The notes under the pieces were generated by a model. That model had not been told where the DNA came from, made no database searches, and worked only from the letters and a program-made list of their open reading frames with translations. Positions 1 through 64,000 of a stretch of DNA of 64,000 bases are shown in pieces (the first letter of the stretch is position 1; every line of letters begins with the position of its first letter). Location of the stretch: NCBI GenBank assembly GCA_036323355.1, contig AP028876.1, forward strand, positions 1,364,001-1,428,000, in the 5' to 3' direction. The DNA comes from Gottschalkiaceae bacterium SANA. Its GTDB lineage: Bacteria > Bacillota > Clostridia > Tissierellales > GPF-1. The position numbers and the translations under genes were made by a program.

Positions 1-203
1 TTTTGATCCATGACCGTGCCAGCATTCCACCCAATGTGATTGAGGCCATTCGTAAGGATATTATCCTTGCGATTTCAAAACATATTGATATTGAGCCAGG
101 CAATGTCTCGGTTTCTATTGAGGCACATCCAGGTCAGAGCCGCAATTCACGTTCTATCGTCGCGGATGTTCCGCTTCGGAAAAAAGGGGAGGCGACAAGA
201 TGA
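1..203 (+). CDS. minE: Cell division topological specificity factor MinE (5' truncated)
   Basis: This is the C-terminal part of MinE, the protein that drives MinCD off midcell so that the division septum forms there. The open frame enters from the window edge and ends at 203. The visible part carries the topological-specificity domain pattern, with an R-A-S-I-P-P stretch, a helix ending in ISKHIDI, a V-S-V-S-I-E strand and a final ADVPL strand. The stop overlaps the mgsA start as ATGA. The N-terminal MinD-binding segment lies outside the window. The family call rests on overall pattern, because MinE is poorly conserved. Confidence 0.85.
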
Positions 204-592
204 ATATCGCATTAATCGCTCATGATAAGAAAAAGCCAGAAATGATGCAATTGGTTGTTGCCTATGAAGCAGTTTTTCAGGAGCATACTCTGTTTGGTAC
301 GGGAACCACGGGGCAACGAATTATGGAAGAAACCAACCTGCAGGTTCATCGATTTATGTCGGGACCTTTGGGTGGCGATCAACAGATCGGTGCCAAGATT
401 GCATCGAACGAAATGGATTTGGTGATTTTCCTTCGGGATCCATTGACAGCCCAACCCCATGAGCAGGATGTAATGGCCTTGATGAGACTTTGTGACGTAC
501 ATCGAATTCCCTTGGTAACAAACCTGGGCGGTGCCGAAATCGTTGTTAAAGCATTGAAATTGAATCTGATGGAATGGCGAAACAAGAAATAA
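200..592 (+). CDS. mgsA: Methylglyoxal synthase
   Basis: MgsA converts dihydroxyacetone phosphate to methylglyoxal and phosphate, a bypass that relieves phosphorylated-sugar stress. The 130-residue length is normal for the family. The sequence opens with [12 protein letters not shown], carries the phosphate-binding G-T-G-T-T-G motif near residues 34-39, and has the catalytic GPLGGDQQ segment with its Asp near residue 56, followed by FLRDPL. The gene is translationally coupled to minE through a 4-base overlap and is followed by a strong terminator, so it closes the upstream min operon. Confidence 0.96.
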
Positions 593-599
593 TTTGGAA

Positions 600-627
600 G
601 GGAATAGCGGACGCTGTTCCCTTTTTT
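600..627 (+). terminator. Intrinsic terminator after mgsA
   Basis: A 10-bp stem (GGGAATAGCG with CGCTGTTCCC, one T-G pair, 2-base loop) is followed by six T. It ends the min/mgsA operon. Confidence 0.88.
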
Positions 628-687
628 CTTTCTTTTCAGAATTATTTTGTATATAATAAGAATGCATTTTTAGAAAGGTGGAAATTA

Positions 688-2520
688 ATGATTAATCAAA
701 AGCAATTGGAAAGGATCTTGCCAAAGGTCGAAAAACCCGCGCGATATACAGGTGGGGAAATCAATAGTGTAGTCAAACAAGAAGCCAAGGTTCGTTTAGC
801 CTTTGCATTTCCAGATCTTTATGAGATCGCAATGTCTCATATGGGCGGACATATTTTGTATCAACTCATCAATGAAGAAGAAGGATTGGCCTGTGAACGC
901 GTTTTTTCTCCATGGACGGACATGGAAGCCATCATGCGAAAAGAGGGCATGCCCCTTTTTAGTTTGGAGACCAAACGGACTCTAAAGGAATTTGATTTTG
1001 TCGGATTTACTTTGCAGTATGAAATGAGCTTCACCAATATCCTGAATATGTTGGATCTTGGCGGACTTGAAGTGCGAAGGGAAGACCGCTTAGAATCAGA
1101 TCCACTGGTGATTGCTGGAGGACCTTGCGTTTATAACCCGGAGCCCCTGGCCGATTTTATCGATCTTTTTGTTGTCGGCGACGGTGAGGATATTACCCTC
1201 GAAATTATGCGCCGCTACGAAAAAGGGAACTTTTCTTCCAAGAAAGAATTTTTACAATCCCTGCTTTCCTTAGAGGGCATTTACGTGCCGGAGTTTTACG
1301 AGGTGGATTATAAGGAAGACGGAACCATTCAGTCTCGCCGCGCCTTGGTAGCGGAGGCACCATTGGTGGTGCAACGCACCATCCTGAAGAACTTGGATGA
1401 GGTATATTTCCCAGAAAAAATGATTGTGCCATTTATTGATACGGTTCATGATCGGGTGATGTTGGAATTGTTCCGCGGATGTACCCGGGGATGTCGGTTC
1501 TGCCAAGCAGGGATGATCTATCGTCCTGTGCGGGAAAGGAAAAAAGACACCTTGGTCCAATTGGCCGAAAAACTGGAAGCAAGTACAGGATATGAGGAAC
1601 TCAGTCTTTCCTCTTTAAGTTCTAGTGACTATACGGAAATCGAACCCTTGATCAATGAGTTGACAGAAAAATTCGCTGAAAAGCGGGTCTCTTTGTCATT
1701 GCCGTCTATGCGACTGGACACCTTCCCCAAGGAACTCTTGAAGAAGATGCAAGAAGTGAGAAAATCAGGCCTTACCTTTGCACCAGAAGCTGGTTCTCAG
1801 CGTTTGCGCGATGTGATCAACAAGGGAATCACGGAAGATGATGTCATAAAAACCACTGAAGAATTGTTCCAAATGGGATGGTCGACGGTGAAGCTATACT
1901 TTATGATTGGCTTGCCAACGGAAACTGAAGAGGATGTCATGGGAATCAAAGACTTGTCCTATCAGGTCAAGGAGAAATTTTTCCAGATTCCGCGTGAAGA
2001 GCGAAAGGGAAATCTTCGCATCAATGTGAGTGCTGCCTGTTTTGTACCAAAGCCATTCACGCCATTCCAGTGGTTTGGACAGCCAACCATGGATGAATTC
2101 AAAGAGAAACAAGTGATGTTGAAAAAGAGCATACGTGATCCTAAGGTGTCCTTCAGCACCCATGACGCGGCTACTAGCTATATTGAGGCTGTAATTGCCA
2201 AGGGCGACCGTCGCATGGGCAAAGCTATTGAAACGGCTTGGAGAAACGGCTGCGTATTCGATGGCTGGGGACAGTTCTTTAAATTGAACAACTGGTTGAC
2301 TGCTTTTGAAGAAGTGGGACTAGACCCTGTGTTCTATGCCAATCGCACAAGAGATTTTGATGAGATTCTACCTTGGGACTTTTTGCGAGTCGGTGTAACA
2401 AAAGAATTTTTATGGCGAGAGTATCAGCGTGCTCTAAATGAGACCATTACTCCGGACTGCCGAAATAACTGTGAGGCTTGTGGCGTGATCGAGACCTATG
2501 GGAAAGGGGTGTGCCAATGA
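688..2520 (+). CDS. B12-binding radical SAM protein (TIGR03960-like)
   Basis: This 610-residue protein belongs to the family of radical SAM enzymes with an N-terminal cobalamin-binding-like region. The [4Fe-4S] cluster motif CTRGCRFC lies near residue 264, after an N-terminal region containing DLYEIAMSHMGG and the VVGDGED stretch. ATG 688 was chosen because it follows AGAAAGGTGG with good spacing. An upstream in-frame ATG at 574 lies inside mgsA. The stop overlaps the next start as ATGA. Members of this family are usually found next to a DUF2344/TIGR03936 partner and RNase E/G, as here, but the substrate is not established. Confidence 0.9.
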   Translation: MINQKQLERILPKVEKPARYTGGEINSVVKQEAKVRLAFAFPDLYEIAMSHMGGHILYQLINEEEGLACERVFSPWTDMEAIMRKEGMPLFSLETKRTLKEFDFVGFTLQYEMSFTNILNMLDLGGLEVRREDRLESDPLVIAGGPCVYNPEPLADFIDLFVVGDGEDITLEIMRRYEKGNFSSKKEFLQSLLSLEGIYVPEFYEVDYKEDGTIQSRRALVAEAPLVVQRTILKNLDEVYFPEKMIVPFIDTVHDRVMLELFRGCTRGCRFCQAGMIYRPVRERKKDTLVQLAEKLEASTGYEELSLSSLSSSDYTEIEPLINELTEKFAEKRVSLSLPSMRLDTFPKELLKKMQEVRKSGLTFAPEAGSQRLRDVINKGITEDDVIKTTEELFQMGWSTVKLYFMIGLPTETEEDVMGIKDLSYQVKEKFFQIPREERKGNLRINVSAACFVPKPFTPFQWFGQPTMDEFKEKQVMLKKSIRDPKVSFSTHDAATSYIEAVIAKGDRRMGKAIETAWRNGCVFDGWGQFFKLNNWLTAFEEVGLDPVFYANRTRDFDEILPWDFLRVGVTKEFLWREYQRALNETITPDCRNNCEACGVIETYGKGVCQ

Positions 2521-3185
2521 TTATTCGAGCCAAATTTGAAAAGAAAGCGGACATGCGTTATATCGGCCACCTGGATTTAATGCGGACTATGCAGCGCGCT
2601 ATTCGACGAGCGAACTTGCCCATCGCTTACTCTCAAGGGTACAACCCACAGCAAAAGATGAATTTTGCCATGGCCCTTGCCTTGGGGATGGAGAGCGAAG
2701 CTGAATATATGGAAGTCGAAATGGCGGAAGAGGTCAGCCGAACATCGTTTATGAAGCAATTGAACGAGGCTCTGCCAGCGGGAATTCAAATCCTTCATGC
2801 GGAAAAAATCGAAGATGCGCCAAAATCTTTAATGAGTATCGTTGCTTGGTCGCGATACGCAGTTGCCTTCCCCGATGAGGGAAAACCAGCTGATGCTGAG
2901 ACGAGAATTGAGGCCTTTTTGGCAGAGAAAGAGATTTGGACAACTCGTCGACGAAAGAAGAAAAAGCAAATGGTTAGCAAGCAGGTAGAGATCCGTCAAT
3001 GGGTCGATACGATCGAGTGGGTAGAAGATAGTCAAGAACTTGTGATGATGTTGAAAACCGGCAGCAATGGCAACCTGAAACCAGAAGAGGTATTGCCGGT
3101 CTTATATCCTGAGATGACCATGCCGAATATTCGTCGCCTTGAGATCTATTGCGATACGAAACAGGGTCGAAAACCACTTTTATAG
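2517..3185 (+). CDS. Radical SAM-associated DUF2344 protein (TIGR03936-like)
   Basis: This 222-residue protein matches the DUF2344 partner that follows the B12-type radical SAM protein in Clostridia, and that is fused to it in some bacteria. The N-terminus has the pattern MIIRAKFEKKADMRYIGHLD followed by a short Arg-rich helix and SQGYNP. ATG 2517 overlaps the upstream stop by four bases, indicating translational coupling. The pair is inferred to act together, possibly on RNA given the neighbouring rng and rplU, but the reaction is unknown. Confidence 0.88.
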   Translation: MIIRAKFEKKADMRYIGHLDLMRTMQRAIRRANLPIAYSQGYNPQQKMNFAMALALGMESEAEYMEVEMAEEVSRTSFMKQLNEALPAGIQILHAEKIEDAPKSLMSIVAWSRYAVAFPDEGKPADAETRIEAFLAEKEIWTTRRRKKKKQMVSKQVEIRQWVDTIEWVEDSQELVMMLKTGSNGNLKPEEVLPVLYPEMTMPNIRRLEIYCDTKQGRKPLL

Positions 3186-3194
3186 GAGAAAGCG

Positions 3195-4538
3195 ATGAAA
3201 CTGAGAATTGACCGAAGCCAAGCTTTGACGATCTATGCGGTGGAGCAAGATGGAAAATTGACAGACTTGCAGGTTTGGGAAACGGGTGAGGAAGATCCCC
3301 GTTACCAACTGCATGTCGCGCGGGTAAAGAAGGTCTTGCCGGCGGTTAATGGATCAATCTTGGATCTGGGAGACAGGGAGGCCTATTTAAGTTGGGCGGA
3401 TCTGGATCCGGCAAGAAAAGAACGAGGGAAGACCATTGCGGCGTGTGTGGATGTGGAAGAACGACTTTTGGTACAGATTCGACGTGCTGAGTCCGGGGAA
3501 AAAGCAGATAAAGCGACCCTTCGAATTGCCTTACCCGGAGCATTTATGGTTTATTTGCCAAATGAAGCTGGGATTTCGATATCGACTAAAATTCGCAATC
3601 CAGAGATGCGGGCTGCTCTAGAATCAAGCCTTGTCTGTCCCGAGGGCTCGGGAGTCATTTTACGAACATTGGCTGCTGACGCATGCAGAGAACAGGTGGA
3701 AAATGAACTGGCTGGTCTGATCCGTGCTTATGAAAGTGTTGTCGAAGAAGCTAAGAAAACAAAATCCTTGCGTTCCATTTTGGTAGAAGTTGATTCGGAA
3801 CCGTCCTTTTTTAGTCGCTGGTTGAAACAAGCAGATCAATTGATCAGCAATGACCCAGAAGACCAGATCTGGGCAAAAGCATGGAATATAGATTTTGCAC
3901 AGTCTGAGAATCCATTGGACCCCTGCTGGCAGGATTGGTTAGGCCTTCGTAAAATAGCTGTTTCTATCTCGGACCATCAAGGAGAAATCTTGCTTGAGGA
4001 ACTAGAAACGCTGACAGCCATTGACGTCAATCGAAGGGGCTCGGCCAAAGCATCTATTGCTACAATCGACACCCTCGCTGTTCGGGAAGCCATGCGGCAA
4101 TTGCGTCTTCGAAATATTGGAGGCATGGTCGTTATGGATGTGATTGACAAGCGGAAAGCGAAACGGACTACCCGTGAGGTGACAGCTGCTCGTATTACCG
4201 ATTCTCATCCCATTAAGGTCTATGGCCCTTCAGGCATGGGGCTGATTGAATTGATTCGGACGAAACGGGGTGCGAGTATGAAACAGCTCTTGGGTTCTTA
4301 TGATGCACCTACGGTTGTTTATGCCTTGTGGCGTTTTGGTCTTGCTTTGCGACAGGTTGGTTGCTCAAGTGGTGTGAGAATTCAGGGGAATCCCGGTCTG
4401 ATCAATCAGCTTAGAAGAGAGAATGCATGGAAAACTTGGGTCAAGCCTTCGTGTTGGAAACAGGTAGTTTGGGAGCCTTTGGATCAAGAAGAGGAGTTCC
4501 TTCGAATTTTACCGATATTAACGAAAACAAGAGTTTGA
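3195..4538 (+). CDS. rng: Ribonuclease E/G family protein
   Basis: This is an endoribonuclease of the RNase E/G family that acts on single-stranded RNA in rRNA maturation and mRNA decay. The S1-like domain is at about residues 35-115. The two catalytic Mg-binding aspartates are in AIDVNRRGSA and VVMDVIDKRK. The 447-residue length fits RNase G. After the IELIRTKRG segment, where RNase E and G normally carry a CPxCxG zinc-link, no Cys pair is seen; the stretch reads LLGSYDAPT instead, so the tetramerising zinc site appears lost. ATG 3195 follows TAGGAGAAAGCG. The gene lies nine bases after the DUF2344 gene. Confidence 0.9.
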   Translation: MKLRIDRSQALTIYAVEQDGKLTDLQVWETGEEDPRYQLHVARVKKVLPAVNGSILDLGDREAYLSWADLDPARKERGKTIAACVDVEERLLVQIRRAESGEKADKATLRIALPGAFMVYLPNEAGISISTKIRNPEMRAALESSLVCPEGSGVILRTLAADACREQVENELAGLIRAYESVVEEAKKTKSLRSILVEVDSEPSFFSRWLKQADQLISNDPEDQIWAKAWNIDFAQSENPLDPCWQDWLGLRKIAVSISDHQGEILLEELETLTAIDVNRRGSAKASIATIDTLAVREAMRQLRLRNIGGMVVMDVIDKRKAKRTTREVTAARITDSHPIKVYGPSGMGLIELIRTKRGASMKQLLGSYDAPTVVYALWRFGLALRQVGCSSGVRIQGNPGLINQLRRENAWKTWVKPSCWKQVVWEPLDQEEEFLRILPILTKTRV

Positions 4539-4563
4539 CATTCTAGATAAACCGTGGTACAAT
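4535..4563 (+). promoter_or_regulatory. Promoter of the rplU-prp-rpmA operon
   Basis: A consensus -35 TTGACA (4535-4540) and -10 TACAAT (4558-4563) are separated by exactly 17 bases. The -35 box overlaps the stop codon of rng, so the ribosomal operon has its own strong housekeeping promoter. Confidence 0.88.
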
Positions 4564-4650
4564 TTATTTCTGTGAAAGCCGCACAAAATGGGTTAGAAAC
4601 GGGAAACCGTACCTGATTTTTGGCGAGTCTAGTTTAAGGAGGTGTAAACT
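4564..4650 (+). promoter_or_regulatory. 5' leader of rplU, probable L21 autoregulatory leader
   Basis: An 87-base untranslated leader lies between the strong promoter and rplU. It contains short complementary segments around GGGTTAGAAACGGG and AAACCGTACC. In Bacillota the rplU-prp-rpmA operon is commonly preceded by a structured L21 leader thought to bind its ribosomal protein. The assignment here rests on position, not on a verified fold. Confidence 0.5.
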
Positions 4651-4962
4651 ATGTACGCAATTATTGAAACTGGTGGTAAACAATACCGAGTTCAGGAAGG
4701 CGACTTGCTTTTTATTGAAAAGTTGGACGTTGAAGCTGGCGACGCGGTAACGTTTGATAAAGTAATGTTTGTTAATGCTGAAGGCGATGTTAAAGTTGGC
4801 ATGCCATATGTTGAAGGCGCAACGGTTGAAGCGAAGGTCGAGAAAAACGGCAAAGCTAAAAAAGTTATCGTCTACAAATACAAGGCAAAAAAAGGCTATC
4901 GCAAAAAGCAAGGTCATCGTCAACCATATACACAAGTGACGATCGGAAAGATCAACGCATAG
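4651..4962 (+). CDS. rplU: 50S ribosomal protein L21
   Basis: Large-subunit ribosomal protein L21 binds 23S rRNA. The 103-residue length is normal. It begins with [18 protein letters not shown] and ends with the conserved K-x-G-H-R-Q-P-Y-T segment and IGKINA. A strong AAGGAGGTG precedes the ATG. It is first gene of the L21-Prp-L27 operon, and its stop overlaps the GTG start of prp. Confidence 0.98.
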
Positions 4963-5291
4963 TGGTACGGGTGATGATATTTCGATCGAATCATCAAGTG
5001 ATTGGATACGAAATCAAGGGTCACAGCGGATTCGCAGAAGCGGGACAAGATATTGTTTGCGCGGCGGTATCAGTATTGACGCAAACAGGGGCAAACGCGC
5101 TAGAAAAAATCGCGGGTGTGAAACCTGAGATTCATTTGAAAGATGGTTACTTACAGGTAATACTTCCAAATAATCTACAAGAATCAGAACGAGAACAGGC
5201 GAAAATAATTTTCGAAACAATCCTAATCGGATTGCAAGATGTTGTGGAAGCCTATCCTAGATATGTAAAACTAAAATACAGGGAGGTGTAG
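4962..5291 (+). CDS. prp: Ribosomal-processing cysteine protease Prp
   Basis: Prp removes the N-terminal extension of ribosomal protein L27 in Bacillota before L27 can function. The catalytic pair is visible as His21 in [10 protein letters not shown] and Cys33 in DIVCAAVS. The 109-residue length fits the YsxB/Prp family. GTG 4962 overlaps the last base of the rplU stop codon. An internal ATG at 4974 is a possible alternative start. Location between rplU and rpmA, and the presence of a cleavable L27 directly downstream, support the role. Confidence 0.95.
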
Positions 5292-5293
5292 AG

Positions 5294-5575
5294 ATGATGA
5301 AGTTAAATCTACAACTATTCGCCCATAAAAAAGGTGTAGGTAGCTCCAAAAACGGTCGCGATTCCGAATCCAAAAGACTCGGCGCGAAACGTGCGGATGG
5401 ACAATTTGTTTTGGCAGGAAATATCCTGTTTCGTCAACGTGGAACGAAAATCCATCCAGGATTGAACGTAATGCGTGGAGGCGATGATACCTTATTTGCA
5501 ACGATTGACGGTGTCGTCCGATTCGAAAGAAAAGGAAGAGACAAGAAGCAAGTGAGCGTATATCCAAGAGTGTAA
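5294..5575 (+). CDS. rpmA: 50S ribosomal protein L27 (precursor with cleavable N-terminus)
   Basis: L27 reaches into the peptidyl transferase centre with its N-terminal tail. This copy begins [14 protein letters not shown], the Bacillota form in which Prp cuts after LNLQLFA to expose [14 protein letters not shown]. The 93-residue length and the core [11 protein letters not shown] and GDDTLFA segments are standard. A GGGAGGTG site lies upstream, and ATG 5297 is an equally plausible start. A terminator follows directly. Confidence 0.98.
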
Positions 5576-5578
5576 TTG

Positions 5579-5609
5579 AAACCTGCCCGGTTGGGTAGGT
5601 TTTCTTTTT
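5579..5609 (+). terminator. Intrinsic terminator after rpmA
   Basis: AAACCTGCCC pairs with GGGTAGGTTT around a GGTT loop, followed by TTCTTTTT. It separates rpmA from obgE, for which a TATAAT -10 candidate lies at 5623-5628. Confidence 0.85.
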
Positions 5610-5658
5610 ATAAAGATTTAGTTATAATAAAAGTAATCGAGAAAAACAGAGGTGAACC

Positions 5659-6936
5659 ATGTTTGTAGATATAGCGAGAATTGAAGTCAGAGGCGGTGCC
5701 GGTGGAAATGGTGCGGTTGCATGGCGTAGAGAGAAATACGAACCGGCAGGCGGACCAGCCGGCGGCGATGGGGGTTACGGCGGAAGCGTAATCTTAATTG
5801 TTGATCCAAAAATCAACACCCTGGTGGACTTTAAGTACCGCCGTCATTTTCGTGCCCCCCTTGGGGAGCATGGACGTGCAAAAACGCAGTACGGGAAAAA
5901 AGGTGAGCATCTATATGTAAAGGTGCCTCAGGGAACCATCGTAAAAGATGAAGAGACTGGTAATATCATTGCAGACATGGTGAACCCTGGAGAAACCTTT
6001 ATTGTGGCCAAGGGTGGTCGCGGTGGAAAAGGCAATGCACGATTTACTACTTCGACTCGCCAAGCACCGAATTTTGCGGAAGCAGGACAAAAAGGTGTAG
6101 AACGTATGATTATCCTTGAACTGAAGCTTTTGGCCGATGTTGGACTTTGTGGATTTCCTAATGTTGGAAAATCGACATTCCTATCTATGGTGTCGGAGGC
6201 GAAACCACGGATTGCGAATTATCATTTTACAACGATTCATCCCAATCTTGGCGTTGTTCGAGTCGGGCAAGGCGAGAGTTTTGTCATGGCTGATATTCCA
6301 GGCTTGATTGAGGGCGCCCACGAAGGCACCGGACTCGGCCATGAATTTTTACGCCATGTCGAGCGAACTCGACTTTTGGTCCATATTGTAGACGTATCAG
6401 GCAGTGAAGGCCGAGATCCCTATGAAGACTTTATGACCATCAATCATGAGTTGGTTAGCTATAATGAGCGTTTGGCAAGCCGACCGCAAATTGTTGTAGC
6501 AAATAAAACTGACTTGCCGGATGCTGCAGAGAAAATTGTGGAATTTGAAGCGAAGGTTCGTGCTTTAGGCTATGACTTCTATGCCATGTCGGCAGCGACA
6601 GGGGATGGGGTGCAAGCCTTGAAGAATAAGATTTACCATAAATTGCAGACTACCGAGTTTGAAGAAGAGATCGTTGAGGTTGTGGAAGATACGTACGGCA
6701 ACGATCGTGAAAGAGATCGTGAAATCACCTATGAAGTCATTGAAGAAGTGGTTCATGTAGATGGTGTTTATTTAGAAAAGATTTTGATGTCCACGAATTT
6801 TGAGGATGATCATTCTGTCGTTTACTTCCAACGAAAATTACGTGATTTGGGCGTGGTTGAAACCCTGAAAAAGATGGGAACGGAAGAGGAAGATATGATT
6901 GTCATCTGTGGTGTGGAATTTGAATTCTTTGAATAG
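5659..6936 (+). CDS. obgE: GTPase Obg
   Basis: Obg is an essential GTPase that binds the 50S subunit and acts in late ribosome assembly and stress signalling. The Gly-rich Obg fold occupies about residues 1-158, with runs such as RGGAGGNGAVAWRREKYEPAG. The G domain follows, with G1 GFPNVGKST near residue 165, DIPGLIEGAHEG as G3, and NKTD as G4. A C-terminal OCT domain brings the length to 425, the usual Bacillota size. GAGGTG precedes the ATG. The gene opens a run leading to yhbY, nadD, yqeK and rsfS. Confidence 0.97.
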   Translation: MFVDIARIEVRGGAGGNGAVAWRREKYEPAGGPAGGDGGYGGSVILIVDPKINTLVDFKYRRHFRAPLGEHGRAKTQYGKKGEHLYVKVPQGTIVKDEETGNIIADMVNPGETFIVAKGGRGGKGNARFTTSTRQAPNFAEAGQKGVERMIILELKLLADVGLCGFPNVGKSTFLSMVSEAKPRIANYHFTTIHPNLGVVRVGQGESFVMADIPGLIEGAHEGTGLGHEFLRHVERTRLLVHIVDVSGSEGRDPYEDFMTINHELVSYNERLASRPQIVVANKTDLPDAAEKIVEFEAKVRALGYDFYAMSAATGDGVQALKNKIYHKLQTTEFEEEIVEVVEDTYGNDRERDREITYEVIEEVVHVDGVYLEKILMSTNFEDDHSVVYFQRKLRDLGVVETLKKMGTEEEDMIVICGVEFEFFE

Positions 6937-6944
6937 GAGAGAAG

Positions 6945-7238
6945 ATGAACGGAAAACAAAGAACGTATTTAAAAAAATTGGCGCATGATATGCAACCCCT
7001 TTTCCAAATTGGGAAAAATGGGATTACTGAAAATTTTATCGAGCAGATTAATCAGGCTTTGGATGCAAGAGAATTGATAAAATGTAAGGTGTTGAACAAT
7101 AGTCTTTTGGATGCAAAGGAAACCGCAAACGAATTAGCCCGAGTAACAAATGCGGAATTTGTGCAGGCAATTGGCAACAAATTTACTTTGTATCGAGAAT
7201 CAAAAGACAACAAAAAGATTGTCTTGCCACGGGTCTAA
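6945..7238 (+). CDS. yhbY: YhbY-family RNA-binding protein
   Basis: This 97-residue protein has the single CRM (CRS1-YhbY) domain fold associated with pre-50S particles. The diagnostic IGKNGIT loop, equivalent to GxxG, is near residues 23-29, followed by ALDARELIKCKVL and the IGNKFTLYRES strand. It lies eight bases after obgE and directly abuts nadD, a standard arrangement linking ribosome assembly factors with nadD. Confidence 0.95.
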   Translation: MNGKQRTYLKKLAHDMQPLFQIGKNGITENFIEQINQALDARELIKCKVLNNSLLDAKETANELARVTNAEFVQAIGNKFTLYRESKDNKKIVLPRV

Positions 7239-7847
7239 ATGAAAAGAATCGGTTTGTTTGGAGGCACCTTTAATCCCATTCATATGGGACATCTTGTGTT
7301 GGCGGAATGCGCTCGGGATCAGCTTGCATTGGATGAGGTCATCTTTATTCCTAATCGCATACCGCCCCACAAGATTGAGCCTGGATACTCGCCGGAACAA
7401 AGGCTTGAGCAGGTTACCGCTGCGGTTGCAGGTCAGCCTGGTTTTCAGGTGAGTAACATTGAACTCAAGCGGGACAAACCATCCTATACGGTGGACACCC
7501 TGCGAGAGGTGCACGCAAATTGGCCGACGGCCCACTTGTTTTTTCTGATCGGCGCGGATTCTTTATTTCAATTGGAGTCTTGGGTGGAAATTCAAGAGAT
7601 CTTTCGATTGACAGATTTTGGTGTTGTGGCACGTCCGCCTTTTGAGCGGGAAGGATGTCAGCAGGAAATTTCTCGATTGGAATCTTTATATCCGGTAAAA
7701 TTTTCTTGGGTAGAAATGCCACAGATTGGAATATCATCCCGTTCCATCCGCGAGGATTGGAATCGGGGGAGGTCTATTCGCTTTCAGGTACCAGAAGTGG
7801 TTTACTGCTTAATGGGAAAAGAAAAGGAAGGAAGTTCCGAGTCGTGA
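7239..7847 (+). CDS. nadD: Nicotinate-nucleotide adenylyltransferase
   Basis: NadD transfers AMP from ATP to nicotinate mononucleotide to form deamido-NAD. The nucleotidyltransferase motif GGTFNPIHMGH is at residues 7-17, and the second ATP-binding motif ISSRSIRE is near residue 167. The 202-residue length is typical. The ATG immediately follows the yhbY stop. Its own stop overlaps the GTG start of yqeK. A second NAD-pathway gene, the nicotinate phosphoribosyltransferase at 58347, supplies its substrate. Confidence 0.96.
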   Translation: MKRIGLFGGTFNPIHMGHLVLAECARDQLALDEVIFIPNRIPPHKIEPGYSPEQRLEQVTAAVAGQPGFQVSNIELKRDKPSYTVDTLREVHANWPTAHLFFLIGADSLFQLESWVEIQEIFRLTDFGVVARPPFEREGCQQEISRLESLYPVKFSWVEMPQIGISSRSIREDWNRGRSIRFQVPEVVYCLMGKEKEGSSES

Positions 7848-8434
7848 CAAAAGAAGAGATACTGGCAAGAATGAAGAAAAACCTAAGCCCTTCGCGGATT
7901 GAGCATATACTGCGTGTGGTCGATACTGCTCAGCTTTTGGCCGAGCGGTATGGAGTTGATCCAGAACGTGCGGAATGGGCAGCGCTCTTGCATGATTTTT
8001 ACAAGTGGCAGGACAAGGAAGCTTATGACGCAGCGTTAGAAGCTTCTGGACTGGCATTGGATGAGGAAACTGCGGCTTCTCAGGAATTGAGCCATGGATG
8101 GATGGCAGCAGATTTTATGCAGTCTGCCCTTGGAATTGAAGATAAAGAGATCTACTATGCGATTGCAACTCACACCACGGGACGAAGTGGGATGAGCCTT
8201 TTGGAAAAGGTCATCTATTTGGCAGATCGTGTGGAACCGGGACGCGTTCATCCTGGAAGTGATCGCTTGCGGAGCATGGCTTTTCAAGATCTGGATCGAG
8301 CAGTGTATATTGCTATGAATCAAACCCTGGAATACTTATTGAAGAACCATTCCTATATTCATCCGCGAACCATTGAAGCGCGCAATGATTTATGGAGAAA
8401 CATCACAGAGAGGACGGAACGGATTGAAGGATAA
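7844..8434 (+). CDS. yqeK: YqeK-family HD-domain hydrolase (symmetrical Ap4A hydrolase)
   Basis: YqeK proteins hydrolyse diadenosine tetraphosphate symmetrically to ADP. The HD signature LLHDFYKW is near residue 49, a first metal-binding His is in IEHILRV, and the AIATHTTGR and YLADRVEPGR segments complete the HD fold. GTG 7844 overlaps the nadD stop as GTGA, which fixes the start; the frame is open further upstream only as an overlap with nadD. The length is 196 residues. The nadD-yqeK-rsfS order is conserved in Bacillota. Confidence 0.93.
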   Translation: MTKEEILARMKKNLSPSRIEHILRVVDTAQLLAERYGVDPERAEWAALLHDFYKWQDKEAYDAALEASGLALDEETAASQELSHGWMAADFMQSALGIEDKEIYYAIATHTTGRSGMSLLEKVIYLADRVEPGRVHPGSDRLRSMAFQDLDRAVYIAMNQTLEYLLKNHSYIHPRTIEARNDLWRNITERTERIEG

Positions 8435-8777
8435 TCAAACCATATTAGAAATAGCCGTTAAAGCGGCGGACACAAAAAAAGCCTTGGATATCGAGGTCAT
8501 CAACTTAATTGGACTTTCTTCGATTGCTGATTACTTTTTGGTTGTCAGTGGAAGCAATGATCGTCAAGTCGCGGCCATTACCATGGAAATTGAAGATAAA
8601 TTAACGGAAGCCGGCGTGGAACCCAAGCACAAGGAAGGGGTTCGGGGTGGTCGTTGGATCGCTTTGGATTACGGAGATATAATTGTGCATATTTTCCATC
8701 AGGAAGAGCGTGAGATTTACGGACTGGAAAAAGTATGGGCAGAAGGCGAGCGCCTGGATATAAGCGACTGGGTTTAA
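8424..8777 (+). CDS. rsfS: Ribosomal silencing factor RsfS
   Basis: RsfS (YbeB/Iojap) binds L14 on the 50S subunit and blocks subunit joining under starvation. The 117-residue product contains SSIADYFLVVSGSNDRQV, the EGVRGGRWIALDYGDIIVHIF core and a C-terminal YGLEKVWAEGE. TTG 8424 was chosen because AGAGGACGG lies just upstream; it overlaps yqeK by 11 bases. A longer reading from 8373 would run further into yqeK. Confidence 0.95.
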   Translation: MKDNQTILEIAVKAADTKKALDIEVINLIGLSSIADYFLVVSGSNDRQVAAITMEIEDKLTEAGVEPKHKEGVRGGRWIALDYGDIIVHIFHQEEREIYGLEKVWAEGERLDISDWV

Positions 8778-8796
8778 AATACCGGAGGTGATTGAT

Positions 8797-9462
8797 TTGA
8801 AACAACGAGAAATACATCCGATCCTACGGCAAATGTTGCCGTTGGTGGAAGCCATATCAAGGACAGTAGGCGATAATTGCGAAATTGTCTTACACGATTT
8901 TAGCGACCTGGAGAATTCGGTTGTTGCGATCGCCAATGGACATGTGACAGGACGAACCCTGGGAAGCGGTATGCTGACCAAGGGACTAGAAGCCTATTTG
9001 AATCGAGAGTATGAAGAGTCGATGATCAAGTACAAGAATATTGTCGGGGCGGGACGAACCTTGAAATCTTCAACGATTTTTATCAAGGATGAAACAGAAT
9101 CCGTTGTTGGTGCCATGTGTATCAATATCGATGTAACCGATCTTCTTTTGGCAAACAAGGCGATCAACAACCTTGTGATGACAGAAGATTTGGGACAGAC
9201 GGTGGAGGCGGAACGAAACCGTTTTCATGTTTCTGAAATTTTGAAAAAAGTTGTGGAAGAGGTGTTTCAATCGATCAACAAGCCCGTTGCTTATTTGAGC
9301 AAAGCGGACAAATTGATGATCGTTCAGCAATTGGAGGACCGTGGCGCCTTTTTAATCAAGGGTGCTGTGGAACATGTTGCAGACCTGCTCTGTGTTTCTC
9401 GGTACACCGTATACAATTATATTGAAGAAGTAAAAGGGAATAAAAATGGATCCGAGGAATAA
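8797..9462 (+). CDS. YheO/DauR-type PAS and helix-turn-helix regulator
   Basis: This 221-residue transcription regulator has an N-terminal YheO-like PAS domain at about residues 5-120 (LPLVEAISRTVGDNCEIVLHD, then VGAMCINIDVTDL) and a C-terminal HTH domain with GAFLIKGAVEHVADLLCVS followed by YTVYNYI. Relatives such as DauR respond to small ligands and control amino acid genes, but the ligand here cannot be inferred. TTG 8797 lies eight bases after GGAGG; a GTG at 8788 overlaps that site and is less likely. No obvious target operon is adjacent. Confidence 0.88.
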   Translation: MKQREIHPILRQMLPLVEAISRTVGDNCEIVLHDFSDLENSVVAIANGHVTGRTLGSGMLTKGLEAYLNREYEESMIKYKNIVGAGRTLKSSTIFIKDETESVVGAMCINIDVTDLLLANKAINNLVMTEDLGQTVEAERNRFHVSEILKKVVEEVFQSINKPVAYLSKADKLMIVQQLEDRGAFLIKGAVEHVADLLCVSRYTVYNYIEEVKGNKNGSEE

Positions 9463-9480
9463 TCCTTAGATCCATTTTTT
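9443..9480. terminator. Bidirectional terminator between the YheO-type gene and dacF
   Basis: AAAATGGATC at 9443 pairs with GATCCATTTT at 9469 around an inner AGGA/TCCT stem. A-rich and T-rich flanks let it work for the two convergent genes. It overlaps the end of the YheO-type coding region. Confidence 0.85.
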
Positions 9481-10800
9481 TTATTGCATATTTTCTTTTT
9501 TTCGTTGCTCATTCAATGCGAGACGTCTTTTCTTGCGCATCCGCTGATTTCTTAATCGCATGGCTTGTCCAAAGAGAAGCACGATGGCAAAGAGTCCGAT
9601 GACACCAGCGCTGATTAGAACCGCTGTTGGGATCGGCTTTTGATCCATAAGGGTCGTTACCTTGCCGATAAAGCGCACATCCGTAGCTGCAATCAGGGAA
9701 ACCCTGGCAATCAATTGATCTTCAAAATAGTATTCCACCTTGCCCACCTCGTCGCCTTTATGGACAGGGGCTTCCAGATTCTCGGCAGGGATTACGATTT
9801 TGCCGAAAATCGGGTCTCGATCGGTTGAGAAGGGAAGGGCGACAGTAGATTTTACAATGGCCGCAAGATCGGGCCGGTCCCCGGAAAGAATGGGGATCTG
9901 CGTAATATATTCGTTGGCCACGCATACGTTTCGTTTCTTAAAGTTTTCAAATCCAAAGTCCAATAAGGTGTGGGCATCGATATAGAGATTGGAACCCGAG
10001 GTATTTAAAATAACCAACAGCAATTTGGCATCGCCATTTTCAGCTGCTGCGACCAGGGTGTTTTTTGCCTGGGAGGTATAGCCGGTCTTCATTCCTATTG
10101 TGCCGGGATACTTAATGGGTATCGAGGACCCATGATAAGAAATGCGTTTTCCAGGACTGAATAGTAATTTGTTGGTAGTTTCAAAATATCGTTCATTCTC
10201 TTTAATATTTGTTGGTGGAATCTTATAGTATGGGGTCTGTACGATCGCTGCAAATTCAGGAATCGTCATGGCATAGGCGGCAATCTTTGCCATATCCGCT
10301 GCCGTGGTGACGTGATTTTCATCGGGCAGGCCTGTCGCATTAACAAAATGGGTTTGGCTTGCTCCCAGTTCCAAAGCTTTTTCGTTCATTAATTCCGCAA
10401 ATGCAGGTTCGCTACCGGCAACGGCACGTGCCAGTACTTTCATGGCGTCGTTGGCGGATCGAATTAATCCAGCATGAAGCAATTGGTCGACCGTGAGCAC
10501 CTCGCCGGGTTCTAGAGCGATATGGGTGCTGTCACCAACCTCGTAGGGCGAGTTCTTATCTACAGTGACCAATTCATCCAATTGAAAATACTCGAGGACG
10601 ACAATTGCAGATAGGATCTTGGTGATGCTAGCCGGGTACATGACCTTATCGGCGTTTTTTTCATACAAGGTAGATCCAGATTCCAGATCGACCAGTATGG
10701 CTGCAGGGCTATCGATTTCCGGTTCTGTCAAAGCAAATCCGGTGGAGAAAATCGGACAGGTTAGTGTCAGGATCAGCAGGGTTGTAAGTATTCGTTTCAT
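9481..10800 (-). CDS. dacF: D-alanyl-D-alanine carboxypeptidase (PBP5/DacF type)
   Basis: This is a low-molecular-mass penicillin-binding protein that trims the terminal D-Ala from peptidoglycan stem peptides outside the membrane. The start with an MKRILTTLL signal peptide follows GGAAGGAAG. The three active-site motifs are present: SITK (after YPA), SAN in RSANDAMK, and KTG in MKTGYTS. A C-terminal PBP5 domain is followed by a membrane segment (AVLISAGVIGLFAIVLLFG) and a basic tail, so it is anchored at both ends before signal cleavage. Length is 439 residues. The gene symbol is by similarity; dacA/dacB paralogues cannot be excluded. Confidence 0.92.
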   Translation of the reverse strand: MKRILTTLLILTLTCPIFSTGFALTEPEIDSPAAILVDLESGSTLYEKNADKVMYPASITKILSAIVVLEYFQLDELVTVDKNSPYEVGDSTHIALEPGEVLTVDQLLHAGLIRSANDAMKVLARAVAGSEPAFAELMNEKALELGASQTHFVNATGLPDENHVTTAADMAKIAAYAMTIPEFAAIVQTPYYKIPPTNIKENERYFETTNKLLFSPGKRISYHGSSIPIKYPGTIGMKTGYTSQAKNTLVAAAENGDAKLLLVILNTSGSNLYIDAHTLLDFGFENFKKRNVCVANEYITQIPILSGDRPDLAAIVKSTVALPFSTDRDPIFGKIVIPAENLEAPVHKGDEVGKVEYYFEDQLIARVSLIAATDVRFIGKVTTLMDQKPIPTAVLISAGVIGLFAIVLLFGQAMRLRNQRMRKKRRLALNEQRKKENMQ

Positions 10801-10833
10801 TAATTTCTTCCTTCCGATTGAAATTCTGTTTTT

Positions 10834-10862
10834 ATTATATGAGATGGGCGCCAAAAGCGCAA
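10834..10862 (-). promoter_or_regulatory. Promoter of the carboxypeptidase gene
   Basis: On the minus strand TTGCGC (complement of 10857-10862) and TATAAT (complement of 10834-10839) are separated by 17 bases, 33 bases ahead of the start codon. A TACAAT -10 candidate for the divergent comEA gene lies at 10894-10899. Confidence 0.65.
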
Positions 10863-10929
10863 TGGGAATACAGACAAAGTGGTTCAATTGCGGTACAATA
10901 TAGTGGATGAGAAATTAGGAGGAAATGGC

Positions 10930-11508
10930 ATGGATCGATTTACGAAACGTGAAATGATCTTGTTGATAGCCCTAATTGCTTTAGCGGGACTTTTGTTTTT
11001 TGGACGCCAAATGCAAGACGTGGACTTGAGTGAGATCGAGACAATGGAAGCGGAACCGATGGAAAAAAATGGGGACGTTGAACATGAAGCTGAATTGGTT
11101 GTACATATCGCAGGTGAGGTGTTTGAACCAGGGGTGTATGCCCTACGGTCAGGTGCACGGGTGATTGAAGCCATACAAGCGGCGGGAGGCGAGACCAATT
11201 TTGCCAACCTGGAAAAGTTGAACCTGGCTCGCATTTTGGTGGATGGAGAGCAAATTATTGTACCGAGCACCCTAGAGACGGATGTGCAAGTGGCAGAAAA
11301 CCAACCGCAGGCAGATGGCAAGGTGAATATTAATCGGGCGAAAGAAATGGAATTGGAGGGCTTAACGGGGATTGGACCCACAAAAGCCCAAGCGATTATC
11401 GATTACCGAACCCAGCATCCCTTTCAATCGATTGAGGAAATTCAATCCGTAAGCGGGATTGGCCAAAAAACCTATGAAAAAATCTGCGATCAAATAACAA
11501 TTAATTGA
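10930..11508 (+). CDS. comEA: ComEA-like helix-hairpin-helix DNA-binding protein
   Basis: ComEA is the membrane-anchored DNA receptor that hands extracellular DNA to the ComEC channel. This 192-residue protein has an N-terminal membrane segment (ILLIALIALAGLLFF), a SLBB domain (VVHIAGEVFEPGVYALRSG) and a C-terminal double helix-hairpin-helix domain (NINRAKEMELEGLTGIGPTKA and IQSVSGIGQKTYEKI). ATG 10930 follows AGGAGGAAATGGC. It stands apart from comEC, which lies at 35317, whereas many Bacillota keep comEA and comEC together. Confidence 0.9.
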   Translation: MDRFTKREMILLIALIALAGLLFFGRQMQDVDLSEIETMEAEPMEKNGDVEHEAELVVHIAGEVFEPGVYALRSGARVIEAIQAAGGETNFANLEKLNLARILVDGEQIIVPSTLETDVQVAENQPQADGKVNINRAKEMELEGLTGIGPTKAQAIIDYRTQHPFQSIEEIQSVSGIGQKTYEKICDQITIN

Positions 11509-11518
11509 GGTGATAGCA

Positions 11519-12556
11519 ATGATTGAAAGAGTACGATTGACACAAATGACTGCGAGCTCTGGTTGAGGCGCGAAATTAGGACCAGAGGTCCTCTCGCAGG
11601 TACTGCGAGATTTATCATTGAAAAGAGACGAGAATTTACTGGTGGGAACGGAAACATCCGATGATGCCGCTGTATATAAGATCAATGAAAAAGAAGCCCT
11701 TGTTGTAACGATGGATTTCTTTACACCTGTGGTAGACGACCCCTATCAATATGGGCAGATCGCTGCAGCCAATGCTTTAAGTGATGTTTTTGCCATGGGC
11801 GGGGAAGCCAAGCTTGCCATGAATATTGCCTGTGTGCCGACAGGGCTTCATGCTGATATGGTGAGTGATATTTTGAAGGGTATGCGGGATAAGGTGGAAG
11901 AAGCGGGTGCATTTGTAGTCGGCGGCCATACCATCGAGGATCAGGAACCTAAATTTGGTCTTTCCGTAACGGGATTTGTTCACCCCAATCGGATATGGAC
12001 CAATAGTGGTGCGCAGGCTGGTGACGTTTTGTTTTTGACCAAGCCCTTGGGCATGGGGGTTCTATCGACAGCCATCAAGGCGGATTTAATCTCGTTGGAG
12101 GGGATGGAAACCGCTGTTTCCATTATGTCGGAATTGAATCTTTACGCTAAGCAAATTGCAGAGAATTTTACGATTCATGCTTGCACGGATGTAACTGGAT
12201 TTGGTTTGGCTGGTCATGGATTGGAAATGGCAGAAGGCAGTGGCCTGACTTTGTTGTTAGAGGGAGAAACATTGCCCTTTGTAGCAGAGGCCATTGAATG
12301 GGCTGAAATGGGAATCTTGCCAGCCGGGATGTACAGCAATCGTGGCCATGTTGGCAAAAAAATTGCAATGGAAGCAGATTTGTCAGAAGCGCAGCAGGAC
12401 CTGATCTTTGATCCCCAGACTTCGGGTGGTTTGTTGCTTGCTGTGGCTGAGGACGAGGCTGATGAATTGGAAGCGTCCTTTGCGAAAGCGGGACGATTTT
12501 GCGTCCGGATTGGTCGGGCGGTTGAAAAACGCGAGGTTTCTCTTCTGATTCGATAG
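11519..12556 (+). CDS. selD: Selenide, water dikinase SelD, a selenocysteine-containing selenoprotein
   Basis: SelD makes selenophosphate from selenide and ATP, the selenium donor for Sec-tRNA synthesis. The frame from ATG 11519 reads MIERVRLTQMTASSG and then TGA at 11564-11566 (residue 16), continuing GAKLGPEVL without any other stop. In the family this position is the catalytic Cys or Sec (Cys17 in E. coli), followed by the essential Lys, here residue 19. The TGA is therefore decoded as selenocysteine, giving 345 residues. Later motifs include VTMDFFTPVVDDP, GGHTIEDQEP and FDPQTSGGLL. A GAGGTGATAGC site precedes the ATG. Automated calling would truncate the gene to 11618. Confidence 0.95.
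11567..11610 (+). promoter_or_regulatory. Candidate bacterial SECIS element in selD
   Basis: Directly after the Sec UGA are two perfect hairpins in the coding sequence. The first has AGGACC and GGTCCT arms with an AGA loop (11578-11592). The second has an 8-bp TCTCGCAG/CTGCGAGA stem with a GTA loop (11592-11610). The apex of the second, GCAGGTACTGC, resembles the GCAGGTCTGC apex of the E. coli fdhF SECIS. They share one base, so both can nearly coexist. Which one SelB binds is not settled by sequence alone. Confidence 0.7.
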
Positions 12557-12565
12557 GAGGAAAAA

Positions 12566-13969
12566 ATGGAAAAATGGTATCGTCGATTGCCCAAAATGGA
12601 CACGTGTTTGGCAGATCAACGGGTTGAGGCGTGGATACAGGAATTTGGATATGAACAAGTGAAGGAGGCTTTTGCCTCCACTTTGGGTGCAATCCGAGAG
12701 TTGATTCATACAGCTTCTGGTGATGCGCTTATTGATGATACCGTGATTGAATCGGAGATCGCTTCTCTTTTTGACACGGTGGAGAATCGATTGAGAGTGG
12801 GTTTTATTGGCTTGCGTCCTGTGATTAATGGAACCGGAACTTTGCTTCATACCAATCTGGGACGGGCTAATTTTTCGAAAGACTTGGTCAAACGCGCCGT
12901 GGATAAGGCAAGCCGGTATTCGAACCTTGAGTATCAATTGGACCTTGGCAGGCGTGGTTCTCGATATGATCATATTGAAGGCTTGCTCTGTGCTCTGACG
13001 GGGGCTGAGGCGGCTATGGCTGTCAATAACAATGCAGCAGCAGTGATGCTGATGCTTGCGGCCCTCTGCCAGGATCAGGAAGTGGTGGTTTCTCGGGGAG
13101 AGTTGGTGGAAATCGGTGGTTCTTTTCGAATCCCTGATGTGATGCGTCTCAGTGGCGCCAAACTTTTGGAAGTGGGAACAACCAATCGCACTCGATTGTC
13201 CGATTACTATGAAGCCACCGGATTCGATACGGGTGCTTATTTAAAGGTGCATACGAGCAATTATCAAATCCTTGGATTTACGGAGTCGACGTCCCTAAAG
13301 GAATTGGTAGCTCTGAGTCACAAGACGGGGGTGCCGGTATTGGAGGATCAGGGAAGTGGCGTATTGACGGACTTAACCACCTATGGATTGCCACAAGAGG
13401 CAACCGTACAGGCTTCTATCGCTGCGGGTGTGGATCTGGTGACCTTTAGCGGTGACAAGCTGTTAGGGGGACCCCAGGCGGGATTCTTGGTGGGCAAGAA
13501 AAAGTTGATCGAGCGCTGTAAAAGTCATCAATTGAATCGCGCCCTTCGGGTAGATAAAGTGACCCTAGCTCTTGCGGAAGAAACATTAAGGCTGTATCTT
13601 CATGGAGATCGCATGAATGAGATTCCGTTTTACTGGATGTTGGGAAGAAGCCAGGCGGAATTGCAGGAGGCGGCGGAGAAGATTCAATCGGAATTATCGG
13701 AGACGGCCATTCAAAAACTTGGATTGGAAATTCGTGAAACCGAGGGAACCATTGGTGGCGGGAGTCTGCCAGGGGTGAGTTTTTTGAGCTTAGCCTTGGT
13801 TGTTAGCAAGGGGAATTCAGCTATGCAGGAAGCGATACTTCGACAGGGGACGAACCCTGTAGTCGCTCGCATTCAACAGGACGAGGTTTGGATTGATTTG
13901 CGAACCATCTATCCAGATCAATGGAAACTGCTGGTAAAACGATTGCGGGAATTGGAGGACATGGCGTGA
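12566..13969 (+). CDS. selA: L-seryl-tRNA(Sec) selenium transferase SelA
   Basis: SelA is a PLP enzyme that converts Ser-tRNA(Sec) to Sec-tRNA(Sec) using selenophosphate. The N-terminal region has LRPVINGTGTLLHTNLGRA, the family hallmark. The PLP-binding Lys is near residue 298 in TFSGDKLLGGPQAG. The 467-residue length is standard. ATG 12566 follows GATAGGAGGAAAAA. The gene lies ten bases after selD, and its stop overlaps the selB GTG, so the three genes form one operon. Confidence 0.97.
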   Translation: MEKWYRRLPKMDTCLADQRVEAWIQEFGYEQVKEAFASTLGAIRELIHTASGDALIDDTVIESEIASLFDTVENRLRVGFIGLRPVINGTGTLLHTNLGRANFSKDLVKRAVDKASRYSNLEYQLDLGRRGSRYDHIEGLLCALTGAEAAMAVNNNAAAVMLMLAALCQDQEVVVSRGELVEIGGSFRIPDVMRLSGAKLLEVGTTNRTRLSDYYEATGFDTGAYLKVHTSNYQILGFTESTSLKELVALSHKTGVPVLEDQGSGVLTDLTTYGLPQEATVQASIAAGVDLVTFSGDKLLGGPQAGFLVGKKKLIERCKSHQLNRALRVDKVTLALAEETLRLYLHGDRMNEIPFYWMLGRSQAELQEAAEKIQSELSETAIQKLGLEIRETEGTIGGGSLPGVSFLSLALVVSKGNSAMQEAILRQGTNPVVARIQQDEVWIDLRTIYPDQWKLLVKRLRELEDMA

Positions 13970-15882
13970 AGCGACAGATTATTATTGGGACTGCAGGCCA
14001 TATCGATCACGGAAAGACGGCTTTGATTCGCGCACTGACTGGACGAGAAACGGACCGATTGAAGGAAGAAAAGCAGAGGGGGATTTCCATTGATTTGGGA
14101 TTCACCTATTATGATCTAGCCAGTGGCGAACGGGTTGGTTTTATTGATGTGCCTGGACACGAGCGTTTTGTCTCCAATATGTTAACCGGTGCCTTTGGTA
14201 TGGATTTTGTTTTATTTATTATTGCGGCAGATGAGGGAATGATGCCTCAGAGTCGAGAACACTTGGAGATTCTTAAACTCCTTCAAGTACAAGCGGGAAT
14301 CGTGGTGATTACGAAGACGGATTTGGTGGATGAAGAGTGGCGCGAACTTGTTGCAGACTCCTTGGATGAGGAATTGAGCGACAGTTTTTTAGCCAAGGCG
14401 CCAAGGATTTTTGTCTCTTCTAAAACGGGAGGGGGTCTGGATCGATTGCGCCTTGCGATTGAGGCGTTGGCGGCTTCAGCTCCAAAACAGGAAGAAGATG
14501 GGGTGGCTCGTCTTTGGGTGGATCGCTCTTTTTCCATCAAGGGTTTCGGAAGCGTTGTAACAGGCACCCTTCTGGGTGGAAGTTTAATCTTGGGTCAAGA
14601 GGTGATGCTCTATCCGCAGCGATTGACGAGTAAGATTCGGCGGATTCAGATTCATGATGAATCTGTGGAGACGGCGGTTGCTGGACAACGGGTTGCAATG
14701 AACTTACCAGCCTTTTCAAAGGATCAGGTGAAACGTGGAGATCTTGTTAGTCTGCCGGAACGCGTTGCCTTAAGTGATCGCTTTGCAGGGCGAATTCAAA
14801 TGACCAAGGATAGTCCTCGCCCCCTTCATAAGGGAATGGAGCTGCGTTTGCATTTGGGTTCAAGAAAGGTGCCTTGCAAAGTGGAACATGTGGAACCAGA
14901 GGTCGTTAAGGCCGGTCAGTCGGCTTGGATCATGTTGCGGGTTGAGGAATCAATTCCTTTGGTTTTATTTGATCGTTTTGTATTGCGTAATCTTTCACCT
15001 GTAGAAACCCTTTGTGGCGGACAGGTATTGGAGCCTGATCCTCCGCGGGGAAAACGAGCACGCAAGGAAATGGGGACCTGGTTGGAGTCGATTCAAAAGG
15101 GAGGTCCCGCGGCAGCAGCTTTGGTGCGACTGGAGCGTTCGATGGATTTGGTTCAGGATCGCAGTGACCTGGCTCATGCCTTTGGGTGGTCGAGAGAAGA
15201 GACGGATAAGTGGATCAGCGTTCTGGCGGAGAATGGGGAAATTGTGCGTTATTCTAATTTTCTTTTGTCTCGCAAAAGGGAGGCTGAGTTGTTTGTTCGT
15301 TTTACACAGATCGTAAAGGAGTTTCATCAAAAGAACCTCCTTCGTCGAGGAATGCCGAAAAAACAGGGACTGGATCTTCTGTTTCCAAGAGCGAATCAAA
15401 AGCAACAGATGGAGGTATTGAAGGCCTGGGAAGTGGCAGGATTTGGTGTCAGTGACGAAAGCAATATTTGGCTTAGTGGGTTTGAACGGAAATTGTCCCC
15501 TAAGCAGGAGGCACTCTATAAAGAACTGAAGGAAAAGGCGGAAGCCAAGCACGAAGCTGCCAAGGAAAGTCAGTGGCTGGCGGAGCGTGATCAAGCCAAG
15601 GTTATCTGGCCAATTCTCTTGGAAGAAGGAGAGATCATACGCCTTGGGGGAGATCTTTATGCTTCAAGAAAATTCGTTGAAGAAGGGCTTCGTTTGATCG
15701 TTGAACAATTTGGAGAAAACCCGTTTACCGTGGGAAAATTTCGGGATGCATATGGAATTTCACGCAAGCAGGCAATTCTGCTTCTGGAAAGCTACGATGA
15801 AAGGAAATGGACCATGCGGCAAGGGGACCAAAGAATTGCCCTGAAATTGCCAAAATTCATAGGCGAAGTGTGTCAACTGTGA
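13966..15882 (+). CDS. selB: Selenocysteine-specific elongation factor SelB
   Basis: SelB is the EF-Tu-like factor that delivers Sec-tRNA(Sec) to UGA codons next to a SECIS hairpin. The G domain motifs are GHIDHGKT near residue 12, DVPGHERF, and TKTD. Beta-barrel domains follow (FGSVVTGTLLGG), and the C-terminal part is the winged-helix array that binds the SECIS RNA. Length is 638 residues. GTG 13966 overlaps the selA stop by four bases. An upstream in-frame ATG at 13921 lies inside selA and is unlikely. Confidence 0.97.
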   Translation: MKRQIIIGTAGHIDHGKTALIRALTGRETDRLKEEKQRGISIDLGFTYYDLASGERVGFIDVPGHERFVSNMLTGAFGMDFVLFIIAADEGMMPQSREHLEILKLLQVQAGIVVITKTDLVDEEWRELVADSLDEELSDSFLAKAPRIFVSSKTGGGLDRLRLAIEALAASAPKQEEDGVARLWVDRSFSIKGFGSVVTGTLLGGSLILGQEVMLYPQRLTSKIRRIQIHDESVETAVAGQRVAMNLPAFSKDQVKRGDLVSLPERVALSDRFAGRIQMTKDSPRPLHKGMELRLHLGSRKVPCKVEHVEPEVVKAGQSAWIMLRVEESIPLVLFDRFVLRNLSPVETLCGGQVLEPDPPRGKRARKEMGTWLESIQKGGPAAAALVRLERSMDLVQDRSDLAHAFGWSREETDKWISVLAENGEIVRYSNFLLSRKREAELFVRFTQIVKEFHQKNLLRRGMPKKQGLDLLFPRANQKQQMEVLKAWEVAGFGVSDESNIWLSGFERKLSPKQEALYKELKEKAEAKHEAAKESQWLAERDQAKVIWPILLEEGEIIRLGGDLYASRKFVEEGLRLIVEQFGENPFTVGKFRDAYGISRKQAILLLESYDERKWTMRQGDQRIALKLPKFIGEVCQL

Positions 15883-15919
15883 TAAAATAAGGATGAAGTG
15901 AAGGTACAGGAGGGTTTAT

Positions 15920-16609
15920 ATGAGTAAAATATTAATCGTCGATGACGAAGCGCTACTGGTCAAAGGACTCAAGTATAGCTTGGAACAGGATGATCATGTG
16001 ATAGACGCGGCCTATGATGGAAAAGAAGGGGTCGAAAAATTTACAAAGAATGATTATGATTTAATTATTTTGGACTTGATGTTGCCAGAGATGGATGGTC
16101 TTGAGGTTTGTCAAAAGATTCGCGAGTCATCGCAAGTACCCATCATTATGTTGACAGCCAAGGGCGAAGACATGAATAAGATCTTGGGTCTTGAATATGG
16201 AGCGGATGATTATTTAACGAAGCCGTTCAATATCCTCGAGTTGAAGGCGCGGATTAAAGCGATCCTTAGAAGAACCGCCATTAAGGATAAACCAGCGGAG
16301 CAAGTAATCAAGGTAGAGGATTTCACGATTAACACTCTGGGCCGCAAGGTTTCTGCTCGCAATAAAGAAATCAATCTGACAGCAAAGGAATTTGACCTGC
16401 TGTTATTATTGGCAACGAATCCAGGCAAGGTATTTACTCGGGAAGAATTATTGGAAATCATTTGGGGATACGAGTACTTTGGTGATCTTCGTACGGTGGA
16501 TGTGCATATTCGGCGGTTACGAGAAAAGATTGAAGAGAATTCAAGTCAAGCAGAATATGTCCTGACAAAATGGGGAGTTGGTTACTATTTTAAAGGAAAA
16601 ACTCAGTAA
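15920..16609 (+). CDS. OmpR-family response regulator
   Basis: The 229-residue protein has a receiver domain (about 1-115) with the acidic pocket VDDE, phospho-acceptor Asp52 in LDLMLPEMDG, conserved Thr in MLTAK and Lys in LTKPF. The C-terminal winged-helix domain shows LTAKEFDLLLLLA and the recognition-helix region RTVDVHIRRLREKIE. It overlaps the histidine kinase gene by 32 bases, so the two form one system. The organisation resembles PhoP/WalR-type regulators, but the stimulus is unknown. It sits between selB and the tRNA-Sec gene. Confidence 0.93.
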   Translation: MSKILIVDDEALLVKGLKYSLEQDDHVIDAAYDGKEGVEKFTKNDYDLIILDLMLPEMDGLEVCQKIRESSQVPIIMLTAKGEDMNKILGLEYGADDYLTKPFNILELKARIKAILRRTAIKDKPAEQVIKVEDFTINTLGRKVSARNKEINLTAKEFDLLLLLATNPGKVFTREELLEIIWGYEYFGDLRTVDVHIRRLREKIEENSSQAEYVLTKWGVGYYFKGKTQ

Positions 16610-18005
16610 TTCAATTATCAGTATTAGGTGGAAACTTGTTTTCACCTATTTATTTTTGATTATTATTTTTGTGATGATTATTCGGATTTTTGTCGCCCAG
16701 ACCATGTACAACGTTTATTTGGACGAAGTGCAGACTGATATCGTGGCGGAAGCAAAGATCTTAGCTTCACAGAATCAATACTATTTGTCACAGTCGGACT
16801 ACCAACCTGTTCGAGAAGATTTTAGCAATCAGTTGAAGGAATATAGCAATAAGATTCAGGCGAGGATTTTACTTTTGGATCCAAAGTTGATGGTCTTAGA
16901 AGACTCGGATGACCGCTTGACCAATACGGTATATGCTTCGAGGGATGCAAGGGACAGCCTTGCTGGTGCCACGGTTATGCGGGTGGAGGAGGAAAGCGAT
17001 CGATTGATTGTCGCTGAACCTATTGTTTACTTTGGCGAAACCATAGGCGTTGCCATCGTGGTCAAGCCATTGACACAGCTTCACTTGCGGGTGGATGAAG
17101 TAACCTCCGCCTTGGATATAATCTCGATCTTTGGTATTCTGATCGTTTTGGTCATCAGCATGATGTTCTCTGACTTGATGACGAAGCCCATCAGTGAATT
17201 AACGGAGACTTTTACCAAGATGAGCCAGGGCAATCTTCATCAACGCGTGGAGATTCATACGCGAGACGAGTTGGAAAAGCTGGCAACGGCATTTAATATT
17301 ATGAGTACCAAATTGGATCAGGTGGATTATCAGCGACGAGAATTCGTGGGAAATGTTTCTCATGAATTGAAAACACCCCTTGCTTCCATTAAACTTTTAT
17401 CCAGTTCTCTCTTGGGCCAGGAAGAAAATGATGAAGCTTTGTATCGTGAGTTTTTAACGGATATCGATCATGAAGTGGATCGTCTGAATGAAATTATTGT
17501 GGATCTTTTGTTGCTGGTAGATTTAGATCGAGAGAAGCTGAGCTTGAATTACAAACCGGCGCTTTTGAATTATCTGATTGAACAGATCTTATATCGGCTG
17601 CAGCCGGTCATCAAGGAAACGGAATCCCAAGTAATTTTTACACCTGTGGATCGTATTCAATTGAATTGTGATGGCAAAAAAATCGAGCAAGCGGTATATA
17701 ATGTCATTCAAAATGCTATTAAGTATTCGGCACCAGATGGGAAAGTGGATATCGTGCTTCGCCGAGAGGGTAAGTTTGCCGTGATCGAGGTGACTGATAA
17801 TGGCATTGGGATTCAACCCGAAGGAATTGATCATATCTTTGAGCGATTTTATCGAACGGATAAGGCGAGGTCTCGGAAAACAGGGGGAACCGGTTTGGGA
17901 CTTTCTATCACCAATCAAATTATTGAGCTTCATCAGGGACGAGTTGAGGTGGAAAGTGAGTTGGGTCAAGGAAGCAAGTTTAAAATTTGGATTCCAGAGG
18001 TGTAG
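16578..18005 (+). CDS. Sensor histidine kinase with HAMP domain
   Basis: This membrane sensor pairs with the preceding response regulator. Membrane helix 1 is at about residues 20-40 and helix 2 at about 178-197, enclosing an extracytoplasmic sensor of roughly 135 residues. A HAMP domain follows, then the H-box SHELKTPL with phospho-acceptor His near residue 262. The N-box NAIKYS, G1 DNGIGI and G2 GTGLGLSI complete the ATPase domain. The start is uncertain: TTG 16578 gives 475 residues and overlaps the regulator gene. The coding region ends inside its own terminator. Confidence 0.92.
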   Translation: MVTILKEKLSNSIISIRWKLVFTYLFLIIIFVMIIRIFVAQTMYNVYLDEVQTDIVAEAKILASQNQYYLSQSDYQPVREDFSNQLKEYSNKIQARILLLDPKLMVLEDSDDRLTNTVYASRDARDSLAGATVMRVEEESDRLIVAEPIVYFGETIGVAIVVKPLTQLHLRVDEVTSALDIISIFGILIVLVISMMFSDLMTKPISELTETFTKMSQGNLHQRVEIHTRDELEKLATAFNIMSTKLDQVDYQRREFVGNVSHELKTPLASIKLLSSSLLGQEENDEALYREFLTDIDHEVDRLNEIIVDLLLLVDLDREKLSLNYKPALLNYLIEQILYRLQPVIKETESQVIFTPVDRIQLNCDGKKIEQAVYNVIQNAIKYSAPDGKVDIVLRREGKFAVIEVTDNGIGIQPEGIDHIFERFYRTDKARSRKTGGTGLGLSITNQIIELHQGRVEVESELGQGSKFKIWIPEV

Positions 18006-18024
18006 CGAAAGTTGCACCTTTTTT
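17999..18024 (+). terminator. Intrinsic terminator overlapping the kinase stop codon
   Basis: GGTGTAGC and GTTGCACC form an 8-bp stem capped by a GAAA tetraloop, followed by six T. The stem includes the TAG stop of the kinase gene. Confidence 0.9.
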
Positions 18025-18030
18025 CAATTC

Positions 18031-18059
18031 TTGCACTTTTTTTAAATGTATGACATAAT
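18031..18059 (+). promoter_or_regulatory. Promoter of the tRNA-Sec gene
   Basis: TTGCAC (18031-18036) and CATAAT (18054-18059) are spaced by 17 bases, with an A/T-rich spacer. The tRNA begins 18 bases further on. Confidence 0.7.
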
Positions 18060-18076
18060 CAATTAGCATACCCCAT

Positions 18077-18173
18077 GGGAGTAGATGAGTGCTGGTGTGC
18101 TCTCTGGTCTTCAAAACCAGTTCGGGGCGTGAAGAACGTCCTGGGTGGGTTCGATTCCCATCTATTCCCGCCA
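18077..18173 (+). tRNA. selC: tRNA-Sec (anticodon TCA)
   Basis: The 97-base gene folds as a selenocysteine tRNA. An 8-bp acceptor stem pairs GGGAGTAG with CTATTCCC, followed by discriminator G and encoded CCA. The anticodon stem CTGGT/ACCAG (18104-18108 and 18116-18120) presents loop CTTCAAA with anticodon TCA at 18111-18113. A long variable arm and the T-loop GGTTCGATTCC follow. It completes the Sec machinery with selD, selA and selB upstream. Confidence 0.97.
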
Positions 18174-18179
18174 TTTAAG

Positions 18180-18208
18180 CCTGATAAATTTTTATCGGGT
18201 TTTCTTTT
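18180..18208 (+). terminator. Intrinsic terminator after tRNA-Sec
   Basis: CCTGATAA pairs with TTATCGGG around a short A/T loop and is followed by TTTTCTTTT. Confidence 0.85.
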
Positions 18209-18279
18209 ATTTGGAGATAAATCCAAAATTAAGAGGGTAAGAATACATAAGGAAAATCGTTAAAACTGAACCGAAATTA

Positions 18280-18358
18280 GCATGGTCTGGAGAAAAGCAA
18301 ACTATTCGTGAGGATAGGACGCAAAGTTAAGCGTCTTGCAAAAGATCGACTGACTGCC
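18280..18358 (+). ncRNA. Cyclic-di-GMP-I (GEMM) riboswitch 1
   Basis: The conserved GEMM core is visible: AGCAAAC, a CTAT/ATAG hairpin capped by a GTGA tetraloop, then GGACGCAAAG. These are the ligand-binding and tetraloop elements of class I c-di-GMP riboswitches. A second helix region (AGTTA with TGACT, inner TCTT/AAGA) follows and could carry the tetraloop receptor. It lies about 80 bases upstream of the first large secreted protein and directly abuts a terminator. About 70 bases before it (18209-18279) hold no clear gene. Confidence 0.85.
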
Positions 18359-18381
18359 TCAAGAAAAGGAGGTGGTTTTTT
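18354..18381 (+). terminator. Riboswitch 1 expression-platform terminator
   Basis: CTGCCTC pairs with GAGGTGG around an AAGAAAAG loop and is followed by six T. Its 5' arm is the very 3' edge of the GEMM aptamer, so the two structures may be mutually exclusive. Confidence 0.8.
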
Positions 18382-18438
18382 AGTGTAAAAAAAAGGGTCA
18401 TAACCCATTATATGTACACGCTGTGAGGAGGACTATCG

Positions 18439-21051
18439 ATGAAAAAACAGTGGAAGAAAAAAGTATTTGTATCGGTATTGATTTTATGTGTGTGTTTTGC
18501 GACGATTGTTAGTGTAGGGGTTTTTGCCAGCGGGTCCGACGCTGGACGAGGAAAATTCGGTGGATTCCAAATGCATAAAGGAGGAAGCACCTACAAAGAG
18601 GGTCAGGAAGGAAAAACGGGTAATGGAGAGGATGGTCACGCTGAAGATGGTCATAGTGATGATTCAGAAGAAGCGTCTGGCGACGCAGATGTAATGAGTT
18701 CAAGTGGTGACAAAAGTGATAAAGGTCATTCATCCGGTGGCTCATCGGGTCATAACGGTGGAAGTGACACCCACGGCAAGCCTGATGACCATGAACCGGG
18801 AGAGGACGAAGGGGAGGATGAAGCGGAGCTGAATCCTTTTGATGAGTCGATTTCAGAAACAGAGTTTGTTGACGAGGGGAAATTTGTTACATTGAATATC
18901 TTCCAAGAAGGTTTGGCAGATGGTGATGAGGCGGTCATCTGTGTCTACAAACTGGACGATGGGGTATTTACGTATAAGAATATCATCACCTTACAGGGTG
19001 ATACAACTGGGCCATATGCTGTTAAGGTTCCTGTAGGGCATGAGTGTTTTATTGAGAGTGCCATGGTGCCAGGATTTGCGACACCAGAGAAACAAACTAT
19101 TTCCTTAGGTACATTTGAAGGTGATTTCACGGAAAAAGTGATCGTGAAGTTCATAGAACATCATTATGAACTTGAAGCTTTCGCTTTGAGCTTCAATAAA
19201 GTGTTTGATCCGCCAATGACGGAAGTTGCAATGTTTATTGATGAAGAGATCTCGGTAAATCCGAAAATCAGTCCAGCTAATGTCGATTATGACATGATCC
19301 AATGGTCATCATCAAACGAATTAGCAGCTATTGTAGAAGCGGGTCTTGTTACGGCTGTAGGAGCTGGAGAATCAATGATTACAGCGGAATTGAAATTAGG
19401 TGAAACTCTACTGGCATCAGCCGAGGTTGAAGTGATCGTACAAGTTTTTCCTGCTATGGGTACAATTTTAGAAAAAACTGAATTTGAGGTTGGTCAAAGG
19501 TATCCTTTGCCGTTGATTATGGAGGCGATGGGACGATCTTTAGATATCGCATGGCAGAACAAGACTTATGTACAAACCCTGGATGATGGCGATTATCTAT
19601 ACTTTATCGCTCCAACCCATGGGAATGAAACTTTGCCTGTAGATGCTGATGTCGACCTGTATGGGATCATTTCTCATGACGTGACCGCGACGGGTCCAAC
19701 TCTTCATGTTTTAGAGCCGGATAAGTTGGAACTGGTTGAGAAGGTTGTTAATCTAAGTGAAAGTGCTTTTGATCTCACTTATCAATTAGAAGGGATCCGT
19801 GGGGAGGTACCTTGGGACCGAACGGATTTGACGGGATTTTATTTTACAAGCACAGATCCGAATATCGTTGCGGTTACGAATGATATGCGTGGCTTGGATG
19901 ACTTGCGGGATGATACGGGTTTGCTTATCAATCAGATTCAAATTGTAACTAAGGCTACGGCGAACGAAACAGGGTATGCGATTGTCAAACTGCGTAACAG
20001 TCAAGGTGTCGAGTTGGCAAGCTGGGGTATTTCGGTTATAAAAGCAGAGATTGATTTGGTGGACAATGCCTATGCCATGGCGTCTTCTGACTTTATGGGC
20101 GAGGTCACCGAAGAGCATTTTGACACAGCTGATGAGGTTTTTATTACTTGTAAAAATTTCTTTGATGCCGATCAGCTCGTTGCATTCAACAATGAAACCT
20201 ACTATATTCGCGTTACGGAAAAGGGTTCGGAGGGTCTTTTGGGTGAAGGCATATTTACCTTCGGTGAGAATGTGACAAAAAATAATGGAGAATGGGCCTA
20301 CTATGGCTCAGATCCAATCAGTTTCGTAGAATTTCAATCGGGCGAGTTTACTGGTGGATTTGTTCAGGTTAATGAGCTAGGTGAAGTCGTGATGGATGGT
20401 TTGGGAAAAACCATTGCTGGATTTCGTTTGATTGATGTTTTAACTGATCTTAGTCCGAATACAAATTCATCGAAAGAAGTTTTTGTGGAAGTCAGCACCT
20501 TTGATGATTATCCAAGTGGTGATGAAGGGGAACGTCCGAAAACCTATCATACCAACTTTAAAATTGGATCTGCAGTTCCCACGGGATCGATTGAAGTCGA
20601 TATTTTGAATCCGGATGAGATTCCATTAGAGTATCTAGTGGGAAGACATGTGGTATTAACGCGTGAGGAGTTCCCAGAAGGAACCGATCTGACATCTGTT
20701 TCCATTTACGATTTCTATAAGGAAGATGTTAAAACGAATCAACCGAATTTCTTGGATGATTATACGGAGATTGACGACATCTATACAAATTTGTATGTGG
20801 ATGAAGTTAAACTCTTTGGTAGAATTGAGGAGAGAACTTCATCGACAACTGGTGAAACAGAACTCTATGTTGCATGGGATCGAGCGCGAGAAGTACCATT
20901 GAAGATTGGTGGTTACTTCCTGCTGATTGATTACAAACCGTATAAAACGAATTTGCAATCTACGTTTGCAGATAATGAAACCATGCTGAAAGAGGTTCAC
21001 CTGAAAAAAACGGGTGAAGTTATTGAAAAAATGGTAATATTTTACGAATAG
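18439..21051 (+). CDS. Large secreted protein with His/Asp/Gly-rich head and BIG2-like domain
   Basis: The 870-residue product has a signal peptide (basic MKKQWKKK, then VSVLILCVCFATIVSV, cleavage near VFAS at 30). Residues 31-130 are low complexity, rich in Gly, Ser, Asp, Glu and with seven His, suggestive of metal or polyion binding. A Big-2/Ig-like unit lies around residues 262-335 (ISVNP, then WSSSN, VTAVGAGESMITA). The rest is beta-rich and acidic with no recognised catalytic motif. No SLH, LPXTG or C-terminal membrane segment is seen, so it is released or held by a partner. It follows c-di-GMP riboswitch 1; AGGAGGACTATCG precedes the ATG. Function is unknown; a surface adhesin or matrix role is inferred. 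Confidence 0.8.
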   Translation: MKKQWKKKVFVSVLILCVCFATIVSVGVFASGSDAGRGKFGGFQMHKGGSTYKEGQEGKTGNGEDGHAEDGHSDDSEEASGDADVMSSSGDKSDKGHSSGGSSGHNGGSDTHGKPDDHEPGEDEGEDEAELNPFDESISETEFVDEGKFVTLNIFQEGLADGDEAVICVYKLDDGVFTYKNIITLQGDTTGPYAVKVPVGHECFIESAMVPGFATPEKQTISLGTFEGDFTEKVIVKFIEHHYELEAFALSFNKVFDPPMTEVAMFIDEEISVNPKISPANVDYDMIQWSSSNELAAIVEAGLVTAVGAGESMITAELKLGETLLASAEVEVIVQVFPAMGTILEKTEFEVGQRYPLPLIMEAMGRSLDIAWQNKTYVQTLDDGDYLYFIAPTHGNETLPVDADVDLYGIISHDVTATGPTLHVLEPDKLELVEKVVNLSESAFDLTYQLEGIRGEVPWDRTDLTGFYFTSTDPNIVAVTNDMRGLDDLRDDTGLLINQIQIVTKATANETGYAIVKLRNSQGVELASWGISVIKAEIDLVDNAYAMASSDFMGEVTEEHFDTADEVFITCKNFFDADQLVAFNNETYYIRVTEKGSEGLLGEGIFTFGENVTKNNGEWAYYGSDPISFVEFQSGEFTGGFVQVNELGEVVMDGLGKTIAGFRLIDVLTDLSPNTNSSKEVFVEVSTFDDYPSGDEGERPKTYHTNFKIGSAVPTGSIEVDILNPDEIPLEYLVGRHVVLTREEFPEGTDLTSVSIYDFYKEDVKTNQPNFLDDYTEIDDIYTNLYVDEVKLFGRIEERTSSTTGETELYVAWDRAREVPLKIGGYFLLIDYKPYKTNLQSTFADNETMLKEVHLKKTGEVIEKMVIFYE

Positions 21052-21104
21052 GCGTTATATAGTAATATGAATTGAAAATAGGTAAACGAGAAGGAGTAAA
21101 AGGT

Positions 21105-21140
21105 AGCGAGTGCCAATTGTCGATTGGCACTCGCTTTTGT
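21105..21140 (+). terminator. Intrinsic terminator after the first large secreted protein
   Basis: A perfect 13-bp stem (AGCGAGTGCCAAT with ATTGGCACTCGCT, loop TGTCG) is followed by TTTTGT. The next 220 bases up to the second riboswitch are A/T-rich and hold no gene; a promoter must lie there but no clear -35/-10 pair is visible. Confidence 0.9.
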
Positions 21141-21365
21141 CGTTGATTTTCATTGAATCCGGAAAATTTGATTTAAGCGAGTGGATAAGAGACGTATATA
21201 TATTCAAACGATAAATAATATTTTACATTTTGGCCAATTAATGTAAAAATACTGTTCTTACTTACGAATTCTTACAAAATGTTATAAAGTTTGAAAAACG
21301 GGGTAATATATCCATACTCAATTAATGGCATATGCTATTAAATTGGTTATTATAGGAAATCAACG

Positions 21366-21455
21366 AAAAAGGCAAACTGCTCGTGAGAGTGGGACGCAAA
21401 GCCAGACATCTTATGACAGAAAAAAGTTACTTCAAGGAAAGAACGGTCGACTGCC
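21366..21455 (+). ncRNA. Cyclic-di-GMP-I (GEMM) riboswitch 2
   Basis: The core reads GGCAAAC, then a short hairpin capped by a GTGA loop (CTGCTC..GAGAGTGG), then GGGACGCAAAGCC, a strong match to class I c-di-GMP aptamers. The 3' end GGTCGACTGCC allows GGCA at 21371-21374 to close on TGCC at 21452-21455. It lies about 105 bases upstream of the SLH protein gene. The closing strand is shared with the following terminator. Confidence 0.9.
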
Positions 21456-21477
21456 ACAGAATTCTGTGGCAGTTTTT
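21451..21477 (+). terminator. Riboswitch 2 expression-platform terminator
   Basis: CTGCCACAG and CTGTGGCAG form a perfect 9-bp stem with an AATT loop, followed by five T. Its 5' arm contains the TGCC that closes the aptamer, so ligand-stabilised aptamer folding should block termination. Confidence 0.88.
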
Positions 21478-21559
21478 AATTGTCATAAACTGGCTGATAT
21501 ATCTATTTATGGCTCTAAAGGCAAGGAATAACATAATGTACAAGAAAAGGAGGTTATCG

Positions 21560-24500
21560 ATGAAAGTAAAAAAAAGGATGGTTGTTTTAGTTGTAATTTC
21601 CATGGTCATCCAATTGATTTCACTTCCAGCATTTGCTGACACTGATTCGACCAACTTAGCGGAGGTTGGTTTTATCGGACCAGGCAAATATGTTGCAGAC
21701 ATTTTAATGATCGACGGCGGTATTTCGAAAGATACGGATGTTGTCATTGGTCAGATGTCTCTATGGAATACACGAGATCGATTGTGGATGACTCTGGATA
21801 CAGACCAAGAGTGGGCGATCCGAGAAGTAATGATCTATGTAGGCGCTGATGAAGTGCCGATTACCCTTGGAGGTGCGCCTGCGATTCAAGAATTTCCGTA
21901 CAAAGCTCAGCTGACGGAGTCGACACATACATATGAATTTTCGTTGGATTTGATGGATGACTTGGATCTGACTTGGGGCAAGCGTGACGAGGCCCGAAGA
22001 ATTCCAAAAATATCGGTTTGTCTTCATGTGGAACCGACGTCTGAAACCAGCACGCAAGGCATGGGATATGCGTGGGGCCAAGGCAATGTGGAATTTCTGA
22101 ACCATACGGGTTGGTGGATGAACTATGCAATTGTTCATCCGAGTACCGGACACTTTATTGATGCGCCAGTAAAAGGCGTGGGCTATCAAACTCCGACACA
22201 TATAGGAATAACGGATGATGGTGGTTCATTTGATTATTTTGCAGGTGAATCCGTTGAGTTGTTTATTGGTGGTGTATCCCTTGGCAAGGTAAAAGCAGAC
22301 CAGCGAATCACACCAATGGATGTGGTAGGAACCAGCGATACGGATGATCCAAGGGTTGTCAACATGGCCAAACTTTTACAAAGTTTGGATGAGGATGGAG
22401 AACCCACCGGCGGAATCGTTATCGATATGGCTACTAGTATGGCGCTGACACGGACCACGAATGAGATGGAGATCGACGCCTTTGACTTCAGTGATTCCGA
22501 TCAGATCGAGAATGTGATTGAAGGGACCAATAAGAAGATGGGCGGGAAGTTAAACCCTGTTGATTCTGTTGACGCCTTGGATAATTTACAAAAAGGCACA
22601 AGCAGTAATATGGTCCGAAAAAATGTATCAAAGAATTCTGCTTTTGAAGACGCAAAGGCGAAACTCGAATTAATGCCGATGTATGTGCCAGCCATGAAAG
22701 CGAATGGCGACCCAGTTACATTAAATTATTATGATTTGGTTTTTGATGAAGAAGCCCAAGAAAATGAGTATGAGCTTAGTGAACAGCGGAATTTAGCGAA
22801 GCCGTTGATTGCATGCTATGCGGAAAAGGTTATGGGAACCAATGGATTTGATATCTATGGGGCTGTTTCCAAGGATGCCGGAGAAACTTGGCAGGTACAG
22901 AATTTATCAAAGTCTGCAGACAAATCTTCATTCATGACGGTAGATGGGATAGAATTTTCGGGAACTTGTCATAAACCACAGATCCGTGTACGTGGAAATT
23001 ATATTCTAGCCGCATGGACATCCAAGTTTGGTAGAACGGGTAATCCGCGCTATGCATTGGAACCTGATGAGCCGTACTATGAAGATGATCTATTTGGCGT
23101 GGGTGGACCACAACGTTCACGTGATTATTCCAGTGATGGGTATTATGAAGTTGGTGAATTGCCATTTAGTGTTGTCTGGACCTGTCGCGGCGTTATTGAT
23201 CCAGCAACTGGACAATTGACTTGGTATAAACCAGAGCGCTTGACTTCTGGTCGACGTGATGCATTCCAACTGATGCAAAGCGGTACTGAAGGTGCCGGTT
23301 TTGGTGTTGTTTGGCAAGAAGATCCTGAAGGTTTACGTCCTGGCGAAATGGCAGGACCTGGGGAAGGTTGGAGTGGAGCGACAACCAACCATAAAACGGA
23401 TATTTGGTATTCTTATATTGCATGGGACGATTTTAAAGATATCGATGTTAATTTCGAATCCAGCGGTGTGCAAAAAGAGGATATCAATGAGGATCAAAAA
23501 GGAAGGCCTAAGGCTGAAATTCCTTTCTCTATGCCTGTGCGGATTTCCGACAATGACACAATCAATACAGAAAGCATGAAAATCGATGAATTGATGATTC
23601 CAGGGCTAGATACTTTGAGCGAAGGTGATTTGCTTTCGGTCAATTCAAGTAATTTTGTTCCGCTTCTGGAAGCAGGCGATGATCAAGGCACCCATAAGTA
23701 TGGGTACGCCAATTTGCCTAGTTATTACAATGGTCCTGCGATCTGTGACCAATTGTATTTTAAAGTCAATCATCAAGAAGCCGATAAATATGTGGCGGTA
23801 ACAGAAGATGGACGAATTCTTGATGGTAATACAGGAGCGTCTCGCCCTAATATCATGATGCAACCATATATGACTAAAGATGCAAATGGCAAGTCCTACA
23901 AAAGCGCCTGGGTTGTCGTTTGCTATGAAGAAACCAAGGGTGCTGGTGCAGGACCGGATGAAGTAACAAGTGCTTCTTACGATGAACACACCCCCACCGA
24001 TATTGAGAGTGGAACGACTGACGAGGGTGTTCCAGTTGATGATGAGACGGCCCCAGTTGATGAATTGACTGAAGTGGGCGTTGACCCAGTAATTGCGGAA
24101 GGCTCAGGTGTTGGTGAACAAAAAGGCAAGGAAGCCTATGTTCCTGATAATGGCAAATTAGTGATCTACCATACCTTTGATATGGCCAAGCCGGATCTTG
24201 TTAGTGCGGGAGAGATAATGAATCCGCAAGTGGAAATTGACTCTCAGGCTGACTTTGATCACTATGTGTGGGAAGACGGTAGTCTGCCAGGCCTCATTCC
24301 TAGCAAAGGGAATGTAGATGCAAAAAAAGGTGACGTTCATAGGGGATTATTGTATTTAGTTGACGAAGCCGGCGAACTCCTTCTTGATTTCAACAAAGAC
24401 CCAATTCCAGCTTATGAAAATGCACGTAGACCGAGACTTTTAATCCAAGGTGCAAATGGTGCCTTGGGCAAATCGTCTACAAGTTCCCCTGCAAAATGGG

Positions 24501-27346
24501 ACACCGGAACGTCTTTGGTTATGGTCTATAAAATGGGCGAAAACGGTATGGGTCGTCCGAGCGATATTTTGATGAGGAGATGGGAAATCCCTAGCACCAT
24601 AAAAGGAAGTCGGAATCCTTACTCAACCGAATTCTTATCGGACGAAATTTATAATATCAGCGCTACTAGACCAACTGAAGAAGCGATAAATATCAATAGT
24701 TCAGAAGATAAAAGTGGCGATGGCATCAAGGTAATGCGTTGGGAACAACCTGAAGAAGCCCTTATGGATGCGACTTATGCAAATCCGTATGAAGATGCTA
24801 GAGCGCATCGAGGCATTCTTCGAGGAAAAAAATTAGCGATTGCCTACGACCATACGCCAAATTGGGCAGCCTCAAGAAATGGCAATGACGTGTATAATCT
24901 GTATCTGCGACGCTCTTTCGACGGTGGCGAGACATTTACAACCAATCCGAATGGAAACAACGACGTGTATATTGATGGTGTTTTCCAGGGAATTGGTGTC
25001 TTGCATCAAGATTTGTATCGAACGGCTCTAGGGACAGGAAACGAACGAATTGACGATGATGAAATTCCGAAAGTTGTCGTCGAGACCTATTGGGCAAAAG
25101 GTGAATATGAGCCGGCTCAAAATTTATCCAAACTTCAGAACAATAAAGAAACGGTAATTGAGCCGCGATTGGTCGGTGGACCATCATCCACGAAAGTCAA
25201 TGGCAAGGTGGTATATGGTGAAGACCAACGTAATATCAATTTGTTCTGGGTTACCTACGGTACAAGCAGCAATCCTGGAGATGATTCCATGGAAGCGAAA
25301 GTACCTTTAGATTTGTATTACAGCTATACTGATGATTTTGGTGATTCATTCTATCATGAAGCAAAAATTGTTAATGAGACCAGCCAAGGTCATTATGCGG
25401 GTCAGGAACGAGATGTTTGGCCATGGCTTGCCAAAGATACAGGCAAACTAGAAAGTGCACAGGCTGAGTGTCAAATCCGTATGTCACCGGATGGTACTGT
25501 TATGTATTCCGTATGGAATGAAAATGGAAATAGCGGTGGAGATGTGAAATTCAGACGGATTATGATGGACGGCAAAATGATCGAATCAGATATTGATATG
25601 GTTGACGTCACAGCACCGTTTATTACGATTTCAGGAATTGAAGATGGCGATGTTAGAAGTGAAGACGTATCTATTGGGATCTCCTTAAACGAATTGGGTT
25701 CTTGGGAAGCGACAGTTTCCGAAGGAACTAACGAAGATGTATATACGACGAGCCCGATAGAAATTGCGGCATCAACAACTCCGAAAGCATACGTACTGGA
25801 CGTTGTTGCCACTGATTTGAGTGACAATACAAGTTTTAGACATATTGCCTTTACCATAGATGGCAATGTGCCTCAGATTGATATAACTGGTGTTGTGAAC
25901 GGTGAGCATAGCAATGATGATGTACATCTAGAGATTCATACTTTTGATGCGGTTCCAACGATTGAGTTATTGTGGAACGGTTTCATAATGCCAGCTAAAA
26001 GTGTGTATGATTTGGATGCGGAAGGCGAATATGACTTAACTGTTAGAGCTGAGCTTGATGGCAAAACATCTGAAAAACATATCGGTTTTGTTATTGACAA
26101 AACGGCACCGACTATTCGAATTGAAGGTGTTGAAGATGGTGAAACCTATGTTAACAGTGCAGATCCTCATGTTACAGTCACGGATAGTTTAAGCGATTAT
26201 CTGAACGAACTGACCATGTTGATGAATGGTAATGAGTACCTGAATTCTACAAAGATTTCAGAAGGCGGAGAATATACCCTTGAAATTATCGCAATTGATA
26301 AAGCTGACAATCGGGCAGAAGCGTCTGTAACCTTCAATGTAGAAGTGATTGGTACGCACTATCGACTCCAAGCAATTGCTCCTGAAACGGTTGAGGGAGT
26401 CATTCATGTAGGCAAGGGAGCAACCATTTTATTTAAGAATGACTTTGCAACCTTGCAAGTACCTGTTGGTGAATTTGATGAGGATGTTTCCTACATCATT
26501 GCACCGGCCACAGGTGAAACATCCAGCGGCAGAAGTTTGAAGGTTGGAGATTTGACATACAATATCGAGTTCTTCGATAAAGATGGCCAAAGGATCGATT
26601 CATTTGATATACCGATGACTCTGACCTTTGCCTACAATGATGAAGACTTGCCGGTAGGAAATTTGGAATCTGAACTTCGAATTTGCTACAGAAATGACCA
26701 ACTTGGAGAATGGATTGTAATTCCTGGAACAAGTGATCGGGTTAACAATTTAATTACTGCCAAGATCAGTCATCTGTCTACCTTTGGGGTGCGTGCTGTG
26801 AAGGCGTTCCCAGATTTGGCGGATTGCGGCAATCATTGGGCAGCAAATCATATCTACCGATTGGCCAGCCTAGGCATTGTGTGTGGTGATGATCAAGGCA
26901 ATTACAAACCAGAAGAATTAATTACCCGTGAAGAATTGGCGAAGATTTTAGTGAATACCATTGATTTGGCATCCGACGGTCAAATGGTTGCGGCAGATGA
27001 AGATGCGATTTCTGATTGGGCAAAAGAATTTATGCGCATTGCGGTGGCAACAGGTGCTTTGAAAGCGGATGGAAACGGAAATGTAAATCCGCAGCGATAC
27101 GCAACGCGACAAGAATTGATCGCAGCAGCAAAAGCGGTCTTTGGTCTGAAGGTTTTGAATGTAAAACCAGTCGCTTTTTCTGATTTGGAAACCTTACCAC
27201 GTGAACTGCATCAAGCGGCACAAGTAATGAGCCAACATGGTATCCTGAATGGATATGAAGACGGAAGCATCCGTCCAGATGGTTCAATTACTCGTGGAGA
27301 ACTGGCGAAGATGATTTCTCAGTTTTTGCTTGCAGAGCGTCAATAA
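21560..27346 (+). CDS. Giant SLH-anchored surface protein with Asp-box and Ig-like repeats
   Basis: The 1928-residue product has a signal peptide (KVKKRMVVLVVISMVIQL, cleavage near AFAD). Asp-box motifs of the sialidase/BNR type are seen near residues 437 (SKDAGETW) and 1118 (SFDGGETF), suggesting beta-propeller structure. Three Ig-like units starting APFITISGIEDG, VPQIDITGVVNG and APTIRIEGVEDG span about 1348-1595. Three SLH domains close the protein (about 1750-1928; FPDLADCGNHWA, then YKPEELITREELAK), anchoring it to secondary cell wall polymer. ATG 21560 follows AAAAGGAGGTTATCG; the frame is open upstream to 21383 but that part overlaps the riboswitch. It resembles multi-domain proteins with interchangeable anchors. 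Ligand and activity are unknown. Confidence 0.85.
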   Translation: MKVKKRMVVLVVISMVIQLISLPAFADTDSTNLAEVGFIGPGKYVADILMIDGGISKDTDVVIGQMSLWNTRDRLWMTLDTDQEWAIREVMIYVGADEVPITLGGAPAIQEFPYKAQLTESTHTYEFSLDLMDDLDLTWGKRDEARRIPKISVCLHVEPTSETSTQGMGYAWGQGNVEFLNHTGWWMNYAIVHPSTGHFIDAPVKGVGYQTPTHIGITDDGGSFDYFAGESVELFIGGVSLGKVKADQRITPMDVVGTSDTDDPRVVNMAKLLQSLDEDGEPTGGIVIDMATSMALTRTTNEMEIDAFDFSDSDQIENVIEGTNKKMGGKLNPVDSVDALDNLQKGTSSNMVRKNVSKNSAFEDAKAKLELMPMYVPAMKANGDPVTLNYYDLVFDEEAQENEYELSEQRNLAKPLIACYAEKVMGTNGFDIYGAVSKDAGETWQVQNLSKSADKSSFMTVDGIEFSGTCHKPQIRVRGNYILAAWTSKFGRTGNPRYALEPDEPYYEDDLFGVGGPQRSRDYSSDGYYEVGELPFSVVWTCRGVIDPATGQLTWYKPERLTSGRRDAFQLMQSGTEGAGFGVVWQEDPEGLRPGEMAGPGEGWSGATTNHKTDIWYSYIAWDDFKDIDVNFESSGVQKEDINEDQKGRPKAEIPFSMPVRISDNDTINTESMKIDELMIPGLDTLSEGDLLSVNSSNFVPLLEAGDDQGTHKYGYANLPSYYNGPAICDQLYFKVNHQEADKYVAVTEDGRILDGNTGASRPNIMMQPYMTKDANGKSYKSAWVVVCYEETKGAGAGPDEVTSASYDEHTPTDIESGTTDEGVPVDDETAPVDELTEVGVDPVIAEGSGVGEQKGKEAYVPDNGKLVIYHTFDMAKPDLVSAGEIMNPQVEIDSQADFDHYVWEDGSLPGLIPSKGNVDAKKGDVHRGLLYLVDEAGELLLDFNKDPIPAYENARRPRLLIQGANGALGKSSTSSPAKWDTGTSLVMVYKMGENGMGRPSDILMRRWEIPSTIKGSRNPYSTEFLSDEIYNISATRPTEEAININSSEDKSGDGIKVMRWEQPEEALMDATYANPYEDARAHRGILRGKKLAIAYDHTPNWAASRNGNDVYNLYLRRSFDGGETFTTNPNGNNDVYIDGVFQGIGVLHQDLYRTALGTGNERIDDDEIPKVVVETYWAKGEYEPAQNLSKLQNNKETVIEPRLVGGPSSTKVNGKVVYGEDQRNINLFWVTYGTSSNPGDDSMEAKVPLDLYYSYTDDFGDSFYHEAKIVNETSQGHYAGQERDVWPWLAKDTGKLESAQAECQIRMSPDGTVMYSVWNENGNSGGDVKFRRIMMDGKMIESDIDMVDVTAPFITISGIEDGDVRSEDVSIGISLNELGSWEATVSEGTNEDVYTTSPIEIAASTTPKAYVLDVVATDLSDNTSFRHIAFTIDGNVPQIDITGVVNGEHSNDDVHLEIHTFDAVPTIELLWNGFIMPAKSVYDLDAEGEYDLTVRAELDGKTSEKHIGFVIDKTAPTIRIEGVEDGETYVNSADPHVTVTDSLSDYLNELTMLMNGNEYLNSTKISEGGEYTLEIIAIDKADNRAEASVTFNVEVIGTHYRLQAIAPETVEGVIHVGKGATILFKNDFATLQVPVGEFDEDVSYIIAPATGETSSGRSLKVGDLTYNIEFFDKDGQRIDSFDIPMTLTFAYNDEDLPVGNLESELRICYRNDQLGEWIVIPGTSDRVNNLITAKISHLSTFGVRAVKAFPDLADCGNHWAANHIYRLASLGIVCGDDQGNYKPEELITREELAKILVNTIDLASDGQMVAADEDAISDWAKEFMRIAVATGALKADGNGNVNPQRYATRQELIAAAKAVFGLKVLNVKPVAFSDLETLPRELHQAAQVMSQHGILNGYEDGSIRPDGSITRGELAKMISQFLLAERQ

Positions 27347-27367
27347 TGGTTTTGAAAGGAGGGAACA

Positions 27368-30004
27368 ATGAAAAAGCATACTAAAGTATTTGTTTATTTA
27401 ATGATTGTGATTCTAGCATTGACGACACTAACGAGCGGTACATTCGCGCAAGGCGGTGATAACGGCGGAGGGGGTGACAGTGTCAAAGATCCGAAGCCTG
27501 AGTTGAGTATCACGAAGATTCGGCCGAAGGAGTCTACTGAATACAGTTGGATTTTGGAGCCAAGCTTTGGTGAGTGGACTAAAAATGATGATACGGACTT
27601 GCATGAGAGCATGCTGGATTTCACATTTAAACGCGTGCTAGATGTTGACAACTTAGGCGTCTATATCGAAGCAAATTTGAGCACATTCGCCGCTGATTCC
27701 TTGGTTGTAGAGCTCGGTTATATTGGCTGGGTTGATGAAGAAGGAAATCCAATGTATGAAGAAGATGGTATTCCTTTTACCGACGAAAATTACGAAGCTG
27801 TAGGCGATCAACAGCGGACCTTTATTGCTCTTTATTCGCAAAGAAACGTAAGTTATCAGCGGATTGCTGAAGGTGGGGAAGCTATCAAGTTGAACTTCCT
27901 ATGGGAAGATATTGACCGTTCCTTGTTCGATGATCCTGAAACTTATGATGAATATCCAGATGATGAAGTTGACAATAATATTGTTGAAGGGATTAATCGT
28001 TTCAGACTGGGTGTGGAATATGTCAAGAGTCGTGGTAATGTCGGCATGGAAACGGATCAACGAGAATTTGCTCTAGAAGAGCATGAAGCATTTGCCTTCG
28101 CATCAATTGAATCTGATTTATTAGGTGTGCTTGATAATGCGAAGTTTGATTCAGATGCTACTGATTCTATATGTAGAGTTGGGGCTGACGAGTGGCTGAT
28201 CAATCCTTTTAATCTTCCCTTGGGAGAAGGGGATGAGTTCTTGATTCAAGCCCTAGTGGAAACCAATATTCCAGAAGAGTTGCAATTTGATAAGGTTACC
28301 TTTTCTGCCTACCCATATTTGGAAAGTAGTGATGAGTATAAAGTGGAGCGGGACGTGGAAGGGTATCCGGAAATTGCTACTGCAGAATTTCCAAGTACTG
28401 GCTATGTGCAGTCGTCAGTTGCCAGTTTAGCATCTGTAACGATTACTTATGACGAAGAATTTTGGGATCAAGACTCATCGGAAGTTACGCAAAATCATCA
28501 AGGTGATGCTGACTTAAAAAGCTTATTTGATGAAGAAAATTTGCCGTATCTATTGCCGATAGGCTCCGGACTCCCTGTGGTCTCGGCGGTTGAGTTTGAT
28601 CCTACAACAGCGACCCATATTGTAGAGCAAGCAACTCGGGACAACCTAGTTGCAACAATTACGGTGACTGCTGAGGACGGAAGGGAAGTGGACTATGAGA
28701 TTCCTTTTGAGTTCGATGGCAATACCGATGCAAGATTGGATAGCTTGACAATCAATGGGGGTATGGTTGTCGGCCATGCGATTGATTCCTTTGAACTAGA
28801 AAGTGGCGTGATCACGGAAGGTATTGTCAATGTGCCATTTGACCCGTCGGTGTATTTCTACCATATCTTTATAAGTGAGGATGGTGATGACGACGTTCAG
28901 AATAATGTTGACTATAGTGTAATTCCAAAAGACGATGGTGTTTTAGCCCCAGAGAATATTGGGACGCTTGGAGATCCACCTTCAATTCTTGGCGAAAAAT
29001 TCTTTGCTAGTCTGATTCCTGACGTTGAATTGGTTGAGTATAAAACGACGACCTACGGGGATAGTGCATATCCACGCAAGGAAACGATCATAGTCACTGC
29101 AGAGGATCAAACTCATAAATCAACCTATACGATCTTAATAGCGCCATTGGGCTATATTCCTGAAGAGGAAGAGGAAAATAATGGCAGCGGAGAAGGCGGT
29201 GGCGACGGCGGTGAGATGCCACAGCCAAAAACTGGAAAAGGGCTGGATGTGCTGGCTGTTGATAATGTTTTAGTCGAAGGGTTTGTAGCTGGAGAAGTGG
29301 AAGAGGGAGAAATAGAATTATCTGTACTTCTGGACGAAGGTACTCGCTCGTTGCCAAGTGTTACAGCGGTTGCATCAAATCCAGAGGCAACAGTGCAGCA
29401 TATTAAGCCTACTCGATTGCCTGGCAAGTACAAAATCAAGGTAAATGAGACGGATGATTCTACAACACTTTACACTTTGAATATGGAAGTAGAAGGTTTG
29501 GAAGAAGGTGAATTTATTGAGCTTGGTGCCATACTTCCACAAGAGATCTTAGGATTGTGGCTACCGCCAACGGGTGATGATTTTGTTTTGGGTCGAACTA
29601 GTACACAGATTCGTTTCTGGGTCTCTGAACAATTATTATCACCACAGCTTCGAATTTATGTGGATGAGGCGGGTGAAGATACCTTGTTCAATCCAGGAAA
29701 TTTGGTTAAAACTATTTCTACCAGTGAGTTGAAGATGAGCGGTGGTAATGGTAAACATTCTCGATCAACTGCCGAAAATGGTGATGGAGGATACTACAAG
29801 TACAATTTAAAAGGTCGCAATTTTCCATCATTGGTAGAGGGTGAGAATTATATCATCGCATTGTTCGAATTTGATGGATCTAGCTATAGTGTTGTTCATT
29901 TCCAATTGGGACAACCTGCAATGCTTCATTTCACCATGGGTGAAACGACCAAGACTAGCGTTGATCATCGAAATCGCGATATCAATCTATTGGAACAAAG
30001 ATAA
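27368..30004 (+). CDS. Large secreted protein with cadherin-like beta-sandwich
   Basis: The 878-residue product has a signal peptide (MKKHTKVFVYLMIVILALTT, cleavage near TFAQG) followed by a Gly/Asp linker. A cadherin-like beta-sandwich region lies at about residues 455-595 (DARLDSLTINGG, later IIVTAEDQTHKSTYTI), followed by a Glu/Gly-rich linker near 598-618. Two further beta-rich parts follow. No SLH, sortase or membrane anchor is present. It starts only 21 bases after the SLH gene behind AAAGGAGGG, so both are one c-di-GMP-responsive transcription unit. A role as a binding partner of the SLH protein is inferred, not shown. Confidence 0.8.
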   Translation: MKKHTKVFVYLMIVILALTTLTSGTFAQGGDNGGGGDSVKDPKPELSITKIRPKESTEYSWILEPSFGEWTKNDDTDLHESMLDFTFKRVLDVDNLGVYIEANLSTFAADSLVVELGYIGWVDEEGNPMYEEDGIPFTDENYEAVGDQQRTFIALYSQRNVSYQRIAEGGEAIKLNFLWEDIDRSLFDDPETYDEYPDDEVDNNIVEGINRFRLGVEYVKSRGNVGMETDQREFALEEHEAFAFASIESDLLGVLDNAKFDSDATDSICRVGADEWLINPFNLPLGEGDEFLIQALVETNIPEELQFDKVTFSAYPYLESSDEYKVERDVEGYPEIATAEFPSTGYVQSSVASLASVTITYDEEFWDQDSSEVTQNHQGDADLKSLFDEENLPYLLPIGSGLPVVSAVEFDPTTATHIVEQATRDNLVATITVTAEDGREVDYEIPFEFDGNTDARLDSLTINGGMVVGHAIDSFELESGVITEGIVNVPFDPSVYFYHIFISEDGDDDVQNNVDYSVIPKDDGVLAPENIGTLGDPPSILGEKFFASLIPDVELVEYKTTTYGDSAYPRKETIIVTAEDQTHKSTYTILIAPLGYIPEEEEENNGSGEGGGDGGEMPQPKTGKGLDVLAVDNVLVEGFVAGEVEEGEIELSVLLDEGTRSLPSVTAVASNPEATVQHIKPTRLPGKYKIKVNETDDSTTLYTLNMEVEGLEEGEFIELGAILPQEILGLWLPPTGDDFVLGRTSTQIRFWVSEQLLSPQLRIYVDEAGEDTLFNPGNLVKTISTSELKMSGGNGKHSRSTAENGDGGYYKYNLKGRNFPSLVEGENYIIALFEFDGSSYSVVHFQLGQPAMLHFTMGETTKTSVDHRNRDINLLEQR

Positions 30005-30033
30005 ACTGATAAACTGACTTTATCGTCATCGAT

Positions 30034-30088
30034 AAGCACCCTCCTCACTGTACGGCTTTGCCGGCAGTGGGGGGGTGCTTTCTTGTTT
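30034..30088 (+). terminator. Intrinsic terminator after the surface-protein operon
   Basis: AAGCACCCTCCTCACTG pairs imperfectly with CAGTGGGGGGGTGCTT, with an inner CGGC/GCCG hairpin, followed by TTCTTGTTTTTTT. Confidence 0.88.
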
Positions 30089-30190
30089 TTTTTACATGAA
30101 TTTTTAACTTTTTATAACATTTTTTTTCTTTCCTCTTTCAGCCTTTCCTACATGGTAGAATAAGAATGGACCTTATGAAGGGAGAACAAT

Positions 30191-30568
30191 ATGGAAAAGA
30201 AAATTTTAGTATGCGTGACGCAGCAAAAAACGTGTGAACGCTTGATTTTAAAGGGATATGAATTGATCGATCAGGAATCCGATCACCTAACAGTTTTACA
30301 TGTAGTCAAACAAGGTGCTCACTTTTTGGAGTACTCCTCCGATGCTCAGGCCTTGGAGTATTTATTTGAAGTATCAAAAGAGGTTGGAGCTGAGTTAACT
30401 GTGAAACGTTCAAAGCATGTCTTAGATGATATGGTGAAATATGCAAAAGAGGAACAAGTCACTCATATGATTTTGGGTGCCTCTCCCTCTCAGCAAACAC
30501 AAGAGAAGAGTTTTGCGATACGCTTACAAGACAGACTGCCAGAAGTGAATTTAATTGTAATGGATTAG
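30191..30568 (+). CDS. Universal stress protein family protein
   Basis: The 125-residue protein has the Usp alpha/beta fold: an initial strand KILVCVTQQK with a following Cys-Glu-Arg helix, LTVLHVVKQG as the second strand, and the nucleotide-binding loop region THMILGAS near residues 93-100. It resembles the Usp module found in KdpD sensors more than classic UspA. An extended -10 (TGGTAGAAT, TAGAAT at 30157-30162) and GAAGGGAGAAC lie upstream. It may be co-transcribed with the following peptidase. Its specific role is unknown. Confidence 0.8.
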   Translation: MEKKILVCVTQQKTCERLILKGYELIDQESDHLTVLHVVKQGAHFLEYSSDAQALEYLFEVSKEVGAELTVKRSKHVLDDMVKYAKEEQVTHMILGASPSQQTQEKSFAIRLQDRLPEVNLIVMD

Positions 30569-30577
30569 GGAGGACGA

Positions 30578-31837
30578 ATGGTGAAAACAAAGCAAGCGAT
30601 TATCAAGAGAAGAGAAAAATTATTGAAGCATCTGAAACCGGGTACCTTGGCGTTGCTATTTTCGGGACGAGCACCTTATCGTTCGGCTGATGCGAAATAC
30701 CCATTTCACGTGAATCGGAATTTTTATTATCTGACAGGGGTTGATCGAGAGAATTTTGTTTTGTATCTTTATAAGTCGCCAAAGGGAGAAATCTGCGAGC
30801 AAATATTTCTAGAAGAATTGAATCCAGAGATGGAGAAGTGGACAGGGTTTCGTATGAAGCCTGAGGAAGCGAGTGCAATTAGTGGAATTGAGAAAACTGG
30901 ATTCGTTTCTGATCTTCAAAATCAGGTATTTCGCTTGATGGCTGGATTTCAAGTGACATCTTTGGCTTTGGATTTAGAGCGCCCATCCTGGGAGTTTGCT
31001 GGCTATGAGGCCCATCGCTTTTTAGAAAATGTACAACCAAAATACCCACAAATCCCTTTATATGATCTGTCGCCGTATTTTGCTGAAAGGCGAATGATCA
31101 AAGATGAGATGGAAATTCAAGCACTTAGAAAGGCGATTGCCATCACAGAGAAAGGCTTGGATCGCGTACTGGATCGTTTGAAACCCGGTCTTATGGAATA
31201 TGAGGTACAGGCTGCTTTTGAATCAACCGTGATGGAAAATGGAAGCTGTCCGGCATTTTCGACGATCGCTGTTGGAGGCGAGAATGCGGTGGTCTTGCAC
31301 TATGAAGACAATAATAAGAAATTAAATGATGGCGAGTGTATTCTTTTGGATTTGGGGGCGGACTGGAGTAAATACTCTGCGGATATTTCAAGAACCTATC
31401 CCGTAAATGGACGTTTTTCTGAGCGACAAAGAGCAGTTTACGAGGCGGTGTTGGATACCTTGAAGACCGTTACGGCAGCCGTGAAACCTGGAAAAACCCT
31501 GATGAATCTACAGAATCTTTCCAAGGAAATATTGGGCGGGCATTTGAAGGCATTGGGTTTGATTGAAAGGGAAGACGAAATTATAAAATATTATTATCAT
31601 GGGATTGGCCATCACTTGGGGTTGGATACCCACGATGCCTTTCATCGAGGCCTTGAACTTAAACCGGGTATGGTGATTACTGTAGAGCCGGGGCTTTATA
31701 TCAAGGAATGGGGCGTTGGAGTTCGCATTGAAGATGACGTCTTGGTCACGGAAACGGGTTACGAGGTCTTGTCAGCTTCCATTATCAGGGAAGCGGATGA
31801 GATTGAAGCACGCATGAATCATAATTCCATGAGTTAA
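30578..31837 (+). CDS. pepP: Xaa-Pro aminopeptidase (M24B)
   Basis: This metallopeptidase removes N-terminal residues preceding proline. The N-terminal AMP_N domain (about 1-130, with LLFSGRAPYRSADAKYPF and NFYYLTGV) precedes the pita-bread catalytic domain. Metal ligands are visible as Asp in LDLGADW and ADISRTYP, His in GIGHHLGLDTHD, and Glu in TVEPGLY and RIEDD. The length of 419 is normal. ATG 30578 is four bases from GGGAGG and GTG 30581 seven bases, so either may be used. A long bidirectional terminator follows. Confidence 0.93.
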   Translation: MVKTKQAIIKRREKLLKHLKPGTLALLFSGRAPYRSADAKYPFHVNRNFYYLTGVDRENFVLYLYKSPKGEICEQIFLEELNPEMEKWTGFRMKPEEASAISGIEKTGFVSDLQNQVFRLMAGFQVTSLALDLERPSWEFAGYEAHRFLENVQPKYPQIPLYDLSPYFAERRMIKDEMEIQALRKAIAITEKGLDRVLDRLKPGLMEYEVQAAFESTVMENGSCPAFSTIAVGGENAVVLHYEDNNKKLNDGECILLDLGADWSKYSADISRTYPVNGRFSERQRAVYEAVLDTLKTVTAAVKPGKTLMNLQNLSKEILGGHLKALGLIEREDEIIKYYYHGIGHHLGLDTHDAFHRGLELKPGMVITVEPGLYIKEWGVGVRIEDDVLVTETGYEVLSASIIREADEIEARMNHNSMS

Positions 31838-31882
31838 AAAACAATGCGAGCATGCAAGTTTTTGTTGCTTGCACAATTGTAC

Positions 31883-31929
31883 AAAGAAGCCGGGCTGTTG
31901 AAGAAATTCTTCAATAGCCCGGCTTCTTT
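31883..31929. terminator. Bidirectional terminator between the peptidase and oxidoreductase genes
   Basis: A 23-bp stem from 31883-31905 pairs with 31907-31929 with only one imperfect pair and A/T-rich ends on both sides. It serves the convergent Xaa-Pro peptidase and Gfo/Idh/MocA genes. Confidence 0.9.
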
Positions 31930-31931
31930 AT

Positions 31932-32915
31932 TTATACTTCGTCACAAGGAAAGACGATTCCTGCTTGTTTTCGGCATTGGGTGATCACTTCGTGGACCGC
32001 TAGACTGGTTTCGAAAGGTACCTTGCTTGATTCGATCTCTCCCGCCTCGACGCGGTTGATCATTTCTGAGATTTCATAGTAGAAATTTTCTTTTTTTGGA
32101 ACACTTAGTACTGTGCGTTCCTTTGTTTTTCGATCAATAAAGGTTACTATTGTTGGCATGCTAGGAATATCGAAGGTCAGTATTCCATTCTCTCCGCAGA
32201 TCTCACATTGGTTTTCTGTATCACTGGCCTTGGAATAGGACAAGGTAACGGGGAAGTCATCATAAACGAGAATGCTAGTTCCCGATACATCGGCACCGGT
32301 ATCCAAGAGAGAGCAGGCACTCAGCACAGTATTGGGTTTGCCCCAAAGTCCGACACAGTCGGCGAAAACATAAACGCCTAGATCCATAATGGCACCATTG
32401 GCTAATTCTCGGCGGAAGGTGGTAGGATTCTCACCCCGTAGATAGGCATCGTAGCGAGAGGAGTACTTGGAAAAGTTAAAGGTAGCCTGATGGATTCTGC
32501 CAAGTTTCGGCAGGTTTTCCTTAAGTATTTGAAAATTTGGGTTGTAGAGAGGAATTAAGCCTTCCTGCAAATAGGTTTGATTCTTTTTGGCGCAGGCGAT
32601 CATGGATTGAACTTCCGTAAGATTGCCAGCTAAAGGTTTTTCACAGAAGGTTGGAATTTTTCGTGACAAAAAGTATTGGCTAACTTCTAGATGCAGACCA
32701 TTGGGGACGGCAATGTAAACGGCGTCAATTAGGTTTGATTCTGCCATCTCTACGTAAGAATCAAAGGCGTTGGGGATTTCATATTTCTCAGCAAAGGCTT
32801 TTGCATTTTCCATTTTTCGACTGCAAACGGCAACCACTTGGCAAGCGTCCACCTCCGCTGCTCCATTCATAAAAAAGTCTGATACAAAATTGGTTCCAAT
32901 TACGCCAAATTTCAT
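31932..32915 (-). CDS. Gfo/Idh/MocA family oxidoreductase
   Basis: The 327-residue protein has an N-terminal Rossmann fold (MKFGVIGTNFVSDFF, then VVAVCSRK) and the family motif CEKPLAGN with the catalytic Lys of EKP. It is expected to oxidise or reduce a sugar or cyclitol using NAD(P). The start at 32915 follows GGAGGAGAAGC and overlaps the upstream dehydrogenase stop by four bases, so the two are translationally coupled. The substrate is unknown; the UTRA-type regulator next door suggests a carbohydrate. Confidence 0.9.
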   Translation of the reverse strand: MKFGVIGTNFVSDFFMNGAAEVDACQVVAVCSRKMENAKAFAEKYEIPNAFDSYVEMAESNLIDAVYIAVPNGLHLEVSQYFLSRKIPTFCEKPLAGNLTEVQSMIACAKKNQTYLQEGLIPLYNPNFQILKENLPKLGRIHQATFNFSKYSSRYDAYLRGENPTTFRRELANGAIMDLGVYVFADCVGLWGKPNTVLSACSLLDTGADVSGTSILVYDDFPVTLSYSKASDTENQCEICGENGILTFDIPSMPTIVTFIDRKTKERTVLSVPKKENFYYEISEMINRVEAGEIESSKVPFETSLAVHEVITQCRKQAGIVFPCDEV

Positions 32916-33943
32916 GCTTCTTCTCCTCCTTGGTTTTTCCATTGGATGATGACACCCGTATATGTGTTTTTTTGATGCATCAGTCCCCAATAGCCTGTCA
33001 TGGCCTCTTCTGGCGGCAATACATGGCTGATGAAATGCGAGACATTGATTTTTTTCTTGATTAGTAGTCCTGATAGATAGGTGAGACTTCTGGTGATGCT
33101 AAGTCGGGACCCTTCTTGTTCTTGATAAGGATAGCGTCGATTAAAAGAACCGCGCACCGTTAGCATTTTTCGGTGAATCATATTTAAGTAAGGTGTAACA
33201 TCGGTTGTAAAGGGGGTCCGCGGTGATCCTAAAAGCAAAACCTGCCCATTTTTGGCCGCCACTTGAAAACTTGAAAGGATGCAGGCGGACAAACCGGTTG
33301 CATCAACCACGATGTCGGCACCCTGCTGGTTGGTATGGGCCATGATTGAGTCAATCTGCTCTGCAGGCGGGCAATCGAGGGTAGCTGTAACGCCCATGGT
33401 CTTTGCCAAATCGCATCGCTCTTTGACGGGATCAACAGCGAGTACATCAACGCCCATTTCCTGATAGAGGAGAGAGAGGATGAGGCCTAAGGTTCCAAGA
33501 CCAAAAACGACGACTTGGTCGCCTAGTTTTACTTCTGCCGGCAAGATGCCGTTCATAGCGATCCAGCACATCATGAGAAAGGCACCCTCCTCATCGCTAA
33601 GTGCAGGGTCTAATGGAAACAGAATGCCGCCATCACTTTTGGTATAGTCATAAAGTTTAAAACTGGCATGGGGACCACTGAAAAGAACTCGGTCGCCAAC
33701 TTGAACATGGGACAAATCATTGCCTTTCGCTTGAATGGTGCCAACGGAACAGTATCCAGGATATACCGGATAAGTAGCGCCAGCCTTGAGTCCGAATACG
33801 CGAGATAATTCCGTGCCGGGACTAATTAGGGATATGGCGGTTTCGATTAGACATTCAGTTCCCTGTAAGGATTCCGGATAAATTTCTCGTTCAACAAGGG
33901 AAACATCTTCGATTCCGTTGATGATAATTTCTTTGGCAATCAT
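32912..33943 (-). CDS. Medium-chain dehydrogenase/reductase, zinc-site-poor type
   Basis: The 343-residue MDR protein has the N-terminal GroES-like fold and a central Rossmann domain (VVFGLGTLGLILSLL, then AVDPVKERCDLAK). At the position of the usual catalytic zinc Cys it reads ISPGTELS, and the downstream segment is YPVYPGYCSVG, a pattern of the SPGTE subgroup that lacks canonical zinc ligands. Members of this subgroup are sometimes fused to Gfo/Idh/MocA domains; here the two parts are separate overlapping genes. A repressor-type operator overlaps its promoter. Confidence 0.87.
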   Translation of the reverse strand: MIAKEIIINGIEDVSLVEREIYPESLQGTECLIETAISLISPGTELSRVFGLKAGATYPVYPGYCSVGTIQAKGNDLSHVQVGDRVLFSGPHASFKLYDYTKSDGGILFPLDPALSDEEGAFLMMCWIAMNGILPAEVKLGDQVVVFGLGTLGLILSLLYQEMGVDVLAVDPVKERCDLAKTMGVTATLDCPPAEQIDSIMAHTNQQGADIVVDATGLSACILSSFQVAAKNGQVLLLGSPRTPFTTDVTPYLNMIHRKMLTVRGSFNRRYPYQEQEGSRLSITRSLTYLSGLLIKKKINVSHFISHVLPPEEAMTGYWGLMHQKNTYTGVIIQWKNQGGEEA

Positions 33944-33975
33944 TTGTATTTCTCCTTTCTATAAACTGATATTGG

Positions 33976-34011
33976 TATATACAACATATCATCTTGAAGT
34001 TGATATGTCAA
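33976..34011. promoter_or_regulatory. Divergent promoter and GntR/UTRA operator
   Basis: On the minus strand TTGACA (complement of 34006-34011) and TATGTT (complement of 33983-33988) are 17 bases apart and drive the dehydrogenase pair. An inverted repeat ACATATCA (33984-33991) and TGATATGT (34001-34008), 9-base spacer, lies between them. A GTATATAC palindrome at 33976-33983, within TTGGTATATACAA, resembles HutC-subfamily GntR operators. On the plus strand TTGAAG (33994) and TAGGAT (34017) could drive the regulator gene. Confidence 0.72.
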
Positions 34012-34047
34012 CATGATAGGATAGGCCACAAGAGAGAGGTGAGTACG

Positions 34048-34782
34048 ATGTCAAATCAAACAATCGCGAAATACCAAACTATTAAAGAAGCGATAAAAAA
34101 ACAGATTGAAAGAGGAGAATTGCGGGAAGGAGACCGTCTTCCTTCGGATGCGCAATTTTGCCAAACCTATCAGGTGAGCCGGATTACGGTCACCAGAGCG
34201 ATTCATGATTTGGTTGCGGAAGGCTTGTTGTATCGGATTCGCGGGAAAGGCACCTTTGTCAAAGATGAAGTCATTACGGAAGGTGTTTTAAAGTTGTCGG
34301 GATTTACGGAACGGATGCGACAGCAAAATCTTGATTTGCAGACGCAATTGATTAAAAGAGATTGGGTGCTTATCCCGGAGAAAATGGCTACATATTTTGG
34401 GTTGAATCCTGATCTTATGGTTATTCGGCTCAAGAGGATGCGAATTGTTAATGGGAAACCCTTCTGCCTGAGTGTTTCCTATTTGATGCCCGACGTTTTT
34501 TATTGGGTCTTAGTGGAGGACATGGAGGTGGAATCGCTTTATGATTGCTTGGAGCATAAATACGCATTGAAACTTGGGGATGGTCAACAAAGGATTCAAG
34601 TTGATTATTTGATCGATCAAGACGCCAAGCTATTTTCCATGGATCAAGATCAACCATTTTTGAAACTTTCACTATATTGTTTTTTAACCGATGGTCGTCC
34701 GGCACAATTTGAAGAAAGCTTTTATGTAGGAAGTCGATATGTTTATGAAATGCAATTGAAGAGAGAAATGACAAAGCCTTAG
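34048..34782 (+). CDS. GntR/HutC-family transcriptional regulator with UTRA domain
   Basis: The 244-residue regulator has an N-terminal winged helix (IKEAIKKQIERGELREGDRLPSD split by the QVSRITVTRAIHDL recognition helix and the RGKGTFV wing) and a C-terminal UTRA ligand domain with IKRMRIVNGKPF-like and FEESFYV segments. ATG 34048 follows AGAGAGGTGAGTACG. It is divergent from the dehydrogenase pair and most likely represses it, binding the palindromes in the shared promoter region. The ligand is probably a sugar-like metabolite but cannot be named. Confidence 0.92.
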   Translation: MSNQTIAKYQTIKEAIKKQIERGELREGDRLPSDAQFCQTYQVSRITVTRAIHDLVAEGLLYRIRGKGTFVKDEVITEGVLKLSGFTERMRQQNLDLQTQLIKRDWVLIPEKMATYFGLNPDLMVIRLKRMRIVNGKPFCLSVSYLMPDVFYWVLVEDMEVESLYDCLEHKYALKLGDGQQRIQVDYLIDQDAKLFSMDQDQPFLKLSLYCFLTDGRPAQFEESFYVGSRYVYEMQLKREMTKP

Positions 34783-34815
34783 AGGAAAAGAAGCAGATCC
34801 TCTAAGGCTTTTTTA
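34773..34815. terminator. Bidirectional terminator after the GntR-type gene
   Basis: A 14-bp stem pairs AAAGCCTTAGAGGA with TCCTCTAAGGCTTT and is followed by T. It includes the stop codon of the regulator and serves the convergent small exported protein gene. Confidence 0.9.
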
Positions 34816-35247
34816 TTCTTGTTTTTGCAGATCAAGAAAAACTTGATCCAACTTGTAAAAAGATTCATTTGCTTGAGCAAGTTTAACAGAATCCGTCTCG
34901 GCAAAGGCTGTGGCCATAAAAGTAAAGGTTTTTGATAGATCAACAAAGTAAGTTGCCAAGGGATCTAGCAAAGGATGTTCAACGCCATTTTCTTTGATTG
35001 CGTTCGTTTGTTCAAACAAGTCTAGATAAGACGCAGAAAGGTGAATGAGAAATTCACTTCGCTCCTGTGGTGAAAGCTCGTCTTTCATCATCGCCGAATA
35101 GGTTTGTTTCAAAGCCTGATCTTGACGAAGAAGCGGTCGAATTGGCTGATCTTTGTCGACAGGATTAAAAGCTGGGGTGGCAAGTCCGAATCCGATTACC
35201 ACAAGAAGAAGCAAGAGAAGCGCAATACCTTGTATTTTTTTTGTCAT
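34813..35247 (-). CDS. Small exported or membrane-anchored protein of unknown function
   Basis: The 144-residue product begins MTKKIQG followed by a hydrophobic stretch (IALLLLLLVVIGFGLA), a signal peptide or membrane anchor, and ATPAFNPVDKD. The rest is predicted helical, with patterns such as LSPQERSEFLIHLSASYLDLFEQ and LAQANESFYKLDQVFLDLQ. No conserved domain is recognised. A GGAGGCATTC site precedes the start. It is monocistronic between a GntR regulator and comEC. Confidence 0.75.
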   Translation of the reverse strand: MTKKIQGIALLLLLLVVIGFGLATPAFNPVDKDQPIRPLLRQDQALKQTYSAMMKDELSPQERSEFLIHLSASYLDLFEQTNAIKENGVEHPLLDPLATYFVDLSKTFTFMATAFAETDSVKLAQANESFYKLDQVFLDLQKQE

Positions 35248-35316
35248 GAATGCCTCCTGATTTGTTACAATAGAATTAGGTTTAGTGTACCATAAAATGT
35301 GAAAGGTGGCGAGGAC

Positions 35317-37677
35317 GTGAAGCGGCCATGCGTCTGGGTTTCTTTGTCAGCGATTTTGGGGATATTAATGGGAGTTGCATTCCAAGCAGAGCCTTGGATT
35401 CTGTGGGTGATTTGTGCGCTGGCGATTGCTAGTTGGACCATCCTTCCTAGCAAGAGTAATCGGTTTACATGTATGAAACGGGTGATTAACCGTTGGCAGA
35501 TCCTAATTCTGTGTGGAGTGCTGCTCTTTTTTTTCCTTCGTGTATCTCAGGAGATGGATCAACGTACGCTGCTGATTCCCCAGGAACTGAATGGGGCAGC
35601 GGGGCGTGTGGTTTCTAGAGATGCAAGCGGTATGGATTTGCGTCTTGAAACCCCTGAAGAGTGGAAGAAGATTCAGGTACGAATTTGGACGGATGTTCCT
35701 CAACCTAGAGGGACAATCTTGCGGGTTTCTGGTCGTGTTGAACCCTATCAGCGGGCGGCGAATCCTGGTGGTCGTGATGAATTTCTTTGGGCGGCGTCTC
35801 AAGACTTATTATATGAAGGAAATCGATTAAAGGTGGTGAAGGTGTCTTGTCCGCCGCCTTCCCTGGAAAGCAAACTAAGAAGCGCGATCACACGTGATTT
35901 TCCTCAAGAAATTCAGGGATTGGCAACAGCCTTGCTCTTAGGGGATCGGGCAGATTTGGATGTGGAGCAACGAGAATCGATGCGCGCTCTTGGATTGAGC
36001 CATCTATTTGCGATCTCTGGATTTCATTTTGCTCTGCTGATGTTTTTCTTACGGGGAATGATTAAACGCTTGGGCGCGAGTCCTTGGCTTTCCAATGGGA
36101 TTGGTTTGATTTTGCTTTGGATGTATGGAACCATTATTGGATTTCCTATTTCTGCTTTACGCGCTCTGGTTCTGATGAGTTTCATATTTGGCGGGGAGTT
36201 GACACATTTGCGGGTAGACCGGATTAATCTTCTTTTTGCAGCGGTCTTTGTTCTTCTTTTGGTGGAACCTTTTTCGATCTATTCTTTGGGTTTTCAGCTT
36301 TCGGTTGTGGCGACTCTTTCTTTACTGGTTTTACCAAGGTGGATTCAAGCCATTTGCTTTCCACGCACCCCGATTTTAGGACGTTGGCTCTCACCGATTT
36401 TAGCGGTGCAGGTGGGGGTGTTGCCCTTGTTGATGAGGGGGTTTGGGGAGGTGTCTCTCTTTGTTTTCTTTGGGAATTTAGTATTGGCACCCCTTTTTGT
36501 TGGTGTGCTGGGCATTTTGTTTTTTTGGGCGGGTTCGGTGGTGGTATTTTCTGGAGTATGGATTGCACCCTTGACAGTTTGGGTGATTTCTAGCTGGCTT
36601 GCAATTGTTGAATTCTGTTCAGCATCTTTTTTGACCTTGTTACCTGTACTTCAACCTTCCTGGTGGTCGATAGCGGGCTATTATTTTTTGTTGGTTTTCT
36701 TTTATCAGGTTTCTGTGGGAAAAATCGCCTTTTCTTTGGATCAGGGACGGCGGATATTTGCTGCCCTGATCTTTGCTCTTGTCTTAGGATTTTTCTATCC
36801 GATTCCCATACGCCTATGGGTCTTGGATGTTGGACAAGGAGATGCGATTCTTTTAACAGCTAAGAATCAATCGGTCTTATGGGATGCGGGAGGAACGCCG
36901 TTTTCTGATTGGGAAGTGGGGCGTAATCGGGTGGAGCCTGCCTTAGACGCTCTTGGAATTCGTCAGCTGGATTGGGGAATTGTGACACATTTTGATGCGG
37001 ATCATGTGGAAGGTATGGTAGAATTGGTTGAGGATCACCGGGTCAAACGGCTTGTAATTGGTCCTCATCAGACGGATAATGCATGGGTGGAACCTTTGCG
37101 GCATGTGACTGCTAATGTTCCTGTACTTTCTTTGAAGAAAGAATTAACGTTGGGACGGGGACGTGCTGTGGATATTCGCTTGCATGCACCACGCCTTCAT
37201 CAAAAGGAAAATGACAATTCGATTTTAAGTCGAATTCGAATGAATGGAACGAGGGTATTGTTGACGGGGGACATGGAAGCGGATAAGGAGAGAGAATGGC
37301 TGAAAAAATTGGATGTAAGGGCAGAGCTTCTCAAGGTCGCTCATCATGGATCAAACACGTCAACAACGGATGCATTTTTAGATCAAGTGAATCCGGAGAT
37401 TGCCTTGATTTCCGTAGGGAAGAATACATATGGACATCCGTCACCGGCTGTGGTGAAACGATTAGAAAATCGAGATATTGAAATGTATAGAACGGATCAA
37501 GAGGGCGCATTGGAAGTGCAGTTTACTCGAGACGGATATTGTGTGATTCCGTTTCGCCAGGGGCGGATCTCGTTCATGCAGTGGTGGTTGTCACGTTGGC
37601 GCCTGTGGTGTTGGTGGGGGCTTGCAATTTTGATGAGCATTGGCATAAGAGTATGGAAGACAGAGGAGAAACTATGA
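35317..37677 (+). CDS. comEC: DNA internalization channel protein ComEC/Rec2
   Basis: ComEC forms the membrane channel that carries single-stranded DNA into the cytoplasm during transformation. The 786-residue protein has N-terminal membrane segments and an OB-like domain, a competence domain with many helices (about 200-480), and a C-terminal metallo-beta-lactamase-like nuclease domain with VLDVGQGDAILL, THFDADHVEGM and KVAHHGSNTS. GTG 35317 lies seven bases after AGGTGG; GTG 35299 is an alternative. The stop overlaps the holA start. With the comEA gene at 10930 it suggests that DNA uptake capacity is retained. Confidence 0.94.
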   Translation: MKRPCVWVSLSAILGILMGVAFQAEPWILWVICALAIASWTILPSKSNRFTCMKRVINRWQILILCGVLLFFFLRVSQEMDQRTLLIPQELNGAAGRVVSRDASGMDLRLETPEEWKKIQVRIWTDVPQPRGTILRVSGRVEPYQRAANPGGRDEFLWAASQDLLYEGNRLKVVKVSCPPPSLESKLRSAITRDFPQEIQGLATALLLGDRADLDVEQRESMRALGLSHLFAISGFHFALLMFFLRGMIKRLGASPWLSNGIGLILLWMYGTIIGFPISALRALVLMSFIFGGELTHLRVDRINLLFAAVFVLLLVEPFSIYSLGFQLSVVATLSLLVLPRWIQAICFPRTPILGRWLSPILAVQVGVLPLLMRGFGEVSLFVFFGNLVLAPLFVGVLGILFFWAGSVVVFSGVWIAPLTVWVISSWLAIVEFCSASFLTLLPVLQPSWWSIAGYYFLLVFFYQVSVGKIAFSLDQGRRIFAALIFALVLGFFYPIPIRLWVLDVGQGDAILLTAKNQSVLWDAGGTPFSDWEVGRNRVEPALDALGIRQLDWGIVTHFDADHVEGMVELVEDHRVKRLVIGPHQTDNAWVEPLRHVTANVPVLSLKKELTLGRGRAVDIRLHAPRLHQKENDNSILSRIRMNGTRVLLTGDMEADKEREWLKKLDVRAELLKVAHHGSNTSTTDAFLDQVNPEIALISVGKNTYGHPSPAVVKRLENRDIEMYRTDQEGALEVQFTRDGYCVIPFRQGRISFMQWWLSRWRLWCWWGLAILMSIGIRVWKTEEKL

Positions 37678-38699
37678 GTTATCAAGTGGTGATGAAACAA
37701 ATCAAAGCGGGGAATCCATTACCGGTTATGGTCTTTTATGGAGAGGAACGCTTTTTAATGGATTGGTCTTTGGAACAATTGGAAATTGCTGTCATTGGCA
37801 AAGAGAATTTGGCTTTTAATCGAATCCGATTGGACGGAAAGACCTGTACGGAAGCGGAGATTGTGGATCAATGTGAAACCTTTTCTTTCTTTGCGCAAAA
37901 AAAGATGGTAATTGTTGATGATTATGAAGCCTTGACAACTAAGGGAAAGGGTAAACTTGCCCGGCTTGAGGCTTATGCTGCGGCACCGGCTTCTGAAACC
38001 ATTCTGATCTTTCTGTATCGGGAGGGGAAACCTGATGGCCGTAAAGCCTGTGTAAAAACGATTAAAAAAAATGGTGGTATTCTTGAGTTTGCAAGAATCG
38101 ATCGCAAAGCTCTGATGGGATGGATCACAAAACGGGTTCAGGCGGGGAAATGCCGTATTACACCGGATGCTATGGAAGCGCTGATTTCCATGACGGGTTA
38201 TCTGGATCGCAACAGTGAGTGGACCCTCTATGATATGGAAAACGAAGTGAATAAGCTTTTGGATTATGGAGATCGAAAGAGATGGATTACCTTAGAAGAG
38301 GTGGAAGCAGTTGGGATTCGTGGTTTGGAGAATGATGTATTTCGTATGGTGGACGCCATTACAAGAAATCAGCCAAAGTTGGTCTTCCTTCTGGTTCACG
38401 ATCTCTTGGAGAGCGGAGAGGCGGTTGAAAAGATTCTTTATATGATTGCCCGACAGTTTCGTTTATTGGCCTTGGCGAAACTCCATCTTGCCAAGGGCTA
38501 TGGTCCTTCGGAATTGGCCAAGCGTATGAAGGTGCAGCCTTTTGTGGCCAAGCGGCTTGTGGCTCAAGCAACTCCGGTGACGCAAAAAGCCTTGGATACT
38601 CATCTTGAACAATGTATTGATGCGGATCAGGCTATTAAAACGGGACAGGACCGCAACCTGACGTTAGAGATGCTTTTGGCGCAATTGGTGAGCAAATAG
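37674..38699 (+). CDS. holA: DNA polymerase III delta subunit
   Basis: The delta subunit opens the beta clamp within the clamp loader. The 341-residue protein has the typical N-terminal VMVFYGEERFLMDW segment, a degenerate nucleotide-binding fold with FFAQKKMVIVDDYEAL, and the C-terminal collar helices (NDVFRMVDAITRNQP, IARQFRLLALAK). ATG 37674 overlaps the comEC stop by four bases; the longer open frame upstream lies inside comEC. The comEC-holA-rpsT order is typical of Bacillota. Confidence 0.93.
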   Translation: MSYQVVMKQIKAGNPLPVMVFYGEERFLMDWSLEQLEIAVIGKENLAFNRIRLDGKTCTEAEIVDQCETFSFFAQKKMVIVDDYEALTTKGKGKLARLEAYAAAPASETILIFLYREGKPDGRKACVKTIKKNGGILEFARIDRKALMGWITKRVQAGKCRITPDAMEALISMTGYLDRNSEWTLYDMENEVNKLLDYGDRKRWITLEEVEAVGIRGLENDVFRMVDAITRNQPKLVFLLVHDLLESGEAVEKILYMIARQFRLLALAKLHLAKGYGPSELAKRMKVQPFVAKRLVAQATPVTQKALDTHLEQCIDADQAIKTGQDRNLTLEMLLAQLVSK

Positions 38700-38708
38700 C
38701 GTATAAAA

Positions 38709-38736
38709 AAAGAAGCTTCCAAGTGGAAGCTTCTTT
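38709..38736. terminator. Bidirectional terminator between holA and rpsT
   Basis: AAAGAAGCTTCCA and TGGAAGCTTCTTT form a perfect 13-bp stem with a 2-base apex. It serves the convergent holA and rpsT genes. Confidence 0.92.
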
Positions 38737-38748
38737 ATGCATTATCAT

Positions 38749-39012
38749 CTATGCCAATGTGTTTAGTCTTCGGTGAAGTCGACCAACTTTACGAGAAGAA
38801 GTTTCTTTTTTGAATACACCTTTAGAAGTAGCTTTGTCAATTGTTGATTCAACATCATGTAACAACGCTTTTGCTTCTTCAGTATTTCCAGCCTCAAGAG
38901 CCAGTTCGAACTTTTTAATTAGTCCTTTGACTTCGGTTTTTCGACTACGGTTTATCGCCGTTTTTGTTTGAGTAACTAAAACACGTTTTTTCGCAGATTT
39001 GATATTTGCCAT
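38749..39012 (-). CDS. rpsT: 30S ribosomal protein S20
   Basis: S20 binds 16S rRNA early in 30S assembly. The 87-residue protein begins MANIKSAKKRVLVTQTK, with NRSRKTEVKGLIKKFE and the C-terminal KGVFKKETSSRKVGRLHRRLNTL typical of the family. A GGGAGGTG site precedes the start on the minus strand, and a TATAAT candidate lies in the divergent region shared with lepA. Confidence 0.98.
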   Translation of the reverse strand: MANIKSAKKRVLVTQTKTAINRSRKTEVKGLIKKFELALEAGNTEEAKALLHDVESTIDKATSKGVFKKETSSRKVGRLHRRLNTLA

Positions 39013-39084
39013 GGATTTTCACCTCCCTGATTAAAACAACACTCGTAATTATACTATGAAGTAGTAGAAAAAGCAAGCGGTCAG

Positions 39085-39093
39085 TGGTATAAT
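39085..39093 (+). promoter_or_regulatory. Extended -10 promoter of lepA
   Basis: TGGTATAAT at 39085-39093 combines a TG extension with a consensus TATAAT. No good -35 is seen, as is common with extended -10 promoters. It lies 48 bases ahead of the lepA start. Confidence 0.65.
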
Positions 39094-39140
39094 TTAAAGG
39101 TGCCATTTTAGAAAGAAATAGGAGTTCGATGGAGGAGTAA

Positions 39141-40952
39141 ATGAATCGACAGCAACATATAAGAAACTTTTCGATTATTGCGCATATCGACCATGGGAAG
39201 TCTACCCTGGCGGATCGCTTGATAGAAGAAACAGGTATGTTAACTCAACGTGAAATGCAAAATCAAATTTTAGATAGTATGGATTTAGAGCGGGAGCGTG
39301 GGATCACCATTAAGCTAAATGCAACCCGTCTAGTGTATAAGGCGGATGACGGGGATGAATATGTATTGAACTTAATTGATACCCCAGGTCACGTCGACTT
39401 CCATTATGAAGTATCTCGATCCTTAGCTGCCTGTGAAGGGGCACTTTTGGTGGTGGATGCCGCTCAGGGAATTGAAGCACAGACTTTGGCGAATGTCTAT
39501 TTGGCTTTGGAACAGGACCTAGAGATTGTCCCTGTGATAAACAAGATTGATCTACCAAGCGCAAGACCAGAAGAGATCAAGCAAGAAATTGAGGATGTAA
39601 TTGGCTTGGATTGTGAAGAGGCACCCTTGGTTTCTGCTAAAGCGGGATTGAATATCAGAGACGTGTTAGAATCTTTGGTTAAAAATGTGCCAGCACCAAC
39701 TGGAGATGAAGGCGCACCTCTTAAGGCTTTGATCTTTGACTCTTATTACGACAGCTACAAAGGTGTTGTTGTGGATATCCGCGTGATGGATGGTGCGGTG
39801 AAACGGGGCGACAAGATTTTGATGATGGCAACTGATACTGAATTAGAAGTGACGGAAGTGGGTGTATTTACGCCAAGCATGACACCGATTGATGAATTGA
39901 AGGCCGGTGACGTTGGGTATTTAGCAGCCAGCATCAAAGAGGTTCGCTTGGCACAAGTGGGCGATACCATTACGGAAGCGGAACGTCCGACTGCGGAGGC
40001 TTTGCCAGGCTATAAAAAAGCAACGTCCATGGTATTCTGTGGAATCTATCCGGCTGAGGGTGAGGATTATAACAATGTACGCGATGCCCTAGAAAAATTA
40101 CAGGTTAATGATGCGGCACTATCCTTTGAACCAGAAACATCAGTTGCCTTGGGATTTGGATTTCGATGTGGATTTTTGGGTCTTTTACATCTAGAAATTA
40201 TTCAGGAACGTTTGGAGCGTGAGTTTGACCTAAATTTGGTAACGACCGCACCGAGTGTTATTTACCGTCTTACTTTGACTTCGGGCGAGGTGGTTGAGAT
40301 TCAAAATCCAACAAACTTCCCCGAGACAACCTTGATTGAAACGATGGAAGAACCCATTGTCGAAGTTAATATCATGTCGCCGACGGATTTTGTCGGACCG
40401 ATTATGGATTTATGTCAGACACGACGGGCTGTCTTTAAGGATATGGAGTATCTGGAAGAGACTCGTGTGATGATTCATTATGATATGCCTTTGAATGAAG
40501 TGATCTACGATTTCTTCGATGCCTTAAAATCTCGTACCAAGGGCTATGCGTCTATGGATTATGAGATGAAGGGGTATCAGGTGTCAAAATTGGTACGGTT
40601 GGATATGTTGATCAATGGAGAATTGGTGGATGCTTTTTCCATTATTGTTCATGAAGAGACAGCCTATCAACGCGCGCGTCAGATTGCGGAACGTTTGAGG
40701 GAAGTGATTCCTCGTCATCAATTTACCGTGCCGATTCAGGCGACCATTGGTAGCAAGGTAATTGCTCGGGAGACGATTCGTGCCTTGCGCAAAGATGTCT
40801 TGGCCAAGTGTTACGGTGGCGATATTTCACGAAAGAAGAAGTTGTTGTCGAAACAAAAGGAAGGCAAGAAACGAATGCGCCAAGTTGGATCCGTATCGGT
40901 TCCACAGGAAGCATTCTTAGCAGTATTGAAATTTGATAGCTCGAAAAAATAG
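39141..40952 (+). CDS. lepA: Elongation factor 4 (LepA)
   Basis: LepA is a ribosome-associated GTPase that helps translation initiation and back-translocation. The 603-residue protein has G1 AHIDHGKST near residue 15, the RGITIK switch, DTPGHVDF as G3, and NKIDLPSA as G4. The EF-G-like domains III and V and the unique C-terminal domain follow, with [28 protein letters not shown] near the end. ATG 39141 follows GATGGAGGAG. In spore formers gpr and spoIIP commonly precede it; here only rpsT does. Confidence 0.98.
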
Positions 40953-40955
40953 AAG

Positions 40956-40980
40956 AAAGGTCCGATTTGGACCTTTTTTC
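40956..40980 (+). terminator. Intrinsic terminator after lepA
   Basis: AAAGGTCC and GGACCTTT form an 8-bp stem with a GATTT loop, followed by T. Confidence 0.85.
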
Positions 40981-41000
40981 CGTGAAAGAAGGGAAGAAAC

Positions 41001-42134
41001 ATGAAAAAACAAAGAATGGCTATTTATGTGCATATTCCATTTTGTGTTCGAAAATGCCGATATTGTGATTTTCTTTCTTTTCCGTGGGATTCCGTTAAGG
41101 CTGAAGTGTATGTGGCGGATCTTTTGAAGGAAATCGGTCAGGCAGATTGGTCTCGTGTAGAATATATTGAAAGCATATTTATCGGCGGAGGAACGCCAAG
41201 TTTGCTGGCAGCTTCTGTAATTGGAGAAATTCTGGAAACGATTTTCGCGAAAGCACCCCTATCGAGGGATTGTGAGATTTCTATGGAGGCGAACCCGGGA
41301 ACGGTGGATCTTAAACAGTTAAAAGCCTTGCGGAAATTTGGGATCAACCGGATCAGCTTGGGGGCACAGTGTTTCCAACCGGAAATCTTAAAAAAGTTGG
41401 GCCGAATACATGATGACAAGACCATTGAAAAGACAGCGAGAGATGTGGTTGAGGCAGGGTTTTCAAATTGGAATCTCGACTTGATGTTTGATCTGCCAGG
41501 CCAGGGGATTGAAGACGTAGAAGAGAGTATTAGGCGCGCTATTGCCCTTTCTCCAACACATCTTTCCTATTATAGCCTGATTGTTGAATCTGGAACGCCC
41601 TTCTATGAAGAATGGGAAGAAGGTCGTTTGCCGATGGCGACGGAGGAAGGGAACCGAGCCCTCTATCATCACGGACGGCGATTGATGGAAGCGGCTGGTT
41701 ATCATCAGTATGAAATTTCGAACTTTGCAAAGAGAGGAAAGGCGTGCAGGCAGAACCTTGCTTATTGGCGGCGTCGCCCGTATCTTGGGTTTGGATTGGG
41801 TGCGGCTTCTATGGAAGAAAATTCTCGCTACATCAACCCTCGTGACTTTCAAATCTATCACAGTCGGATCAGCCAAGGTGCGATGGTGAGAGAATTGGAA
41901 GAAAGCATGGGGGTTCAAGAAGCCTTATCGGAGGCGATGATCTTAGGTCTTCGTTTGACCCATGGAATTTCCATGGCTGAATTAATTGGAAAATTTGGAT
42001 CAGAAGTGGACTCGATTCGACCATTGATTATCGAGCAGCAGCGCCTGGGCTTGCTCATTCCTGGTGAAGAGCGGATTGCTTTGACGGAAGCGGGGATGGA
42101 TTTGGCCAATCAAGTAATGATAAATTTTTTGTAA
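41001..42134 (+). CDS. hemW: Heme chaperone HemW (radical SAM, coproporphyrinogen oxidase-like)
   Basis: HemW is a HemN-like radical SAM protein that binds and transfers heme instead of oxidising coproporphyrinogen. The cluster motif CVRKCRYCDF is near residues 14-23, followed by the FIGGGTPS loop and the C-terminal HemN domain. The length of 377 and the three-Cys motif without the fourth Cys seen in HemN favour HemW. The lepA-hemW-hrcA order is standard in Bacillota. GAAGGGAAGAAAC precedes the ATG. Confidence 0.93.
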   Translation: MKKQRMAIYVHIPFCVRKCRYCDFLSFPWDSVKAEVYVADLLKEIGQADWSRVEYIESIFIGGGTPSLLAASVIGEILETIFAKAPLSRDCEISMEANPGTVDLKQLKALRKFGINRISLGAQCFQPEILKKLGRIHDDKTIEKTARDVVEAGFSNWNLDLMFDLPGQGIEDVEESIRRAIALSPTHLSYYSLIVESGTPFYEEWEEGRLPMATEEGNRALYHHGRRLMEAAGYHQYEISNFAKRGKACRQNLAYWRRRPYLGFGLGAASMEENSRYINPRDFQIYHSRISQGAMVRELEESMGVQEALSEAMILGLRLTHGISMAELIGKFGSEVDSIRPLIIEQQRLGLLIPGEERIALTEAGMDLANQVMINFL

Positions 42135-42140
42135 AGTGTA

Positions 42141-42169
42141 TTGACAAGGGTTTTGAATAGTGGTAATTT
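42141..42169 (+). promoter_or_regulatory. Promoter of the hrcA-grpE-dnaK-dnaJ operon
   Basis: TTGACA (42141-42146) and TAATTT (42164-42169) are 17 bases apart. The CIRCE repressor site begins 14 bases downstream. Confidence 0.82.
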
Positions 42170-42183
42170 AAGTACAGAAGGTG

Positions 42184-42210
42184 TTAGCACTCCTCTCGAA
42201 TGAGTGCTAA
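42184..42210 (+). promoter_or_regulatory. CIRCE operator (HrcA-binding site)
   Basis: TTAGCACTC and GAGTGCTAA are exact inverted repeats with a 9-base spacer, the canonical CIRCE element. It sits 21 bases upstream of hrcA, downstream of the promoter, so HrcA represses its own operon. Confidence 0.99.
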
Positions 42211-42231
42211 CAATAGAAAAGGAGGGCTGAG

Positions 42232-43269
42232 ATGAAGAACGATGAACGAAAGTTGATGATCCTTCAAGCGATTATTCTGAATTATATTTCGAATCCAGAA
42301 CCTGTCGGGTCAAGAACCATTCAAAAAAAGTATGACCTTGGTGTCAGTCCTGCGACGATTCGAAATGAAATGTCTGACTTGGAGGAATTGGGATTGTTGA
42401 TTCAACCTCATACTTCAGCCGGACGAATTCCTTCGGATAAAGCTTTTCGCCTTTATGTAGATCGGTTGATGGATTTACAGCAGATTGCTTTTGCACAACA
42501 GCGAAGCATTCATAATTCTCTTCTGAACGATTTGTCAGAAGTAGAAAAAATTGTTGAGAATAGTGCCAAACTATTGAGTCAATTGACCGAGTATACGACC
42601 TTTGCCATTTCGCCGAAGATTGAGCAGGATACTCTGAAGCGAATCCGATTGATCCCGGTCGATGGGACAAAAACTTTGGTGGTTTTGATCACCGTTGGAG
42701 GTATTGTTAAAGATTTTATTATCCGCAACGAGTCGAATATCGAGGAAAATCAATTAAACTTGATTTCTGAATTTTTGACAGAAAAGCTGGAGAATACACC
42801 GATCTATCAATTGGGCTATATTATCGATAATGTATTAATGGATGAGTTGGAGAGTATGCGGTTTTCTGCAAGATCCCTTTTGCCCATGATCAATAATACC
42901 CTTTCAGAAATTAATGATACAAAGATTTTTGCCAATGGGGTTTTGAATATTTTTAATTTCCCTGATTATCAGGATTTTGATCGTGCGCAATCACTTGTGA
43001 AGTTTATGCAGACCAAGGGAAATGTTAAAGATATGTTATTGAATTCTGGCGGAGCGGGAGATGTGCGAATTACCATTGGGAGAGAAAATCTTTACGATGT
43101 TTTGAAGGCGTGTACCATGATTACAGCAACTTATACATTGAAAGGACAAACCGTTGGAAAATTGGCCCTTGTCGGCCCAACGAATATGGATTATGGGAAA
43201 ATTATTCCCTTGATGCGATCTGTAGCAAGAGAGGTCAATGAAATTTTGGCTGAGTATTATGAAACATAA
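42232..43269 (+). CDS. hrcA: Heat-inducible transcription repressor HrcA
   Basis: HrcA binds CIRCE and represses class I heat-shock genes; GroEL is its usual folding partner. The 345-residue protein has an N-terminal winged helix (LGVSPATIRNEMSDLEELGLL, then HTSAGRIPSDKAFRLYVD) and a GAF-like C-terminal domain ending with ALVGPTNMDYGKIIPLM. AAGGAGGGCTGAG precedes the ATG. It leads the hrcA-grpE-dnaK-dnaJ operon under its own CIRCE control. Confidence 0.98.
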   Translation: MKNDERKLMILQAIILNYISNPEPVGSRTIQKKYDLGVSPATIRNEMSDLEELGLLIQPHTSAGRIPSDKAFRLYVDRLMDLQQIAFAQQRSIHNSLLNDLSEVEKIVENSAKLLSQLTEYTTFAISPKIEQDTLKRIRLIPVDGTKTLVVLITVGGIVKDFIIRNESNIEENQLNLISEFLTEKLENTPIYQLGYIIDNVLMDELESMRFSARSLLPMINNTLSEINDTKIFANGVLNIFNFPDYQDFDRAQSLVKFMQTKGNVKDMLLNSGGAGDVRITIGRENLYDVLKACTMITATYTLKGQTVGKLALVGPTNMDYGKIIPLMRSVAREVNEILAEYYET

Positions 43270-43285
43270 GAAAGAGGTGGATGGC

Positions 43286-43864
43286 TTGACAGAAGAGTTG
43301 AAGAAAGAAGAAGTAGAACGAGAGGAAGACGCGGTAGAGCCGGAGGACGAAACCCTGGAAGAACCGTTAGAAGAAGAAGCGGGTGTTGAGGACGAGAAAG
43401 AGGATGAATTGAAGACGACGAAAAAGAAATTGGAAGAGATGAATGAACGGTACTTGCGCGTTCAGGCAGAATATGCCAATTATCGAAATCGAACAGAGCG
43501 TGAGAAGTCAGACATTCATCAGCGAGCTGGCGAGTCTATTGTGAAGAATCTCTTGGAAGTAAAAGACAATTTTGAACGTGCTCTTTCATCGGTAACCGAT
43601 GAAGAAAAGGAATTGAGTTTTTATCAAGGCGTTGAAATGGTTGCCAATCAATTTGGTGAAATCTTAGGGGATAATGGTCTGAAAGAGATTGAAGCCATGG
43701 GAAGTCCATTTGATCCAAATCGGCATCAAGCTGTGATGCAAATGGCAGATGAAGAAGCAGAACCCAATCACGTAATCCAAGTCTTACAAAAAGGCTATCA
43801 ATATGGAGAAAAAGTATTGCGACCTAGTATGGTGGTCGTTTCAAAACAGAAGGAGGAAGAATAA
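43286..43864 (+). CDS. grpE: Nucleotide exchange factor GrpE
   Basis: GrpE releases ADP from DnaK. The N-terminal 60 residues are very acidic ([15 protein letters not shown]) and likely disordered. A long coiled-coil helix follows ([18 protein letters not shown]), then the beta-wing with [18 protein letters not shown]-type sequence and the PSMVVVSK end. TTG 43286 was chosen because GAGGTGG lies five bases upstream; ATG codons at 43238 and 43259 lie in the hrcA end without a binding site. Length is 192 residues. Confidence 0.95.
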
Positions 43865-43866
43865 TC

Positions 43867-45702
43867 ATGGGAAAAATTATTGGTATTGATTTAGGAACAA
43901 CAAACTCGTGCGTATCAGTTATGGAGGGTGGCTCACCTGTTGTCATTCCAAACGCAGAAGGAAATAGAACAACACCATCAATCGTTGCATTCGCAAAAGA
44001 TGGGGAAAGACTGGTTGGAGAAACTGCAAAGAACCAAGCAATTACAAATCCAGACCGCACGATTGCTTCAATCAAGCGTGAAATGGGATCTGATTTTCAT
44101 GTAAAGATTGATGACAAGAACTATTCTCCACAAGAAATCTCGGCGATGGTTTTAATGAAAATGAAAAAAGATGCTGAGGCATATTTGGGTGAAACAGTTA
44201 CGGAAGCAGTGATTACCGTACCTGCATACTTTACTGACAGCCAGCGTCAAGCGACAAAAGACGCGGGACGAATTGCCGGTTTGGAAGTAAAGAGAATTAT
44301 TAACGAGCCGACTGCGGCTTCATTAGCATATGGAATGGATAAAGAAGACGAGCATCAAACCATAATGGTATTTGACTTGGGCGGCGGTACATTCGACGTA
44401 TCTGTTTTGGAATTAGGAGATGGCGTATTCGAAGTATTGGCTACAAAAGGCGATAACCATTTGGGTGGTGACGACTTTGATGAAGCGGTAATTAATTATT
44501 TGGCTGATCAATTTAAAAAAGATAATGGTATTGATCTTCGTGTTGACAAAATGAGTCTTCAACGTTTGAAAGATGCGGCAGAAAAAGCGAAGAAGGAATT
44601 GTCTTCTAAAATTCAAACCAATATTAATCTTCCCTTTATTACAGCCAATGCATCAGGACCTTTGCATATGAATATTGACTTGTCTCGTGCGAAATTCAAT
44701 GAATTGACAGCACATTTGGTTGAACGTACGGTAGGACCGACTAAAAATGCTTTGAAAGATGCTGGCGTTTCAGCGAGTGAAATTGATCGCGTGATCTTGG
44801 TTGGTGGGTCGACAAGAACACCTGCTGTTCAAGAAGCGGTGAAAAACATTACAGGCAAAGAACCGACCAAGGGTGTTAATCCGGATGAGGTTGTTGCTTT
44901 GGGCGCTGCTATTCAAGGTGGCGTATTGAGCGGCGATGTTAAAGACGTCTTGTTATTGGATGTTACACCATTGTCATTGGGTATCGAGACTTTGGGCGGT
45001 GTAAGCACAATCTTGATTGAGAGAAACACAACAATTCCAACAAAGAAAAGCCAAGTCTTCTCTACAGCGGCAGACAGCCAAACGGCTGTAGATATTCATG
45101 TTGTTCAGGGCGAACGTAAATTTGCCAATGATAATGTGACTTTGGGTCGCTTCCAATTAGATGGAATTGCACCGGCGCAACGTGGTATTCCTCAAATTGA
45201 AGTTGGTTTTGATATTGATGCCAACGGTATTGTAAGTGTAACAGCGAAGGACCTGGGAACAGGAAAAGAGCAGCATATTACCATTACGGCTTCTACGAAT
45301 CTTTCTGATGACGACATTAAGAAAAAAGTAGAGGAAGCTGAGAAATTTTCAAAAGAAGATGAGCTGAAAAAAGAAAAGGTTGAGGTTCGAAATAATGCCG
45401 ATGCTTTGATCTATCAAACTGAAAAAGCAGTTACTGATTTGGGTGACAAAGTGACTGAAGAAGAGAAGACAGAGATTGATGCCAAGAAAGAAGATTTGAA
45501 GAAAGCTTTGGAATCTGATAATGTTGAGGATATCAAAGCGAAATCAGAAGCCCTTTCTCAAGCGTTCTACAAGGTGTCTGAGAAAATGTATCAACAAGCT
45601 GCGCAAGAACAACAAGCACAGCAAGGAGATGCAGGTGCTGATGCAGCTGAAGGAAATGATGATGTTGTTGACGCGGACTACGAAGTTGTAGACGACGAAT
45701 AG
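43867..45702 (+). CDS. dnaK: Chaperone DnaK (Hsp70)
   Basis: DnaK is the ATP-dependent Hsp70 chaperone. The 611-residue protein has the phosphate loop [12 protein letters not shown] at residues 4-15, the second signature [13 protein letters not shown], the third [14 protein letters not shown], a substrate-binding domain, and an acidic tail ending YEVVDDE. AAGGAGGAAGA overlaps the grpE end. It is the third gene of the CIRCE operon. Confidence 0.99.
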
Positions 45703-45707
45703 AAAAA

Positions 45708-45747
45708 CAGATTGAATCCGTCCCCAGGGGGGGCGGAATTTGATCTG
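45708..45747 (+). other. Long intercistronic hairpin between dnaK and dnaJ
   Basis: The 18-base 5' arm starting CAGATTGAATCCG and the 3' arm GGGGGCGGAATTTGATCTG pair along nearly their full length, with an AGG loop, one bulged A and a few G-T pairs. No T run follows, so it is not a standard terminator. It ends five bases before the dnaJ ribosome binding site and may influence processing, stability or translation in the operon. Confidence 0.75.
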
Positions 45748-45767
45748 CATTGGAAAGGGGTAATACT

Positions 45768-46901
45768 ATGGCACAACGGGATTATTACGAAATCCTCGGT
45801 GTAGATCGTTCTGCGGACGAGAAACAGTTAAAAAGTTCATATCGCAAACTCGCAAAGAAATACCACCCGGATTTAAATCCCGACGATAAAGAGGCTGAGG
45901 CCAATTTTAAAGAGATCAATGAAGCATACGAGGTATTAAGCGACACGGATAAACGTGCACGTTATGATCGATTTGGACATGCTGGCGTAAATGGTCAAGG
46001 CGGCCCTGGTGCAGGTGGTGGCCAAGGCGGATTTGAAGATATCTTTGGAGATATTTTTGGCGATATGTTCGGCGGGGGATTTTCTGGCGGTAGACGTCAG
46101 CAACGAACTGGACCTAGAAAAGGTGCGGATCTTCGTTATCGTATAACCATCGAATTCGAAGAAGCGGCATTTGGTGTGGAAAAAGAAATCAAAATAACAA
46201 AAAATGATTCCTGCCATGTATGTGGTGGTACCGGTGCAAAAAAAGGAACAAAAAAGCGTACCTGTCCGACTTGTCATGGTACTGGAACCATGCAACAGGT
46301 TCAAAATACGCCATTTGGTCAGTTTGCGACCCAGGCGACGTGTACCACTTGTCGGGGAACCGGCAGTATTATTGATGATCCTTGCGACAATTGTCATGGT
46401 GGAGGGATTGAACGAAAGACACAAAAGCTGAAGATTAAGATCCCGGCTGGAGTCGATAATGGTTCTGTGATTCCTCTTCGAGGACAAGGAGAACCAGGCA
46501 CGCACGGTGGACCAAAAGGCGATTTGTATGTGCAATTGCAGGTGCAACCTCATAAGATCTTTGAGCGTGATGGTGATGACCTTCATTTGGAATACCCAAT
46601 CAACTTTGTACAGGCAGCCTTAGGTGATGAAGTCAATGTGCCAACCCTTGAAGGAAAAGTGAAGTACACGATACCTGAAGGAACGCAGACGGGCACGATC
46701 TTTCGTTTGCGTGGCAAGGGGATTCAAAATGTCAATGGACGCGGCAAAGGCAATCTGTATGTTCATGTACATATCGAAGTGCCAAAACGATTGTCCAAAC
46801 AGCAGAAGGAAGCCTTGAGAAATTTTGGAGACTTGACGGATGACTCGGTTTACGACAAGAAAAAAGGATTTTTTGAAAAACTAAAAGAAGCATTTGAATA
46901 G
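45768..46901 (+). CDS. dnaJ: Chaperone DnaJ (Hsp40)
   Basis: DnaJ delivers substrates to DnaK and stimulates its ATPase. The J domain (about 1-70) contains the HPD motif in KYHPDLNPDD. A Gly/Phe-rich linker follows. The zinc-binding region has four motifs CHVCGGTG, CPTCHGTG, CTTCRGTG and CDNCHGGG. Two C-terminal beta domains complete 377 residues. ATG 45768 follows GGAAAGGGGTAATACT; an in-frame ATG at 45750 overlaps the binding site. Confidence 0.98.
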   Translation: MAQRDYYEILGVDRSADEKQLKSSYRKLAKKYHPDLNPDDKEAEANFKEINEAYEVLSDTDKRARYDRFGHAGVNGQGGPGAGGGQGGFEDIFGDIFGDMFGGGFSGGRRQQRTGPRKGADLRYRITIEFEEAAFGVEKEIKITKNDSCHVCGGTGAKKGTKKRTCPTCHGTGTMQQVQNTPFGQFATQATCTTCRGTGSIIDDPCDNCHGGGIERKTQKLKIKIPAGVDNGSVIPLRGQGEPGTHGGPKGDLYVQLQVQPHKIFERDGDDLHLEYPINFVQAALGDEVNVPTLEGKVKYTIPEGTQTGTIFRLRGKGIQNVNGRGKGNLYVHVHIEVPKRLSKQQKEALRNFGDLTDDSVYDKKKGFFEKLKEAFE

Positions 46902-46908
46902 ACCAAAG

Positions 46909-46945
46909 GACCGTGATTCTCAAATCGGAGGATTGCGGTCTTTTT
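46909..46945 (+). terminator. Intrinsic terminator after dnaJ
   Basis: GACCGTGATTCTC pairs over 13 positions (several G-T pairs) with the GGAGGATTGCGGTC arm, followed by five T. Confidence 0.85.
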
Positions 46946-47042
46946 GGGTATGGGGAATCGTTCTTCAAAAAGAATTCATTGGCTTATGGGTTTTGACAGG
47001 GATGATAGAATAGGATAGCAGGTAATGAATGGAGGGAACACA

Positions 47043-47981
47043 ATGAATTGGACGGAAATAACCCTGCGATGTGCTGTGGGCAGCGAGGAAATCGCCAGTG
47101 AATGGTTGCGGGAAATGGGATCAGAGAGTTTGGTGATTCAGGACGCAAGAGATGTGGAGTCTTTGAGGAGTGAGGATGCCAATTTTGATGGATTGACGGA
47201 CCTTCAACCGCAAGAAACACTTCAGGGCATCGTTGTGATTCAGGCCTTTTTTGAGGGCGATTGCAGGGACGAAAAGCGGCAGGATTTGATTCGACGTCAA
47301 GAGGAAATGGTTCAAAGGGAGTCTGGGTTTGCAGATGTAAGCTTTGCGGTTTCTTTGATTGAAGACCAAGATTGGAATCAAGCATTCAAATCATCCATTG
47401 AAGCCTTTCGGATTGGTGAGAAATTTTGGATTCGCCCCACTTGGGATGAAACTGAAGAAAACACATCGGATTTGGTCATTACCATTGATCCAGGCATGGC
47501 ATTTGGAACTGGCACTCACGAAACAACGACCTTGTGTATAGAAGGGTTGGAAACAATCCTAGAAACAGGAGAACGCGTTTTGGATATGGGAACTGGAACT
47601 GGAATTTTAACAATTGCGGCATGTCTATTGGGTGCAAGCCAGGTTGTGGGTATTGATATAGATGAACAGGCCATACGAATTGCCAAGGAAAATTGCCAAG
47701 CCAATGGTGTGATGGAACAGGTCATGATTACGAGTCGTTCTGTATCACAGGTGATTCAAGAACCTGTAGATGGTATTGTTGTAAATATTGTTGCTGAGAT
47801 CATTGAAACGGTATTGGATGAGTTGGATCAAGCGCTTCGACCCGGTGGTTGGATCGTTGCTTCGGGGATTTTGGCAAGTAAGAGAGACAAAATGTTGAAT
47901 CTTTGGAAAGCCAAGGGAATGACCCTGATGGGCGGTAGTATCATGGGGGAATGGTGCTCTTTGATTTTGAGAAAGGAGTAG
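47043..47981 (+). CDS. prmA: Ribosomal protein L11 methyltransferase
   Basis: PrmA trimethylates ribosomal protein L11 using S-adenosylmethionine. An N-terminal substrate-recognition domain (about 1-90) precedes the Rossmann methyltransferase, with TIDPGMAFGTGTHETT as the family hallmark and VLDMGTGTGILTIAA as the SAM-binding motif. ATG 47043 follows GGAGGGAACACA. Length is 312 residues. It follows dnaJ and lies three bases before rsmE, the standard Bacillota order. Confidence 0.96.
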   Translation: MNWTEITLRCAVGSEEIASEWLREMGSESLVIQDARDVESLRSEDANFDGLTDLQPQETLQGIVVIQAFFEGDCRDEKRQDLIRRQEEMVQRESGFADVSFAVSLIEDQDWNQAFKSSIEAFRIGEKFWIRPTWDETEENTSDLVITIDPGMAFGTGTHETTTLCIEGLETILETGERVLDMGTGTGILTIAACLLGASQVVGIDIDEQAIRIAKENCQANGVMEQVMITSRSVSQVIQEPVDGIVVNIVAEIIETVLDELDQALRPGGWIVASGILASKRDKMLNLWKAKGMTLMGGSIMGEWCSLILRKE

Positions 47982-47983
47982 CT

Positions 47984-48727
47984 ATGCATCAGTTTTTTAT
48001 TGAATCGACCATAGCGAAACCCAGCAAGGTTTGGATTGAGGGTGAAGATGCCCATCATATTGAGCGGGTTCTTCGCATGCGTATTGGAGAAGAAGTTTTG
48101 ATCGTAATCAATCGAGAAAGCCAGTGGCTTGGGGAGATTGATTTAATACAGGAAGGACGGGTTGAAGTCCGGTTGATCGCTCAACAGGACCGATCTGCAA
48201 TTCGGACGATCCGCCTTATTCTTTATCAAGGCCTACCGAAATCGGATAAGATGGATTGGATTGTACAAAAGGCGACTGAATTGGGTGTCATGGAAATCTG
48301 CCCGGTTCAGATGAAGCGATCGGTATCTCGTATTGACAAAGCGGACAAGGCCGAGAAAAAGCAGAAGCGTTGGCAACGAATTGCCGATCAAGCGGCCAAA
48401 CAATCGAAGCGGGTAACGATTCCTGATGTGAAAATGCCCATGGGATTTTCTGAAATGCTAAAAGTGATTCCTGAGGATGTACAAGTCTTGGTCGCTTATG
48501 AAGACGAGAAGAAACAGGGATTGCATACCCAGTTGCAAGTCTTGGATCGAACAAAGCCCATTGCCATTGTTATCGGCCCTGAGGGAGGCTTTGAAGTCGA
48601 TGAAATTCAGCTGCTGCGGGATCGGGGTGCTGCTATTGTTGGTTTGGGTCCTCGGATCTTGAGAACCGAAACGGCGAGTCTTGCTTTTATCGCGATCTTG
48701 CAATACGAATGCGGAGACTTTGTATAA
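47984..48727 (+). CDS. rsmE: 16S rRNA m3U1498 methyltransferase
   Basis: RsmE methylates U1498 of 16S rRNA. The 247-residue protein has an N-terminal PUA-like part (DAHHIERVLRMRIGEEV) and a SPOUT-type trefoil knot domain with YQGLPKSDKMDWIVQKATELGV split motifs, AVIGPEGGFEVDEI-like knot loop and LGPRILRTETAS. GAAAGGAGTAGCT precedes ATG 47984. It is coupled to prmA by a short gap. Confidence 0.96.
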   Translation: MHQFFIESTIAKPSKVWIEGEDAHHIERVLRMRIGEEVLIVINRESQWLGEIDLIQEGRVEVRLIAQQDRSAIRTIRLILYQGLPKSDKMDWIVQKATELGVMEICPVQMKRSVSRIDKADKAEKKQKRWQRIADQAAKQSKRVTIPDVKMPMGFSEMLKVIPEDVQVLVAYEDEKKQGLHTQLQVLDRTKPIAIVIGPEGGFEVDEIQLLRDRGAAIVGLGPRILRTETASLAFIAILQYECGDFV

Positions 48728-48883
48728 AAACTTGACTCTATTTTGTGAATTCATATTGACTTGTTGTTGATGCAAGGCGACATAGATAGACTTAATTGTA
48801 AGACAAAATAGAAAAAGTGAGTTGGTATAATCAAAAAAAGCGGTTCTTACGCTTATACAGAGCTGGATCTAGGAGGAATGTAC

Positions 48884-50185
48884 GTGCAAAAACGAGTAGC
48901 GTTTCATACGCTGGGATGCAAGGTAAACCAGTATGAAACAGAAAGTATGAAAGAATTATTTGAATGCGCCGACTATCAAGTGGTTAGCGATCAAGAAATG
49001 GCAGACATTTATGTGATCAATACCTGTACGGTAACCAAGCTGAGCGACCGAAAGAGTCGACAGTTCATTCGCCGCGCCAAGCGGAAAAATCCCGATGCAA
49101 AGGTTGTTGCTGTGGGTTGTTATGTGCAAGTGGCTGAAGATGAAGTGGCAGCTATTGAGGAAATTGATCTTCTTTTGGGAACTGGCCACAAGCAAGAAAT
49201 TGTTCAAGAGGTAGAAAAACTGACTGGCAAGGGTCTTCGATCTGTGGTTACAGATGTGATGAAACCCCATGCTTATGAAGGAATGACGATTGAAACGCTA
49301 GACGAGAAAACACGAGCTTTTGTGAAGATTCAAGACGGCTGCAATCAATTTTGCACCTACTGCATCATTCCATATGCCCGAGGTGCTATTCGAAGCCGCA
49401 AGTCTAGCGATGTAATTGAAGAACTAAAGCGATTGATTGCTGCGGGATATGAGGAAATTGTCCTTACAGGCATTCACCTCGCTTCTTATGGTTTGGATTT
49501 ACAGGAGAAGGGTGCGTTGATTAATTTGATTGAGGAAGCGGATCAATTGCCGGGACTTCGCCGTTTGAGAATAGGCTCTCTAGAACCTAAATGGGTGACG
49601 GAGGACGTGGCACGACGATTGGGGAAATTAAAAACCATGACACCGCATTTTCATCTTTCTTTGCAGAGTGGATCTGACTCGGTGCTGGCGCGTATGAATC
49701 GCCGATATACCACGACTGAGTTTTCCAAAGCTGTGCGCCTCCTTCGCGAGAGTATTGAGGCACCGAGATTCACAACAGATTTAATTGTTGGCTTTCCGGG
49801 AGAAACGGAGTCTGAGTTTGTAGAAACCATGGCATATGTAGAAAATATTCGATTTGCAGATATCCATGTTTTCCCATATTCACCGAGAGAAGGAACGCCA
49901 GCTGCGGGATTTGCGGATCAAATTGATGGAACGATCAAGGCGGAACGCGCAAAAATCTTGTCGGCGAAGGTCAACTCCCTTCGGGAAGAAATCTTTCAAA
50001 CCTATCTAAATACATCGAAGGAAGTCTTGCTCGAGAAGCAATGGCTGCCGGATGGTTCTCGATTAGGCCACTTGGCTGATTACACCCCAGTGGCTGTTTT
50101 AAACACCAATCCTGGTGACCTGTGGGTAAAGGTGAGAATAAAACGGGCAGATGCGCAACGTCTTTACGGAAGTGTAGAATCTTAG
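48884..50185 (+). CDS. mtaB: tRNA t6A37 methylthiotransferase MtaB
   Basis: MtaB adds a methylthio group to N6-threonylcarbamoyladenosine 37 in tRNA. It is a radical SAM enzyme with two clusters: the N-terminal UPF0004 domain has Cys in TLGCKVNQYE, NTCTVT and VGCYVQ, and the radical SAM domain has CNQFCTYCIIP. A C-terminal TRAM domain follows. GTG 48884 lies seven bases after AGGAGG; ATG 48878 would leave only one base between, so GTG is preferred. Length is 433 residues. A TATAAT candidate lies at 48826-48831. Confidence 0.95.
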   Translation: MQKRVAFHTLGCKVNQYETESMKELFECADYQVVSDQEMADIYVINTCTVTKLSDRKSRQFIRRAKRKNPDAKVVAVGCYVQVAEDEVAAIEEIDLLLGTGHKQEIVQEVEKLTGKGLRSVVTDVMKPHAYEGMTIETLDEKTRAFVKIQDGCNQFCTYCIIPYARGAIRSRKSSDVIEELKRLIAAGYEEIVLTGIHLASYGLDLQEKGALINLIEEADQLPGLRRLRIGSLEPKWVTEDVARRLGKLKTMTPHFHLSLQSGSDSVLARMNRRYTTTEFSKAVRLLRESIEAPRFTTDLIVGFPGETESEFVETMAYVENIRFADIHVFPYSPREGTPAAGFADQIDGTIKAERAKILSAKVNSLREEIFQTYLNTSKEVLLEKQWLPDGSRLGHLADYTPVAVLNTNPGDLWVKVRIKRADAQRLYGSVES

Positions 50186-50246
50186 TGGAAAGGCTTTCCT
50201 TTTTGTTGGAATTCGGTGTATAATGAGAAAATAGGGAGGTGAAACC

Positions 50247-50591
50247 ATGGATGATTGTATTTTTTGCAAGATTGCAAATCATGAAATTCCTACGGAAGTA
50301 TTATACGAAGACGAACAAGTCTTGGCTTTTCGTGATCTCAATCCGCAAGCTCCGGTTCATTTTCTTGTGATCCCTAAGATCCATATCGAAAGTGTCAACG
50401 CATTGGATGACTCTACTTTTCCAGTGATACAGGCGGTTTTTAAAGCCGTTCAGATCTTGGCAAAAGAATTGAAATTTGATGCCGCAGGCTACCGGGTGGT
50501 AACCAATTGCGGAGTTGACGGGGGACAAACTGTTGCTCATTTGCATTATCATGTTTTGGCAGGTAGAAATTTAGCGTGGCCTCCTGGTTAA
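50247..50591 (+). CDS. HIT-family nucleotide hydrolase (HinT type)
   Basis: The 114-residue protein has the histidine triad HLHYHVLAG near its C-terminus and the zinc-type N-terminus DDCIFCKIANHEIPTEV. HIT proteins hydrolyse adenosine phosphoramidates. AGGGAGGTGAAACC precedes the ATG, and a TATAAT candidate lies at 50219-50224. It sits between mtaB and rpsU as in many Clostridia. Confidence 0.95.
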   Translation: MDDCIFCKIANHEIPTEVLYEDEQVLAFRDLNPQAPVHFLVIPKIHIESVNALDDSTFPVIQAVFKAVQILAKELKFDAAGYRVVTNCGVDGGQTVAHLHYHVLAGRNLAWPPG

Positions 50592-50597
50592 AGGGGT

Positions 50598-50626
50598 TGA
50601 ATTTCTTCAAATAATCATGTATAATA
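50598..50626 (+). promoter_or_regulatory. Promoter of rpsU-yqeY
   Basis: TTGAAT (50598-50603) and consensus TATAAT (50621-50626) are 17 bases apart. Confidence 0.82.
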
Positions 50627-50683
50627 ATTGAGTGCCTAATCTCTATCCCATGAGAATGGGGGATCCAGAGGGGAGTGAACAAA

Positions 50684-50869
50684 ATGTCGGAAATCCGAGT
50701 CGGTCAAAATGAATCTATCGATAACGCCCTGAAGCGCTTCAAACGAGACTGCGCAAAAAGCGGTGTGCTTTCTGAAGTTCGTAAACGCGAACATTACGAA
50801 AAGCCGAGTGTAAAACGCAAGAAGAAGGCGGAAGCAGCACGTAGAAAAGCGAAGAAGAAGAACAAATAG
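50684..50869 (+). CDS. rpsU: 30S ribosomal protein S21
   Basis: S21 is a small late-binding 30S protein. The 61-residue product has [20 protein letters not shown], a conserved [18 protein letters not shown] segment and a Lys/Arg-rich tail. ATG 50684 follows AGAGGGGAGTG. It is co-transcribed with yqeY, 14 bases downstream. Confidence 0.98.
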
Positions 50870-50883
50870 TCGAGGTGAGTTGA

Positions 50884-51330
50884 TTGACCTTAAAAGAGAA
50901 GTTAATGGAAGACTTGAAGTCTGCAATGCGAAACAAGGAAAAGCGTCGTAAAGACACGATCACCATGTTGCGCGCAGCCGTCAAACAAAGAGAAGTAGAC
51001 GAACGCATTGAACTAGCGGACGAGGATGTCTTGGCGATTGTTGGAAAGCAAGTCAAACAAAAGCGCGAATCGATCAAAGAGTTTCAAAAGGCAGCACGGA
51101 TTGATTTAGTAGAGCAAGCTGAAGAGGAGATTGAAATCCTTATGGTTTATCTACCGGAGCAATTGACAGAAGACGAAATTGATGAGATTGTGCGTGAAGC
51201 AATTGTTCAAACCGGAGCCGCATCCATGCGTGATATGGGCCGGATTATGGGCGTTGTTATGCCGAAGGTTAAAGGCAAAGCCGATGGTAGCCTAATTAGC
51301 CAGAGTGCAAAAAAACTGTTAAATCAGTAG
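50884..51330 (+). CDS. yqeY: GatB/YqeY domain protein
   Basis: The 148-residue protein resembles the C-terminal tRNA-binding tail domain of GatB (KEKLMEDLKSAMRNKEKRRKDT, later YLPEQLTEDEI and MGRIMGVVMPKVKGKADG). It may assist tRNA-dependent amidation or bind tRNA, but its role is not settled. TTG 50884 follows CGAGGTGAG. A strong terminator follows; the yqfC/yqfD sporulation genes found here in spore formers are missing. Confidence 0.95.
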   Translation: MTLKEKLMEDLKSAMRNKEKRRKDTITMLRAAVKQREVDERIELADEDVLAIVGKQVKQKRESIKEFQKAARIDLVEQAEEEIEILMVYLPEQLTEDEIDEIVREAIVQTGAASMRDMGRIMGVVMPKVKGKADGSLISQSAKKLLNQ

Positions 51331-51333
51331 TAG

Positions 51334-51364
51334 AAACCTGAATGGATTCCATTCAGGTTTTTTT
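51334..51364 (+). terminator. Intrinsic terminator after yqeY
   Basis: AAACCTGAATGG and CCATTCAGGTTT form a perfect 12-bp stem with an ATT loop, followed by seven T in total. Confidence 0.95.
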
Positions 51365-51427
51365 ATACCATATACACGGAGTTTGAGATTCGATATAATG
51401 GAGATAGTTGTTCAGAAGGAGGAAAAG

Positions 51428-52393
51428 ATGGGAGAAGTTACCGATCTGCTGATTCCCGTAGAAGACCCTGGATTTATTGAAAAGCTCTTTGGAAACTATG
51501 AAAAAAATGCAAAAATACTAGAAAAGACTTTGGATATTAATTTGCGTGTTGGAGATGGAGAAGTTCGCATCGTGGGAGAGGCTGATCCTGTTCGCATTGG
51601 AGAAAAAGCCTTACGTTATTTGATGAAAACTACGGAACAGAAAGCACCGATCCATGCGCAGGAAGTGCGATATGCGATTCATCTTTCCATGCAAAAGGGA
51701 AATGTGGATCCTAAGGTCTTGTTGCATCATGTTGTTACGCGGACCTATGCGGGGCGCACCATCAAGCCAAAAACAATTGGACAAAAAACCTATCTGCAGT
51801 CTATTCAGGATCACGATGTGGTCTTTGGCATTGGACCGGCAGGAACGGGTAAAACATATTTGGCGGTAGCCAGCGCGGTTCAAGATCTTAGGGACGGCGT
51901 GGTGCATAAAATTATTCTGACTCGGCCGGCTGTTGAGGCTGGGGAACGATTGGGATTTTTGCCTGGAGATTTACAGGACAAAGTGGATCCGTATTTACGA
52001 CCTTTGAACGATGCCCTTTTTGAAATTTTAGGACCCGATATGATCCTAAAACACAAGGAAAAGGGATTGATAGAAATCGCTCCTTTGGCCTATATGCGGG
52101 GAAGAACCTTGGATAATGCATTTGTGATTTTGGATGAGGCGCAAAATACGACACCGGAGCAGATGAAGATGTTTTTAACACGCCTGGGTTTTGGATCCAA
52201 GGCGATCATTACCGGTGATATTACACAGATCGATTTGCCAGAAAAGAAAAAATCGGGATTGAAGCAGGCGATTTCAATATTAGAGCAGGTGAAGGGCGTT
52301 GATTTTGTGTTTTTTTCCAAGCATGATATTGTGCGTCATAAATTGGTGAGGCGCATCATTGAAGCATATGAAAACTATGAAACAAAAAAATGA
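51428..52393 (+). CDS. phoH: PhoH-family ATPase
   Basis: The 321-residue protein has an N-terminal KH-like part and a C-terminal PhoH P-loop domain with Walker A GPAGTGKT, TRPAVEAGERLGFLPGD, the DEAQN Walker B and TGDITQIDLP. PhoH proteins are RNA-linked ATPases; their association with ybeY points to rRNA metabolism. ATG 51428 follows AAGGAGGAAAAG; an upstream ATG at 51383 lacks a site. The gene is followed directly by ybeY without the pgpH-type HD gene seen in many Bacillota. Confidence 0.95.
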   Translation: MGEVTDLLIPVEDPGFIEKLFGNYEKNAKILEKTLDINLRVGDGEVRIVGEADPVRIGEKALRYLMKTTEQKAPIHAQEVRYAIHLSMQKGNVDPKVLLHHVVTRTYAGRTIKPKTIGQKTYLQSIQDHDVVFGIGPAGTGKTYLAVASAVQDLRDGVVHKIILTRPAVEAGERLGFLPGDLQDKVDPYLRPLNDALFEILGPDMILKHKEKGLIEIAPLAYMRGRTLDNAFVILDEAQNTTPEQMKMFLTRLGFGSKAIITGDITQIDLPEKKKSGLKQAISILEQVKGVDFVFFSKHDIVRHKLVRRIIEAYENYETKK

Positions 52394-52405
52394 AGGAGGA
52401 ACTCG

Positions 52406-52861
52406 ATGGAATTGTGGATAGACGATCGACAATTGATTCATCCGGTCGATGAAACCCTAATGAAAGAAGTAGAACGGGCTGTGAAAATGGCCTTGCAAAC
52501 AGAGAGAAACAGTCTGGATTACGAAGTGAGCGTATCCTTTGTCACCAATGAGGAGATCCATAAACTGAACCGTGAATACCGCGGCGTGGATCGTCCGACG
52601 GATGTGCTGTCTTTTCCACTGGATGAAGAAGATGAAGTCTTTGGTGAGATGGATGTTCTCTTGGGCGATATTGTAATCTCTATGGAGACTGCCATGGAAC
52701 AGGCGAAAGAATTTGGTCATGGTTTGACGCGAGAAGTCGTCTATTTAACCGTACACAGCATGTTCCATTTGATGGGCTATGATCATGAGGCGGAAGAAGA
52801 GAAAGAAGTCATGCGTGAAAGAGAAAAGACTGTGCTCAAGGAGCTAGGGGTGTTTAAATGA
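52406..52861 (+). CDS. ybeY: Endoribonuclease YbeY
   Basis: YbeY matures 16S rRNA and takes part in ribosome quality control. The zinc motif HSMFHLMGYDHE (H-x3-H-x5-H) is near residues 113-124, and YRGVDRPTDVLSFP is the family signature. The length of 151 is normal. GAAGGAGGAACTCG precedes the ATG. Its stop overlaps the dgkA start as ATGA. Confidence 0.97.
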   Translation: MELWIDDRQLIHPVDETLMKEVERAVKMALQTERNSLDYEVSVSFVTNEEIHKLNREYRGVDRPTDVLSFPLDEEDEVFGEMDVLLGDIVISMETAMEQAKEFGHGLTREVVYLTVHSMFHLMGYDHEAEEEKEVMREREKTVLKELGVFK

Positions 52862-53301
52862 AGCGGTTTCTTTTAGCCTTTGTTTACGCCTTATCGGGAA
52901 TCCTGCGTGGGATCGTTGAAGAACGAAATCTGCGAATTCATTTTGTGGCTGGCGCTGTTGTACTGATAACTGCAGGCCTACAAGGATTGAGCGCAATTGC
53001 GATCTCGATCCTTGTTTTGACGATTGGATTTGTTATTGCCATGGAGCTTGTGAATACCGCCATTGAACGGACGGTTGATCTGGTTACCTTGGAACAGCAT
53101 CCCTTAGCGGGCGCCGCTAAGGACTTGGCCGCGGGCGCTGTTTTAGTGTCGGCGATCACGGCTGCTGGTGTGGGATCGATTTTGTTCTACGATCGATTGC
53201 ATATTGTTGCCTATGCTGGGATCCTGGCCTTTATGGCTGTATGGATCCTAATTGTAAGTTATTGGACAGTGAAGAAACAGGAGGATAAGAATGGGATTTA
53301 A
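52858..53301 (+). CDS. dgkA: Diacylglycerol/undecaprenol kinase family protein
   Basis: This small integral membrane kinase phosphorylates undecaprenol (in Gram-positives) or diacylglycerol. The 147-residue protein has three hydrophobic segments and the active-site pattern EERNLRIHFVAG, plus the family signature VNTAIERTVDLVT followed by AKDLAAGAVLVSAI. It overlaps ybeY by four bases and era by eleven, indicating tight coupling. Confidence 0.94.
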   Translation: MKRFLLAFVYALSGILRGIVEERNLRIHFVAGAVVLITAGLQGLSAIAISILVLTIGFVIAMELVNTAIERTVDLVTLEQHPLAGAAKDLAAGAVLVSAITAAGVGSILFYDRLHIVAYAGILAFMAVWILIVSYWTVKKQEDKNGI

Positions 53302-54181
53302 GAGTGGGTATGTTGCCATTATCGGGCGACCCAATGTGGGAAAATCAACTTTGCTAAATGCATTGATGGGAGAAAAACTTGCCATCATTTCAGACAAGCC
53401 CCAAACAACGCGAAACCGCATTCAATGCGTATTTACAGACGATGATTCGCAGATTATATTTTTAGATACGCCAGGTATGCAAAAGGGAAGAAACAAGCTT
53501 GGTGACTATATGGAAAAAATAACACTGGACACGGTTAAGGATGTGGATGTGGTTCTGTGGCTTGTTGACGAGAGCACGAGTATGGGGAAATGGGATCAAT
53601 TCTTATTGGAAGAATTAAAGAAACTAAAGAAAATACCCAAAATTGCGGTTTTGAATAAATCGGATTTATTGACGGCGGAAGAAGGGATTCGTCTCTACGA
53701 GAAATTTGTGGCGATGGATGTTTTTGCAGGAGTTTGTCCTCTTTCGGCGAAAGAAAATCATGGCGTCGATGAATTGATTAAAACGATTCAAGCTTTGTTG
53801 CCTGAAGGACCGCAGTATTTCCCTGAGGATACCATTACGGATCAGCCGGTACGGTTTATTGCCGCTGAGATCATCAGAGAAAAAGCCCTTCATTATTTGG
53901 ATCAAGAAATACCTCATGGAATTGCAATCGAAATTAATGAGATGAAGCCAAGAAAAAAAGGCGAAATCATGTATGTGTCTGCAACGATTCATTGTGAGCG
54001 AGATAGCCATAAAGGTATTATTATTGGCAAGGGCGGTCGTAAGCTAAAGGGAATCGGAAAAGCAGCACGAATTGAAATTGAAAAACTATTGGGTACGCAA
54101 GTGCACCTGGAACTATGGGTGAAGGTATCTAAAGATTGGCGAGATAAAGAGAGTGCGGTTCGCCGCTTCGGTTATAAATAG
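53291..54181 (+). CDS. era: GTPase Era
   Basis: Era binds the 3' end of 16S rRNA and checks 30S maturation. The 296-residue protein has G1 GRPNVGKST near residue 10, the DTPGMQKG G3 segment, NKSD as G4, and a C-terminal KH domain with GIIIGKGGRKLKGIG. ATG 53291 lies within the end of dgkA and follows ACAGGAGGATAAGA. The ybeY-dgkA-era-recO order is highly conserved. Confidence 0.98.
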   Translation: MGFKSGYVAIIGRPNVGKSTLLNALMGEKLAIISDKPQTTRNRIQCVFTDDDSQIIFLDTPGMQKGRNKLGDYMEKITLDTVKDVDVVLWLVDESTSMGKWDQFLLEELKKLKKIPKIAVLNKSDLLTAEEGIRLYEKFVAMDVFAGVCPLSAKENHGVDELIKTIQALLPEGPQYFPEDTITDQPVRFIAAEIIREKALHYLDQEIPHGIAIEINEMKPRKKGEIMYVSATIHCERDSHKGIIIGKGGRKLKGIGKAARIEIEKLLGTQVHLELWVKVSKDWRDKESAVRRFGYK

Positions 54182-54190
54182 GAGGCCATT

Positions 54191-54952
54191 GTGGTTGAGG
54201 AAGTCGAAGGGATTGTTATTCGCGAGGTGAAGTATCGGGATGCTGATCGAATTTTAACCTTGTATACCAAAGAGTATGGGCGAATCACGGCTTCCGCCAA
54301 TGGAGCGAGGCGGATGAAGAGTCCCTTGCATGGGGTGACGCTACCATTTGTTCGGGGGGAGTATTCGATCTATTTTGGCCGCAAGATGAATCGTATTCAG
54401 AGCGGTCAGATCTTATCATCTCATTATGGAATTTCAGAGAATCTAGATCAACTGGCTTATGGACAATATCTGTTTGAATTGGTTGCTTTGACAACCCCGG
54501 AAGGGGAGAGCAATGAACGGGATTATGCTCTTTTGGCAAAGACCTTGGAAGTTTTAACCAAGGTGTCAGGTGGTGCTTTAAGAAGCTTAATTCATGCCTT
54601 TGAACTCAAGCATCTTGCCTTTTTAGGACTAAGACCACAACTAAGTGCTTGCGCTGTGTGTGGAAAGCAGGAATCAAATTTTCGATATTTTCATGCCCAG
54701 CACGGTGGAGCCATTTGCTCAGATTGCGTACGGAAGACGAGGGGAAGTATGCGAGTTTCCGAGTCTGTAATCCCAGCCATGCGTTTTTTGTTGATGACGA
54801 GTTTTGAAGAGATTATCGTACATCCGATTCCGGAACCCGAACTCAAACAAATTGAAACCTGTATTCTAGAATTTATATTTTTGCAAACAGATCGCCGGGA
54901 TTTTCGTTCCCTGGCCTTTTTGCGTCAAATACAAGCATCCTCTTCTGATTGA
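54191..54952 (+). CDS. recO: DNA repair protein RecO
   Basis: RecO loads RecA onto single-stranded DNA with RecR. The 253-residue protein has the N-terminal OB fold (EGIVIREVKYRDADRILTLYT), the helical part and a zinc-finger pair CAVCGKQ and CSDCVRK in the C-terminal domain. GTG 54191 follows AGGAGGCCATT. The -35 box of the glyS promoter overlaps its stop codon. Confidence 0.96.
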   Translation: MVEEVEGIVIREVKYRDADRILTLYTKEYGRITASANGARRMKSPLHGVTLPFVRGEYSIYFGRKMNRIQSGQILSSHYGISENLDQLAYGQYLFELVALTTPEGESNERDYALLAKTLEVLTKVSGGALRSLIHAFELKHLAFLGLRPQLSACAVCGKQESNFRYFHAQHGGAICSDCVRKTRGSMRVSESVIPAMRFLLMTSFEEIIVHPIPEPELKQIETCILEFIFLQTDRRDFRSLAFLRQIQASSSD

Positions 54953-54977
54953 CAAGGCGTTGGGGTTTTGCTAAAGT
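54949..54977 (+). promoter_or_regulatory. Promoter of glyS
   Basis: TTGACA (54949-54954) and TAAAGT (54972-54977) are 17 bases apart; the -35 overlaps the recO stop. In the short leader, TTCCTGTCG and CGATAGGAA at about 54988-55013 form a 9-bp hairpin. No T-box is present. Confidence 0.8.
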
Positions 54978-55032
54978 AAACATAGTCTTCCTGTCGTAAA
55001 CCAGCGATAGGAAAGAAAACGGAGGAATTAAA

Positions 55033-56424
55033 ATGGCAGATGTAACAATGGAAAAGATTGTCTCATTATCGAAATCCCGAGGATTTGTATTTCCGGGTTC
55101 CGATATTTATGGTGGTTTGGCAAATACATGGGATTATGGTCCTTTGGGTGTTGAACTGAAAAACAATGTTAAAAAAATGTGGTGGAAGAAATTTATCCAA
55201 GAGTCTCCTTATAATGTAGGATTGGATGCCGCAATTTTGATGAACCCTCAAACATGGGTGGCATCAGGTCATGTTGGTGGTTTTGCGGATCCATTGATGG
55301 ATTGCCGTGCTTGTAAGTCTCGTTTTCGAGCCGATCAATTGATTGAAGAATTTGCTGCAAAGAAAGGATTGGAACTGGAAGGTCCTGTGGATGCGTGGTC
55401 TAAAGAGCAGATGGAAGCATATATCGCAGACCAAGGTATTAAATGCCCTTCTTGTGGAAAAATTGATTTTACAAAAATCCGTCAATTCAATTTGATGTTT
55501 AAAACTTTCCAGGGTGTAACCGAAGATACGGCAAGTGAGATCTTCCTGCGACCGGAAACGGCACAAGGAATCTTTGTTAACTTTAAGAATGTTCAACGTG
55601 CATCGCGTTTGAAAATACCATTTGGAATCGGACAAGTCGGAAAATCGTTCAGAAATGAGATTACTCCTGGAAACTTTACCTTTAGAACCCGTGAATTCGA
55701 GCAGATGGAATTGGAATTTTTCTGCAAGCCGGGAACGGATTTAGAGTGGTTTGCATATTGGAAGCAATTTTGTATGGATTGGTTGAAAGAATTTGGCGTA
55801 GCGGAAGAAAAAATAAAATTCCGTGACCACGAAGAAGATGAACTTTCACATTATTCCAATGCGACTACAGATATTGAATATTTGTTCCCATTTGGCTGGG
55901 GTGAGTTGTGGGGCATTGCTGATCGTACAGATTACGACTTGAAACAACATATGGAAACATCAGGTTCTGATCTAAGATATCAGGATCCGATCACCAATGA
56001 AAAATATGTACCATATTGCATCGAGCCGTCTTTGGGGGCGGACCGTGTAACCCTAGCTTTCTTAATTGATGCCTATACGGAAGAAATTTTGGAAGATGGA
56101 TCAACACGAAACTTGATGAAATTCCATCCAGCTTTAGCGCCGGTTAAGGCGACTGTATTGCCATTGTCGAAAAAATTGGGCGAAGGCGCGATGGAAGTTT
56201 ATCGCTTATTGGCGAAATCGTTCAATACGCAATATGATGATGCTGGCAGCATCGGTAAGCGATATCGTCGAAATGACGAAATTGGTACACCGTTTTGCAT
56301 CACCTTCGATTTTGACTCACAGGAAGATGGTGCGGTAACCGTACGTCATCGTGATACGATGGAGCAAGAACGAATACCTGTATCCGAGCTGGTTGCATAC
56401 CTGCGAGAACGACTTGAATTTTAG
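55033..56424 (+). CDS. glyS: Glycyl-tRNA synthetase, dimeric single-chain type
   Basis: This class II synthetase charges tRNA-Gly. The 463-residue single-chain protein is of the eukaryote/archaea-like alpha2 type, not the GlyQ/GlyS tetramer. It begins [22 protein letters not shown], has a Cys4-type zinc site (DCRACKSRF and KCPSCGK), motif 2 [21 protein letters not shown], and motif 3 [27 protein letters not shown] precedes the ATG. A terminator follows. Confidence 0.97.
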
Positions 56425-56437
56425 GATAAATCAGAAG

Positions 56438-56466
56438 AAGGAAGCTTTTATGCTTCCTTTTTTTTG
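56438..56466 (+). terminator. Intrinsic terminator after glyS
   Basis: AAGGAAGC and GCTTCCTT form an 8-bp stem with a TTTTAT loop, followed by a long T run. Confidence 0.92.
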
Positions 56467-56533
56467 TTTATTTTTATCCTTATTTCATGTACAATAAAGA
56501 CGAATAAATCTGTGTTGCAATAAGGAGAAAAAA

Positions 56534-57352
56534 ATGAGTGACTCCATTTCGATTTATATTATATCGAGTTCAATGGGCATAACAGCAGAACAATTGGCGA
56601 AGGCTTCTATCGCTCAATTCGACTTGGATGAATTTAAAATTCATCGATTTACCAACATCGTTACGAAAGAAGCGGTTGATCAGGTACTTGCCGGGATCCC
56701 GCCTGAAAATAGCATGATTATTTTTACTCTGGTATTTGAAGAAGTTGCGGCCTATTTGGTTTCAGAAGCCCGACGTCATGGGATTGAGGTATTTGATGCC
56801 ATGAGTCCTGTCTTGAAGGCTTTAACACGGTTGACGGGGAAACCACCCAAGCAGATTCCGGGTGCATATCGTGCGTTGAATGAGGATTATTTCGATCGGA
56901 TCGATGCCATTGAATTTGCGATTCGCTGTGATGATGGCAAGGATGAGCGGGGATTTATAGACGCTGATGTCCTGCTTCTGGGTATTTCGAGAACCTCGAA
57001 AACGCCGACTAGTATGAGTTTGGCCCATCGCAACATTAAGGTAGCCAACTTACCCTTGGTACCGGAAGTGGAACCGCCTGACATTATTTTTGAGCTGGAT
57101 CCCAGAAAAATAGTGGGATTGACCACGGATATGACCAAGTTAGAAGAGATACGAAACGAGCGTTTAAAGGCATTGGGACTTTCGCAAACGTCAAATTATG
57201 CTAAGGATGAACGGATTGTTACAGAAATTGAGTATTCGAACAAGATCTATGAAAAACTTGGATGCATGGTAATCAATACAGCTGAGAAGTCAGTTGAAGA
57301 AACGGCGAGTTTGATTGCGGAGCATTTGAGAAAAGAAGGATTGATCGAATAG
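56534..57352 (+). CDS. ppsR: Pyruvate, phosphate dikinase regulatory protein (kinase/pyrophosphorylase)
   Basis: This DUF299 enzyme inactivates PPDK or PEP synthase by ADP-dependent threonine phosphorylation and restores it by phosphate-dependent dephosphorylation. The 272-residue protein has ISSSMGITAEQLAKA at the start, GISRTSKTPTSMSLA as the nucleotide-binding signature near residue 150, and KVANLPLVPEVEPP. Position after glyS matches Bacillota gene order. A TACAAT -10 candidate lies at 56490-56495. No target kinase gene is in the window. Confidence 0.95.
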   Translation: MSDSISIYIISSSMGITAEQLAKASIAQFDLDEFKIHRFTNIVTKEAVDQVLAGIPPENSMIIFTLVFEEVAAYLVSEARRHGIEVFDAMSPVLKALTRLTGKPPKQIPGAYRALNEDYFDRIDAIEFAIRCDDGKDERGFIDADVLLLGISRTSKTPTSMSLAHRNIKVANLPLVPEVEPPDIIFELDPRKIVGLTTDMTKLEEIRNERLKALGLSQTSNYAKDERIVTEIEYSNKIYEKLGCMVINTAEKSVEETASLIAEHLRKEGLIE

Positions 57353-57394
57353 AAAAACGTCAAAGTATACGTTTTAAGCCGAAAAAAATATTGT

Positions 57395-57433
57395 AAAAAC
57401 GTCCAAGCAAATATTTGCATGGACGTTTTTTGA
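57395..57433. terminator. Intrinsic terminator between ppsR and the HAD gene
   Basis: AAAACGTCCA pairs with TGGACGTTTT around an inner palindrome GCAAATATTTGC, with T run at the end. It lies between convergent genes and probably works for both. Confidence 0.88.
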
Positions 57434-57467
57434 ATGAAAATTCGTGGTGGAAACGTTTACGATAAGT

Positions 57468-58130
57468 CTACTTACATGTATTTTTGAGCAGTGGATGGAA
57501 ATTATCAAGGTACTCATCTGCCAAGGCTTGAATCTCGTCACGACGATGAGCATGAGCGGGTTCATGGATGGCAATGACAGCCATGCCAGCGCGTTTTGCA
57601 GCCTGGATTCCGGCCAGGGTGTCTTCAAAGACTAGGCAGTTTTTGGGATTAACACCAAGGTCTTCTGCGACTTTTAAAAAGATAGCCGGATTCGGTTTTC
57701 CAGCTTCCACCTCGCAGGAGGTGCGCAGGCTTGAAAAATATCCGTCGATTTGATGGCGGCAAAGAACACCTTCCGCCAGTTGACGGTTGCTGCTGGTTCC
57801 GATACCCATTGGAATGTTCGAATCCGCGAGAAACCGGAGAAAAGGTAAAACACCTTCCTTTAAGGTGACGTCTTGGGTATACTTTTGGTATGACATGTCG
57901 ATCCAGTCTTGTTTTATGGCTTCGACGCTGTCTTCTAATTGAAAGTGTTCCTTAAAGTAGACGGCGGTTTCTGTAAAACTCATACCATCTAATTCGCTTT
58001 GAAATTGAAGTGGAAATGCAATTTGTTTTTTTGCTAAATAATCGATATCGATTTGTTTCCATACCCACATGGAATCGATTAGGGTTCCGTCTAAATCGAA
58101 AATAACTGCGTGAAAATCATGTATATTCAT
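57468..58130 (-). CDS. HAD-superfamily phosphatase, beta-phosphoglucomutase-like subgroup
   Basis: The 220-residue protein has all HAD motifs: FDLDGTLIDS with the nucleophile and general acid Asp near residue 12-14, motif II Thr/Ser in GIGTSSNRQLA, Lys in EAGKPNPAIF, and motif III VFEDTLAGIQAAKRAG. The helical cap (about 20-85) is of the IA type. The substrate is a phosphorylated sugar or similar metabolite but cannot be named. It is monocistronic and divergent from pncB. Confidence 0.88.
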   Translation of the reverse strand: MNIHDFHAVIFDLDGTLIDSMWVWKQIDIDYLAKKQIAFPLQFQSELDGMSFTETAVYFKEHFQLEDSVEAIKQDWIDMSYQKYTQDVTLKEGVLPFLRFLADSNIPMGIGTSSNRQLAEGVLCRHQIDGYFSSLRTSCEVEAGKPNPAIFLKVAEDLGVNPKNCLVFEDTLAGIQAAKRAGMAVIAIHEPAHAHRRDEIQALADEYLDNFHPLLKNTCK

Positions 58131-58292
58131 AAGTGGCTCCTTTCGTATTCTTTTCCCATCATACTTGATTAGTTACTCTTTTAAAAGGATGGATTTGTCA
58201 TTTAAGATGAAAGGCGGTTGATTTGATCCCGTTATTTAATTGGATTGGAGATCTGATTTTGATAGATTTTTTGCGAGAAGATTGGATAGAAT

Positions 58293-58301
58293 ATGGTATA
58301 C
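58293..58301 (+). promoter_or_regulatory. Extended -10 promoter candidate for pncB
   Basis: TGGTATACT places a TG extension before TATACT (58296-58301), about 46 bases ahead of the start codon. No clear -35 is seen. Confidence 0.55.
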
Positions 58302-58346
58302 TATAAAGAGCAAAATTAATCAGAATAGAAAGAAGCAGGTGAAGAA

Positions 58347-59795
58347 ATGTTAAGCAGAAATTTAACAATGTTGACAGATTTTTATGAATTAACAATGGGC
58401 AATGGATATTTTGAAGAAGGCTTGCATGAGCAAGTCGTTTATTTTGATATGTTCTTTCGTTCGGTGCCGGATAAAGGTGGCTTTGCTATCATGGCTGGAG
58501 TTGAGCAGTTAATTCAGTATCTTGAAAACCTTAATTTTACCAAGGAAGACATTGAATTCTTACAAACAAAAAAGACGTTTTCTGATGGTTTTCTTGACTA
58601 TCTTGCGAATTTCAAGTTCGAGTGTGATGTTTGGGCTGTACCTGAGGGAACACCGATTTTTCCCAATGAGCCAATTGTTAAGGTCAAGGGACCTTTGCTG
58701 CAAGCACAGATGATCGAAACCATGGTTTTACTGGCAATTAATCATCAATCCCTAATCGCAACTAAGGCGAATCGAATTGTTAGGGCTGCACAAGGGAAAC
58801 CGGTAGTTGAATTTGGTTCTCGTCGTGCCCAGGGTCCAGACGGAGCTGTTTTAGGTGCCCGTGCGGCCTATATTGGCGGAGTTGTAGGAACAGCCTGTGT
58901 ATTGGCGGATCAACTTTACGGCGTTCCATCTAGCGGTACCATGGCGCACAGTTGGGTTCAATTGTTTCAATCGGAGTATGAGGCTTTTAAGGTTTATGCG
59001 CAACATTATCCAGACAATTGCTTGCTTTTAATCGATACTTATCATGTACTGAAATCAGGCATTGAGAATGCCATTAAGGTATTTGATGATGTATTAAAAC
59101 CGTTAGGAAAACGACCCGTTGGGATTCGAATCGATTCTGGCGATGTGGCTTATCTATCGAAAAAGGTGAGAGCGAGACTGGATGAGGCGGGGTATGATGA
59201 CTGTAAGATCTTTGTTTCAAATTCATTAGATGAAAATATTATCTCTGATCTGGCTGTTCAAGGTGCAAAAATTGATGCATATGGTGTGGGGGAACGATTA
59301 ATTACCTCTAAATCGGATCCCGTATTCGGGGGCGTATATAAGCTGGTTGCAGTAGAATCGGAAGGGGTTGTCATTCCGAAGATTAAAATTAGTGCCAATG
59401 TAGAGAAGATCACAACACCAGGTGCCAAGAAAGTTCTGCGTTTCTTTCGAAAGGAAAGCGGAAAGGCCATCGCAGATTTATTAACCTTGGAAGAGGAAAT
59501 CATCGATACGAGTAAGCCATACACTCTTTTTAACCCATACTATACCTGGAAACGGTTAACCGTTGAGGATTACGAGGTCAGAGAACTCTTGGTGCCTATT
59601 TTTGAGGGTGGTAAACGGGTATACGAATCACCAAGCTTGGTAGATATTCGTTCTTATTGTATGGTAGAAACGGAAAAATTATGGGATGAGGTTCGACGAT
59701 TGGAAAATCCACATCGATATTTTGTTGACTTATCGGAAGATTTGTGGCAAATTAAACATACTCTCTTAGAAGAATATTCTGAGGGTGATTATTAG
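58347..59795 (+). CDS. pncB: Nicotinate phosphoribosyltransferase
   Basis: This enzyme joins nicotinate and PRPP to form nicotinate mononucleotide in the NAD salvage pathway. The 482-residue protein begins TDFYELTMGNGYF, has FGSRRAQGPDGA, the active-site-region SSGTMAHSWVQ, and GIRIDSGDVAYLSK for PRPP binding, with a Bacillota-type C-terminal extension. GCAGGTGAAGAA precedes the ATG. NadD at 7239 uses the product. Confidence 0.96.
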   Translation: MLSRNLTMLTDFYELTMGNGYFEEGLHEQVVYFDMFFRSVPDKGGFAIMAGVEQLIQYLENLNFTKEDIEFLQTKKTFSDGFLDYLANFKFECDVWAVPEGTPIFPNEPIVKVKGPLLQAQMIETMVLLAINHQSLIATKANRIVRAAQGKPVVEFGSRRAQGPDGAVLGARAAYIGGVVGTACVLADQLYGVPSSGTMAHSWVQLFQSEYEAFKVYAQHYPDNCLLLIDTYHVLKSGIENAIKVFDDVLKPLGKRPVGIRIDSGDVAYLSKKVRARLDEAGYDDCKIFVSNSLDENIISDLAVQGAKIDAYGVGERLITSKSDPVFGGVYKLVAVESEGVVIPKIKISANVEKITTPGAKKVLRFFRKESGKAIADLLTLEEEIIDTSKPYTLFNPYYTWKRLTVEDYEVRELLVPIFEGGKRVYESPSLVDIRSYCMVETEKLWDEVRRLENPHRYFVDLSEDLWQIKHTLLEEYSEGDY

Positions 59796-59810
59796 GAGGG
59801 GGGAAGGAAG

Positions 59811-60053
59811 ATGTTTGGATTCGAAATTGAATTGAGTGAGAAGCAAGTTGGGTTGGCGAAAAAAATAGCCAAGCGCTTAATCAAAGAAAAAGATGAGGAA
59901 CAAATGCTGGATGAGGAAGCAATCTTCCACTTTGCATGCCTTTTTGTAACCATGATGTCGGCAAAAAATGAAATCTGGTTGGATGATGATGTAGAGTCCA
60001 TCGAAAAATTGTACGAACAATTTATGAAAGACCAAAATCAGTGGTTGAACTAA
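59811..60053 (+). CDS. Small protein of unknown function
   Basis: The 80-residue, acidic protein is mostly helical, with ELSEKQVGLAKKIAKRLIKEKDEE and a second segment EAIFHFACLFVTMMS. No domain is recognised. It has an excellent GGAGGGGGGAAGGAAG site and sits 15 bases after pncB and 10 bases before the histidine phosphatase, so it is probably co-expressed with both. It is not obviously membrane-bound. Confidence 0.75.
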   Translation: MFGFEIELSEKQVGLAKKIAKRLIKEKDEEQMLDEEAIFHFACLFVTMMSAKNEIWLDDDVESIEKLYEQFMKDQNQWLN

Positions 60054-60063
60054 GGGGAATAAC

Positions 60064-60672
60064 GTGGGGAAAATTTTTATTACGCGACATGGTGAAACTG
60101 AATATAATTTACTGAAACGCATGCAAGGTAGCATTGACACGAAGCTATCGGAGCGGGGACTGAAACAAGCTGTTCGGTTGAGAGATCGACTGGCGGGGGA
60201 AGCCTTCGACCGCGTTTTAGCAAGTCCGATGCAGCGAGCCCGTGTAACAGCAGAAACAATTCTTGAAAATCGTCCTGAGAAACTGGAGTTCTTTGAGGAA
60301 TTAAAAGAAATGGATTTTGGTTTTATGCAAGGGAAAGACTATGAGTTTTTGGGAAGAGAGTATCCTGAATTGTATCGACAGTATTGCGAATCTCCTGCGG
60401 ATTTTCAGATTCCAGAGGGAGAAAGTTTTCGCGGATTTCGGAATCGGGTTGCACCGATCATGCGGGAAATTGAGTCGGTGGGAAAATCGGAGACCATGCT
60501 GATTGTTTGTCATGGCATTACGAAGCTTATCTTGGTGAATGAGCTGAAGCATATTCCCTTGGAACAGTTATGGGATACTGAGGTTGCCGGGAATACTGCC
60601 TTGACGATGTTTGAAAGCTCGCCTGATGGTTGGGTTTTGCAGTATGAGAATGATCAATCCCATTTAGACTAA
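60064..60672 (+). CDS. Histidine phosphatase family protein (phosphoglycerate mutase-like)
   Basis: The 202-residue protein has the phospho-histidine motif ITRHGETEYN near residues 6-15, the second catalytic Arg in LASPMQRAR, Glu in LKEMDFG, and the second His in IVCHGITK. It belongs to branch 1 of the histidine phosphatase superfamily, which includes broad-specificity phosphatases and cobalamin-pathway CobC. The substrate is unresolved. GTG 60064 follows TAAGGGGAATAAC. The stop codon overlaps the first unit of the tandem repeat array. Confidence 0.9.
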   Translation: MGKIFITRHGETEYNLLKRMQGSIDTKLSERGLKQAVRLRDRLAGEAFDRVLASPMQRARVTAETILENRPEKLEFFEELKEMDFGFMQGKDYEFLGREYPELYRQYCESPADFQIPEGESFRGFRNRVAPIMREIESVGKSETMLIVCHGITKLILVNELKHIPLEQLWDTEVAGNTALTMFESSPDGWVLQYENDQSHLD

Positions 60673-60882
60673 CGTATTGCGAAAGCAATGCGTTGAAAAG
60701 ACGTATTGCGAAAGCAATGCGTTGAAAAGACGTATTGCGAAAGCAATGCGTTGAAAAGACGTATTGCGAAAGCAATGCGTTGAAAAGACGTATTGCGAAA
60801 GCAATGCGTTGAAAAGACGTATTGCGAAAGCAATGCGTTGAAAAGACGTATTGCGAAAGCAATGCGTTGAAAAGACGTATTG
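60672..60882 (+). repeat. Tandem array of seven identical 29-bp hairpin repeats
   Basis: Seven exact head-to-tail copies of a 29-bp unit start at 60672, 60701, 60730, 60759, 60788, 60817 and 60846, with an eighth partial copy of 8 bases at 60875. Within each unit ACGTATTGC and GCAATGCGT pair over nine positions (one T-G) around a GAAA tetraloop; TGAAAAG is the linker. The array directly follows the histidine phosphatase stop codon. No spacers are present, so it is not a CRISPR. Positions 60883-60941 hold nothing recognisable. Confidence 0.97.
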
Positions 60883-60941
60883 TCTTTTGAGACGTCGCAG
60901 AATGCTTTATTTTCTGATAGGTTCAAAGAATTAATGGATAT

Positions 60942-60970
60942 AAAAAGCGCTGCGAATGCAGCGCTTTTTT
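60942..60970. terminator. Bidirectional terminator between the repeat array and the DHOD-like gene
   Basis: AAAAAGCGCTGC and GCAGCGCTTTTT form a 12-bp stem with a GAAT loop and a T run. It can serve the plus-strand operon and the minus-strand gene. Confidence 0.92.
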
Positions 60971-60981
60971 AAACAATTTAA

Positions 60982-61971
60982 TTATAAAACCTTTCCCTTT
61001 AAGAGGAGATCAATATACTGGTCTCTCTCAAAGGCAAAAGGATCTTGTTGATTCTTTTTCGATAATGAGCCGCGGAATGCTTCTAGGGAGCCGTATCCCT
61101 TTTGATCCATCCATTGCGTTACTTCTTCGATCAGGGTTCTCAAGACGCTAGGGGATTGCATATGCACCAGACTGACCACTTGGACAGCGCTGGCACCTGC
61201 CAATATGACTTGAATAATAGATTCGGTGGTGTGAAGTCCGCCAGTTGCGATTAGATCGCCCTTTATTGTACCATATAAGAGCCCGATGGCCTTCATGGCA
61301 TGGGTGTACTCGGTACCTTGACTCAAGCGTAAAGGGAAAGTGAGAATTTCTCGGTCTATATCGATCTCTTCTTCGAAGAATCGGTTGTAGAGCACATATC
61401 CGTTTACCCCGATTTCTTCGAGACGTTGTATGAAATGCAGGGTATTGGTGTAGTAGGGACTCAGCTTTACCGAAAGTGGAATTTTGATTTCGCTACGTAC
61501 TTGTTGTACGATCTGAAGCTGCTCTTGCTCAATTTTTTGAGAACTGTGGTTTGGGTTCTTTGCGGTATGATAGAGGTTCAATTCTAGTCCATCGGCACCG
61601 GCCTCTTCGATTTTTTTTGCGTAATAGATCCAAGTATCGGATGTTAGGGCATTGAGACTGGCAAAAATAGGAATTGATAGCGAAGATTTGGCTTGTTTGA
61701 TAAAATGGAGATAGATCTCGGCACCGGCATAGTCTGTATTGGGATGCTGAGTGAGCATTTCGGCATGCAAATCATCAAATTCATGCATGGATTCTTGATG
61801 TTGAAATTTCTCTAATTGAATTTTTTCTTCAAAGAGAGAGGGGAGGACGACAGCGCTTGCACCTGCTGCTTCCAATTCTTTTAGTTTGGTGATTTTTCCG
61901 GTCCATGGATTTGCGCCTATAACAAATGGATTTTTTAGGGATAACCCCATTAGGGTAGTTTCAAGTTTCAT
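60982..61971 (-). CDS. Dihydroorotate dehydrogenase-like flavoprotein
   Basis: The 329-residue TIM-barrel protein resembles class 1 dihydroorotate dehydrogenases: LKNPFVIGANPWTG at the N-terminus, PSLFEEKIQ, ADGLELNLYHT, LSVKLSPYYTN, and a C-terminal GDLIATGGLHT and AGASAVQVVS phosphate-binding region for FMN. Proteins of this variant family often occur alone, and no pyr genes are nearby, so the substrate is not certain to be dihydroorotate. The start at 61971 follows CGGAGGTGTAAT. It is divergent from hflX. Confidence 0.87.
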   Translation of the reverse strand: MKLETTLMGLSLKNPFVIGANPWTGKITKLKELEAAGASAVVLPSLFEEKIQLEKFQHQESMHEFDDLHAEMLTQHPNTDYAGAEIYLHFIKQAKSSLSIPIFASLNALTSDTWIYYAKKIEEAGADGLELNLYHTAKNPNHSSQKIEQEQLQIVQQVRSEIKIPLSVKLSPYYTNTLHFIQRLEEIGVNGYVLYNRFFEEEIDIDREILTFPLRLSQGTEYTHAMKAIGLLYGTIKGDLIATGGLHTTESIIQVILAGASAVQVVSLVHMQSPSVLRTLIEEVTQWMDQKGYGSLEAFRGSLSKKNQQDPFAFERDQYIDLLLKGKVL

Positions 61972-62030
61972 ATTACACCTCCGTTTGAATTTCAATATAT
62001 AGATACCCAAGAACTAGAAGGGAGCACAAT

Positions 62031-63287
62031 ATGCAGAATAAAGAAAATGAAAACCAAGAGAACCATGTACCGGAACGAGTATTGATTGTCGCGGTGCAGA
62101 AGAAAGGCGAACCAACCATTGAAGCAGAATTGCGAGAATTGGAGCGACTAGTCGAAGCGGCGGGTGGAGAAACGGTTGCCGTCGCCACCCAATCTCTGGA
62201 AAAATTTCATCCTAGAACTTATGTGGGGAAAGGGAAACTTGAAGAGTTGGCAGCCCTTTGCCAGGCAGATGAAATTGATGCTGTGGTTTTTAATGATGAG
62301 TTGAGTGGTTCACAATTAAAGAACCTAGAGGATCAGTTTCAAAGAAAGATTACCGATCGAACAGCTTTGATTTTAGAAATTTTCGCCAAGCGAGCAAGTT
62401 CTTCTGAGGGTCGATTGCAGGTAGAGTTGGCACGGCTTCGATATCGATTGCCTCGACTGACCGGATTGCGATCAGATCTTTCGAGAGCTGGTGTTGGAAT
62501 CAGTGGCAGAGGTCCTGGCGAGAAGCGATCGGAATTGGATAAGCGATATCTATTGAGGCGAATCGAAGAGATTGAGTCTAAGTTGAAGAAACTGGAGAAA
62601 ACTCGTGAAGTGACTCGGAAACAGCGAGTGAAGTCAGAGATGCCGATCGTATTGATGGTGGGATACACCAATGCGGGAAAATCGACCTTGATGAATAATT
62701 TGGTGGAGGATGAGGACAAGGCCGTGTTCACCAAGGATATGCTCTTTGCAACGCTAGATACCGCTCTGCGTCAATGCGCTCTACCTTCGGGCCGGAATTT
62801 TTTGCTGGGTGATACTGTCGGATTTGTCAGCAAATTGCCTACAACCCTTATAGAGGCTTTTAAAGGCACCCTTGAGGAGGTTGTTGAGGCGGATTTGCTT
62901 CTTCATGTCTTGGATGGGTCAAGTGATGACATCGAGATGCAATATAAGACGACCATGTCGGTATTGGAAACCCTTGAGGTTCGGGACAAGCCCATGATTG
63001 TGGTCTACAACAAGAAAGACTTAATCAAAGGGAGCAAGGTGGTCCATATGGGCGATACCGTTTCGATCTCTGCTAAATCGGGAGAGGGTGTCGATAAGCT
63101 TCTTGAAAAGTTGGAAGCTATGATCTATGAACCCCTGCAAGAAAAGGAATTGTTGCTTCCGATGAGTGCAGGTGCATTGATTAATCAATTGCATCAAGAA
63201 AAAAGAATTCTAGATACTCGCTATGAAGCAGAAGGAATTTATGTACGAGCCATGTGGAAAAAAGAAGAGCTAGAACGCTGGTCCTAG
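62031..63287 (+). CDS. hflX: GTPase HflX
   Basis: HflX is a ribosome-splitting GTPase active under stress. The 418-residue protein has the N-terminal HflX domain (HPRTYVGKGKLEEL, then FNDELSGSQLKNLE), a helical linker with LPRLTGLRSDLSRAGVGISGRGPGE-type glycine-rich loop, and the G domain with G1 GYTNAGKST, DTVGFVSKLP and NKKD. AGAAGGGAGCACAAT precedes the ATG. Confidence 0.96.
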   Translation: MQNKENENQENHVPERVLIVAVQKKGEPTIEAELRELERLVEAAGGETVAVATQSLEKFHPRTYVGKGKLEELAALCQADEIDAVVFNDELSGSQLKNLEDQFQRKITDRTALILEIFAKRASSSEGRLQVELARLRYRLPRLTGLRSDLSRAGVGISGRGPGEKRSELDKRYLLRRIEEIESKLKKLEKTREVTRKQRVKSEMPIVLMVGYTNAGKSTLMNNLVEDEDKAVFTKDMLFATLDTALRQCALPSGRNFLLGDTVGFVSKLPTTLIEAFKGTLEEVVEADLLLHVLDGSSDDIEMQYKTTMSVLETLEVRDKPMIVVYNKKDLIKGSKVVHMGDTVSISAKSGEGVDKLLEKLEAMIYEPLQEKELLLPMSAGALINQLHQEKRILDTRYEAEGIYVRAMWKKEELERWS

Positions 63288-63326
63288 GCGGTTTACAGGG
63301 AATAAAAAAATGTTTCAAAATAATCC

Positions 63327-63355
63327 TTGACTAGTTATGCATATTTTTGTATAAT
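63327..63355 (+). promoter_or_regulatory. Promoter of the T-box leader
   Basis: TTGACT (63327-63332) and consensus TATAAT (63350-63355) are 17 bases apart. Transcription would start near 63362, at the beginning of the T-box. Confidence 0.9.
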
Positions 63356-63361
63356 CATACC

Positions 63362-63609
63362 AAGACAAAGGCGAAGAACGAAAGAAAATTCTTGTGGGTA
63401 TCTGTAGCGAACCGGGATTGGTGAAAGCCGGTGATAGAAGCAGGATGACGAGCTTTCAGGAGCTGTCGATTCAACCCAGATGGGTCAAAATCGAACGACA
63501 CCGCACGTTAAGCGGCACGCAGTCAGCGTGATAAGTGAGCAGATTCTTTATGCTAATTAGGGTGGTACCGCGAAACCTTTCGTCCCTTTCAAGACGAGAG
63601 GTTTTTTTT
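63362..63609 (+). promoter_or_regulatory. T-box leader controlling an amino acid transporter
   Basis: The conserved T-box AGGGTGGTACCGCG is at 63559-63572. The terminator follows: AACCTTTCGTC pairs over 11 positions with GACGAGAGGTT (63593-63603), then eight T. Stem I is visible upstream, with GAAAG/CTTTC and CTTG/CAGG helices and the distal AGCGAACCGGGATTGGTGAAAGCC part. The specifier loop is in GGATGACGAGC (about 63443-63453); the frame is ambiguous, allowing ATG, GAC or CGA. Uncharged cognate tRNA is expected to open the terminator. Confidence 0.94.
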
Positions 63610-63636
63610 GTACCCAAAATTCGAGGAGGAAACAAA

Positions 63637-64000
63637 ATGAAAAAGGTAGCTTTATTTTTAGCAATTTTAATGGTGGCAATGGCATTCGCGGGATGTGGTG
63701 CAGAGGCAGAAACAAGCAAGGTGGCAGCAATTAAAGAAGCAGGCCAGTTGGTACTGGGAACTTCAGCAGATTACCCGCCATACGAATTCCACAAAATGGT
63801 TGAAGGCGAAGACAAAATCGTTGGATTTGATATCATGATCGCACAAAAAATCGCCGATGAAATGGGCGTTGAATTGGTAATCAAGGATATGGCATTTGAT
63901 GGATTGATCGCGGCGCTTCAAGGCGGTAAGGTTGATATGGTTATTGCTGGAATGTCCGCAAAACCAGAACGTGAAGAAGTGGTTGATTTCACCAATGAGT
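63637..64000 (+). CDS. Polar amino acid ABC transporter substrate-binding lipoprotein (3' truncated)
   Basis: This family 3 solute-binding protein delivers a polar amino acid to an ABC importer. The visible 121 residues have a signal peptide with lipobox (MVAMAFAGCG, lipidated Cys near residue 20), then LVLGTSADYPPYEF, the family signature GFDIMIAQKIADEMG, and GLIAALQGGKVDMVIAGMSAKPERE. GAGGAGGAAACAAA precedes the ATG. The gene runs off the window. The T-box upstream ties its expression to charging of one tRNA. Confidence 0.92.
   Translation, partial: MKKVALFLAILMVAMAFAGCGAEAETSKVAAIKEAGQLVLGTSADYPPYEFHKMVEGEDKIVGFDIMIAQKIADEMGVELVIKDMAFDGLIAALQGGKVDMVIAGMSAKPEREEVVDFTNE

Follow-up and report, generated by a model that had tools for sequence, protein, structure and literature searches.

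Three genes for exported surface proteins of Gottschalkiaceae bacterium SANA are probably co-activated by two c-di-GMP riboswitches of transcriptional ON type, one ahead of P0001 and one ahead of the gene pair P0002-P0003, in which P0002 (hereafter O) is a predicted wall protein of the choice-of-anchor O family. We put the probability of this whole account at about 0.65. The genes lie on contig AP028876.1, and all coordinates count within the 64,000-nt window, i.e., the whole stretch of DNA that was analysed. The features are as follows.

18286..18361, + strand, predicted c-di-GMP-I (GEMM) aptamer ahead of P0001 (RF01051, 49.0 bits, E 1.5e-6)
18352..18377, + strand, terminator hairpin of the P0001 leader (9 pairs, then U6; the C92 equivalent lies in the 5' arm)
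18439..21051, + strand, P0001, 870-aa secreted protein (ORF list, signal peptide by eye)
21105..21135, + strand, terminator closing the P0001 unit (14 pairs, terminator scan)
21361..21458, + strand, predicted c-di-GMP-I (GEMM) aptamer ahead of O (RF01051, 49.1 bits, E 1.4e-6)
21449..21474, + strand, terminator hairpin of the O leader (11 pairs, then U5; the C92 equivalent lies in the 5' arm)
21560..27346, + strand, P0002, the 1928-aa choice-of-anchor O protein with a C-terminal SLH anchor (NF040591, SLH)
22592..25594, + strand, propeller region, residues 345-1345 of P0002 (AF2 model)
26807..27335, + strand, three SLH repeats, about residues 1750-1925 of P0002 (PF00395, three stretches, E 5.1e-26)
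27368..30004, + strand, P0003, 878-aa secreted protein, second gene in the O unit (ORF, kept beside O elsewhere)
29540..29947, + strand, conserved C-terminal domain of P0003, about residues 725-860 (alignment A6)
30035..30079, + strand, likely terminator of the O-P0003 unit, a hairpin then a U-run (by eye; missed by the terminator scan)

The ORF list agreed with the original prediction of frames of 870, 1928 and 878 residues, and the signal peptides claimed for all three proteins were recognised by eye, as were those of the other aptamer targets of this genome. For P0002, the list also gave an extended frame that opens at a GTG inside the aptamer (21383). The predicted start is the ATG at 21560, where the signal peptide begins and which is preceded by a ribosome-binding-site-like GGAGG. 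P0001 has a terminator of its own, which indicated two separately switched transcription units. Terminator-like sites in 17950-30700 numbered 12 against a shuffle mean of 9.3 (sd 2.9), which was no clear excess, and the promoter scan was uninformative (21 sites, where shuffles averaged 29.7).

An Rfam cmscan of the whole window (RF01051 gathering score 35) recovered both class I aptamers that had been predicted ahead of the 870-residue gene and the two-gene unit. In a motif-anchored reading, both kept the equivalents of G20, A47 and C92, which we take to be the numbering of the GEMM ligand-contact bases. The 3.49-Mb genome of the same organism contained at least 10 RF01051 matches, 9 of which passed the cut-off, among the 150 of 299 first-look candidates that were scored. 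These ten aptamers, two of which stand in tandem, serve nine genes, all with exported-looking products by eye. No RF01051 match was observed in 14 control genomes, and no class II match in the organism's own genome. Together with 33 GGDEF matches in that genome, the RF01051 set makes c-di-GMP signalling plausible there. The available text of one study links a G20A change with cGAMP (PMC6274999). cGAMP was set aside as the ligand here, the G20 position being G in 10 of the 10 aptamers (A47 was unreadable in one). Both window aptamers are, by sequence, predicted c-di-GMP-I riboswitches. Shared c-di-GMP control of both units, as in the earlier proposal of one second messenger over the whole locus, is well supported by the kept contact bases, by expression platforms of ON type and by orthologues of O behind other c-di-GMP aptamer families.

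The original prediction named no family for any of the three protein bodies, which was wrong for the middle one. P0002 matched NCBIfam NF040591 with 542.2 bits (cut-off 125, E 2e-162), residues 431-1321 aligning with positions 3-670 of the 670-position profile. NF040591 is the choice-of-anchor O family, a name that states no function, and the phrase was not found in the literature searched. The wall anchor was located on the middle protein only, as had been proposed: the Pfam search yielded the SLH match in P0002 and none in P0001 or P0003, and residues 1745-1925 matched SLH regions in other proteins. P0002 is thus a predicted SLH-anchored wall protein. The AF2 model of residues 345-1345, built on alignment A7 (22 rows, 22 of which matched NF040591), reached a pLDDT of 71.0 and a pTM of 0.76, and the modelled body is clearly a beta-propeller. 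We drew the fold call from the VIA-align realigned list, Foldseek's own list being weak (a spliceosome subunit came first, sialidase and glycosidase rows lay at 2e-4 to 1e-3, and all TM-scores were <0.3). In the realigned list, rows 1-4 were sialidases (Z 13.2-14.0, rmsd 5.2-5.8; best Z 14.0, rmsd 5.8, 275 aligned), followed by an arabinanase at a tied Z of 13.2, a fucose lectin at 12.0 and TolB at 11.2, with other propellers within 2 Z units. On the model, a propeller of sialidase type is favoured. We do not call O a sialidase: structure comparison puts its fold close to the sialidase-type propellers (best Z 14.0) at a high rmsd, but O stays below the Pfam cut-off, and identity was 4-13% among the 50 rows listed.

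These data also bear on whether O is a glycan-cleaving propeller enzyme, with which the system would remodel or feed on surface polysaccharide and would involve no adhesin. We consider this unlikely. Sialidases and an arabinanase do head the structure comparison, and long invariant polar and aromatic stretches in O suggest a functional pocket, but Pfam BNR reached 12.0 bits (cut-off 27) with no further glycosidase family listed, and the search with the A7 query for solved structures homologous by sequence gave 0 matches. Membership of the GH33 sialidases by Pfam family was rejected on the same BNR score. We prefer a propeller that would bind, and less likely cut, a matrix or surface glycan; adhesion or matrix binding by O would accord, by analogy, with the usual role of c-di-GMP.

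The description of the locus as a three-protein unit held only in part. A relative of P0003 was found 3' of O in seven of the eight Bacillota loci whose 3' flank could be read (the window, G001, G002, G021, G054, L064 and L066; L076 is the one without it), G045 and L065 being left out of this count because their contigs end too early. Within the ORFs of L062-L080, P0003 occurred in Bacillota loci only. Just the C-terminal domain was recognisable in L064 and L066, and this domain contained 21 of the 23 columns that were invariant in alignment A6 (5 sequences), the N-terminal part being variable. The model of P0003 from 5 sequences was poor (pLDDT 40.6). The comparison indicated that O and P0003 form a conserved gene pair in Bacillota. 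P0001, on the other hand, belongs to a separate unit and was missing from one of the three genus members. Its orthologue in G002 shares 59% identity and lies behind the same kind of aptamer; across 59 other relatives, a full-length match was found in G002 only, with short weak matches in three more genomes. A weak Ig-like (Big_2) trace at residues 276-316 of P0001 remained below the Pfam cut-off. The gene order in G001 was tRNA-Sec, GEMM-I, O and P0003, with P0001 missing, and G002 carried, on separate contigs, tRNA-Sec, GEMM-I and P0001; GEMM-I and O; and O and P0003.

The O family is sparse. NF040591 was present in 6 of 249 genomes of the organism's own order (5 over the cut-off), and surveys of the class and the phylum found it in 1 of 391 and 2 of 398 genomes, respectively, the organism's own genome included. 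A single-sequence scan of genome contigs with P0002 found no relative. The scan with profile A1 found 19 loci, five of them on the same contigs as G001, G002, G021, G045 and G749. Further loci came from 8 of 136 genomes in the order of G1013 and 5 of 69 in the order of G1012, and scans of viral contigs and plasmids gave no match. O loci are labelled with six phyla (Bacillota, Actinomycetota, Thermodesulfobacteriota, Acidobacteriota, Chloroflexota and Verrucomicrobiota), with the reservation that the 19 A1 loci all come from metagenome bins, where an individual phylum label may be incorrect. The title of L075 reads Aeromicrobium, yet this locus belongs to the order of G1012, and the acidobacterial-labelled L068 groups with Desulfo-type rows in the tree.

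We then counted c-di-GMP aptamers ahead of O in 30 loci with upstream DNA: 12 had an aptamer at the Rfam cut-off, 4 had one by our own models, 2 had a weak match and 12 had none. At the Rfam cut-off, class I stood just upstream in the window, L062, L063 and L065 (the last cut by the contig end), class II in L067, L079 and L076, II-GAG in L071, L072, L073 and L075, and I-GGC in L074; L062, L063 and L079 were scanned through shorter or longer twins (L013; L012, L037; L015, L039). By our own models, L112 carried II-GAG (R1, 65.5 bits, E 1.9e-10), and L101 carried an aptamer ahead of a gene preceding O (R2, 50.2 bits). L069 and L096 helped build R2, so their R2 scores arise by construction; L096 was recognised by eye, and L069 had a sub-threshold Rfam match (28.3 bits against a gathering score of 59, E 0.013). 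The weak matches, at 17.6 bits in L070 and 18.9 bits in L098, scored no higher than a wrong-strand match within the O gene (L071:10244-10334, 19.7 bits), and position alone speaks for them. No c-di-GMP aptamer was found with the models used in L064, L066, L068, L077, L078, L080, L097, L099, L100, L102, L103 and L105, of which L064 and L066 are Bacillota. L064 was Rfam-scanned at the gathering threshold only, and L096-L106 and L112 were scanned with R1 and R2 only, so that a class I aptamer there could be missed. L104 and G054 (O start outside the contig) and L106 (same contig as L078) were dropped before the count, and loci with second O copies (L077, L097, L099 and L103) were counted once.

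Kinship limits what this recurrence can carry. Three class I loci belong to one genus, L067 and L079 to one family, all five II-GAG loci to one order and the three I-GGC loci (L074, L096 and L101) to another, and the grouping of the last two sets slightly lowered our confidence both in the account as a whole and in the wider reading of O as a dedicated c-di-GMP output. The census indicated four Rfam aptamer families ahead of O, in few independent lineages. In the available text of two genome surveys (PMC12452182, PMC9943018), the variant aptamer families are named but the genes that they control are not.

O might also be one target among many and nothing special, the aptamers merely reflecting c-di-GMP leaders that are common on genes for exported proteins. 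The own-genome set agrees with this, since O is one of its nine targets and all 10 RF01051 matches (9 over the cut-off) precede exported-looking proteins. However, G021 and G045 each carry two class II aptamers in tandem ahead of O, and no other class II match was found in the two genomes (150 of 212 candidates scored in G021, 145 of 145 in G045). Moreover, strong aptamers away from O leaders were found at three places only in 32 sources totalling 512 kb (L064:94-179, L073:22034-22119 and the P0001 leader), Rfam's own models having covered all of these sources but the 12 of L096-L106 and L112, and the link to O recurs with four aptamer families. We regard this explanation as improbable, more so than the enzyme reading.

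The direction of switching was read from leader anatomy. Both window terminators begin ten bases ahead of the aptamer 3' end; because the terminator arm holds the ligand-pairing C, aptamer and terminator exclude each other, which argues for ON switching. The two genus relatives showed the same overlap at three leaders (G001_O, G002_O and G002_P1). In the organism's own genome, a script found it in 6 of 10 aptamers; the hairpin started downstream in L001 and L006, and the tandem pair had no convincing one. The class II leaders of L067 (both copies), L076 and L079 (first copy) had terminators starting 17 nt before the aptamer end. The script also found an overlap in the II-GAG leader of L071, gave weak hairpins that did not sequester the aptamer in L065 and L074, and found no terminator in L072, L073 and L075; that of L065 was visible by eye only. 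According to the available text on the pilM ON switch, the aptamer C that pairs with the ligand is taken up by the terminator (PMC9262584), and the texts available for C. difficile describe class I switches as OFF as a rule and class II as ON (PMC6200980, PMC11477304). That the class I switches here turn their genes off at high c-di-GMP, the proteins serving the motile state, is very improbable: the C. difficile study, as far as its available text goes, found class I to work as OFF switches (PMC6200980), but terminator and aptamer are mutually exclusive at both window sites and in the three genus leaders, and O orthologues use class II aptamers with the 17-nt terminator overlap described above. 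The class I leaders here carry ON-switch anatomy, and the direction rests on that anatomy.

Under the favoured account of co-activation, at low c-di-GMP the aptamer 3' end, including the ligand-pairing C, would fold into the intrinsic terminator, and transcription would stop in the leader. At high c-di-GMP, the aptamer would bind its ligand and keep the strand, the terminator would be barred, and two transcripts would be made in the cell, one for P0001 and one for O and P0003. All three proteins would be exported, with the SLH repeats holding O on the wall and the large, strongly conserved propeller displayed, presumably to a glycan. P0003 would be the co-expressed and, we infer, physical partner of O, and P0001 an optional accessory. 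The link of O to c-di-GMP would recur with a changed sensor, namely class I or II in Bacillota, II-GAG in one Actinomycetota-labelled order, and I-GGC together with PilZ/LuxR-type neighbours in Desulfo-type bacteria.

Protein regulators were also found beside O. A PilZ gene over the Pfam cut-off stood at six loci (L069, L070, L074, L096, L097 and L103), and a LuxR-type regulator lay close to O at eight, namely the same six plus L099 and L100; in L096, the LuxR-type gene is downstream on the other strand. The likeness of the LuxR-type receiver to VpsT was below the cut-off. A role in electron transfer through multihaem cytochromes near O was set aside, as no ORF of at least 90 aa in L062-L080 had three or more CXXCH motifs. 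The maximum-likelihood tree placed L067, a class II row, as sister to the class I rows of the window, L062 and L063 (100/100); the pair of L065 (class I) and L066 (no aptamer found) branched next, and L076 (class II) was outermost in the Bacillota clade (99/98); the long branches L098 and L100 are of uncertain placement. On this tree, the aptamer class would have changed at least twice in the Bacillota clade while the gene was retained. We tentatively suggest, at slightly less than even odds, that O is a dedicated c-di-GMP output, a transferable surface module found at loci labelled with six phyla and re-equipped by each lineage with the sensor at hand (class I, II, II-GAG or I-GGC aptamers, or PilZ/LuxR-type proteins), so that control outlives its RNA.

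c-di-GMP riboswitch control of single surface proteins is already known, and the literature found on such riboswitches together with S-layers, surface proteins or PilZ is mostly on C. difficile. The riboswitch adhesins of C. difficile (class II: CD2831 and CD3246; class I: PPEP-1/ZmpI) are likewise exported surface proteins under c-di-GMP leader RNAs. In that species, adhesin production rises at high c-di-GMP, and by analogy the same may be expected for O here. As far as the available texts describe it, C. difficile has class I OFF switches, class II ON switches and sortase-anchored adhesins, whereas here class I leaders show ON anatomy, the anchor is of SLH type and the protein family is another. 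The pilM riboswitch of Geobacter metallireducens, which the available text describes as a GEMM-I fold responding to c-GAMP as an ON switch, likewise has a terminator that sequesters the ligand-pairing C; its ligand differs, and the G at the G20 position of the window aptamers fits c-di-GMP.

A family that stands behind differing c-di-GMP aptamers or beside c-di-GMP-binding domains would amount to a natural experiment on regulator turnover. The class I leaders of ON anatomy would serve as a contrast set to the class I switches that are OFF in C. difficile, and O would give a physiological target for the predicted variant aptamers I-GGC and II-GAG. The link between O and c-di-GMP would tie the family to a sessile lifestyle, and its recurrence across unrelated bacteria hints at a widespread, unstudied part of bacterial surface settling.

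Immediately 5' of the locus in the window, we found a selenocysteine tRNA gene, and one further RNA element was detected in the window:
18077-18169, selenocysteine tRNA gene (75.3 bits)
63365-63590, T-box leader (RF00230, 97.9 bits)
Upstream of its selenocysteine tRNA gene, the genus relative G001 carried, as judged by eye, a SelB-like gene together with a two-component pair; window ORFs of 653, 229 and 475 aa were similar to these genes in length and matched them in order.

In loci from other genomes, the following features were noted at or next to the gene of the choice-of-anchor O protein (O):
L101:1466-2926, exported glycine-rich protein gene 5' of O, no Pfam family
L102:3817-5379, exported glycine-rich protein gene 5' of O, no Pfam family
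L066:15732-19493, SigI-like and RsgI-like genes (by eye) and the gene after them, 3' of O and a P0003 relative
L064:8723-14242, O gene from the MAG designated Thermincola ferriacetica, with a single in-frame TAG separating two long frames
An I-GGC-like aptamer headed the glycine-rich protein gene and O in L101, and the gene after the SigI-like and RsgI-like genes of L066 weakly matched the SLH region of P0002, the window's O protein. The in-frame TAG in L064 may represent readthrough, error or decay. In six loci (L069, L070, L074, L096, L097 and L103), a small PilZ gene adjoined O, with a LuxR-type regulator near the PilZ gene.

Elsewhere in the window's own genome (G000), GEMM-I aptamers were clustered:
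G000:C1:2093131-2102418, four GEMM-I aptamers (L002, L003, L004 and L010), including one tandem pair
Genes for exported repeat proteins surrounded this cluster, and LPXTG-like tails were recognized by eye at the ends of two of its ORFs.
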